33,886 nt of DNA from Syntrophaceae bacterium (GTDB lineage Bacteria; Desulfobacterota; Syntrophia; Syntrophales; Smithellaceae). The first letter of the stretch is position 1. Each line of letters opens with the position of its first letter. Under the pieces are notes generated by a model. The model saw only the letters and a program-made list of their open reading frames with translations. It was not told the DNA's origin and ran no database searches. The stretch lies in contig PLMQ01000017.1 of assembly GCA_003142535.1 (NCBI GenBank), positions 1,023-34,908 of the forward strand. The letters run 5' to 3'. This document shows, in pieces, positions 1-33,886 of the stretch. A program made the position numbers and the translations under genes.

Positions 1-477
1 CAAGGCTCTCTCCAGGGTAATATGAACAAGGTCATCAGGATTGAATGTCATGTAACAGAGATCGGAGTGTTCTTTCAGGGTTGCCAATTCCGCCGTTTTC
101 TTCTCTAGGTGGAGGAACTTGTTCTTCAGCTCATCCTCAAGAACCCGAAAGGATTGAATTATATTTCCAAGTTCATCTGTAGACGCGATCAGGGGTTGTC
201 GGGCAGTTTCTTCCTCAACGCTTTTAGTCATGCTGGTAGATATCGCGCGGATGTTATCGAACAATTTGCGTAGCAATCTGAAACCGAAGAAAAAAAAGCT
301 TAACAAAACGAGAAAGAAAAAGGGGATATATTGGTCGCTTAAAAATTTATATTTAACGGCAAAAAAGAGAAACCCCGCAACCGGCAAGATAAAAAACAAA
401 GCAAAGGCGACGGAAAGCTTGTAATAAAGATCCTTATTTACGAGGGAGAACTTGCCAAGCAGTGCCTTAAAATGCAT
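1..477 (-). CDS. Membrane sensor protein, N-terminal part (runs off the window)
   Basis: This open frame has no stop inside the window, so only the first 159 residues are visible. It starts with ATG at 477, seven bases after a GGAGG on the minus strand. Two hydrophobic segments occupy about residues 18-37 and 45-62. They are followed by a HAMP-like helix ending in DELGNIIQSF (about residues 95-104) and a coiled coil. The visible end reads like the start of a GAF or similar input domain (FNPDDLVHITLERAL). The likely product is a membrane-bound histidine kinase, diguanylate cyclase or related sensor; the output domain lies to the left of the window. The membrane topology and HAMP-like region are seen; the class of output is unknown. 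Confidence 0.7.
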   Translation of the reverse strand, partial: MHFKALLGKFSLVNKDLYYKLSVAFALFFILPVAGFLFFAVKYKFLSDQYIPFFFLVLLSFFFFGFRLLRKLFDNIRAISTSMTKSVEEETARQPLIASTDELGNIIQSFRVLEDELKNKFLHLEKKTAELATLKEHSDLCYMTFNPDDLVHITLERAL

Positions 478-610
478 GAACGCCTCCGGGGGGAAACATA
501 GCCGGTAATATTGTTTGCAACGGGGTGACATGTCTTCATACCGGATGTTTCATTATTAATATTTTAATAACATAAGAGCCGGGAAATTTCAATACGTAAG
601 GACACCAAAT

Positions 611-633
611 GAAATATAGACCACAAAATGTGG
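611..633 (-). promoter_or_regulatory. Upstream element shared with two other promoters
   Basis: Positions 611-632, read on the minus strand, match 25406-25427 at 21 of 22 bases. That second site lies directly before a -35 box. Here the core is a perfect inverted repeat, CCACA-AAA-TGTGG (621-633). It lies about 135 bp upstream of the sensor gene starting at 477 and points the same way. It may be an activator site or a repeat fragment. No convincing -35/-10 pair follows it here. Confidence 0.35.
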
Positions 634-757
634 GGTTTGGTGCCGATGTTTGTCGTCGGGCGTGAATTATGTTTATTACGAGTTGAAGTCTTGCATTTTC
701 TTCAAAGTGAACGGGTTGTGTAGTACAGGAAGAAATAAATTAACACATAAATGAGCG

Positions 758-1456
758 TTACTGCTCTTTTTCAAACTTCGATTTATCCGCGCCGCAGACG
801 GGGCAAACCCAGGAATCGGGGATATCTTCAAATCTGATGCCGGGAGCTATTCCGCCATCCGGATCGCCTTTGGCCGGGTCATAAACATAACCGCAAACGC
901 TGCAAACATAGGGTGCTGCGGGTGCTGCCTGTTCTGATTTGGCAGCCAGTTCTTCCTTCATATAAGTAGGAGCATTTTTCGGCGCCTTACCGCCTTTGAC
1001 TTTATGATAATAGGCATAAGTCATGGGTTCTTCCTGACTTAGAACATCGGCGTCAACAATGCGTCCGACAAAAATGGTATGCGTGCCGCAGTCCAGTTCG
1101 CTGATTAGTTCCGCTTCTAAGTAAGCGATTGCATAATCAAGAACTATGGGAACTTTGGTTGCCCCGATTTTTATTTTTACATTTTTTAGTTTGTCTATAT
1201 TGCGGCCGCACTTGAAGCCGAAGGTTCCGATAAAAGTCATGGGTGCGGCCTCAGCGAGAAAGGAAACCGCAAATTTATTGCTCAGTTTAATCAACTCATG
1301 GGTGTAGTTTTCTTTATTAATGCTGATAGCCACAGTTGCCGGCGCTGATGTTACCTGAAACATTGTATTGGCAATCTGGCCATTGAACTTGCCGTTCTGT
1401 CCTGCTGTTACCACATAAATACCGTAAGTTATTTTGTAGAAAGCCGCTTTGTTCAT
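758..1456 (-). CDS. Flavin reductase-rubredoxin fusion (high-molecular-weight rubredoxin)
   Basis: Residues 1 to about 165 form an FMN-binding split-barrel flavin reductase-like domain. A short Ala-rich linker leads to a C-terminal rubredoxin (about 182-232) with both Cys pairs (C185/C188 and C218/C221) and the [12 protein letters not shown] and [10 protein letters not shown] motifs. In clostridia and related anaerobes such proteins carry electrons from NAD(P)H or other donors to flavodiiron oxygen or NO reductases. The start at 1456 follows GAGGAG. No flavodiiron gene is next to it, so the partner is not visible. It is probably a cytoplasmic, single-gene unit separated from neighbours by long intergenic regions. 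Assignment to the family is secure; the physiological partner is inferred. Confidence 0.92.
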
Positions 1457-1538
1457 TGTTTGCTCCTCTTTGGGGAAAGTTGTTTTATGACACTGCCTTA
1501 TAACGTAAAATTATTTTCAGTGCCATGTAAATTTGTTT

Positions 1539-1779
1539 GTGAAACTCCAATTCCGAAAGTGAAGCGTATAACCTAATAACCTAACCACCTGATTGCCTAA
1601 AGGTGACAAGAGGTGGCAAGAGGTCACAAGTCGAAATTGGTAAGTTGTAATGAGACCCAAACTTCAGAAACAAAGTGCGTAACCTTAAGGTCACAAGCTG
1701 AAGTTAGCTGGTCGAATTATTCCGCAAAGCAGAGGGTAAGAACACCAAAAACTGGTTTTGGTGTTCTTACCCGTGATTG
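1539..1779 (+). repeat. Dispersed repeat family A, copy 1 (multi-hairpin element)
   Basis: It begins GTGAAACTCC and ends ACCCGTGATT, like the copies at 2724, 18687 and 33839. It contains an AACTTCAG/CTGAAGTT hairpin (arms near 1660-1667 and 1698-1705) and a perfect 17-bp stem with a 5-nt loop (1734-1750 pairing with 1756-1772). The middle carries extra short AACCTAA and AGGTCACAAG-type units compared with the other copies. It fills most of the 628-bp gap between the rubredoxin and the fabA-like gene. Confidence 0.8.
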
Positions 1780-1885
1780 AGGGGGAATTAAAACAACAGG
1801 TGGCTCACATATCCAGCTCATAGTGCATTTTTATTGCCTCCATTACTCTATGCAACTTAATGCTACTTCCATTTTTGTTTTTAAT

Positions 1886-1912
1886 TTGACAAATGAGTAT
1901 TTCTCTTATAGT
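1886..1912 (+). promoter_or_regulatory. Candidate promoter for the lipid cluster
   Basis: TTGACA (1886-1891) and TATAGT (1907-1912) are separated by 15 bp, which is shorter than the ideal 17. The pair lies about 170 bp before the fabA-like start. The TTGACA and the GAGT...TTATAGTT segment resemble the stronger promoters at 25429 and 26781. The short spacing keeps confidence low. Confidence 0.35.
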
Positions 1913-2084
1913 TAATCCGATTAGAAGTGAATTCCGATCATCAAAAGCTCATAATTGCGGCCAGGGTCGGAGCCCGGGCTTTCAAGACAGAACTGGAATA
2001 ATCTTCAACCCGGGGATTATTATCTTTAATCTCATTTTGATTTAACACTCAGCCTGGGTATTAAAAAAGGAAAGAGAAAAAATA

Positions 2085-2678
2085 ATGATAAAATATCAAG
2101 AATTTTTATCACGGGATCATTTTAATTTTGAGGAAATTCTGGCAGCATCTTACGGGACTTTGATATCGGATCCGCCGCCACACTTAGATGGCCGGCTGCC
2201 GACACCACCTTTCCTGATGGTCGACAGGATATTGAAAGTGGAAAGCGATGGCAAACATGGAAGAATCATTGCGGAACAAGATATCCGTATGGATGCCTGG
2301 TATTTTCAGTGTCATTTCATTGGAGATCCCGTGCAGCCAGGTTGCCTCTGTGTTGATGCTGTCTGGCAGCTGTTAGGCTTCTATTGTCTCTGGCGCGGTG
2401 CTTTGGGTTATGGCCGGGCTCTGGGTTGCGGAGATATATCATTCAGCGGGCAGATCCGCCCTTTTAATAAATGTGTTAGATATGAAATTGCTGTCCGGCG
2501 TTATGCCCAATTGAAAGGTTCCGGTGCGGCAATAGTCGTCGGTGATGGCAAAGTCTTTGTGGATAATGAATTAATTGCCAGTGTTCAAGGTGCCAGAACG
2601 GGGATATTCAAGGGAATTGGATACACGGATTATCCCAATAGATCCCAAAATTCCATAGGCGGGATAATGGCAAAGTAA
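2085..2678 (+). CDS. FabA-type beta-hydroxyacyl-ACP dehydratase
   Basis: The 197-residue protein aligns with FabA through its length. It has the signature CHFIGDPVQPGCL, with catalytic His77 and Asp91 at the same 14-residue spacing as E. coli FabA His70/Asp84, followed by WQLLGFY. It also retains GRALGCGDISFSGQ. FabA-family enzymes dehydrate 3-hydroxyacyl-ACP, and some isomerise the double bond. It is longer than E. coli FabA (172), with about 10 extra residues at each end. The start follows GGAAAGAGAA. It is the first gene of a plus-strand lipid cluster, so a pathway-specific dehydratase is more likely than the housekeeping FabA. It is separated from the next gene by repeat A2. Confidence 0.9.
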   Translation: MIKYQEFLSRDHFNFEEILAASYGTLISDPPPHLDGRLPTPPFLMVDRILKVESDGKHGRIIAEQDIRMDAWYFQCHFIGDPVQPGCLCVDAVWQLLGFYCLWRGALGYGRALGCGDISFSGQIRPFNKCVRYEIAVRRYAQLKGSGAAIVVGDGKVFVDNELIASVQGARTGIFKGIGYTDYPNRSQNSIGGIMAK

Positions 2679-2723
2679 TATATACCTGCAATTTTTAATT
2701 TCCGGCGGTTGGCAATTTTATTA

Positions 2724-2895
2724 GTGAAACTCCAATTCCGTAACCAAAGCGCAGTGGAATTGGTAAGTTGAATTAATCCCGCGTGCGAAGCTTAGCGGGG
2801 CAATATAATTATCCCGCGAAGCGGAGGGTGTAATAAACTGCAGCGAGCTTAGGAATCCGTTTCCAAAGTTTGCCTTGGGGTTTACACCCGTGATT
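2724..2895 (+). repeat. Dispersed repeat family A, copy 2
   Basis: This shorter copy has the same ends as copy 1 (GTGAAACTCC and CCCGTGATT). The first hairpin is CCAATTCC/GGAATTGG. The last stem is GGGTGTAA (2826-2833) with TTACACCC (2882-2889), so its arm sequence differs from the other copies yet remains self-complementary. It occupies much of the 337-bp gap between the fabA-like gene and the small membrane protein gene. Confidence 0.78.
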
Positions 2896-3015
2896 ATCTT
2901 CAACAGCTTTTATAATTATAGACCAAATTTACATTATATAGATTTTTCTTGAAATTATATTCTACTTGAAGCTACTATCGCACACTTTTTAAATTCGATT
3001 GTTTGCGGGGATTTT

Positions 3016-3381
3016 TTGAGTATCGTAAAAAAAATAGCATTGTATTTTGCCCGTAAAGAATTCTGCCGGAAGGCAATTGCTGAACAAGCGGGCCTCAGCA
3101 TCTTTAAAAGGAAACCTTCTTTTAGAATAACTATCGGACTGGTTTTGATTGCCTTTAGTTATGTTATCGGTTTGCCGACAGCAATTATTTTGAGTATAAT
3201 TGTTGCAGCGCACAGTGATGCCATTACAGCCACCATTGCTGCTTCGCTTCTTTATGGTATTTCCTGGCTGATTTTTATGGTGGCCATGTATTTAGCGGGA
3301 CCTGAATATGGGAAGGCTTTAAGCCGCTGGGCTGTGCGGGTTATTCTGGAAAAAATTCTCAAGGACGAGGAGAAAACATAA
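3016..3381 (+). CDS. Small membrane protein of unknown function
   Basis: This is a 121-residue protein beginning with TTG after GCGGGG; no better ATG start is available upstream. The N-terminal 35 residues are basic. Two hydrophobic segments follow, at about residues 38-64 and 70-95, and the tail is charged and helical (about 96-121). I do not recognise the family. It lies between the FabA-like dehydratase and the first acyl carrier protein on the same strand, with 89 bp to the ACP start, so it is probably part of the lipid cluster. A role in membrane anchoring or handling of the lipid product is possible but unproven. Confidence 0.65.
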   Translation: MSIVKKIALYFARKEFCRKAIAEQAGLSIFKRKPSFRITIGLVLIAFSYVIGLPTAIILSIIVAAHSDAITATIAASLLYGISWLIFMVAMYLAGPEYGKALSRWAVRVILEKILKDEEKT

Positions 3382-3470
3382 GCTTCTCTAAATACGAATA
3401 ATTTGGGAAGCAACAAGATAAAAGACTAAAAAGCTCTGGCGATTGCCAGATTAAAATTTTGAGGTGTTCA

Positions 3471-3743
3471 ATGAGTCAACTTAATGAGTTAGTAGATGAA
3501 TTAAAAGTGAAGATCATTCAAGCTCTGGGCTTAATGGATGTTAAGCCTGAAGACATTAAGGACGATGCCCAACTGGTAGGCGGGGATACAGGCATTGATT
3601 CCATTGATGTGCTGGAGCTGGTGATGATGATTGAAAAGGACTACGGTGTTAAAATTGAGAGTAAAGAGTTAGGAGCAAAGGTTTTCGCTTCGGTGCGGGC
3701 ATTGGCCGCCTACATTTTTGAAAACCGGCGGAAAAAGGCTTAA
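3471..3743 (+). CDS. Acyl carrier protein 1
   Basis: The 90-residue acidic four-helix protein contains GIDSIDVLELV, where Ser44 is the expected 4'-phosphopantetheine site. The chosen start is ATG at 3471, preceded by GAGGTG at 3461; a TTG 12 bases earlier would overlap that ribosome binding site. The protein would carry the growing acyl chain as a thioester between the cluster's condensing enzymes, dehydratases and radical SAM enzymes. The next gene begins 2 bp after the stop. The sequence differs clearly from the second ACP at 6487, so the two may serve different steps or partners. A phosphopantetheinyl transferase must come from elsewhere in the genome. Confidence 0.93.
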   Translation: MSQLNELVDELKVKIIQALGLMDVKPEDIKDDAQLVGGDTGIDSIDVLELVMMIEKDYGVKIESKELGAKVFASVRALAAYIFENRRKKA

Positions 3744-3745
3744 GC

Positions 3746-5149
3746 GTGAGCTTAAGCAAAGATAATAGCCTTACATCTCGCGTAAGTTTTGCCTCTGCTA
3801 TGAAAATATTGTTTATATCCGCAAATACTCTGAAGATGCCGTATCCTGTATATCCGGTGGGACTCGATTATGTGGCAGGTTCTCTTGATTCTCAATATCA
3901 GTCTAAAATTGTGGATTTAAATGAATTTGCCACACTTACCGAGCTGGAAGAAGTAATTGTGGAATTTACACCTGATTTTATCGGAATATCAATCAGAAAT
4001 ATTGATAATACAGATACAACAAACTGCCGCGCCTTTCTGGAAGAATACAAAAACCTGGTTCGCCAGATTAGAAAAAAATCAACGGCCAGGATAATTCTGG
4101 GTGGCAGCGGATTTACAATTTTTCCGATTGAATTTATGCAAGCGCTGGATGCGGATTACGGTATTGTCGGCGAAGGAGAAAGACTGCCATTGCTACTGCA
4201 GGCGTTGGAAAAGAAAACTGATGTACGAAACCTGCCGGGGGTTGTGGTAAAAGAAACAACCGATATTGTTTATGGGCCTTATGAATGTGAAACAAAAAGG
4301 AGCTTTAATCCCGATAGCTCTCATACCAAATTCTATCTATCCAAGGGAGGCATGCTCAATCTGCAAACTAAAAGGGGTTGCCCTTTTCATTGCGTTTATT
4401 GCACTTATCCGCACATTGAAGGCAGCAAAATGAGGTTTTTCCCGCCTCCGGAAATAGCCCAAAAAGCCCGCGAGTTGCAGGATGCCGGAGCCAAATATAT
4501 TTTTATTACCGATTCCGCGTTTAACGCCAGCTATGAACATAGCATTGATGTGGCCAAGGCATTTATCGACTCCGGTATTTCGATACCCTGGGGCGGTTTT
4601 TTTGCTCCCACCACACCGCCGCCGGACTATTTCCGGCTATTGGCCGATGCGGGCTTAAGCCATGTGGAATTTGGTACGGAATCATTATCAGATAAGATGC
4701 TGGCCAGCTTGCAAAAACCGTTTGTTGCAAAAAATGTTTTTACTGCCCATAGCATCGCTCTTCAGGCCGGCCTGAACATAGCCCATTATTTTCTTTTGGG
4801 TGGCCCCGAAGAAAACAGAAAGACTTTAAGTGAAACGTTAAATGGTGTCGATAAATTGGAAAAGTCTGTTTTTTTCTTTTTTTGCGGCATCCGTATTTAC
4901 CCTAATACAAAATTATACGAGGTTGCTCTGCGCGAAGGCCAGATTACGAAAGGTCAAAATCTTTTGCAGCCTGTTTTTTACAGGTCGCCGCACATAACAG
5001 CCCAGGATATTATACAAACAGTGGAAGAACACGCTGCCTCGCGTTTCAACTGGATAGTTGGTTCCGGAGAAAACAAGGCAACCCGAATTCTTCCTAAACT
5101 ATATGACCGGGGATTAACCGGCCCTCTTTGGGAGCACCTTATCCAATGA
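3746..5149 (+). CDS. B12-binding-domain radical SAM protein
   Basis: The N-terminal region (about residues 19-150) has the Rossmann-like B12-binding fold pattern, starting KILFISAN with YPVGLDYVAGSL. A radical SAM domain follows (about 205-400) with the CxxxCxxC cluster motif at C212, C216 and C219 (CPFHCVYC). Proteins of this BchE/HpnJ-like class methylate, cyclise or rearrange unactivated carbons. The substrate is probably an ACP- or lipid-bound chain, judged from the neighbours. The GTG at 3746, 2 bp after ACP1, has an AAAAGG before it; an ATG at 3800 (Met19) would also preserve the whole B12 domain. The stop overlaps the next start as ATGA. The reaction cannot be named from sequence. Confidence 0.88.
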   Translation: MSLSKDNSLTSRVSFASAMKILFISANTLKMPYPVYPVGLDYVAGSLDSQYQSKIVDLNEFATLTELEEVIVEFTPDFIGISIRNIDNTDTTNCRAFLEEYKNLVRQIRKKSTARIILGGSGFTIFPIEFMQALDADYGIVGEGERLPLLLQALEKKTDVRNLPGVVVKETTDIVYGPYECETKRSFNPDSSHTKFYLSKGGMLNLQTKRGCPFHCVYCTYPHIEGSKMRFFPPPEIAQKARELQDAGAKYIFITDSAFNASYEHSIDVAKAFIDSGISIPWGGFFAPTTPPPDYFRLLADAGLSHVEFGTESLSDKMLASLQKPFVAKNVFTAHSIALQAGLNIAHYFLLGGPEENRKTLSETLNGVDKLEKSVFFFFCGIRIYPNTKLYEVALREGQITKGQNLLQPVFYRSPHITAQDIIQTVEEHAASRFNWIVGSGENKATRILPKLYDRGLTGPLWEHLIQ

Positions 5150-5964
5150 GGACGAAGCAAAAGGTCATTTCTCCGGCTCAAGCCATGGGAATAATCCTCC
5201 TTTCTGCTGCTGTGCTCATCTTTTTTTTAAATCCCTTAATTGCTGCCGCCGTTGCCTTTTTCTATATTATCTTATGCATTGTCGCTTCCTTCTTTCCGGA
5301 AACTAATTTCTTCGGACCCGTTATCAGCCATGGTAATACCGGGGGAAAATGGGTTGCTCTAACCTTCGATGACGGCCCCTCAGTGCCGGTAACACGACAA
5401 ATTCTTGATTTACTGGATAAATATTCAATGAAGGCAACTTTCTTTGTTTCCGGCGTCAACGCCTCCCGTCATCCGGATATAATCAGAGAGATAATTGACC
5501 GCGGTCATTCTATCGGCAACCACTCATTTAACCATAATCCCTTTTTAATGTTGAAAAGTTATCGAACCATTTATTATGAAGTATCCGCTACGCAGGAAAT
5601 ATTGCAGAAATTAGGAGTAAAGACGCTGGCCTTTCGTCCGCCGGTGGGAATAGTTAATCCCAAGCTTGCCCCGATTCTGGATAAATTGGGGATGTATTGC
5701 GTAACTTTCAGCTGCCGGGCAGGCGATGCCGGTAATCGCTATGTAAAACATATCAGCCGGGAAATTCTGAAAAAAGTAAAGGCCGATGACATAATTTTGC
5801 TGCATGATATACCGCCGTCTGAAAAGGTTGATAGCGGAATCTTATTAGCGGAAATAGAGGCTCTGCTTTCCGGCCTCATATTAAAAGGCATAGAGGTTGT
5901 GCCGCTTTCCATTTTAATCAATAGAGAAGTAACAATTGTCGAGAAAGTTAAAACTCAGCGATAA
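5146..5964 (+). CDS. Membrane-anchored polysaccharide deacetylase-fold (NodB) protein
   Basis: The start at 5146 gives an ATGA overlap with the radical SAM stop; a TTG 18 bases upstream is less likely. Two adjacent hydrophobic segments (about residues 13-30 and 32-50) anchor the protein. The NodB domain (about 69-260) shows TFDDGP (D75/D76), the metal-binding pair in NHSFNH (H126/H130), FRPP (R164) and LLHD (H220/D221), so the carbohydrate esterase family 4 catalytic set looks intact. Known members remove N- or O-acetyl groups from polysaccharides or glycolipids. Its tight coupling to acyl-chain genes suggests the final product may carry a sugar or amino-sugar head group, or that it hydrolyses another bond. 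That role is inference. Confidence 0.87.
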   Translation: MRTKQKVISPAQAMGIILLSAAVLIFFLNPLIAAAVAFFYIILCIVASFFPETNFFGPVISHGNTGGKWVALTFDDGPSVPVTRQILDLLDKYSMKATFFVSGVNASRHPDIIREIIDRGHSIGNHSFNHNPFLMLKSYRTIYYEVSATQEILQKLGVKTLAFRPPVGIVNPKLAPILDKLGMYCVTFSCRAGDAGNRYVKHISREILKKVKADDIILLHDIPPSEKVDSGILLAEIEALLSGLILKGIEVVPLSILINREVTIVEKVKTQR

Positions 5965-6008
5965 AAATTGTAAAGAACGAAATTAATCATTGACCTTATA
6001 AAAATATT

Positions 6009-6037
6009 TTGATTGAAAAAACAATCGGTGATATAGA
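6009..6037 (+). promoter_or_regulatory. Weak internal promoter candidate
   Basis: The 127-bp gap before the FabZ-like gene is the largest spacing between 3471 and 12755. It holds TTGATT (6009-6014) and TATAGA (6032-6037) with a 17-bp spacer. Both boxes match consensus at four of six positions. It could start a second transcript for the downstream half of the cluster. Confidence 0.3.
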
Positions 6038-6091
6038 TATTTATTGTTTTATAAAGACCCGAATATCAGCTGAAGGTGAAAAAGGAAGATT

Positions 6092-6472
6092 GTGAAAGAT
6101 CAATGGCATTTGCTCAGAGAGGTTAAAGCGGTAGAGCCCAATAAAATCGAGGCCTTAGCTCACGTGCCGGAGGATTCGCCCTGGTTTTTAGGGCACTTTC
6201 CCGGCGAGCCGATTCTTCCGGGGGTGGCAATAGTCCATATTGCTGAGCAGGCAATTATCAAAGATGCGGAAGGTCGGGGAGAGGAAATACATCTGGATGG
6301 ATTGAAAAGAGTGCGGTTTACCCAGCCGGTACGTCCCGGAGAAGTTTTGTCAATCAATATCAACAGAGACGAAGCAGGCGAAAAAGCTTTATATGCATTC
6401 AAGGTGTCCAGTAAAGAAAATATTGTTTGCAGCGGGTTAATCGTTGCCGGTATAAAAAAGATTAAGGAATAA
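6092..6472 (+). CDS. FabZ/hot-dog-fold protein with altered active site
   Basis: The 126-residue protein carries the FabZ-like segment GHFPGEPILPGVAIVHIAEQA (shown in parts: GHFPGEP, ILPGV). His35 matches the catalytic His. The residue 14 positions later, Glu in FabZ and Asp in FabA-like enzymes, is His49; Glu52 is close by. It may therefore be a modified dehydratase, an isomerase or a structural or accessory hot-dog protein. The GTG start follows GGAAG; no ATG is available near it. It is shorter than FabZ (about 150 residues). ACP2 starts 14 bp after its stop. The family is clear; the activity is uncertain because of the substituted residue. Confidence 0.85.
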   Translation: MKDQWHLLREVKAVEPNKIEALAHVPEDSPWFLGHFPGEPILPGVAIVHIAEQAIIKDAEGRGEEIHLDGLKRVRFTQPVRPGEVLSININRDEAGEKALYAFKVSSKENIVCSGLIVAGIKKIKE

Positions 6473-6486
6473 AGAAGGAGGTATTG

Positions 6487-6759
6487 ATGCCTGAAAGCAA
6501 TGATATCAAGGGCATTATTAAGCGGGTGAGCGAGATCATTATTGAAGAGCTCAAACTGGAAGATATTACGGTGGCGACATTCAATCCGGATTTGGATCTG
6601 ATCGATGAGTTGGGTATTGATAGTATGGATCTGGCGACCATAGCCCTGGTTTTGCAGGATGAATACAAGATAGTTATTGATGAAGACGATTACCCGAAAT
6701 TAAAGACAGTTCGCCTGATCGCCGAATATATTCAGGGGAAAAAAACCGAAAAGAATTAG
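6487..6759 (+). CDS. Acyl carrier protein 2
   Basis: This 90-residue ACP has DELGIDSMDLATI, with Ser46 as the phosphopantetheine attachment site. The ATG at 6487 follows AAGGAGG with ideal spacing; the TTG directly before it is not needed. The third-helix region EDDYPKLKTVRLIAEYI is typical of chain-building ACPs. It sits between the FabZ-like protein and two paralogous radical SAM enzymes, which suggests that those enzymes act on chains attached to this carrier, while ACP1 is paired with the B12 radical SAM enzyme. This pairing is drawn from gene order only. Confidence 0.93.
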   Translation: MPESNDIKGIIKRVSEIIIEELKLEDITVATFNPDLDLIDELGIDSMDLATIALVLQDEYKIVIDEDDYPKLKTVRLIAEYIQGKKTEKN

Positions 6760-6778
6760 TTGCTGAAAATAATTGTCC

Positions 6779-7873
6779 ATGACCATTAACGATAAATTAT
6801 CTCCGAAAAAAGCCAAACCAAAATTTTCTGAACTCTTGTCCCATCCGGAAGTTAAAGAAAGATGGGAAAAGGTGCGGCAATATTTTTTTCTGCGGGAATC
6901 GACCTATGATATGAGCAACCGCTGTAACCTTCGTTGTGACGGCTGTTATTATTATGAAGGCGATAAGCAGTTTGCCGTAGAAAACGGTGAGGCGGATGCC
7001 TGGCGCAAATTGATGCGGGAAGAAAAAGCGCGCGGTATAACATATGTTGTTCTGGCCGGAGCAGAGCCTTCTTTAGTTCCGGAGCTTTTAGATGTTTGTT
7101 ATCAGGAAATGCCGCTGGGAAGTATTGCCACCAATGGGTTCAAAAAAATTCCGGAATCTGTCGGCTATAAAATTCATATTTCCGTGTGGGGCAATGATGA
7201 AACGAGTTTGCGTGTCCGCAAAGCTAAAAAACTGCTGAAAAAGCAGATCGAGAATTACAGAAATGATCCCCGGGCGGTGTTTGTCTATACGTTTACGCGG
7301 GAAAATATTGACGAAGTATATGATGTTGTCCATGACCTGTTTGCTGAGGGCTGTAAGTTGACATTTAATGTTTTTTCATCGCCTGTTGGATACAAGGGCT
7401 TATTACGTCATAATGATGATTCCTTACAGCGTACGGAAAACGCAATGATTGATCTCGTTAAAAAATATCCGCAAAATGTTCTTTTTTCTGTTTACAATGC
7501 GGTGGCGCATACACACAAGAGTGGCCTGCATGATCTTTTCAGCTGCTCTTATCCCCGCCAGAACCGTTCGCAGGATATCGGGTTGGGAAGGTCTTTCCGT
7601 CAATACAGAACGGACTTGAACTGGGACAGATCTGCTGCCTGCTGTGTGCCTGATACAGACTGCGCGGATTGTCGGCACTATGCCGCAGGTTCGGCAGTTG
7701 TTACGGCGCGCCTTTACCGCCATGTAAACAATCTGGATACGTTTAAATCCTGGCTGGATTATGTGGACACATATCTGGCGGTCTGGGTGATGGGTTATGA
7801 AAAAGGAGAAAATCTTTGTACGGAGCCGGTCACCCCGCCGCCGGCTGCTTCAGCCCGGGCAAGCATGAAATAG
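6779..7873 (+). CDS. Radical SAM enzyme with C-terminal cysteine motif (paralogue 1)
   Basis: The radical SAM motif is CNLRCDGC (C49, C53, C56), preceded by YDMSNR, with a gly-rich GAEPSL segment (SAM-binding GGEP equivalent) about 45 residues later. Near residues 287-297 the protein has CCx5Cx2C, a plausible ligand set for an auxiliary Fe-S cluster as in SPASM/twitch proteins. The ATG at 6779 is chosen over a TTG at 6773; neither has a strong ribosome binding site, so coupling to the ACP2 stop 19 bp upstream is possible. The next gene, 19 bp downstream, is a paralogue with the same architecture. The C-terminal 30 residues are low-complexity and Pro/Ala-rich. The substrate is unknown. Confidence 0.87.
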   Translation: MTINDKLSPKKAKPKFSELLSHPEVKERWEKVRQYFFLRESTYDMSNRCNLRCDGCYYYEGDKQFAVENGEADAWRKLMREEKARGITYVVLAGAEPSLVPELLDVCYQEMPLGSIATNGFKKIPESVGYKIHISVWGNDETSLRVRKAKKLLKKQIENYRNDPRAVFVYTFTRENIDEVYDVVHDLFAEGCKLTFNVFSSPVGYKGLLRHNDDSLQRTENAMIDLVKKYPQNVLFSVYNAVAHTHKSGLHDLFSCSYPRQNRSQDIGLGRSFRQYRTDLNWDRSAACCVPDTDCADCRHYAAGSAVVTARLYRHVNNLDTFKSWLDYVDTYLAVWVMGYEKGENLCTEPVTPPPAASARASMK

Positions 7874-7892
7874 AATTAAAGGATAGTATTGA

Positions 7893-8891
7893 ATGAATAC
7901 GGTAAGCTCATTATTGGATAAAGATTGGCACGAACGTTATAAGCGCATCGCCAAGCTCAATATTCGCAGTTCGATATATGATGTTACGAACAGATGCAAT
8001 TTACGCTGTAAGGGCTGTTTTTTCTTTTCTTCCAATGAGCATATAGCCGCTCAAGAGGAAATGGATATAAAAAAGTGGGAAGAATTTATTGACCATGAAA
8101 AGGAACGCGGCGTCAACCTCGCTATTTTGATTGGTGGCGAGCCGACCCTGTGTATGGATAGAGTGGAGGCTTTTTATAAACGGATTCCATCATATTGTGC
8201 CACCAATGGCTTAATTAAAGTTGACCGCAATAAATTTCCCGACATGATGGTGGGAATTTCTCTGTGGGGCGGCGGAGAAGACGAAAAGATTCTGCGCGGG
8301 CGCGACACTTTTGCCATCTCCAGCAAAAATTATGCTGGAGATCACTATGCCTATTATCTTTATACCATAACACCTCGCCAGGTAGGAAAAATAGAACCGG
8401 TGATCAAACGGATAGTGGATGTTGGTTTGAAAGTACATCTGCAGCTATTGTCCAATGATGAAGGCGTTGACGGTTTCTCCTGGAAAGAGAGCGAGCTGAA
8501 AGATTTACGCCTGGAAATGGATGAGGTGTTGGATAAATATCCGCAAACGTTAATTTCCAGCAAATATTATCATGAAGTTATCACAACAGGAAAAATGCTG
8601 GGCAGGTCTTTCGGCTGGATGGAATGCCCTTCTGTAACGGAAGCGTTGGATAATAGAAAACCTCAACCGCGCCGGCTGATACATTTTGTTCGCTGGGCTT
8701 CCGATTTAAAGACAGTGCACCGCTGCTGCACTTCGGCAACACGTGACTGTTCAACCTGCAAGGACGGCGCCGCGCATATGAGCTGGATTATGGTTAGTAA
8801 ACGGGCCCATGTTTCTTCAACCAAAGATCTGCAAAATTGGATTGAAGTTTATGAAATGTTTGCAAAACTGTACAGCCTTATTCCCTGGTAA
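7893..8891 (+). CDS. Radical SAM enzyme with C-terminal cysteine motif (paralogue 2)
   Basis: This is a paralogue of the preceding gene. CNLRCKGC (C35, C39, C42) follows YDVTNR, and IGGEPTL is the SAM-binding segment. A CCx6Cx2C motif lies near residues 275-285, matching the arrangement in paralogue 1. The protein lacks the Pro-rich tail of paralogue 1. The ATG at 7893 follows AAAGGA. The condensing enzyme gene starts 7 bp after the stop. Paired radical SAM enzymes next to ACPs and condensing enzymes are a feature of loci proposed for ladderane or other unusual anaerobic lipids; they could act as a heterodimer or in sequence. The reaction is unknown. Confidence 0.87.
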   Translation: MNTVSSLLDKDWHERYKRIAKLNIRSSIYDVTNRCNLRCKGCFFFSSNEHIAAQEEMDIKKWEEFIDHEKERGVNLAILIGGEPTLCMDRVEAFYKRIPSYCATNGLIKVDRNKFPDMMVGISLWGGGEDEKILRGRDTFAISSKNYAGDHYAYYLYTITPRQVGKIEPVIKRIVDVGLKVHLQLLSNDEGVDGFSWKESELKDLRLEMDEVLDKYPQTLISSKYYHEVITTGKMLGRSFGWMECPSVTEALDNRKPQPRRLIHFVRWASDLKTVHRCCTSATRDCSTCKDGAAHMSWIMVSKRAHVSSTKDLQNWIEVYEMFAKLYSLIPW

Positions 8892-8898
8892 TACTTAA

Positions 8899-10149
8899 AT
8901 GTCTTCTAAAAAAGCAGTTATTTTAGGGTATGATTGTGTTTCTTCTTTAGGAACTGATTTGGAAACCCAGTGGCAGCGGGCAGTAGCCGGAGAATCGGGC
9001 ATAGCGAAGTTAACCAGATTTCCGATCCCTCCGGGATTCCCCGTCCATGTCGCCGGAGAAGTCGCCGATATTGATGTGCGTCCCTATCCTTTTTTGCAGC
9101 CGCGGGAAATGGCGCACTGGACATCGCCCATTTTTAAATATGCGTTGTTGGTAGTTTATCGGGCATTGGAGAGAAGCGGCCTGGCCATTACAAAAGATAT
9201 TGCTCCGCGTGTTGCGATAACTTTCAGTTCCGCGGTGGGCGGTCTGGATGCAATATTGCATGCTGACCGTATGCTGATTGCGGAAAATAAATTACCCCAT
9301 CCCTTCGCCAACCCCAATTCCTGCATTAATATGGTCGGCGGCAAGGTTTCGATTTTTACAGGTGCAACTGGCCCCATTTGTTCGACCATTACGGCTTGTG
9401 CTACGGGCATAACTTCTTTAATTATCGGGGAAATGATGCTCGAACGGGGAATAGCAGATGTTGTTATAGCAGGGGCAGTTGATTTCCCGCTGGTTGAGCC
9501 GATAGTTGCCGGTTTTGCCACAATGAACGGTGCTTACCGGCCCAAAGAAGGGCAGCCCGATGAGTCTCCGGAAAAAACAAGCAGGCCGTTTTCTATCAAT
9601 CGCAGGGGGTTTGTCGTTTCGGAGGGTGCCGGTTGTATTATTCTGGCGTCGGCAGAATTTGCGAAAGCGCACAGATTGAAGCCTAAATTCACCATGGCCG
9701 GATGGGGAATGACATCCGATGCCAGCCATTCTGTATCACCTAATTTGACAACGGTACAAAGATGCATGGAGGAAACAATTGCCCGTGCCGAGTTGCAGCC
9801 GAAAGACCTGGATGCGGTTAACGCTCATGCGACCTCGACAAAGGTCGGTGATAAAGTGGAAGCCGATGCGCTGCATAACATTTTTGGCAAGAAATTACCG
9901 CCGGTATCAGGGAACAAATCACAGCTGGGACACGCGATGGGTGCATCGAGTGCAATAGAAACAATTCTGGCAATGGAAGGAATGCTGCGCGATACATTAC
10001 TGCCCACGATAAATTATATTCCCGATCCGGCAATTGATATTGATTGTGTTGCCGAAGGGGCCAGGAAATTAACTCAGGAATTTGTCTTGAAGAATTCATT
10101 TGGTTTCGGCGGTTGCAATTCCTGTGTTATACTGCACAGGATTATTTGA
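8899..10149 (+). CDS. Beta-ketoacyl-ACP synthase (FabF-like), first copy
   Basis: The 416-residue condensing enzyme has the complete Cys-His-His triad: C167 in TACATG, H310 in NAHATST and H345 in KSQLGHAMGA, plus a GFGGCNS C-terminal motif. It would extend acyl-ACP with malonyl-ACP. The ribosome binding site is weak, and it is probably translated by coupling to the upstream radical SAM gene (stop 8891). Sequence is clearly diverged from the second KAS just downstream, so this is not a recent duplication. It lacks any fused domain. It belongs to the FabF/KAS II group rather than FabH, because it has the CHH rather than the CHN triad. Confidence 0.93.
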   Translation: MSSKKAVILGYDCVSSLGTDLETQWQRAVAGESGIAKLTRFPIPPGFPVHVAGEVADIDVRPYPFLQPREMAHWTSPIFKYALLVVYRALERSGLAITKDIAPRVAITFSSAVGGLDAILHADRMLIAENKLPHPFANPNSCINMVGGKVSIFTGATGPICSTITACATGITSLIIGEMMLERGIADVVIAGAVDFPLVEPIVAGFATMNGAYRPKEGQPDESPEKTSRPFSINRRGFVVSEGAGCIILASAEFAKAHRLKPKFTMAGWGMTSDASHSVSPNLTTVQRCMEETIARAELQPKDLDAVNAHATSTKVGDKVEADALHNIFGKKLPPVSGNKSQLGHAMGASSAIETILAMEGMLRDTLLPTINYIPDPAIDIDCVAEGARKLTQEFVLKNSFGFGGCNSCVILHRII

Positions 10150-10162
10150 AAAACGGAAGATT

Positions 10163-11428
10163 ATGAAAGCACCGGAAAACAGAAAAGTATTTGTAGTTGG
10201 TTACGGAATGGCGACTCCTCTGGGCAGTACGTTTGAAAAAACATGGAAAAGGGCAGTTAAGGGGGAGGCCGGCTTCCGTAAAGTTACGCGTTGTAAAGTG
10301 GAATCAGTCTGTGACGTGGTAGGCGAGATACCGGACTGGTATCCGCTGGAACTTGATTTTACCGATGCCAAAGAAGTCTATAACTGGAATGCCGCCTTCG
10401 TTATCCTGACAATTGCCGTTTGCAAAGAAGCCCTGCTGAATTCGGGAATTACTATCGACGAAAAAATAGCTCCGCGCATGGCGTGCCTCATTGGCTCCGC
10501 TTTAAATGGAACCGATGCTTTTCGAGTAGCGATGCATGATCTGGAACACCGCGGGCCGCTGAGAGTGAGCCCCTATTTGCTACCCAATTTATGCGCCAAT
10601 TTGCCTGCGGGCAAAGCCGGAATGCTCCTGAAATTTACCGGACCGATATTTTCTCCTCAGGGCGCCTGCGCTTCCGGCAATCATGCTATCGGTATCGGCG
10701 CCAGAATGATCCGTGATGGTGATTGCGATTTTGTTTTGGCCGGCGGCGCTGATGCCCCGATTCTACCCGAACTGATTCATGGCTTTGCCAATATGAATGC
10801 GACGATTAAAGTCAATCCCCATGATCGTGCTTATGCCGATCCGGCGCAAGCATCGCGCCCCTTCAGCCTCGACCGTAAGGGATTTGTTCTTTCGGAAGGA
10901 GCAGGAGTGGTTGTGCTGGCAGCCGAAGATGTTATTAAAGCTCATGGTTTAAAACCTAAGGCGGAAGTGTTAGGTATCGGCTGGACATCGGATGCTTATC
11001 ACTATACCAGCCCCAATCCGGTAACTATCGTTCGAGCTATTCGTGAAACCATCGATGATGCCGGTTTGAAGCCGGAAGATATTCAATATATCAATGCTCA
11101 CGGAACATCCACACCCAAAGGCGATCGCACCGAAGTAAAATGTCTGCGTGATGTTTTCGGGAAGAAAATAGAAAAGATTCCCATATCTTCCAATAAATCA
11201 CAATTGGGGCATACACTGGGGGCGACTGCGGCCATAGAAGCTGCTTTAACCATTGAGGGTATGCGCAAGGGAATTATCTTGCCGACCATTAATCATATTC
11301 CTGATCCGGAATTTTCGGATATTGATGTTGTTCCTAATGCTGCCCGTAAACAAAAATATGAAATTGCGCTTTCCAACGCCTTTGGTTTTGGCGGTACGAA
11401 TTGCTGTATAATATTCAGGGGGGTATAA
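10163..11428 (+). CDS. Beta-ketoacyl-ACP synthase (FabF-like), second copy
   Basis: The ATG at 10163 follows GGAAG and gives 421 residues; an upstream in-frame start at 10100 lies inside the previous gene and was not used. The active-site Cys169 lies in GACASG, with H313 in NAHGTST and H350 in KSQLGHTLGA. The C-terminus has NAFGFGGTN. Because Cys, His and His are all present, this is not a chain-length factor of the type II polyketide kind; both KAS proteins should be catalytically competent. They may form a heterodimer or act at different chain lengths. Spacing to the first KAS is 13 bp and to the thioesterase is 2 bp. Confidence 0.93.
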   Translation: MKAPENRKVFVVGYGMATPLGSTFEKTWKRAVKGEAGFRKVTRCKVESVCDVVGEIPDWYPLELDFTDAKEVYNWNAAFVILTIAVCKEALLNSGITIDEKIAPRMACLIGSALNGTDAFRVAMHDLEHRGPLRVSPYLLPNLCANLPAGKAGMLLKFTGPIFSPQGACASGNHAIGIGARMIRDGDCDFVLAGGADAPILPELIHGFANMNATIKVNPHDRAYADPAQASRPFSLDRKGFVLSEGAGVVVLAAEDVIKAHGLKPKAEVLGIGWTSDAYHYTSPNPVTIVRAIRETIDDAGLKPEDIQYINAHGTSTPKGDRTEVKCLRDVFGKKIEKIPISSNKSQLGHTLGATAAIEAALTIEGMRKGIILPTINHIPDPEFSDIDVVPNAARKQKYEIALSNAFGFGGTNCCIIFRGV

Positions 11429-11430
11429 AT

Positions 11431-11910
11431 ATGCGGCCCAAGCCATTTCAGCCCGAAATATTTAATAATGATTCGCATTATGTACGTGACCTGACGACCG
11501 GACTGATCTGGCATCGTTGTGAATACCGGACTCTATACGCTGATACGGATCGCTCTGAAGTGGTCTATCACGCCAATTACCTGCGTTATTTTGAATTCGG
11601 CCGGACTTCTCTTATGCGCGATGTCGCTTATGCCTATAAGGAAATAGAAGAAAGCGGCTTTGTTTATCCGATTATCGATCTGGGAATAAACTTTTTTCAG
11701 CCTCTTTATTACGATGATCTGATGTATATCTACACGCGCCCGACAAATCTGGAAAGAGTCCGTTTGCAGTTTGACTATGTCATTACCCACGCAGGGAAAG
11801 GCCATCTGGTCTGCATCGGTTTTACTAAACATTGCGCTTTAAATTCATCGGGAACTCCTGTCGCTGTTGACCCGAAGACGGTTCACCTATGGAAAACGTT
11901 TCCCGTTTAA
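11431..11910 (+). CDS. YbgC/4HBT-family acyl thioesterase
   Basis: The hot-dog thioesterase signature YADTDRSEVVYHANYL is present, with Asp40 in the position of the catalytic Asp of YbgC-type enzymes, and RYFEFGR follows. The ATG at 11431 follows AGGGGGG; the upstream TTG at 11401 lies within the KAS gene. The 159-residue protein would hydrolyse acyl-ACP or acyl-CoA and so could release the finished chain or remove stalled intermediates. Its last 22 bases overlap the start of the dehydratase gene, indicating translational coupling. Typical YbgC proteins are about 135 residues; the extra N-terminal 30 residues are not recognised. Confidence 0.88.
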   Translation: MRPKPFQPEIFNNDSHYVRDLTTGLIWHRCEYRTLYADTDRSEVVYHANYLRYFEFGRTSLMRDVAYAYKEIEESGFVYPIIDLGINFFQPLYYDDLMYIYTRPTNLERVRLQFDYVITHAGKGHLVCIGFTKHCALNSSGTPVAVDPKTVHLWKTFPV

Positions 11911-12755
11911 ATCAAAAACAGCGCTATCCGTTACAATTAAAGGTACATCCTTATTTATTCGACCACTATCTGGATGGGAAAACAATTCTTCCGGCAGTGG
12001 AAGCCCTGATTGTTCTGGCTAAAGCCGTTAAACTTCATTTTCCAAAGATTAATATTAATTGTTTACACAATGCGCGTTTTCCCCGTTTTTTAATTATGGA
12101 GCCGGAAGTAAAAAGTCTGAATGCCTTTGTTGATTTGTCTGATTCCGGCACTGGCGTAATTGCCGCATCTCTCACGACATCAGTAAAGACAAAAGCAGGA
12201 AATATCACCCGCATGCTTGAGCATGCTTATGTAGAATTTAATATCAATACTCCTGATTCCATTCCCGTCCATCCTTTTCGGTCATTCGAGAAACTGTCGG
12301 GAAAATGCATCAATATACCGGCGGATTCGGTTTACCGTGAACTGGTGCCTTTCGGCCCAGCCTATCAAAATATTATTGGAGATCTTTCCCTTTCGCCGGA
12401 TGGTGCGCTGGCATATCTTTCTGGAGGCAACCGCGAAGTTGATGATGACATTCTCGGTTCGCCTTTTCCTTTCGATGCAGTAATGCACGCCGCCTGCGTC
12501 TGGACACAACGTTTTACCGATGTAGTTCCCTTTCCCGTTGGTTTTGACAAAAGAATAATTTATCAAAAGACAAGCAAAGAAAAAACTTATCTGAGCAGAA
12601 TTATACCTGTAAAGTTCGATAAAGAGCCTTTTGTTTTTAATGCCTGGATATTTGATTTGCAGGGAAATGTTTGTGAAGCAATCGATGGATTGCAGATGAG
12701 AGATGTGAGTCAGGGGAAGAGAAAACCACCATCATGGATAAAAGAAGAATCATAA
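11889..12755 (+). CDS. Stand-alone PKS-type dehydratase (double hot-dog)
   Basis: The protein has two hot-dog halves like the dehydratase domain of modular polyketide synthases. The first half holds HxxxGxxxxP (H26, G30, P35), and the second holds the DxxxH motif (D196, H200). PFGPAYQNI at about 154-162 resembles the conserved YGPxFQ segment. Both catalytic residues are therefore present. It would dehydrate 3-hydroxyacyl-ACP to the 2-enoyl form, adding to the FabA-like and FabZ-like proteins of the same cluster. Its start overlaps the thioesterase gene by 22 bp, and its stop overlaps the transposase ATG as TAATG. The last 14 residues (Lys/Pro-rich) could have been altered by the transposase-gene insertion. 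Confidence 0.85.
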   Translation: MENVSRLNQKQRYPLQLKVHPYLFDHYLDGKTILPAVEALIVLAKAVKLHFPKININCLHNARFPRFLIMEPEVKSLNAFVDLSDSGTGVIAASLTTSVKTKAGNITRMLEHAYVEFNINTPDSIPVHPFRSFEKLSGKCINIPADSVYRELVPFGPAYQNIIGDLSLSPDGALAYLSGGNREVDDDILGSPFPFDAVMHAACVWTQRFTDVVPFPVGFDKRIIYQKTSKEKTYLSRIIPVKFDKEPFVFNAWIFDLQGNVCEAIDGLQMRDVSQGKRKPPSWIKEES

Positions 12756-13405
12756 TGGTATCAAGTAATGTCAATAACCGTCTAAATAGTTCTCAGCGAA
12801 AGGTCATCAGGTTGCCGAATTACGATTATGCCCAGCCCGGAGCCTATTTCGTTACAATATGTACACAGAAAAATAAAAGTTGTTTTGGCGTAGTAACAAA
12901 GGATGAATTATTGCTGAATGACGCGGGTAGAATGATTGAGAAATGGTATTTTGAAGTGATGAGTAAGTTTCAGGATATTAAATGTTGTGAATATGTTGTT
13001 ATGCCGAATCATTTTCATTGTATCATCGAAAACGTAGGGGCAGACCTGCGTGTCTGCCCTGAATGTTCAAGGAAATCATCTTCGGCAGATAATGATTCTC
13101 TTGGAAATTTGGGCGAACACATAGGTTCGCCCCTACAACGAATAATTCAATGGTTTAAAACAATGACGACAAATGAGTATATTCGTAACGTAAAGCAAAA
13201 TGGTTGGCAACCATTTGACAAAAAATTATGGCAACGTGGTTATTATGAGCATGTCATTCGAAATGAAGCTGAATGGTTGACCGCCGCGCAATATATCCTC
13301 GATAATCCCCTTAAGGTAGTAATAAATAATAATCTTGAGGGGATGGTGAAAAAGGTTTGTCATTCCGCTGAGAGAAGAGAAGAGAAATCATTTTTTAGAA
13401 TATGA
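12755..13405 (+). CDS. REP-associated tyrosine transposase (RAYT, Y1_Tnp family)
   Basis: The RAYT pattern begins LPNYDYAQPGAYFVTICTQ and includes the metal-binding HxH in MPNHFHCII. The catalytic Tyr is probably in GYYEHVIRNE, with ILDNPLK near the end. These enzymes are HUH-type single-strand endonucleases related to IS200/IS605 transposases, and they move short palindromic REP sequences. The frame is uninterrupted but contains an in-frame segment of about 34 codons (VGADLRVCP...GEHIGSPLQ) encoded by two REP-like hairpins. The ATG at 12755 overlaps the dehydratase stop; an ATG at 12734 is an alternative. It stands in the middle of the lipid cluster, and plsY begins 24 bp downstream, so the operon appears to be kept intact. 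Confidence 0.9.
   Translation: MVSSNVNNRLNSSQRKVIRLPNYDYAQPGAYFVTICTQKNKSCFGVVTKDELLLNDAGRMIEKWYFEVMSKFQDIKCCEYVVMPNHFHCIIENVGADLRVCPECSRKSSSADNDSLGNLGEHIGSPLQRIIQWFKTMTTNEYIRNVKQNGWQPFDKKLWQRGYYEHVIRNEAEWLTAAQYILDNPLKVVINNNLEGMVKKVCHSAERREEKSFFRI
13034..13136 (+). repeat. Pair of REP-like hairpins inside the RAYT gene
   Basis: The segment is bounded by GTAGGGGC (13034) and GCCCCTAC (ending 13136). Each end forms its own hairpin: GGGCAGAC/GTCTGCCC (13038-13059) and GGGCGAAC/GTTCGCCC (13111-13132). This bracketed arrangement is typical of REP doublets mobilised by RAYTs. Here it is kept in frame and translated. Confidence 0.8.
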
Positions 13406-13429
13406 CATTATAAATATATAAAGGAACAT

Positions 13430-14020
13430 ATGGGAAAAATATTTTTAATATGCATTCTTGCCTATCTGGCTGGGTCAATTAACTTTGCGATCATCTTTTT
13501 TAAATTGGCTGGCAAAGCTGATCCGCGGCTGCAATACAGCGGCAATGCCGGAACGACAAATGTTTATCGTCAGGCGGGTATCATCTGGGCGGCGGTCGTA
13601 TTTCTGCTGGATATCGGCCGTGCTGTGGCAGTTGCGGCGCTGGCTACTTATTGGCTTCAAGCGCCTTTCATTCCCTGGGCGGGATTTTTTCTCATCCTGG
13701 GAAACAGCTTCCCCTGCTTTCATGGATTTCACGGCGGTAAAGGTGTGGCAAATTATCTGGGGTTCACGGCGTTTGTGACGCCCTGGTCGGCATTGCTTGC
13801 CGCTGTTATCTGGCTCACCGTTTACGGAGTCTACCGTATTCCTTTTGTTGCTTCCTTTTTCATGGTTTTTGCTTTATCTATCGGGCTTGAATTTTCTTTT
13901 GACTGGAATTTCATCGCCATAATTGGTGCCTCGGCAACATTTGTGCTCATCTTATTCAACCACAGAAAAAATATTCTTCAATATTGGAAAAGCAAAGAAC
14001 AGATAACGCCGAGCGAATAA
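13430..14020 (+). CDS. plsY: PlsY-like glycerol-3-phosphate acyltransferase, divergent
   Basis: The 196-residue integral membrane protein matches PlsY: GSINFA near the N-terminus, SGNAGTTNVYR (motif 1, normally SGNPGATN), GFHGGKGVA (motif 2) and FNHRKNI (motif 3 His/Asn). Several otherwise conserved positions differ: the DxxKG pair is DIGRA, and the GH before motif 2 is GN. PlsY transfers acyl groups from acyl-phosphate to glycerol-3-phosphate. At the end of this cluster it could load the unusual chain onto glycerol. No plsX is next to it, so the donor may be acyl-ACP or acyl-phosphate made elsewhere. The ATG follows AAAGGAACAT. It may be a specialised paralogue of a housekeeping PlsY. Confidence 0.88.
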   Translation: MGKIFLICILAYLAGSINFAIIFFKLAGKADPRLQYSGNAGTTNVYRQAGIIWAAVVFLLDIGRAVAVAALATYWLQAPFIPWAGFFLILGNSFPCFHGFHGGKGVANYLGFTAFVTPWSALLAAVIWLTVYGVYRIPFVASFFMVFALSIGLEFSFDWNFIAIIGASATFVLILFNHRKNILQYWKSKEQITPSE

Positions 14021-14145
14021 ACAATCGTACAGATTATATATTAAGGCAGGCTAACGGCAACATCAGGGGAAGCCGCCACAAACGTTGGAATGAAAAAGAA
14101 GAGCGGCTATTCGCGGTCGGCTGGATGAAAGTGTTGGACTGCTTG

Positions 14146-14613
14146 CTATTTTCCAAGATCAATTATCTCTTTAGATACTGGAAATGAAAGCGGGTGATCC
14201 AAGTCTGGTACGCCAGAGAGAATTGGATAGAGCTTTGCCGCGGGCGTGCAGATAAGTTGCTTTCCGGTTTCTGCCTTCGCCTTGAACCCCGCCGTAGCTG
14301 TTCCAAGGCTTGCGATTGCGCTGATTGTTTCGGGTATTTTCGTATCTGTCTTTTGACCAACCGATGCGATCATGCCGTTAGACAATGTCGCAGATAGTTC
14401 AGCCGAACCGTATCCAGATACGAATTTCATAACCTTCTTGGCTTCAGGAATTGTAACGACCGTTGCCGTTGTCACGCACTCTTTTGTGGTCGAAACAAAT
14501 AGGTAGGGCTTTGGATCGAAGTACGTCATTCCATCACCGCCAAAGTCTATGTGGGCACATCCTGAGACTAAAAGAAAAACGACTAGACAGACTGCTTTAA
14601 TTGCTTTGCTCAT
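14146..14613 (-). CDS. Putative lipoprotein of unknown function
   Basis: The N-terminus is a lipoprotein signal peptide with the lipobox LVSGC (Cys19). The mature part of about 137 residues has a Ser/Thr/Ala-rich central section (about 75-120) and no domain I recognise. The ATG follows AAAAAGGAGG with good spacing. It is convergent with plsY, and its start lies 38 bp from an attC site, which suggests it was carried by an integron cassette. Small exported proteins of unknown function are common cassette cargo. Export and lipidation are well supported by the sequence; function is unknown. Confidence 0.8.
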   Translation of the reverse strand: MSKAIKAVCLVVFLLVSGCAHIDFGGDGMTYFDPKPYLFVSTTKECVTTATVVTIPEAKKVMKFVSGYGSAELSATLSNGMIASVGQKTDTKIPETISAIASLGTATAGFKAKAETGKQLICTPAAKLYPILSGVPDLDHPLSFPVSKEIIDLGK

Positions 14614-14650
14614 AAATCCTCCTTTTTCAATAGAATGTAAATGTTATGTG

Positions 14651-14738
14651 GCCTAACACTGCAAATCACCGGCGACAAAAAGCAGGGCGACGAAGGAGCG
14701 GCGCTTTTTGTCGTTCGGGTGCATTTGTCTTGTTAGGT
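14651..14738 (-). other. attC (59-base-element) recombination site
   Basis: The site is bounded by GCCTAAC (14651-14657) and GTTAGGT (14732-14738), which fit RYYYAAC and GTTRRRY. The two arms fold as an imperfect palindrome containing an 11-bp perfect inner stem (14673-14683 with 14703-14713), a 19-nt loop and unpaired bases mainly in one arm, as in integron attC sites. On the minus strand the HNH gene's stop TAA is inside ACCTAAC, the usual relation between a cassette gene and its attC. No integrase gene or second clear attC is in the window. Confidence 0.75.
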
Positions 14739-15167
14739 ATTTTTACTTCCCTTTGTTAGGGTTGCTTGCCCACCTGTTATTGTGAACTTCCCGGGCTCGG
14801 CAGGCAGCGTATAGTCCTTTTTGCCACCCTTCCGAATTTTGGCAAAACCACCTTCACTTTGTTCTACTTTCCCTTTATTACCGCCACCATGCGTCGGCTG
14901 TTGTGAGTTGCAATTTGGACAAAGAAGCTGAAGATTCTCAGGCCGATTGTCACCGCTCACTCCATTTTTATGGTCGAGAGTAAGTTTCAGCTCTTTGCCA
15001 TTCCATATCAGAGGCGAGTGGTAGTAAACACAACTAGGCTCATCGCAGCGCGTTGGGATAGAAAGATTTTGTTGTGATCGCCACTTAATATAATAGCGTT
15101 TAACTGTTTCCTGCGATCTACGGCCTTTTTGGTATCTTAGGACTTCATCTTGAGAAAGTTTAGCCAA
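14733..15167 (-). CDS. HNH endonuclease, probable gene-cassette cargo
   Basis: The HNH core is LTLDHKNGVSGDNRPENL followed by LLCPNCNSQ, and CDEPSC further upstream probably supplies the other zinc ligands. The fold is that of small phage- or mobile-element-type HNH nucleases. The tail after residue 100 is Gly/Lys-rich. A TTG at 15167 preceded by AAGGA is preferred as start; a farther TTG at 15230 would extend the protein by 21 residues into repeat A-like sequence. The stop codon lies within the attC core site. Whether it nicks DNA and what it targets cannot be read from the sequence. Confidence 0.78.
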   Translation of the reverse strand: MAKLSQDEVLRYQKGRRSQETVKRYYIKWRSQQNLSIPTRCDEPSCVYYHSPLIWNGKELKLTLDHKNGVSGDNRPENLQLLCPNCNSQQPTHGGGNKGKVEQSEGGFAKIRKGGKKDYTLPAEPGKFTITGGQATLTKGSKNT

Positions 15168-15183
15168 TTTATTAATCCTTCTT

Positions 15184-15246
15184 CTTTGGAATTGGAGTTT
15201 CACGAATAAATAATTCCGCTGTTTTTCCAACAGCGCCCGTGATTTA
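15184..15246 (+). repeat. Partial family A repeat (copy 5)
   Basis: GGAATTGGAGTTTCACG is the reverse complement of the family A left end. It is joined to TAATTCCGC, a GCTGTT/AACAGC hairpin and the family A right end CCCGTGATTT. The copy appears internally deleted. It lies just upstream of the HNH gene. Confidence 0.55.
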
Positions 15247-15298
15247 ATGCTTTAATATTTAAACCTTTTTTTATAAAAATCAAACAATTATTATGTTA

Positions 15299-15420
15299 TA
15301 CCATTTCGCGTTCAAAGGATAACGCGGCGGCAAGGAAGAGGCGCCGGATGCGTATATGAAAATACGTTGAGGACGCCGACGACGAAGCCAACAAAGGTAG
15401 CCAAAGAAAGCGGATTGGTA
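15299..15420 (-). mobile_element. MITE family B, copy 4
   Basis: The 122-bp element has termini TACCATTTC and (reverse complement of the right end) TACCAATCC. It is flanked by TTA at 15296-15298 and 15421-15423, a 3-bp target duplication. Its core matches copies at 20262, 29641 and 31013 in inverse orientation. The right-hand TTA is the TAA stop codon of the S51-like gene. Too short to encode a transposase. Confidence 0.75.
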
Positions 15421-16086
15421 TTAGTGTCCCTTTTTGATGAATTGTACCGGTGCAGAACCGATAGGTGTGATTTTGCCGTTTGGTGTAACGTGTAATGCGC
15501 CGCCGGCGGGGATGCCGTAACCGATAGTGCCTTCGGGAAAGAAGCTGAGCAATCTTTTCATCTCTTCCCAATCGTCTTCCTCCGCGTGGACATCACAAAG
15601 TAACGGCGCGAAACCAATGCAATCCAGAAGCTCAACTGTATCGTCATCATTTTCGTCCCGCCAGAGCATCCAATTTTTGCAGAGCATTATAGCGCCCGCA
15701 GATACACCGCAAAAAGGCTTGCCGGAATTATATAGGTCAGTGAGAAGCGGGATCAAGTTATGTTCCTGCAAATAATCCATACCCGCCGCCACTTCGCCGC
15801 CGCTGAGAAAAATCAAATCACAATCGTTTAGAAATTTTTCGGCTTTTTCTTTATTGAAGTTTCGGACAATCGGGACAAGAGTAACATTGCCTGCGCCGGC
15901 AGCAATGAACATTTGTTTAAACATATTGAAAAAACTTCTATCGTCCTCGCTCGCCGTACCGATATAAGCAATTGCCGGTTTCGGTTCGCCACTCAGCTTC
16001 AACATCGCGGCAATCATCATTTCATTATTTCTTGCTTGCGGCCCTCCGGCAATAAGCACGATCGGCGCCGGTTTTAATTTCGTCAT
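15421..16086 (-). CDS. Peptidase S51 (dipeptidase E/cyanophycinase)-like protein
   Basis: The 221-residue class I glutamine amidotransferase-like protein has GVSAGA with Ser129 as the likely nucleophile, SGGEVAAG upstream and a CDVHAEEDDW segment. Family members cleave Asp-X dipeptides or cyanophycin-type beta-linked peptides. The ATG at 16086 follows GGGGG and begins 2 bp after the ligase stop, so it is the third gene of an MFS-ligase-S51 operon. A TTG 6 bases upstream is less likely. Its TAA stop coincides with the target duplication of a family B MITE, so the insertion left the reading frame unchanged. The substrate is not known. Confidence 0.8.
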   Translation of the reverse strand: MTKLKPAPIVLIAGGPQARNNEMMIAAMLKLSGEPKPAIAYIGTASEDDRSFFNMFKQMFIAAGAGNVTLVPIVRNFNKEKAEKFLNDCDLIFLSGGEVAAGMDYLQEHNLIPLLTDLYNSGKPFCGVSAGAIMLCKNWMLWRDENDDDTVELLDCIGFAPLLCDVHAEEDDWEEMKRLLSFFPEGTIGYGIPAGGALHVTPNGKITPIGSAPVQFIKKGH

Positions 16087-16088
16087 AA

Positions 16089-17420
16089 TCAACCCCCTTT
16101 AAGAAAGAGGCTGTCTGTGGCAAGCTCAATATCCGAGATTGTCCGGCGGTATTTGCCTGATGGTTCGGTTTGTATTTCGTCAACAAAATGAACAGCAATT
16201 TTATCTTTGCTGCGATAAAGCGGGTAAAGTCCTTCAATTATCTGTTCGCGTACGTGCTTTTGCTGCGCAGAAGATAAAACAATATCTTCCGCAGGCACAA
16301 TACGGACATCATATCGGCCAGATTTTTGAATAACCTGATATTCAGCAACTTCGCTACAGTCTGCTATAGCTTCTTCAACAGCGGCGGTGGTAATGGGAAG
16401 GCCATTAACGGAATAAGTCAAATTGGCGCTGCGCCCGGCAATCTGCCGGAAAATATAGCCGTCATTACAACCGCAGGGGCAGGCGCCTGTTGTGTCTATC
16501 TCCACCAGATCACCTACATCAAATCTTATCAATGACCGCCAGGGATTCGTCAATGTGGTGAGTAATAATCTTCCAAGGTTGGGCTGTCCGTATTCGGGGC
16601 GGAGGTATTCTATATCAATCCGGCACGAAGAAGATACCTGATGCAGCTTTCCTTCCGCGCATTCCATCAGGACATATCCCGCTTCAGTCGCTCCGTAGGA
16701 ACTGATCAGCGGTGCGGAAAACGCCTGCCGGATTTGCCGGCGTGTCAGAACCCCCGGATTTTCATAAGTGAAAATAATCGCCGGTGGTTGGAAAACCGGC
16801 AGATTGTGCTGATGAGCAAAGCGCGCAACTTTGGCCAGATATGATGGATTTGCTTCCAGAACAATTGGCTGGAATATGGACAATTCATCAATTATTCGCC
16901 TGATTATTTTATCATCCCATGAACCGGGATTGGCTTTTTCATTAAGATAAAGAAAACGACCTAGCATCCTTTCGGTCATTGGTAAAAAACCGTTTTGGGC
17001 AAGAACACCGGTGTTAAGCGGGCTGGTGAGAATTGCTTCCCTGTGATTTCCCAGCGGCAGCGCCGCCGTATGCTTGTTATAGAGCCATGATGCTGCTTCC
17101 GATTCATTCCACCATTGTTGATACCAGATGTTGGTGACACGCTCCTGAGTTGTTCCGCTGGTATTGACCATTTCCACAAGGCCGCTTTCCAGCGCCTTAT
17201 CTATATCCAGATCATTCGGTACAAAACCCCGCCAGGAATGTTCGCGCAAATCTTTTTTGTCAATTTTCGGTAGGGCATTAAATCGCTTAGCAATTGGCAC
17301 TGCTGCTCCCTGATCAAATTTGCTCCAGCTTTGATATGCCGGTACTTTGTGGAGAGCTGTTTCCAGCGCTCGTGTCGATAAAATTTGATAGTCAGGAGGA
17401 AAATGAGGTTGTTGTTTCAT
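16089..17420 (-). CDS. PaaK-like adenylate-forming (phenylacetate-CoA ligase family) enzyme
   Basis: The protein carries the ANL-superfamily motifs: the phosphate-binding NTSGTTQERV (residues 86-95), SSYGATEAGY, RFDVGDLVEI and a C-terminal PSGKYRRT containing the expected catalytic Lys. PaaK-family enzymes activate aryl or acyl carboxylates as adenylates and pass them to CoA or a carrier protein. A CPCGC cluster near residue 315 recalls the Cys-rich loop of PaaK relatives. The gene overlaps the MFS gene stop by 4 bp (ATGA). It faces the lipid cluster from the opposite strand; it could activate a starter acid or recycle a released product, but a link is not shown. Confidence 0.82.
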   Translation of the reverse strand: MKQQPHFPPDYQILSTRALETALHKVPAYQSWSKFDQGAAVPIAKRFNALPKIDKKDLREHSWRGFVPNDLDIDKALESGLVEMVNTSGTTQERVTNIWYQQWWNESEAASWLYNKHTAALPLGNHREAILTSPLNTGVLAQNGFLPMTERMLGRFLYLNEKANPGSWDDKIIRRIIDELSIFQPIVLEANPSYLAKVARFAHQHNLPVFQPPAIIFTYENPGVLTRRQIRQAFSAPLISSYGATEAGYVLMECAEGKLHQVSSSCRIDIEYLRPEYGQPNLGRLLLTTLTNPWRSLIRFDVGDLVEIDTTGACPCGCNDGYIFRQIAGRSANLTYSVNGLPITTAAVEEAIADCSEVAEYQVIQKSGRYDVRIVPAEDIVLSSAQQKHVREQIIEGLYPLYRSKDKIAVHFVDEIQTEPSGKYRRTISDIELATDSLFLKGG

Positions 17421-18589
17421 TTCTTGATCCGATCAGGCTGATAAATAAAATAAAATAAAAAAATGGAGATGAAGGACAATGAACCGAAAATTAAAAAAGC
17501 CGGAGAGTAAGAACCGGTAAGATCAAAAATCTTCCCCGCCAGCGGCGGGGCCATAATACCGGCAATTCCATTAGAGAGAAAAAGGGTGGAATAAATTGTT
17601 CCCATCCGCTGGGCCCCATAGGTATGAGCGATTTCCGCAGCGTATAATACGAGGCAGGCTCCGTAATTAAAACCGGCGGCAACAGCAAATATCTGAAAGG
17701 ATATTGCATCTTGGACAACGAATGGTGTAGCGAGACACATAACAGCAGTGCTGATAAGGGAAAGAAGAATTGCTTTTTTCCCGGCGACCAATCCGCCGAT
17801 TATGCCCCAGCCCAGCCGGCCTGTGGCGTTGGAAATAGCGAGGATAGTTACTGCCGCTCCGGCAAATATCGGATTCAAATTCAGGGAAAGTCCGAAAGGT
17901 TTGATGTTCCCGATGCTCATTAAACCAATGCAAAGCCCCGGAAAAATGGCACACAAAAGTCCCCAGAAGTTGCGGTCTTTTAAAAGGGCTAAAGTTTTAA
18001 TATGAGGCTTATCGGTTATGATGTTTTCTTCTGCCGGCGGGTTTTGTAAAAATAAAGATGTTATGGTAACGATGGCGAGAAAGAAGAAACCCATATATTT
18101 AAAAATAGTCAATACATCTGTTTGCTGAGAGATCAGGTATTCGCCAATGAGCGAGATAATGATCGCACTGCCGGCATATCCGGAGACGACAATGCCGGTA
18201 ACCAGGCTTTTATGGTTGGGAAACCATTTTACCGCACAAACAATGGGGCAAAGATAGCAGAGTCCTACGCCAATCCCGTTGGAAATCCCGATAAAGGTGA
18301 AGAGAGCAAGATAAGTTCCGCTGGAATAACCGGCGAAGATATAGCTCGCGCCAAAGATAATGCCGCCGCAGAGAGTCGGAATGCGCGGGCCGATTTTATC
18401 CTGAAGCCGTCCGCCCACGAACATGAACAAAGTAATCATCAGTATGGCAGTGCCGAAAATTGTTTGTGTCTGGGCAATGGAGAAACCATAGCTCTGTTTT
18501 AAAACAGGGACGAAAGTACTCCATGCATAACTGGCGCCGAGGCAAAGCTGCATCAAAACCGCGGCAATTAAAATAATATACTTTTTCAT
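17417..18589 (-). CDS. MFS transporter, oxalate/formate antiporter (OFA)-like
   Basis: The 390-residue protein has about 12 hydrophobic segments and the OFA-type N-terminus GASYAWSTFVPVLKQ. GGRLQDKIGPR fits the MFS motif between helices 2 and 3. ATG at 18589 is preferred to a TTG at 18631, since it starts just before the first helix; no strong ribosome binding site is seen for either. It is the first gene of the operon with the ligase (4-bp overlap) and S51-like protein. Together they suggest uptake of an organic acid followed by its activation. The transported substrate is not known; OFA members move oxalate, formate, lactate and other carboxylates. Confidence 0.87.
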   Translation of the reverse strand: MKKYIILIAAVLMQLCLGASYAWSTFVPVLKQSYGFSIAQTQTIFGTAILMITLFMFVGGRLQDKIGPRIPTLCGGIIFGASYIFAGYSSGTYLALFTFIGISNGIGVGLCYLCPIVCAVKWFPNHKSLVTGIVVSGYAGSAIIISLIGEYLISQQTDVLTIFKYMGFFFLAIVTITSLFLQNPPAEENIITDKPHIKTLALLKDRNFWGLLCAIFPGLCIGLMSIGNIKPFGLSLNLNPIFAGAAVTILAISNATGRLGWGIIGGLVAGKKAILLSLISTAVMCLATPFVVQDAISFQIFAVAAGFNYGACLVLYAAEIAHTYGAQRMGTIYSTLFLSNGIAGIMAPPLAGKIFDLTGSYSPAFLIFGSLSFISIFLFYFIYQPDRIKK

Positions 18590-18686
18590 ATTGTTATTCA
18601 GGCGATAATATAATGACGGGCAGTTTGTCAAATCAATAATGACATATTATCGGGATATCACCATTTTTGCTGTTTCGTCATTATTC

Positions 18687-18900
18687 GTGAAACTCCAATT
18701 CCGAAAGCGCAGCGTATAACCTAATAACCTAAAGGTCACGCGAGGTCACAAGTTGGAATTGGCAAGTTGTAATGAGCCCCAAACTTCAGAAACAAAGTGC
18801 GCAACCTAAAGGTCACAAGCTGAAGTTTGCTGGTCGAATTATCCTGCATAAGCGGAGGGTATAAACCCCAAAGCTTGCTTCAGGGTTTATACCCGTGATT
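18687..18900 (+). repeat. Dispersed repeat family A, copy 3
   Basis: Same ends as copies 1 and 2. It contains the CCAATTCC/GGAATTGG hairpin, an AAACTTCAG/CTGAAGTTT hairpin and a last 12-bp stem GGGTATAAACCC (18857-18868) with its perfect partner (18883-18894). The right end overlaps the last codons and the stop of the deaminase gene (18887). It fills the gap between the MFS and deaminase genes and may act as a bidirectional terminator. Confidence 0.8.
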
Positions 18901-20257
18901 TCAACTGCGTTGGGGTTCCGGCAATCGTGGCGGCGATCTTGCGGACATTGTCCATGGCTTTGTCCACATCAATGGTGAGCAGATTTCTGTTCTTCATCAC
19001 AATCTTGCCGCCGATTATACTGGTTTTAATATCTGCGCCGCTGGCGGCATAGACAAGATGGGAATAACAATTATAAAGCGGAGTGAGATGGGGCTTATTC
19101 ATATCCAGCAAAATTATATCGGCATCCTTACCGATTTCGATCGATCCGATGCGGTCAGCCAGACCAAGAACCCGGGCACCGCCGATAGTGGCCATTTTTA
19201 AAACTGTTTGTGCACTCATTACCGTAGGATTCAAAGTAGTTACCTTGTGGACTTTTGCGGCCGTATCCATTTCGCGGAACATGTCAAGGTCGTTGTTGCT
19301 GGCTGCTCCATCCGTTCCCAATCCGCAAGTTATTCCTCGCTTTAACATTTCAGGAATCGGTGCGACTCCGGCGGCCAACTTCATGGAGCTTTCCGGGTTG
19401 TGCGAAACCTTTACACCGAGGTCGGCAAAAATTGTCATTTCTTCTTCGGCCAGCCAGTTGCAATGAACGGCGATAGTTTGTTCATCCAGAACTCCGAGAT
19501 CATGCAAATGCTGGACAGGCTTTTTGCCGTAGCGCTTTTTAATTATATCAATCTCGTCTTTGTTTTCCAGTAAATGAATCAAGTAGAGTATGCCGGCATC
19601 GTGTGCCGCATTTTTAACGGAAACCAATGTATCCGCAGTGCAAGTATAAGGGGAATGGCAGAAAAAAGCGGGCGATATCAGCGGCGAAATATCCTGCCAT
19701 TTTTTAAAAAAATGTTCGGCGATTAATATTTTTTTTGATGAATCAGGATTGTCCGGCGTGGGAAAGTCAATAAAGCCCTGAGAAATGACCGCCCGCGTCC
19801 CGGCCTGCAGCGCGGCTTCCCCGATTTTGCTCTCGAATAAATAGCCGTCACAAAAAGTTGTGGTGCCGGAAAGAATCATTTCGGCCATGGCCAGCAGCGC
19901 TCCGTCAAAAACCATCTTTTTGTTGACAAAGCGTGCTTCTGCCGGAAAAATGTGTTTATTTAACCAATCCATTAAAGGAAGGTCATCGGCCATTCCGCGG
20001 AAACAAACCATCGGTAGATGTGTATGCGTGTTGACTAATCCGGGCATAATGATACAGCCTGCGGCATCAATAATTTCTTTTGCTTGCCAGCAAGTATTTA
20101 CCGGATCGTCATTTGTCCGTATGGTGGCAATTATTCCGTCTTTGATGCCGATAATCGGATTTTCCAGGATATCCATTTTTTCCGAAAAGGTCAGCAGGGT
20201 GCCGCCTGTAATGACAATATCCCAATCACTTGCCTGCATAAAATCATCCTGAATCAT
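18887..20257 (-). CDS. MTA/SAH/5'-deoxyadenosine deaminase-type amidohydrolase
   Basis: The metal-dependent amidohydrolase has NTHTHLPM (about residues 76-83), CHSPYTC, a metal-ligand His in IAVHCNW and GTDGAASNNDLDMF, all typical of the MtaD/SsnA-like group that deaminates S-adenosylhomocysteine, 5'-methylthioadenosine or 5'-deoxyadenosine. The frame is full length (456 residues). ATG at 20257 lies 5 bp from a family B MITE; Met7 (20239) after AGGATG is an alternative start. The last codons and stop (KSRV) are made of family A repeat sequence. With three radical SAM enzymes nearby, recycling of 5'-deoxyadenosine is an attractive but unproven role. Confidence 0.85.
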   Translation of the reverse strand: MIQDDFMQASDWDIVITGGTLLTFSEKMDILENPIIGIKDGIIATIRTNDDPVNTCWQAKEIIDAAGCIIMPGLVNTHTHLPMVCFRGMADDLPLMDWLNKHIFPAEARFVNKKMVFDGALLAMAEMILSGTTTFCDGYLFESKIGEAALQAGTRAVISQGFIDFPTPDNPDSSKKILIAEHFFKKWQDISPLISPAFFCHSPYTCTADTLVSVKNAAHDAGILYLIHLLENKDEIDIIKKRYGKKPVQHLHDLGVLDEQTIAVHCNWLAEEEMTIFADLGVKVSHNPESSMKLAAGVAPIPEMLKRGITCGLGTDGAASNNDLDMFREMDTAAKVHKVTTLNPTVMSAQTVLKMATIGGARVLGLADRIGSIEIGKDADIILLDMNKPHLTPLYNCYSHLVYAASGADIKTSIIGGKIVMKNRNLLTIDVDKAMDNVRKIAATIAGTPTQLKSRV

Positions 20258-20261
20258 CTTA

Positions 20262-20405
20262 TTCCAATTCTAAATCAAAGCGCTATCTTTGTTAGCAGCG
20301 TCGTCGGCTTCCTCAACGTATGTACAATACGTGACCTTTAGGTTATACGCCTCGTCGCCTCCTCCTTCTTGCCACCTCGATATCATCTTTGATTTAGAGA
20401 TAGTA
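20262..20405 (+). mobile_element. MITE family B, copy 1
   Basis: The 144-bp element has inverted ends (TTCCAATTCTAAATCAAAG and its partner near 20387-20405) and is flanked by TTA at 20259-20261 and 20406-20408. It carries an 18-bp insertion relative to copies 2 and 3 (GTGACCTTTAGGTTATAC, about 20330-20347) that matches the reverse complement of a family A segment. It lies directly upstream of the deaminase start codon. Confidence 0.8.
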
Positions 20406-20456
20406 TTACTATACATCATAAACCGGGAAGCAGAAGCTACCGCAGCATTTTAAGAA

Positions 20457-21221
20457 CTAGGCCAGCATACCGCCGTCCACATTAAGACAGGCGCCGGTGG
20501 TGTAAGATGCCGCATCCGAAACGAGATAAAGAACGGCACCCACCATTTCTTCCGGTTTTGCTATTCTGCCCATCGGGATGGTGGGCAGGACAACTTTCAT
20601 AATGTCGGGAGATTGCGTTAGGGCGGAAGCAAATTTAGTGTCCGTCAGCCCGGGCAGGAGAGCGTTTACCCGAATATTAAAAGGGGCAAGCTCCTTGGCA
20701 AAAGAAAGTGTCAGCGCGATGATACCCGCTTTTGTTATGGAGTAAATTCCCTGAAACGGTGCCGGACGGATGGCATTAACCGAGGCTACATTGACAATGG
20801 CACCGCCACCTTTTTCCTTCATCATTTTTGCCGCCTGCTGGCTTGCGAAAAATAATCCTTTCAGATTAACGGCAAAAGTTTTATCCCACGCCCGTTCATC
20901 GGCACTCAGCACATCGCCGAAAAACGGATTGGTAGCGGCGTTGTTAATTAAAATGTCGAGCTTAGTGAATTTTTTCCGGATTGCCTCGAATAGCTGATTA
21001 ATCTGTTCCATTTCTCCCACATGGCAGGCGATCGCTGTTGCTTTACCGCCCGCTTTGGCTATATCATCGGCGATATGTTTTAAGTCTTCCAGTTTACGGC
21101 TGGCCAGGATGACTTCCGCGCCGTTGGCTGCCAGAGTGCGGGCTACGGCCTCACCGATTCCCCGGCTGGCGCCGGTTATCAATGCCGTCTTTCCTTGAAA
21201 ATTAAATTCTAATTTTGACAT
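20457..21221 (-). CDS. Short-chain dehydrogenase/reductase (FabG-like)
   Basis: The 254-residue classical SDR has the cofactor motif GASRGIG (residues 18-24), NNAA, the catalytic YSITK and the C-terminal NVDGG. The Arg-Lys after the second strand (ASRK) suggests NADPH preference. ATG follows AAAGGAG. FabG-like proteins reduce 3-ketoacyl-ACP, but many SDRs with this sequence act on other alcohols or ketones. The lipid cluster has no ketoreductase of its own, so this protein is a candidate to supply that step, although it is on the opposite strand and 6 kb away. It is transcribed alone. Confidence 0.9.
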   Translation of the reverse strand: MSKLEFNFQGKTALITGASRGIGEAVARTLAANGAEVILASRKLEDLKHIADDIAKAGGKATAIACHVGEMEQINQLFEAIRKKFTKLDILINNAATNPFFGDVLSADERAWDKTFAVNLKGLFFASQQAAKMMKEKGGGAIVNVASVNAIRPAPFQGIYSITKAGIIALTLSFAKELAPFNIRVNALLPGLTDTKFASALTQSPDIMKVVLPTIPMGRIAKPEEMVGAVLYLVSDAASYTTGACLNVDGGMLA

Positions 21222-21243
21222 GTTTATTCTCCTTTTTGTGGTT

Positions 21244-21369
21244 GATAACCTCGTAAAAAATCCGGATGCGGCGTTACGCTTTATCCCTCGTAGTTGCGAC
21301 GTACGTTAAAAGTATGTCTCACTCCTCGGGATTTGCGTGCCTTGCCTGCGGCCTTTTTACAAGGTCATC
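21244..21369 (+). mobile_element. MITE-like element family C
   Basis: The 126-bp element is bounded by GATAACCTCGTAAAAA and TTTTTACAAGGTCATC, inverted repeats with two mismatches over 16 bp. It encodes nothing. It lies just upstream of the SDR gene. Only one copy is in the window, so mobility is inferred from structure alone. Confidence 0.5.
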
Positions 21370-21629
21370 CGAAATTGCTACATTTTTCAACTTTTTGGTA
21401 ACTCATCATAAATAAATTCTTTATAGTTGGTTTTGATCCATTACTTTAGTTGCCGCTTCTTTCAGCACTTTTACCGTGAATATCAACATCTTAAAACATT
21501 CATCCTTGAAGGGAAAGACAGCCATTCCAATAATTCAAAGCCTATCAACGTCTTCTCTATATTTATGCCATTACCCCAGCAGCCACCGGGGTGACGGATA
21601 AAGATCATGATCCGACTTATTCAGGTTCT
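21370..21629. other. Intergenic stretch without a convincing gene
   Basis: This AT-rich stretch between family C and the dehydratase gene holds one minus-strand frame of 34 codons (21421-21525) without a good ribosome binding site; it may be a gene remnant. I see no RNA gene or clear terminator. Confidence 0.4.
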
Positions 21630-23093
21630 TCAGCTCTTGATCCCCGCCAGTGTTTTGACCAGCTTTTTGCGCGCTTTGATGTCGTACTGGGATGTAATTG
21701 CGATCTGCTCCATGATTGGCGATCCGCCACCATGGTAGTTTCCGTAGTTCATGACGCCGGCCAGGGATCCGATGGTATAGTCTCCAAAGGCCATCCAGAA
21801 TTTGATCTGGTCTTCCACGGGGACATTGGGATTCCGCTTGAGATACTTTTCCAGGACTGCTTTCAGATCTGGATGAGTCAGGTCGCCTTCGTAGGGGAAG
21901 GTGGACGGCAAGCCGCCGGCGATCCGGCAGAGAAACTCCTGTTCATGGAAGACTGCTTCTCCCGTCAGGCAGCGGCCTACATTACAGTAGATGGAGTTGG
22001 GAATGTAACTGCCCGGGCCGTAAGGGCAACTGCCCATGCCCGGGATGATGACTTCGGGCTTGCCCATACTGGATGCCGTAAATCCAGCAGCATAACCCAG
22101 CTCCGAAATCTTGATGATCTCCGACAGCATTTCCTTGACGTGGGGCGTCTTTTCAATGCCATTGTATTCAGCCGCCAGGGCCGCCAGGCCGAGTAAGACA
22201 TCCCCGATGGCGGGCTTACAGCCCGAATAGCTGTGGCGATGGAACAGGGCGAACAGAAGAGCGCACATGCCGCCGTGATCGTTTTCTCCGCAAAGAAAAA
22301 CCCGCTCCCACGGGACGAAACAATCCTCAAAAATGACGTAAGAGTCGGAGTAGCCGATGTTGATCCCGCGCTTTACGTGTTTCCGCTCGTGCTGGCTGTG
22401 GATGGAAACGACCTGCTTGATTCCTTCGTAATCGGAAGGAACGGCAAAGGCTATGGCGTAGTCTTTCTCGTCGGGACCCAGAGCGCGGGTGGGGACAACG
22501 AGGATCTCGTCGGAAATGGAGGCTTCGGAGATATGGAGTTTGCAGCCCCGGACGATGATTCCGTCTTTCTTCTTCTCTACAACATGGACGTACATGTCGG
22601 GATCCGTCTGCTGGATGGGTCGCTTCAAGCGTTCACCCTTGACATCCGTCTGGGCGCAACTTCCCACGAGGTCTTCTTTCTGGAAGCGTTCGAGCCATTG
22701 GAGAAAGTTCTTATGGTAAGACGTATTTCCTTTGTTGACCTTATCGGCTTCGAAGGAAACGGCATTGACGGCGTTCAAGGCATCGGTGCCCATGCAGCGC
22801 TGGATACACCCACCTACCTTGCGGCACAGGGCCCGGGTCATGTCCTGCTTCTTGTGCAGGTCTTCCGTGCTCTGGTGGACGTGGCAGAAGCGGTTGATCG
22901 TTTCTCCAGTCAAATGGGAAGTAGCCGTACACAGATCCTTCAACTCCGGATCGTTTACAGCGTCGAAAGTGATGCCCATGACGTTCAAAACTAGTTCCTG
23001 TATTTCATCATCCCTGTCGATCTTTTCCCCGTCGTGATAGAGATTACGTCTCATCTTCCGGAGGCCTTCAATATACTGTTCTTTTGTTCTCAT
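21630..23093 (-). CDS. 4-hydroxybutyryl-CoA dehydratase family protein
   Basis: The 487-residue protein belongs to the 4-hydroxyphenylacetate 3-hydroxylase/4-hydroxybutyryl-CoA dehydratase flavoprotein family. It has all four [4Fe-4S] ligands known from the clostridial dehydratase at matching spacing: C96 and C100 (CIQRC), and H285 and C292 (HRHSYSGC). This favours a radical-type dehydratase/vinylacetyl-CoA isomerase over an oxygen-dependent hydroxylase. The reaction would turn 4-hydroxybutyryl-CoA into crotonyl-CoA. ATG follows AAAGGAG. It lies 29 bp downstream of a TetR gene on the same strand. Its base composition is visibly richer in G and C than the neighbouring genes, hinting at transfer. 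No CoA transferase or 4-hydroxybutyrate dehydrogenase is adjacent. Confidence 0.88.
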   Translation of the reverse strand: MRTKEQYIEGLRKMRRNLYHDGEKIDRDDEIQELVLNVMGITFDAVNDPELKDLCTATSHLTGETINRFCHVHQSTEDLHKKQDMTRALCRKVGGCIQRCMGTDALNAVNAVSFEADKVNKGNTSYHKNFLQWLERFQKEDLVGSCAQTDVKGERLKRPIQQTDPDMYVHVVEKKKDGIIVRGCKLHISEASISDEILVVPTRALGPDEKDYAIAFAVPSDYEGIKQVVSIHSQHERKHVKRGINIGYSDSYVIFEDCFVPWERVFLCGENDHGGMCALLFALFHRHSYSGCKPAIGDVLLGLAALAAEYNGIEKTPHVKEMLSEIIKISELGYAAGFTASSMGKPEVIIPGMGSCPYGPGSYIPNSIYCNVGRCLTGEAVFHEQEFLCRIAGGLPSTFPYEGDLTHPDLKAVLEKYLKRNPNVPVEDQIKFWMAFGDYTIGSLAGVMNYGNYHGGGSPIMEQIAITSQYDIKARKKLVKTLAGIKS

Positions 23094-23122
23094 GGTATGA
23101 CTCCTTTTCCTTGTTCAGGTGT

Positions 23123-23851
23123 TTATCTTGCCCGGTTGTCCTTCCTGGGGAGCCCGGATTCTTTTTTCTCTCGTGCCTCGCTTGCCTGCAGGAGCTCTCT
23201 GAAAACCCGGGTGTTGTCCAGGTTCAGGCGCAGGGTCAGACTGGGTTCATCTGTTTTTGAGCGAATTCCTTTTAAAATAATCTCCATGAAGGGATCGAGG
23301 AGATCCATGATAGATTCCTTTGCTGATCCGCCCTGGAGATGCCACTGAATGAACAGGTGTTCAATAGTTCCCAGAAGCATGGACCGGACCAGATGAGGAT
23401 TGATATTTTGTTTGAACGTTCTGTCCACGATACCTTCACGTATGCAATCGAGGAGCATATGGGCTGCCTTGCGGATTGTTGCGTGGGCGTTGGTCTGGCG
23501 AAACCTCTTGTTTGGCGTGAGCTGCAGAAGGACAAGGGCTGAATAGTCGGGATTATCGCCATAGATGCGGATATAGCCATGGATAATTGCCCTGATCCGG
23601 GCCTCCGCGCCTTTGATATAGGGAAGAACCCGTTCAGTTTCGGCTATGGCTTCTAGTGTCACCTTTTCAGGGATGGCGAACAGAAGATCTTCTTTCGTGC
23701 CGAAGTACTCATAGATAGTAGCTTCGGAAACACCGGCCTTCTTGCTGATTTCCGCAATCGTCGACTCCTGGAAACCCTTCGCAGCGAAACTCCGCAGAGC
23801 CGCCTCCATGATCCTGTCTTTCCGTCCCTTGGTCTTTTTTTGTTCAGTCAT
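23123..23851 (-). CDS. TetR/AcrR-family transcriptional regulator
   Basis: The N-terminal helix-turn-helix is typical: RIMEAALRSFAAKGFQESTI, then ISKKAGVSEATIYEYFGTKEDLL (about residues 14-61 overall). The ligand-binding C-terminal domain resembles those of fatty-acid or acyl-CoA responsive regulators, though this is a weak inference. At 242 residues it is longer than most TetR proteins (about 200) because of a charged tail. ATG follows GGAGA. It is probably co-transcribed with the dehydratase gene downstream and may control both through the palindrome over its own promoter. Acyl-CoA intermediates are reasonable candidate effectors. Confidence 0.9.
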   Translation of the reverse strand: MTEQKKTKGRKDRIMEAALRSFAAKGFQESTIAEISKKAGVSEATIYEYFGTKEDLLFAIPEKVTLEAIAETERVLPYIKGAEARIRAIIHGYIRIYGDNPDYSALVLLQLTPNKRFRQTNAHATIRKAAHMLLDCIREGIVDRTFKQNINPHLVRSMLLGTIEHLFIQWHLQGGSAKESIMDLLDPFMEIILKGIRSKTDEPSLTLRLNLDNTRVFRELLQASEAREKKESGLPRKDNRAR

Positions 23852-23876
23852 GATTATCTCCAGTGATGCTCATGTT

Positions 23877-23907
23877 ATATTACACATTAATATAGTTGCA
23901 CTGTCAA
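23877..23907 (-). promoter_or_regulatory. Promoter with overlapping palindromic operator
   Basis: On the minus strand, TTGACA (23907-23902) and TGTAAT (23884-23879) are 17 bp apart, a strong sigma-70-type pair upstream of the TetR gene. An inverted repeat ATATTA-N5-TAATAT (23877-23893) covers the -10 box. That is a likely binding site for the TetR protein itself. Confidence 0.6.
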
Positions 23908-24091
23908 GAACTAAATTTATTCAGAGTAGAGCTTTGTAAAGTAAGTATGTAAATAGAGTACCACTGTTATTTAATGTTATAACTGTAATGAAATCAAGCA
24001 GCTTCATAATGAATCTCTGAAGAAAAAAGCTTAGAGCTTTTATACTCAAAATTGCGTATACTGCTGATGAAATTCAACACAGGAATTCATC

Positions 24092-25315
24092 ATGAAAGAA
24101 AAGAAAATACCGGAACTACTGATTCCTGCGGGCAATCTGGAAAAAATGAGAACCGCCGTGCTTTACGGGGCTGATGCGGTTTATATCGGCGTATCCGGTT
24201 TGAGCCTGCGGGCGCAATCCGCCGAAATGTCCCTTGCCGATTTGACAAATGGTGTTCGTGAGGCGCATGCTCGCGGTGTTAAAGTTTATGCGGCTATCAA
24301 CACATTTGCCAGGAACGCTGACCTTTTGCAGGCGCGCCTCATTATCCCGGAGCTTGCAGCAATTCCGGTGGATGCGGTAATTGTCAGCGATCCGGGAATG
24401 ATCAGATTGATTAAAAGTTTGGCGCCGCAACTGCCCATTCACTTAAGTACACAGGCCAATACCACAAATAGCGAGGCGGTCAGATTCTGGCGCGATCAGG
24501 GAGTAAAACGGATTGTGCTGGCCCGGGAGCTGAATTTACGGGAAGTGGGCGAGATTGCTGCGGCTGTCCCCGAAGTTGAGCTGGAGCTCTTTGTCCACGG
24601 TGCGATGTGCATGGCCTACTCAGGGCGATGTTACTTATCAGCCTACCGTAATCAGCGCAGTGCCAACGAAGGTGATTGCACCCAGTCGTGCCGCTGGGAG
24701 TATCTGCTTTACGAATCAACGCGGCCCGGTGATCCACTGGTTTTGGAAGAGGATGAACGATACACGTATTTGTTGAGCTCCAAAGACTTATGCCTCATCG
24801 AATATTTGCCGGAGATAACGGCTGCCGGAGTTAGAAGCGTGAAGATTGAGGGAAGGATGAAGTCAACTCATTACGTGGCCGTGGTAGCCCGCACCTACCA
24901 CTGGGCGCTTAATGCTCTGATCCAAAATCCGGGGAATTATCACTGTAACCCGGAATGGCTTGCCGAGCTTAAGAAAATCTCCAACCGTGGATATACCACT
25001 GGCTTTGCCTTCAGCGAAGAAAAAATAAATGAAACAAGCCCGGAGATTAAATACAGCCAGACCCACGAACTGGCGGGAACTGTATTGCAATATGATTCAG
25101 TCCGAAAGAGGATGCTTGTGGGAGTCCGCAATCATCTGGCCGCAGGCGATCAAGTGGAACTGTTATTGCTGGATGAAACAGTTCGAATCGATACGCGCAT
25201 CATGGTTGATGCCAACGGAAAACAGCTTCCAGAAGCCAATAATGATAATCAGATTTATCTGCCTCTAGAGCGGGAAGCTTCGATTGGCGCCGTGCTGCGC
25301 CAAAAAGTAAAGTAG
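24092..25315 (+). CDS. Peptidase U32 family protein (TrhP/RlhA-like)
   Basis: The 407-residue protein carries the U32 signature, seen as VHGAMCMAYSGRCYLS followed by RSANEGDCTQSCRW (about residues 168-205), with the family's conserved Cys residues. E. coli relatives (YegQ/TrhP, RlhA) take part in hydroxylation of tRNA uridine-34 or of 23S rRNA rather than in proteolysis. The N-terminal TIM-barrel segment (ELLIPAGNLEKMRTAVLYGADAV, in part) is canonical. ATG follows CAGGAA. A C-terminal beta-barrel-like domain begins near residue 325. It appears to be a single-gene unit. Which RNA it acts on is not determined. Confidence 0.9.
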   Translation: MKEKKIPELLIPAGNLEKMRTAVLYGADAVYIGVSGLSLRAQSAEMSLADLTNGVREAHARGVKVYAAINTFARNADLLQARLIIPELAAIPVDAVIVSDPGMIRLIKSLAPQLPIHLSTQANTTNSEAVRFWRDQGVKRIVLARELNLREVGEIAAAVPEVELELFVHGAMCMAYSGRCYLSAYRNQRSANEGDCTQSCRWEYLLYESTRPGDPLVLEEDERYTYLLSSKDLCLIEYLPEITAAGVRSVKIEGRMKSTHYVAVVARTYHWALNALIQNPGNYHCNPEWLAELKKISNRGYTTGFAFSEEKINETSPEIKYSQTHELAGTVLQYDSVRKRMLVGVRNHLAAGDQVELLLLDETVRIDTRIMVDANGKQLPEANNDNQIYLPLEREASIGAVLRQKVK

Positions 25316-25402
25316 CCTTAAAATCGTCAACCTCGATGAAAGTGCAGGACTTCAATCCGTAATAAACACAATTCACTCACGACAATAAACATCGACACAA
25401 CA

Positions 25403-25492
25403 CCTCACGTTTTGTGGTCTATATTTCCTTGACATACAAGACTGAGTTTCTTATAGTTCAACCATGAACAAGCAATGTCTTATCAATTATCA
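25403..25492 (+). promoter_or_regulatory. Duplicated promoter leader, copy 1
   Basis: This 90-bp block is repeated at 26755-26844 with only 4 mismatches. It contains TTGACA (25429-25434), a 17-bp spacer and TATAGT (25452-25457), a near-consensus promoter. It lies about 120 bp before the DUF1566 gene. The part before the -35 box also matches 611-632 (minus strand). Confidence 0.75.
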
Positions 25493-25578
25493 ATCAATAT
25501 AGGATAACAGGTTCGGCTTTTTTGTGTTTATATGGTTCACTTTTGTTATATGATCACTGATTTTCAGGAGGGCTTCGT

Positions 25579-26067
25579 ATGAACGGGGATATTAAGGATC
25601 GAGAGGAGAAGATTATGAGGAGATGGGGTATCGTATTGCTGATGTTTGTATCTGTATTTTTTGCCATGCAGGCAGAAGCAGCAAATCTGGTCGACAATGG
25701 CAACGGAACGATTACGGATAGACAAACGGCGCTGATGTGGCAGAAGCAGGGTGACGGTCGTCAATACGACTGGTATCAAGCAACTGGGAATGTCTGTAAG
25801 GCACTAAGAACAGGGGGGTATATCGACTGGCGGCTTCCATCAAAGGACGAACTGATAACTATCGTGGACAAATCTGCTCCGCAATCCGGCCCGACAATCA
25901 AGACATCTTATTTCCCAGGCACATTTAAAGCCGGCTATTGGTCGTCTACCTCGGACGCTGGCAAACCGGACTATGCGTGGCTCGTGGACTTTGTAAAAGG
26001 CTACGTCATACCCGCTGTCGATAAGAGAAACCACTGGTATGTTCGTTGCGTTCGGGCCGGACAGTAA
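25579..26067 (+). CDS. Exported DUF1566 (Lcl C-terminal-like) protein
   Basis: A signal peptide (hydrophobic about residues 17-29, ending MQAEAA) precedes a DUF1566 domain. The typical pattern is visible: NGTITDRQTALMWQK, WRLPSKDEL, YWSSTSDAGKPDYAWLVDF and YVRCVRAG. Such domains are C-type-lectin-like and occur in surface or periplasmic proteins of many deltaproteobacteria; ligands are mostly unknown. Two starts are reasonable: 25579 (after CAGGAGG) and 25615 (after GAGGAG), the latter giving a conventional signal peptide length. It lies behind promoter copy 1 and no gene follows it closely. Confidence 0.82.
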   Translation: MNGDIKDREEKIMRRWGIVLLMFVSVFFAMQAEAANLVDNGNGTITDRQTALMWQKQGDGRQYDWYQATGNVCKALRTGGYIDWRLPSKDELITIVDKSAPQSGPTIKTSYFPGTFKAGYWSSTSDAGKPDYAWLVDFVKGYVIPAVDKRNHWYVRCVRAGQ

Positions 26068-26119
26068 TTGGGCATTTGAAAATTGCTTATTTAGAGTCTG
26101 TGTATAAATGCCTCTTGGT

Positions 26120-26148
26120 CGTCATGCCGGACTTGATCCGGCATCCAG
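26120..26148 (+). repeat. REP-like palindrome
   Basis: ATGCCGGA (26124-26131) pairs with TCCGGCAT (26137-26144) around a 5-nt loop, within the word CGTCATGCCGGACTTGATCC. This is a very common proteobacterial intergenic palindrome type. A single copy lies in the window. Confidence 0.6.
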
Positions 26149-26414
26149 AAGGTACTGAAAAGAAATGATGCGACTGGCGGAGATATTAGGGTAATATGGG
26201 GGTAGGTTCAACCTGACCCTAATGATCCCTCTCATCTCGATTTCCGATGATCCTGGATAGCCGCCCCGAATCTATTAGACGCAAGGCACGATTCAAAAGT
26301 CAAAAGTGCTACTGATAATTGTCAAAAGTCAAATATGCTAAAGAATGAAATAGCCTGTACGAAACAAATCGACAAGCTCTGCAAAGATGCTGGATTTCGA
26401 ACCGTAATCAACAA

Positions 26415-26591
26415 GTAATATTCCAGCCGGTGATCAGGGTTATACTCGAACATCTGGGAATCTGACTGGTCAGGTCCAGGCCGCCGCCACAAATACATGC
26501 CCCGCCGATTCGGGAATACGCTGCTATCGCTATCAGTCAACAAACACAAGCTGATACTATCTATGGCGACCCCCTAATACACATGGGATGA
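26415..26591 (+). pseudogene. Possible remnant of an IS91-like transposase C-terminus
   Basis: One frame reads VIRVILEHLGI, an in-frame TGA at 26463, then RSRPPPQIHAPPIREY and ends at a stop at 26589. The order ILxHLG followed by PPP and PIRE resembles the end of IS91-type transposases. No upstream transposase body is present. The match is by eye only and may be fortuitous. Confidence 0.3.
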
Positions 26592-26754
26592 ATATATTCA
26601 GTCATGACGCATTGTGAAAAAGAGGCGTGCGGGAGAGGACTGTCTAAATTCCGTAAAAAATACCTTTTTAGCAGATGAACAGACCAAAATGTGAACAGAT
26701 TTCTCATAAGGACGGATGTCGCAATGGCCATCCGGCGCGGTCATCGGTGACGAA

Positions 26755-26844
26755 CCTCACGTTTTGCTGTCTATATTTCCTTGACATACAAGACTGAGTT
26801 TCTTATAGTTCAACCATAAAGAAGCAATGTCTTATCAATTATCA
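26755..26844 (+). promoter_or_regulatory. Duplicated promoter leader, copy 2
   Basis: It is 86 of 90 bases identical to 25403-25492. TTGACA (26781-26786), 17-bp spacer and TATAGT (26804-26809) are unchanged. It lies 200 bp before the exported protein gene at 27045, giving that transcript a long leader (about 26815-27044) in which I see no gene. Confidence 0.75.
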
Positions 26845-27044
26845 TGGCATTGAATATCGCCATATAGTGTTGTTTCATGACGATAGAGACTCTTTGATTT
26901 CCATAGGTGTTTGGTAACAGGGTCGATTTGTCATGGTTCGGGACGACAACAGAAGTTATTACAACAACAATAGTTTTGTTATCCGGTATCGAGATCGAAA
27001 TCTCAATATCAGGATTAGATTGAAAAAAGACGAGGTGACTGAAT

Positions 27045-27527
27045 ATGAAGATATTTACATGGGAAAGGGATGTAATCAGGAGTATCGCGTTGGGGATATT
27101 ATTGGTATTGTTTTTATTGACGCCCGGCATGCTAAACGCGGAACCGAACGAAGTACAACTACTGTCTATAGGAAATGTAGGCGCTGTGCAAAACAATCCC
27201 AGCAGATCGAGCAAATTTATTCTGGATTCATCGTTTGTGATCACATATCTGTATACATATCACTGGAACGATGGGAACGGGACAAATCCAGGAACGATCG
27301 CATTGCGTAATCAAAACGGGAGAATTTTCGGCCCTTACCAAATTACGGGCAGCCCAGGCCAAGGCGGAGTGCCCAATGCAGTGTGGGAGGTTTACCTTAA
27401 TGTTATAGTGCCGGCAGGAAAATACACAGTTATTGATTCGGAGCCGTCCACATGGTCATGTAATGCAGAATCGGAAAACAGGGGCTTTGCCATTGTTCGG
27501 GGCTACCGCCGCCACCAGCGCAACTAG
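27045..27527 (+). CDS. Exported protein of unknown function
   Basis: A signal peptide is clear: basic start, hydrophobic stretch about residues 14-27 and a TPGMLNA cleavage region. The mature protein (about 128 residues) contains YHWNDGNGTNPGTIAL, FGPYQITGSPGQGGVPNAVW and TVIDSEPSTWSCNAES. That series of Gly, Trp and Asn-rich motifs looks like a conserved small beta-rich domain I have no name for. ATG at 27045 has no strong ribosome binding site close by. It is transcribed behind the second copy of the duplicated promoter, so it may be co-regulated with the DUF1566 protein. Confidence 0.72.
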   Translation: MKIFTWERDVIRSIALGILLVLFLLTPGMLNAEPNEVQLLSIGNVGAVQNNPSRSSKFILDSSFVITYLYTYHWNDGNGTNPGTIALRNQNGRIFGPYQITGSPGQGGVPNAVWEVYLNVIVPAGKYTVIDSEPSTWSCNAESENRGFAIVRGYRRHQRN

Positions 27528-27635
27528 TAAACGCCCCCCCAGCTTACTCTACAGGTGGACCAGTTTTTGGAAACCCCTCACCGTCTTGACCTGCACCGGA
27601 AACATGTGGTACAAGTATAGGGGGCAGGCGAAGCG

Positions 27636-28391
27636 ATGATACAAACAATTATAAGTATAGGTAAGCGTATCGTTCAGTCAGTGACGCGCCTATGGCGACG
27701 TATTCCGTTGCGTGTGCAGGGGAAAACACTGGTAATACTTCCGCTACTTGCAATCACAATCTCCGCCGTCTTAGCCCTTTTCGGCAATCATCAGCGTGCC
27801 AATATTCAAGACGATATTCAGCGTCACTTTCAGATGGTTAGGAACTTGAATGAGGTTGTCATCTCGATGGTCAATGCTGAAACCGGTATGCGCGGCTATC
27901 TTTTAACCAGGCGCAATGAGTTTCTAGCGCCCTATGCTACTGCTTCGCAAAAAATCCCCTCTGCAATGTCAGACCTACGCGCTTTAGCTGAAGCAGAGCC
28001 GAGCTATGCTCCACGCCTTAATAAGCTGCTCCTACTGAACCAAATACAACTCCTGATTGACCGGCAAATGGCAGACCTCACTTGGCAACAGCAGTACGTC
28101 ACCGCGTCGAACACCTTTAGAATTTTTACTAGGGGAATGACTTTCGATACAGAAGTATATAATCACCTCGCCTACGGGAAACGGACGATGGATGAAATAC
28201 GCGCCAACTTAAATGCCATGCAAAGCGAAGAACAACAATTGCTGACCGCGCGCGTACAAGAGATCAATGCCATTCGGCAGCGCGACTATTTGGCTATTAT
28301 TCTTGCGCTATTTATCGGATTGGGGACACGCCTCATTGCTCGGTATCTTTTTAACAAGGGGAAGGTAATCGGGTCAGGCCTGAAAGAATGA
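27636..28391 (+). CDS. CHASE3-domain membrane sensor lacking an output domain
   Basis: The 251-residue protein has a first membrane helix (about residues 29-49), a periplasmic CHASE3 domain (about 50-210) with the signature NAETGMRGYLLTRRNEFLAPY (in parts) and a second helix (about 215-233). It ends 18 residues later with NKGKVIGSGLKE. CHASE3 domains normally feed into HAMP, PAS, kinase or cyclase domains, and none follows in any frame nearby. It is therefore either a truncated receptor or a stand-alone sensor that couples to a partner protein. The ribosome binding site is weak (GCGAAG). The sequence beyond the stop shows no continuing homology that I can recognise. Confidence 0.75.
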   Translation: MIQTIISIGKRIVQSVTRLWRRIPLRVQGKTLVILPLLAITISAVLALFGNHQRANIQDDIQRHFQMVRNLNEVVISMVNAETGMRGYLLTRRNEFLAPYATASQKIPSAMSDLRALAEAEPSYAPRLNKLLLLNQIQLLIDRQMADLTWQQQYVTASNTFRIFTRGMTFDTEVYNHLAYGKRTMDEIRANLNAMQSEEQQLLTARVQEINAIRQRDYLAIILALFIGLGTRLIARYLFNKGKVIGSGLKE

Positions 28392-28591
28392 AAGAATCTT
28401 TTGGAATAATCGCTCCCTGCTGGAGTGAATTTCTGTGGACAAAAGGTGGGAAAGGGAGGAAGCGTCTTCTCCCCAGGTAAAGTAAATATTGCGGCAGATA
28501 AAAAATATTTGCAAGATCATTAACTCAGATAAACAATGTGCTGCGGCATTTTCACAGCTACAAAAGCTATTCATTGATTTTTAAGATTTAC

Positions 28592-28870
28592 ATTCTTGCT
28601 GACTTGTAGATGCTATACATAACAAAAAGGTGATTGCAACTTAGGCTTCTCAGGCTCATCTATTCTACCCAAAACCTATAAAGGGAAATCAGGAAAGGTA
28701 TTTTATCTTGAGTACACGCAGGAGGGAAAAGCGCTTCTATTGGCAGTCAAGGCGCTGCATACTTTAAATTTGCGACAAACATATTGTGGTAGAAAAGAAT
28801 TGACATTCAATCGGGCATTCGCTACATTTTATATATTGTAAACTAAGTTCTTATCAAACAAAATAAAACC
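28592..28870 (+). promoter_or_regulatory. Duplicated leader region, copy 1, with promoter
   Basis: The segment after 28592 resembles 29436 onward: AACAAAAAGGTGATTGCAAC, then AAGGTATTTTATC, AAAAGCGCTTC and GTTCTTAT appear in the same order. It holds TTGACA (28800-28805), a 17-bp spacer and TACATT (28823-28828) just before the small periplasmic protein gene. The remainder of the 494-bp gap (28392-28591) shows no gene. Confidence 0.55.
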
Positions 28871-28885
28871 AATGGAGGAGGTATT

Positions 28886-29215
28886 ATGAAAGCATTATGG
28901 AATGTATGTGCAGTTGTGATTTTAGCTTTATTTGTCTTCTCGACCACTAACGTTTATGCTCAAGGTTATAATCAACGGGAAAGATGGCAACATCTCAAAA
29001 ATGAGATACATGATGCACAGGTAAAGATCAATGCGGGTGAGCGCGATGGTTCATTGACGCGGCATGAAGTAAAGCGCCTGCGCAATGAACTGAGCAGAAT
29101 CGAGTCAAATATGGATCGGGCGGGGCAAGACGGATTAAGCCGTAAAGATATGGAACGCCTTGACCGGGAATTTGCCAAACTCCGGCGGGATATTTATAGA
29201 GAGCGACGCAACTAG
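28886..29215 (+). CDS. Small periplasmic helical protein
   Basis: A signal peptide (hydrophobic about residues 8-20, ending NVYAQ) precedes about 84 charged, helical residues. Two similar segments, ERDGSLTRHEVKRLRNEL and QDGLSRKDMERLDREF, form an internal repeat of the type (D/E)GxLxRxExxRLxxE, slightly reminiscent of EF-hands but lacking the full set of acidic ligands. The ATG follows GGAGGAGG, a strong ribosome binding site, and a promoter lies 60 bp upstream. Similar small proteins occur in many proteobacteria without known function; a stress or envelope role is possible. It is a single-gene unit. Confidence 0.78.
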   Translation: MKALWNVCAVVILALFVFSTTNVYAQGYNQRERWQHLKNEIHDAQVKINAGERDGSLTRHEVKRLRNELSRIESNMDRAGQDGLSRKDMERLDREFAKLRRDIYRERRN

Positions 29216-29343
29216 GAAAGAAGTTATCCGAGAAAGTAAAAAAGAGATCCTCAGATAATTTCTACTACCTCAACGTGAATATGCATTACGGTAATAACAT
29301 AGCCTCTGTATCATTACCTATTGCCTTGTTTTTACTGGTTTGT

Positions 29344-29374
29344 CAGCCGTGCCGTGCACCACACGGCGCGGCTG
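29344..29374 (+). terminator. Strong GC-rich hairpin after the small periplasmic protein gene
   Basis: A 13-bp stem (29344-29356 with 29362-29374, one G-U pair) surrounds a 5-nt loop. It lies about 130 bp after the stop codon. No T-tract follows, so it is a weak case for an intrinsic terminator; transcript protection is an alternative. Confidence 0.45.
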
Positions 29375-29435
29375 ATCCACATCCCGTTAGGTCAATCATT
29401 TCCAACGCAAATCTTCAAAATATTTCATCCACCAT

Positions 29436-29640
29436 GCTTGTTGCTTTGTAGCTATATGTAACAAAAAGGTGATTGCAACTTAGGCTTCTGATGTTCATCA
29501 TCTAGAGGAAAATTGGGGAAGGTATTTTATCCTGAGAGTCCACACAGGAGGAAAAAGCGCTTCACTGGATGGGCATTGACTGCCTATTAGGCCATTGACA
29601 TAGAAGGCTATTCTATCTATACTTCCATTACATAATGTTA
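29436..29640 (+). promoter_or_regulatory. Duplicated leader region, copy 2, with promoter
   Basis: It is a second version of 28592 onward. TTGACA (29595-29600), a 17-bp spacer and TATACT (29618-29623) form a near-consensus promoter. The leader is interrupted at 29641 by a family B MITE and resumes at about 29753 with GTTCTTATTAAGC. Apart from this and the 29344 hairpin, the 580-bp gap holds no gene. Confidence 0.6.
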
Positions 29641-29749
29641 TACCAATTCTAAATCAAAGCGCTATCGTTGTTGGCGTCGTCGTTGGCTTCGGGAACGTTT
29701 GTAAAATACGCCTCGTCGCCTCGATATCATCTTTGATTTAGAAATGGTA
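29641..29749 (+). mobile_element. MITE family B, copy 2
   Basis: The 109-bp element has ends TACCAATTCTAAATCAAAG and CTTTGATTTAGAAATGGTA, an 18-of-19 inverted pair, flanked by TTA (29638-29640 and 29750-29752). It lies between a strong promoter and the gene at 29796, so it is transcribed as part of the 5' leader. Confidence 0.85.
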
Positions 29750-29795
29750 TTAGTTCTTATTAAGCAAACAAAAACATTAAACAGGAGCTATTACA

Positions 29796-30182
29796 ATGGA
29801 CAGCAATTCCGGGGAAAAAAAATCACACTTATTATTATGGATTGTTGGTATATTATTGGTGCCGGTGATCGGCTTTATTCTCTACATTGGGCTGGCACTA
29901 ACCTGGAGTTTTTCCAAGGGCGAGCGGGTTGGTTATATTCAGAAGCTGTCGAAAAGCGGCTGGGTCTGTAAAACTTGGGAGGGCGAAATGGCCATGGTCA
30001 CCATGCCCGGCGCTATTCCCGACAAATTCCTGTTCAGTATCCGGGACGAGGAAGTGGCCAAGCGTGTCAACCAATTTGCCGGTAAACGTGTTGCCTTAAT
30101 TTATGAACAGCACAAAGGTCTTCCCACGAGCTGTTTTGGTGATACGGAATATTTTATCGTCGATGCCCGGACGATTGAATAA
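29796..30182 (+). CDS. Conserved small membrane-anchored protein
   Basis: The 128-residue protein has one N-terminal membrane helix (about residues 12-36) after a short polar start. A soluble domain follows with the motifs GERVGYIQKLSKSGWVCKTWEGEMAMV (in parts: GERVGYIQK, GWVCKTWEGE), KRVALIYEQH and PTSCFGDTEYFI. This is a recognisable conserved family of unknown function. ATG follows CAGGAG. Its promoter is separated from the gene by MITE copy 2. The exported metallo-hydrolase gene starts 89 bp downstream and may be co-transcribed. Confidence 0.8.
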   Translation: MDSNSGEKKSHLLLWIVGILLVPVIGFILYIGLALTWSFSKGERVGYIQKLSKSGWVCKTWEGEMAMVTMPGAIPDKFLFSIRDEEVAKRVNQFAGKRVALIYEQHKGLPTSCFGDTEYFIVDARTIE

Positions 30183-30271
30183 AAAAGAAAGAAGGAGAAC
30201 CTTAACTTGTATTATCGGGAGAAACCATTCTGCTTGAGCGAAAAAATCAAACCAAAAGGAGGAGGGTGATT

Positions 30272-31012
30272 ATGGGGAAAATATTCTTTTCATGCTTATG
30301 CTGTTTTTTTTTCTGCGGAGGAATGACAATGGCCGCAGATAATAATTTCGAATCAGACAAAATAAAAACAGCGCAGGGTGATCTGGTGATAACGTGTATT
30401 GGCCATGCGACATTGATGATGTCCTTCGGCGGAAAAATCATTCATATCGATCCTGTAACACAAATGGCTGATTACACAAAACTGCCGAAAGCGGACTTAA
30501 TCTTAGTAACCCATGAGCACCCTGACCATTTTGACCTCAAAGCAATAGACGTCATTAAAACCGGCAAAACATCTATAATGACAACGGAAACTATTGCCAA
30601 GCAGCTTCCGGGAAGCATTGTCCTGAAAAACGGAGATGAAAAAACCATAATTGGCTTAAAGATTGAAGCAGTTCCGGCATATAATATTGTACATATGCGC
30701 AGCCCTGGCTTTCCCTATCACGCCAAAGGCATCGGCAATGGCTATATTATTACGTTCGGCGATAAACGTTTGTACATTGCCGGAGACACGGAAAATATTC
30801 CGGAAATGAAAAGACTCCGGAATATAGAAATTGCCTTTTTACCCATGAACCTTCCTTACACAATGACGCCGGAAATGGTTGCGGACGCTGCAAGGGCCTT
30901 CCGTCCAAAGATTCTTTACCCGTACCATTATGGCAACACGGACGTATCGAAGTTGATTGACCTGCTCAAGAACGAGAAAAATATTGAGGTGCGTGTACGC
31001 AAGATGATGTGA
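30272..31012 (+). CDS. Exported metallo-beta-lactamase-fold hydrolase (UlaG/UPF0173-like)
   Basis: The protein begins with a signal peptide (hydrophobic and Cys/Phe-rich, about residues 4-19, ending TMAA). The MBL fold follows: HIDPV, the metal motif THEHPDHFD (HxHxDH), YIAGDTE and the C-terminal YPYHYG. It resembles UlaG-like and UPF0173 hydrolases, which lack a lactamase role and act on various esters or phosphate esters. ATG at 30272 is preferred because AGGAGG precedes it; the GTG 6 bases earlier overlaps that site. The stop TGA is part of the TGA target duplication flanking a family B MITE. The substrate is unknown. Confidence 0.85.
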   Translation: MGKIFFSCLCCFFFCGGMTMAADNNFESDKIKTAQGDLVITCIGHATLMMSFGGKIIHIDPVTQMADYTKLPKADLILVTHEHPDHFDLKAIDVIKTGKTSIMTTETIAKQLPGSIVLKNGDEKTIIGLKIEAVPAYNIVHMRSPGFPYHAKGIGNGYIITFGDKRLYIAGDTENIPEMKRLRNIEIAFLPMNLPYTMTPEMVADAARAFRPKILYPYHYGNTDVSKLIDLLKNEKNIEVRVRKMM

Positions 31013-31138
31013 TACCAATTCTAAATCAAAACGCTATCTTTGTTGGCAGTGTCGTCGGCTTCCTCAACGTATGTACAACAATACGCCTCGTCGCCTCCTC
31101 CTTGCCGCCTCGATATCATCTTTGATTTAGAAATGATA
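31013..31138 (+). mobile_element. MITE family B, copy 3
   Basis: The 126-bp element starts TACCAATTCTAAATCAAAA and ends CTTTGATTTAGAAATGATA. It is flanked by TGA at 31010-31012, the hydrolase stop codon, and 31139-31141. Its core matches copies 1 and 2 closely. Confidence 0.83.
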
Positions 31139-31172
31139 TGAGCAGTTTTTTACCGCAGGATAAAGAATAATC

Positions 31173-33791
31173 TCATTTGGCACGGGTCTGCCGGGAGTAC
31201 CATTGCATCTGCTGTGCGCTGCTTTCTTGATCCACGTTTTCTTCGGCTATCATTTTCTCGCCGCGTGCCGGCGGCAATACTTCCTTGAGCTTCCATATAT
31301 TATCCAGGCGGCCGAATGTCCAGTACTCCTCAAAGGGTGATACATATTGCTGCTGGCTTAAGACAATTGTGCCTTTGCGGACAATTTTTTGGGCATGGGC
31401 GCTGATGCGGACGGTGAACTCGTCTTTTGCCAGGTCGGCATAGTTTCTGATCAGAATTAATTCCGCCTTGCGAACGCAAAGATTCCTGTATTCCGTCACC
31501 ATGCCTTCCATCTGCCATTGCTTTATCTGATTGCGCAAGCTTTCGGCGACTTGCGGGAACAAGTCCGCCTCCGGCACGCAAGCCGGATCATTTGCTTCCC
31601 TTGCCAGATAGACGTTTAAAAATACCTGGCGTGTCCGCTCCAGCATGAGACTGCGATCCCAAATTTTGTCTGTCTGCACGAGAAAGTTCAAAACACGGTC
31701 AATGCGTGTTGCTTTTTGCTGTGTTGATTTTTCCAGCCAGGGACCGGCGGTGCCTTCTTTTGCGGCTGTATCTTCGTAAATTCCCTTTATTGTTTGGTCG
31801 GTCAGCATTTCGACAAAGTTTTCATCCTTGAGGATATCCGATTCACCGGACTGCTCAATTTCGCGTAGCAGCCAGTGATTTCCCGAAAGCTGAAATGTCC
31901 AGAACTCCTGAAACTGAGCAGGTCGTTCATCCCCCCGCAAAAATTTATTGGTGCGGTCGTCAACATAGTAGTCTCGTGCGGAAGCTGTGATGAGTGCGGT
32001 AAACTCGCGCTGATCGGGCTTTTCTGTGTAACGGACATTGACAATGTCCACCTGCTTGACCTTGAGTTCATCAATCTTGTTTATCTCGTTGTTTCGTATC
32101 AGCCCCTGAAGCTGTGCTGCATGCTGGACAAAGAGGTCATCCATAAGCAGAATCTTCATCGGCGCGTAATCACGTTTTTGCCAGCATTCTTGAAGCTTGC
32201 AAAAAGTCGCTTCGCTCAGAGTTCGTAATTCCTGTGGTGATAATGATGAATCCTGTTTGCTTATAAAATTGAGGAGCTTTTCGGTTTTCAGAGATTTCTT
32301 GGTTATTTCAGACCGGCTGTAAACGTAATCCAAATTCTCGTCTTTGCCGGGTTTCTTCTTTTTTATGATAACGATTACAATTGTCCCGATAATTAGCAGA
32401 ATGATGAACCACTCGAAAATATCATCAGAGGAAGAGCCGCTGCCTGAACCGGAACTTCTTGAACTAGAATGGCTGAAACCACCACCACCCTTGTTGTGCA
32501 CCACAAAATCATCCGCGAGAAATGTATGCGGCTGATTCACGCTGAGATTATAGACTAATTGTTTTTCTTTACTCTCATCTATTTCGAGAACTGTGGCCGG
32601 AATCAGGGAGCCATTATCCAGGAAAAACATTTTATCGTTCGGACGAAGCCGGCCTGCGGCGACGAACGTCCCGTCAGTCAATCCTACCGGATGCTCAGCG
32701 GTTGTCCGCAATTCGCCCCGGTTAGTTTTAATAGATAATACGTGACTGCGTGTGGCAAATAGTTTCTCCACATGGGCATTTATGATATGCCCGTCCTGAT
32801 CAACAGCCTGCACGGTATCGTTTGCCGAAAGGTTTTCGATAGGAATCTGTCCCGCTGGTGTGCGGATTATTGTACCGATGGGAAAGCAGCCGCCTCCACC
32901 GCCTTTGTTGTGGACAGCAAGGCCTGCGGCAAAGAATGTGTTTGGCTGATCGGTTTGTAGATTGTAAACACGTACATGTTTATAAACCTTCTGCAGAGAA
33001 ACGATACGCTGTTCCGATAGGGATTGGCCATTCCAGGCGAAAATTGTATCACCCGCTTTAAGGACATCCAGCGTTTTGAAAGTGCCACGCCCTGTATAGA
33101 AGGGGTGCTCCGCGGTTACCTGAAGAGTATTCAGGTCGGTCTTAAGCAGAATGTACTCGTCCACTTTGTGACGAATGACTTCTCTCACTTTTGTATGGAC
33201 TATGTTGCCTTCCGGCGAATATGACAATAATTCATCACCGCGCCTGACGGCACTGATAAGAATTTTTGTGCCATCCGCTTTTAGAATTTCGCTGTCCGGG
33301 AGAAAACATCCTTTATTGTGAACGACGATATTGGCGGGAATGAACGTTCCGCCCGGGACGACAAGCAAATTATAGGCAGGCTGATTGGATTGGCTGTGTC
33401 GAACAGACTTAACAGGAACGGCATGAAGGATGCCCTTGCTGATTTGATAAATATTATCTCCCGCTTGGAGCAACCGCGCTATACGGAATTCACCCGGCCC
33501 TACCATTACCGGATGCTCCGGGGTGATGAGAAACTTGTTCTCACCTGCGGAAATCTCTAGATAATCATCCGGATGAACTTCGGTCAGCACCTGTACAGTG
33601 CCTGTTTGCAGCTTGCCTATGGAGATGCTCCAGACCGGATCGCCCACGCGGAGCTTCTCAATGGCGATGGCGCCTGAGGGCGTCAGTACCAGTGTGCCCC
33701 TGGCGAGGCAACCGCCGCCACCACGCGCAAAGGCAGGAGAAGAAGCAAAAACACCAAGCAGTATAAATGCCGCAACAGCCCATCTTTTCAT
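31173..33791 (-). CDS. Membrane protein with three tandem HINT domains and two Tim44-like modules
   Basis: The start is ATG 33791 after GGGGAG (872 residues). A signal peptide (1-22, ending AFA) is followed by RGGGG and three intein-like HINT domains: C28-N159, C162-N295 and C302-N433. Each starts with Cys, has a T-x-E-H block (T90-H93, T226-H229, T364-H367) and ends VHN before KG. The linkers are KG, KGGGGG and KGGGG. A Ser/Gly-rich stretch (435-455) and a membrane helix (about 458-476) follow. Two Tim44-like modules occupy about 500-630 and 675-850 (FQEFWTF and FEEYWTF). Removing all three HINT units would leave an ordinary Gly-rich signal-anchor Tim44-like protein. Splicing, cleavage or none of these could be true; Lys at the +1 position argues against standard splicing. 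Confidence 0.9.
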   Translation of the reverse strand: MKRWAVAAFILLGVFASSPAFARGGGGCLARGTLVLTPSGAIAIEKLRVGDPVWSISIGKLQTGTVQVLTEVHPDDYLEISAGENKFLITPEHPVMVGPGEFRIARLLQAGDNIYQISKGILHAVPVKSVRHSQSNQPAYNLLVVPGGTFIPANIVVHNKGCFLPDSEILKADGTKILISAVRRGDELLSYSPEGNIVHTKVREVIRHKVDEYILLKTDLNTLQVTAEHPFYTGRGTFKTLDVLKAGDTIFAWNGQSLSEQRIVSLQKVYKHVRVYNLQTDQPNTFFAAGLAVHNKGGGGGCFPIGTIIRTPAGQIPIENLSANDTVQAVDQDGHIINAHVEKLFATRSHVLSIKTNRGELRTTAEHPVGLTDGTFVAAGRLRPNDKMFFLDNGSLIPATVLEIDESKEKQLVYNLSVNQPHTFLADDFVVHNKGGGGFSHSSSRSSGSGSGSSSDDIFEWFIILLIIGTIVIVIIKKKKPGKDENLDYVYSRSEITKKSLKTEKLLNFISKQDSSLSPQELRTLSEATFCKLQECWQKRDYAPMKILLMDDLFVQHAAQLQGLIRNNEINKIDELKVKQVDIVNVRYTEKPDQREFTALITASARDYYVDDRTNKFLRGDERPAQFQEFWTFQLSGNHWLLREIEQSGESDILKDENFVEMLTDQTIKGIYEDTAAKEGTAGPWLEKSTQQKATRIDRVLNFLVQTDKIWDRSLMLERTRQVFLNVYLAREANDPACVPEADLFPQVAESLRNQIKQWQMEGMVTEYRNLCVRKAELILIRNYADLAKDEFTVRISAHAQKIVRKGTIVLSQQQYVSPFEEYWTFGRLDNIWKLKEVLPPARGEKMIAEENVDQESSAQQMQWYSRQTRAK

Positions 33792-33838
33792 ATGTCCGCT
33801 CCCCAATATCTGATTCGGGAAATCTTCCCGTTTTATTC

Positions 33839-33886
33839 GTGAAACTCCAATTCCGAAAGCGAAGTGTATAACCTAAAGGTCACAAG
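33839..33886 (+). repeat. Dispersed repeat family A, copy 4 (cut by window end)
   Basis: It begins GTGAAACTCCAATTCCG and continues through GTATAACCTAAAGGTCAC to the end of the window. It lies upstream of the HINT/Tim44 gene. The rest is not visible. Confidence 0.7.

Follow-up and report, generated by a model that had tools for sequence, protein, structure and literature searches.

The window, the whole stretch of 33,886 nucleotides of Syntrophaceae DNA that was analyzed, contained on its minus strand an 872-residue frame (31173-33791) which encoded a signal peptide, the residues RGGGG, three HINT units, a Ser/Gly linker, a single transmembrane helix, and a pair of Tim44-like domains, as judged from the translation and from Pfam. 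This range was counted from the start MKRW, and the open frame continues further upstream. The predicted signal peptide was assigned by reading the sequence and covers residues 1-22 (33726-33791), with cleavage between AFA and R; a signal peptide followed by (A)RGGGG was the layout common to the relatives. Its removal would leave RGGGG (residues 23-27, 33711-33725) as the N-extein, and these residues were invariant in 20 aligned three-unit proteins. The HINT units were delimited with profiles and a tree of units. Unit 1 (class alpha, residues 28-159, 33315-33710) is 132 residues long, with Cys28, TPEH, and a final HN159; unit 2 (class beta, the most conserved, residues 162-295, 32907-33308) has 134 residues, with Cys162, TAEH, and HN295; and unit 3 (class gamma, residues 302-433, 32493-32888) has 132 residues, with Cys302, TAEH, and HN433. 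Alignment with the relatives showed that the entire spacer between the first two units is Lys-Gly (residues 160-161, 33309-33314), and in the translation, as in relatives, the second spacer is KGGGGG (residues 296-301, 32889-32906).

After the third unit, KGGGG and a Ser/Gly-rich linker (residues 434-457, 32421-32492) read KGGGGFSHSSSRSSGSGSGSSS, starting KGGGGFSHSSS, and this region had low pLDDT in the full-length model. It is followed by a transmembrane helix (about residues 458-478, 32358-32420), which was a helix in the model, and then by KKKKPGK. The first Tim44-like domain (residues 510-647, 31851-32264) was found by Pfam, and the second (about residues 688-829, 31305-31730) was a second Pfam stretch that also matched NCBIfam NF033779 below its cut-off. 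The positively charged KKKKPGK suggests that the Tim44 domains are probably cytoplasmic, and because the protein has a signal peptide and positive residues behind its membrane helix, the HINT array would lie outside the cytoplasm. An earlier sequence-only reading had described three tandem HINT units that each start with Cys, carry a T-x-E-H block, and end in VHN (at N159, N295, and N433) followed by Lys-Gly, with RGGGG, KG, KGGGGG, and KGGGG as flanks, and all of these details, coordinates included, were correct.

Profile searches agreed with the HINT and Tim44-type identities proposed in that reading. For the whole protein, Pfam reported PT-HINT (E 7e-25, three stretches), Intein_splicing (E 5e-16), Hint, and Tim44 (PF04280; E 1e-22, 84.1 bits versus a gathering cut-off of 29.6, two stretches), and the NCBIfam intein_Nterm and intein_Cterm splicing models matched above their cut-offs. 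All three units singly exceeded the PT-HINT (PF07591) gathering cut-off of 27.7 bits, with scores of 30.6-39.1, while the sole Pfam match in the C-terminal 437 residues was Tim44. A PT-HINT search of the window's own genome gave no further match beyond the array gene. The first unit was only 27% and 32% identical to the other two; given this divergence, and given that the catalytic columns alone were invariant among 48 units, the array is not a product of chance.

The HINT fold, on whose presence the sequence-only reading had staked its proposal, was present in an AlphaFold model of unit 2, which was built from an alignment of 48 units (from the window and its relatives) and had a mean pLDDT of 97.4. 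The nearest solved fold was BIL2, encoded at the BUBL1 locus of Tetrahymena (6Y75; Z 22.1, rmsd 1.4 over 132 residues), of which 6TMM is also a structure, followed by the C. thermocellum BIL (2LWY; Z 21.0, rmsd 1.4 over 130 residues), mini-inteins (Z about 20-21), and two Hedgehog autoprocessing structures (Z about 20.8); in this comparison, Z values within about 1 of each other were regarded as ties. Sequence profile comparison placed 2LWY clearly first (E 1.2e-23, the next being 4e-15). The full-length model, with a pTM of 0.45, was adequate for the domains and not for the mutual arrangement of the units.

Analysis of the neighboring genes identified one constant partner. A gene for a small DUF350-like membrane protein of about 90 residues (a weak match, E 1e-4, below the Pfam cut-off) adjoined the Tim44 gene in 77 of the 80 loci with room for it, nearly always just upstream. 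The window genome carries this gene on the minus strand, immediately outside the window, at about 33982-34251 (3505-3774 of L136). It was also present beside a HINT-less family member (L132), and in another locus (L133) it was on the other side of the Tim44 gene. The DUF350-like gene and the double-Tim44 gene are a conserved pair in many phyla. Beyond the DUF350-like gene, also outside the window and on the minus strand, is a LemA gene (34315-34902; 3838-4425 of L136). LemA was considered as a universal neighbor and rejected, as it was found at only 23 loci, mostly deltaproteobacterial. In a genome of the same family as the window genome (L214 7576-7764, G017:C20), codons 1-31 of LemA (58% identical) continue into the final 33 codons of HINT-Tim44 (82% identical). 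This fusion is the scar of a deleted operon, so the DUF350-like gene was apparently lost along with LemA and HINT-Tim44. Elsewhere in the window, a fatty-acid/polyketide-like gene run (2085-11910), with a FabA-like dehydratase, two ketosynthases, a thioesterase, and radical SAM proteins, and a REP-associated transposase-like protein of the Y1 type (12734-13405, plus strand) were recognized by eye.

Relatives were collected by scanning 84,980 species genomes with the double Tim44 domain alone, a query that is unbiased toward HINT. The 80 loci found came from more than 10 phyla, with hosts in the Desulfobacterota, Verrucomicrobia, Lentisphaerae, Kiritimatiellota, Planctomycetes, Nitrospirae, Myxococcales, Elusimicrobia, Legionella, Riflebacteria, Auribacterota, and Sumerlaeota, and in single bins, possibly mis-binned, labeled Chloroflexota and Acidobacteria. 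Among the 71 proteins with complete N-termini, two had no unit, 19 had one, 24 had two, 24 had three, and two had four, and true orthologs with two, three, and four units occurred within the sample of the window's phylum. The survey of unit number proposed in the sequence-only reading thus gave a range of zero to four across more than 10 phyla. Insertion into a Gly-rich linker, another of its claims, was upheld by HINT-less homologs (L132, and the ordinary Tim44 proteins of L005-L017), which keep an uninterrupted Gly-rich linker at this place. In a sample of 59 genomes from the window's own family and order, a search with the Tim44 part recovered only unrelated HINTs or ordinary one-domain Tim44 proteins, which have RxGGGRSFGSRG-type linkers and lack HINT.

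A quick tree of the units with SH-aLRT support separated three classes by position: alpha, the first units (46 rows, support 99); beta (63 rows, 95); and gamma (43 rows, 88), which comprised third and fourth units and the single units of Elusimicrobia. Since the tree splits by position, the positions are old and orthologous across phyla. There were later duplications of beta units in three proteins (L084, L095, L115), and at least 22 changes of unit number were counted on the Tim44 tree. Some sister proteins (L060/L061 and L064/L066) are one unit apart, with an in-frame Gly linker remaining. The dN/dS of gene pairs was 0.05-0.28 for the units and 0.05-0.20 for Tim44; in other words, purifying selection on the units was about as strong as on Tim44. 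Distances between units correlated with distances between Tim44 domains (Mantel r 0.64 and 0.72, with 0 of 2000 permutations as high). The congruence of the two trees was moderate, with a shared nearest neighbor in 20 of 45 cases, possibly due to horizontal exchange of units or to low resolution. The alpha class is the least constrained. Some alpha units are shortened to 103-113 residues or lengthened to about 167 residues (unit 1 of L082, L085, L094, and L110, and of L083, L088, and L089), and keep Cys1 and HN-KG.

The positions conserved in the units were the catalytic ones. Cys1, the block-B His, and the terminal His-Asn were present in all 152 full units and the block-B Thr in 150, and nothing else was invariant; likewise, the alignment of 48 units had just five invariant columns, all catalytic. 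Block F had Asn in 145 of the 152 units, a position that is usually Asp in inteins (PMC7765530). The residues at the junctions were equally constant. Gly preceded Cys1 in all readable cases except one. After His-Asn, the +1 residue was Lys at 158 of 159 junctions and Met at the other (L128), never Arg, Cys, Ser, or Thr, and the +2 residue was Gly at all 159. The absence of +1 Cys, Ser, and Thr is shared with type-A BILs and departs from class 1 inteins, and the sequence-only reading had rightly pointed out that Lys is not a standard splicing nucleophile; here the Lys proved to be fixed across the whole family. It was encoded by AAG in 97 cases and by AAA in 61, and because both codons are in use, the Lys is held at the protein level. 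Where an alpha unit adjoined a beta unit, the spacer was exactly Lys-Gly (50 of 50), and 11 of 11 extra junctions from four genomes outside the first set were also Lys-Gly. In the 20 aligned three-unit proteins, RGGGGC and all three Lys residues after His-Asn were invariant, and the Ser/Gly linker beyond them varied.

Other HINTs sampled in the phylum had Cys (in terminase-like inteins), Ser, Asn, Gln, or Glu at +1, and not Lys. A DNA pattern for VHNKGG(G) matched at 11 places across 395 genomes of the phylum, all of them array positions of the HINT-Tim44 family, and one of six HINT-less Tim44 linkers had a Lys within the first 12 residues. Since other HINTs lack the +1 Lys and the pattern is confined to the array, the Lys is part of the HINT signature of this family rather than a general trait of Gly linkers.

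Several other HINT-containing proteins were noted in passing. Two exported proteins have a C-terminal HINT followed by a Gly tail only: a small lipoprotein-like protein (L011 1311-2003) ending HN-CGGGGGGGSGGGGQ, and a FecR-like protein (L015 588-1928) ending HN-SSGGGGNK. Terminase-like proteins of two loci from the same phylum as the window (L143, L150) contain mini-inteins ending HN-C, with the canonical +1 Cys. One further HINT, from the phylum of an Elusimicrobia genome, lies within a 12189-residue open frame (L200, G526:C1), with Lys-Asp repeats after HN-C.

Comparison with known HINT systems showed resemblances to several of them. Like the type-A BIL of C. thermocellum (2LWY), the units have the HINT fold, an N-terminal Cys, TxxH, and a terminal His-Asn, and lack Cys, Ser, or Thr at +1. 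Unlike type-A BILs, the units of the Tim44 array occur as one to four in series, in one conserved family from more than 10 phyla, with Gly at -1, Lys at +1, and Gly at +2 fixed, and we know of no fixed +1 residue in type-A BILs. The units thus have every tested fold and catalytic-residue feature of a type-A BIL; their host, however, is a conserved protein, whereas BIL hosts have been described as variable regions of non-conserved proteins (PMC7765530, PMC5874633). BIL2 of BUBL1 (6Y75, 6TMM) has the nearest fold and is also preceded by an Arg-Gly-Gly-type sequence, described as an RGG motif (PMC9200820), and the BUBL1 polyprotein locus, like the Tim44 array, contains more than one BIL. BUBL1 is eukaryotic and has ubiquitin-like domains between its BILs, whereas the spacers here are 2-8 Lys/Gly residues and the array is carried by a Tim44 protein that bacteria export.

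The units share the fold, blocks A and B, and the terminal His-Asn with class 1 mini-inteins (such as the Mtu RecA and Ssp DnaB splicing domains); the array differs in having no +1 Cys, Ser, or Thr, in having Asn for the usual Asp in block F, and in not lying in a conserved catalytic site. Pretoxin HINT (PF07591) was the best Pfam match above a curated cut-off, but downstream of the array there is a membrane helix with two Tim44-like domains and no toxin domain. Bacterial Tim44-like proteins (PF04280, NF033779) have the same signal peptide, Gly/Ser-rich linker, transmembrane helix, and Tim44-like domain or domains; the ordinary ones from the same order are about 320-360 residues long, with no HINT and one Tim44 domain, whereas the array family has two Tim44 domains and the DUF350-like neighbor. 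Neither the HINT fold nor ligation in the absence of a +1 nucleophile is new; the novel features here are the tandem array, the conserved Tim44 host, and the fixed Lys-Gly. A literature search found no paper joining Tim44 with a Hint domain or PT-HINT, though it covered the BIL literature incompletely and a prior mention is possible.

The best explanation, with about an even chance of being right, is that the units are type-A-BIL-like and self-excising, and probably join RGGGG to Lys-Gly, the acceptor being a Lys amine. After export, Cys1 would attack the preceding Gly to form a Gly-thioester, and cyclization of the terminal Asn would cut the chain before Lys+1, whose amine would then take the Gly acyl group. 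The units would be lost, and RGGGG would be joined to the Lys-Gly-rich linker on the Tim44 anchor, giving RGGGG-KG-KGGGGG-KGGGG... as the product in the window. This reaction is preferred because the units keep all of the residues that it needs, together with a fixed Lys at the acceptor position, and the complete lack of Arg at +1 favors amine chemistry over mere charge. The sequence-only reading had listed stepwise cleavage, branching, crosslinks, and release as outcomes; by analogy with the known systems, autocatalytic excision with amine ligation appears the best supported.

The separate steps differ in their likelihood. Cleavage at both ends of a unit is likely, and that ligation follows, rather than cleavage alone, is perhaps slightly favored. 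If there is ligation, a Lys amine is very probably the acceptor. The acceptor amine could be the freed alpha-amine, in the manner of type-A BILs, or the epsilon-amine, in the manner of Tetrahymena BIL2; the sequence does not distinguish the two, but the alpha-amine is more likely. For type-A BILs, it has been proposed that a thioester forms at Cys1, the terminal Asn cyclizes, and the freed amine then attacks the thioester, which would allow ligation without a +1 nucleophile (PMC4031507). BIL2 is reported to form an isopeptide bond to a Lys of the downstream domain (PMC8616854); this acceptor lies in the ubl5 domain and, in the accessible text, is not described as a +1 residue. Its counterpart here would be the fixed Lys+1.

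Reviews report mostly cleavage products for type-A BILs (PMC4031507, PMC7664689), so ligation may be a minor outcome in the array as well. The Asn that stands in block F for the Asp usual in inteins also counts against the proposed mechanism. A less probable but serious alternative is that the units only cleave, cutting their own ends and being shed into the periplasm, so that the Tim44 anchor gains a Lys-Gly-Gly N-terminus, as a maturation step or a timer. This would agree with the predominance of cleaved products among BILs without a +1 nucleophile (PMC7664689, PMC4031507). It would also fit an N-extein that, once the signal peptide is removed, is RGGGG; nothing useful need be joined, and because the mature N-extein would be five residues only, ligation adds little to the product. 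Cleavage alone nevertheless leaves unexplained the near-constant +1 Lys (158 of 159 cases, never Arg) and the fixed RGGGG and Gly-1.

It is rather doubtful that the acyl group is passed to an outside nucleophile (a protein Lys, a peptidoglycan amine, or a lipid), as in Hedgehog or BUBL, with the units serving to tag or anchor. The Gly-rich donor end and the two Hedgehog structures among the near folds would suit such a transfer, and BIL2, the nearest fold, reportedly attaches its upstream domain to other proteins (PMC8616854). However, the only transferable piece would be RGGGG, too short for an obvious tag, and neither the conserved HN nor Lys+1 would be needed with an outside acceptor.

The frequent changes in unit number, with close pairs one unit apart, look as if units were gained and lost harmlessly, as would be expected of selfish mini-inteins parasitizing the Gly-rich linker without a host function. 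This is very unlikely, as units of 132-134 residues contain no homing endonuclease, +1 Cys, Ser, or Thr is missing, the alpha, beta, and gamma positions are orthologous across phyla, unit and Tim44 distances correlate, and the HINT-unbiased scan found just two HINT-less members. Least probable of all is that the HINT folds have no catalytic activity and are retained as a structural or binding ectodomain, with which the length of the array is compatible, since the only invariant unit positions are the catalytic ones, the opposite of catalytic loss.

Under self-excision with ligation to a Lys amine, the mature protein would barely depend on the number of units, which would explain why that number changes so often. 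The conserved Gly/Cys...His-Asn/Lys-Gly units are a natural set for testing Lys as a HINT acceptor in bacteria, and the array connects the BILs of bacteria with the Tetrahymena BIL that conjugates to lysine. It could also provide a compact ligation tool that needs no Cys, Ser, or Thr at the junction. Use of the epsilon-amine of the fixed +1 Lys is improbable, but it would give the linker of an envelope protein isopeptide-linked Gly-Lys steps and free alpha-amines and, if true, would represent ubiquitin-like bond formation that takes place outside the bacterial cytoplasm and needs neither ATP nor an enzyme.
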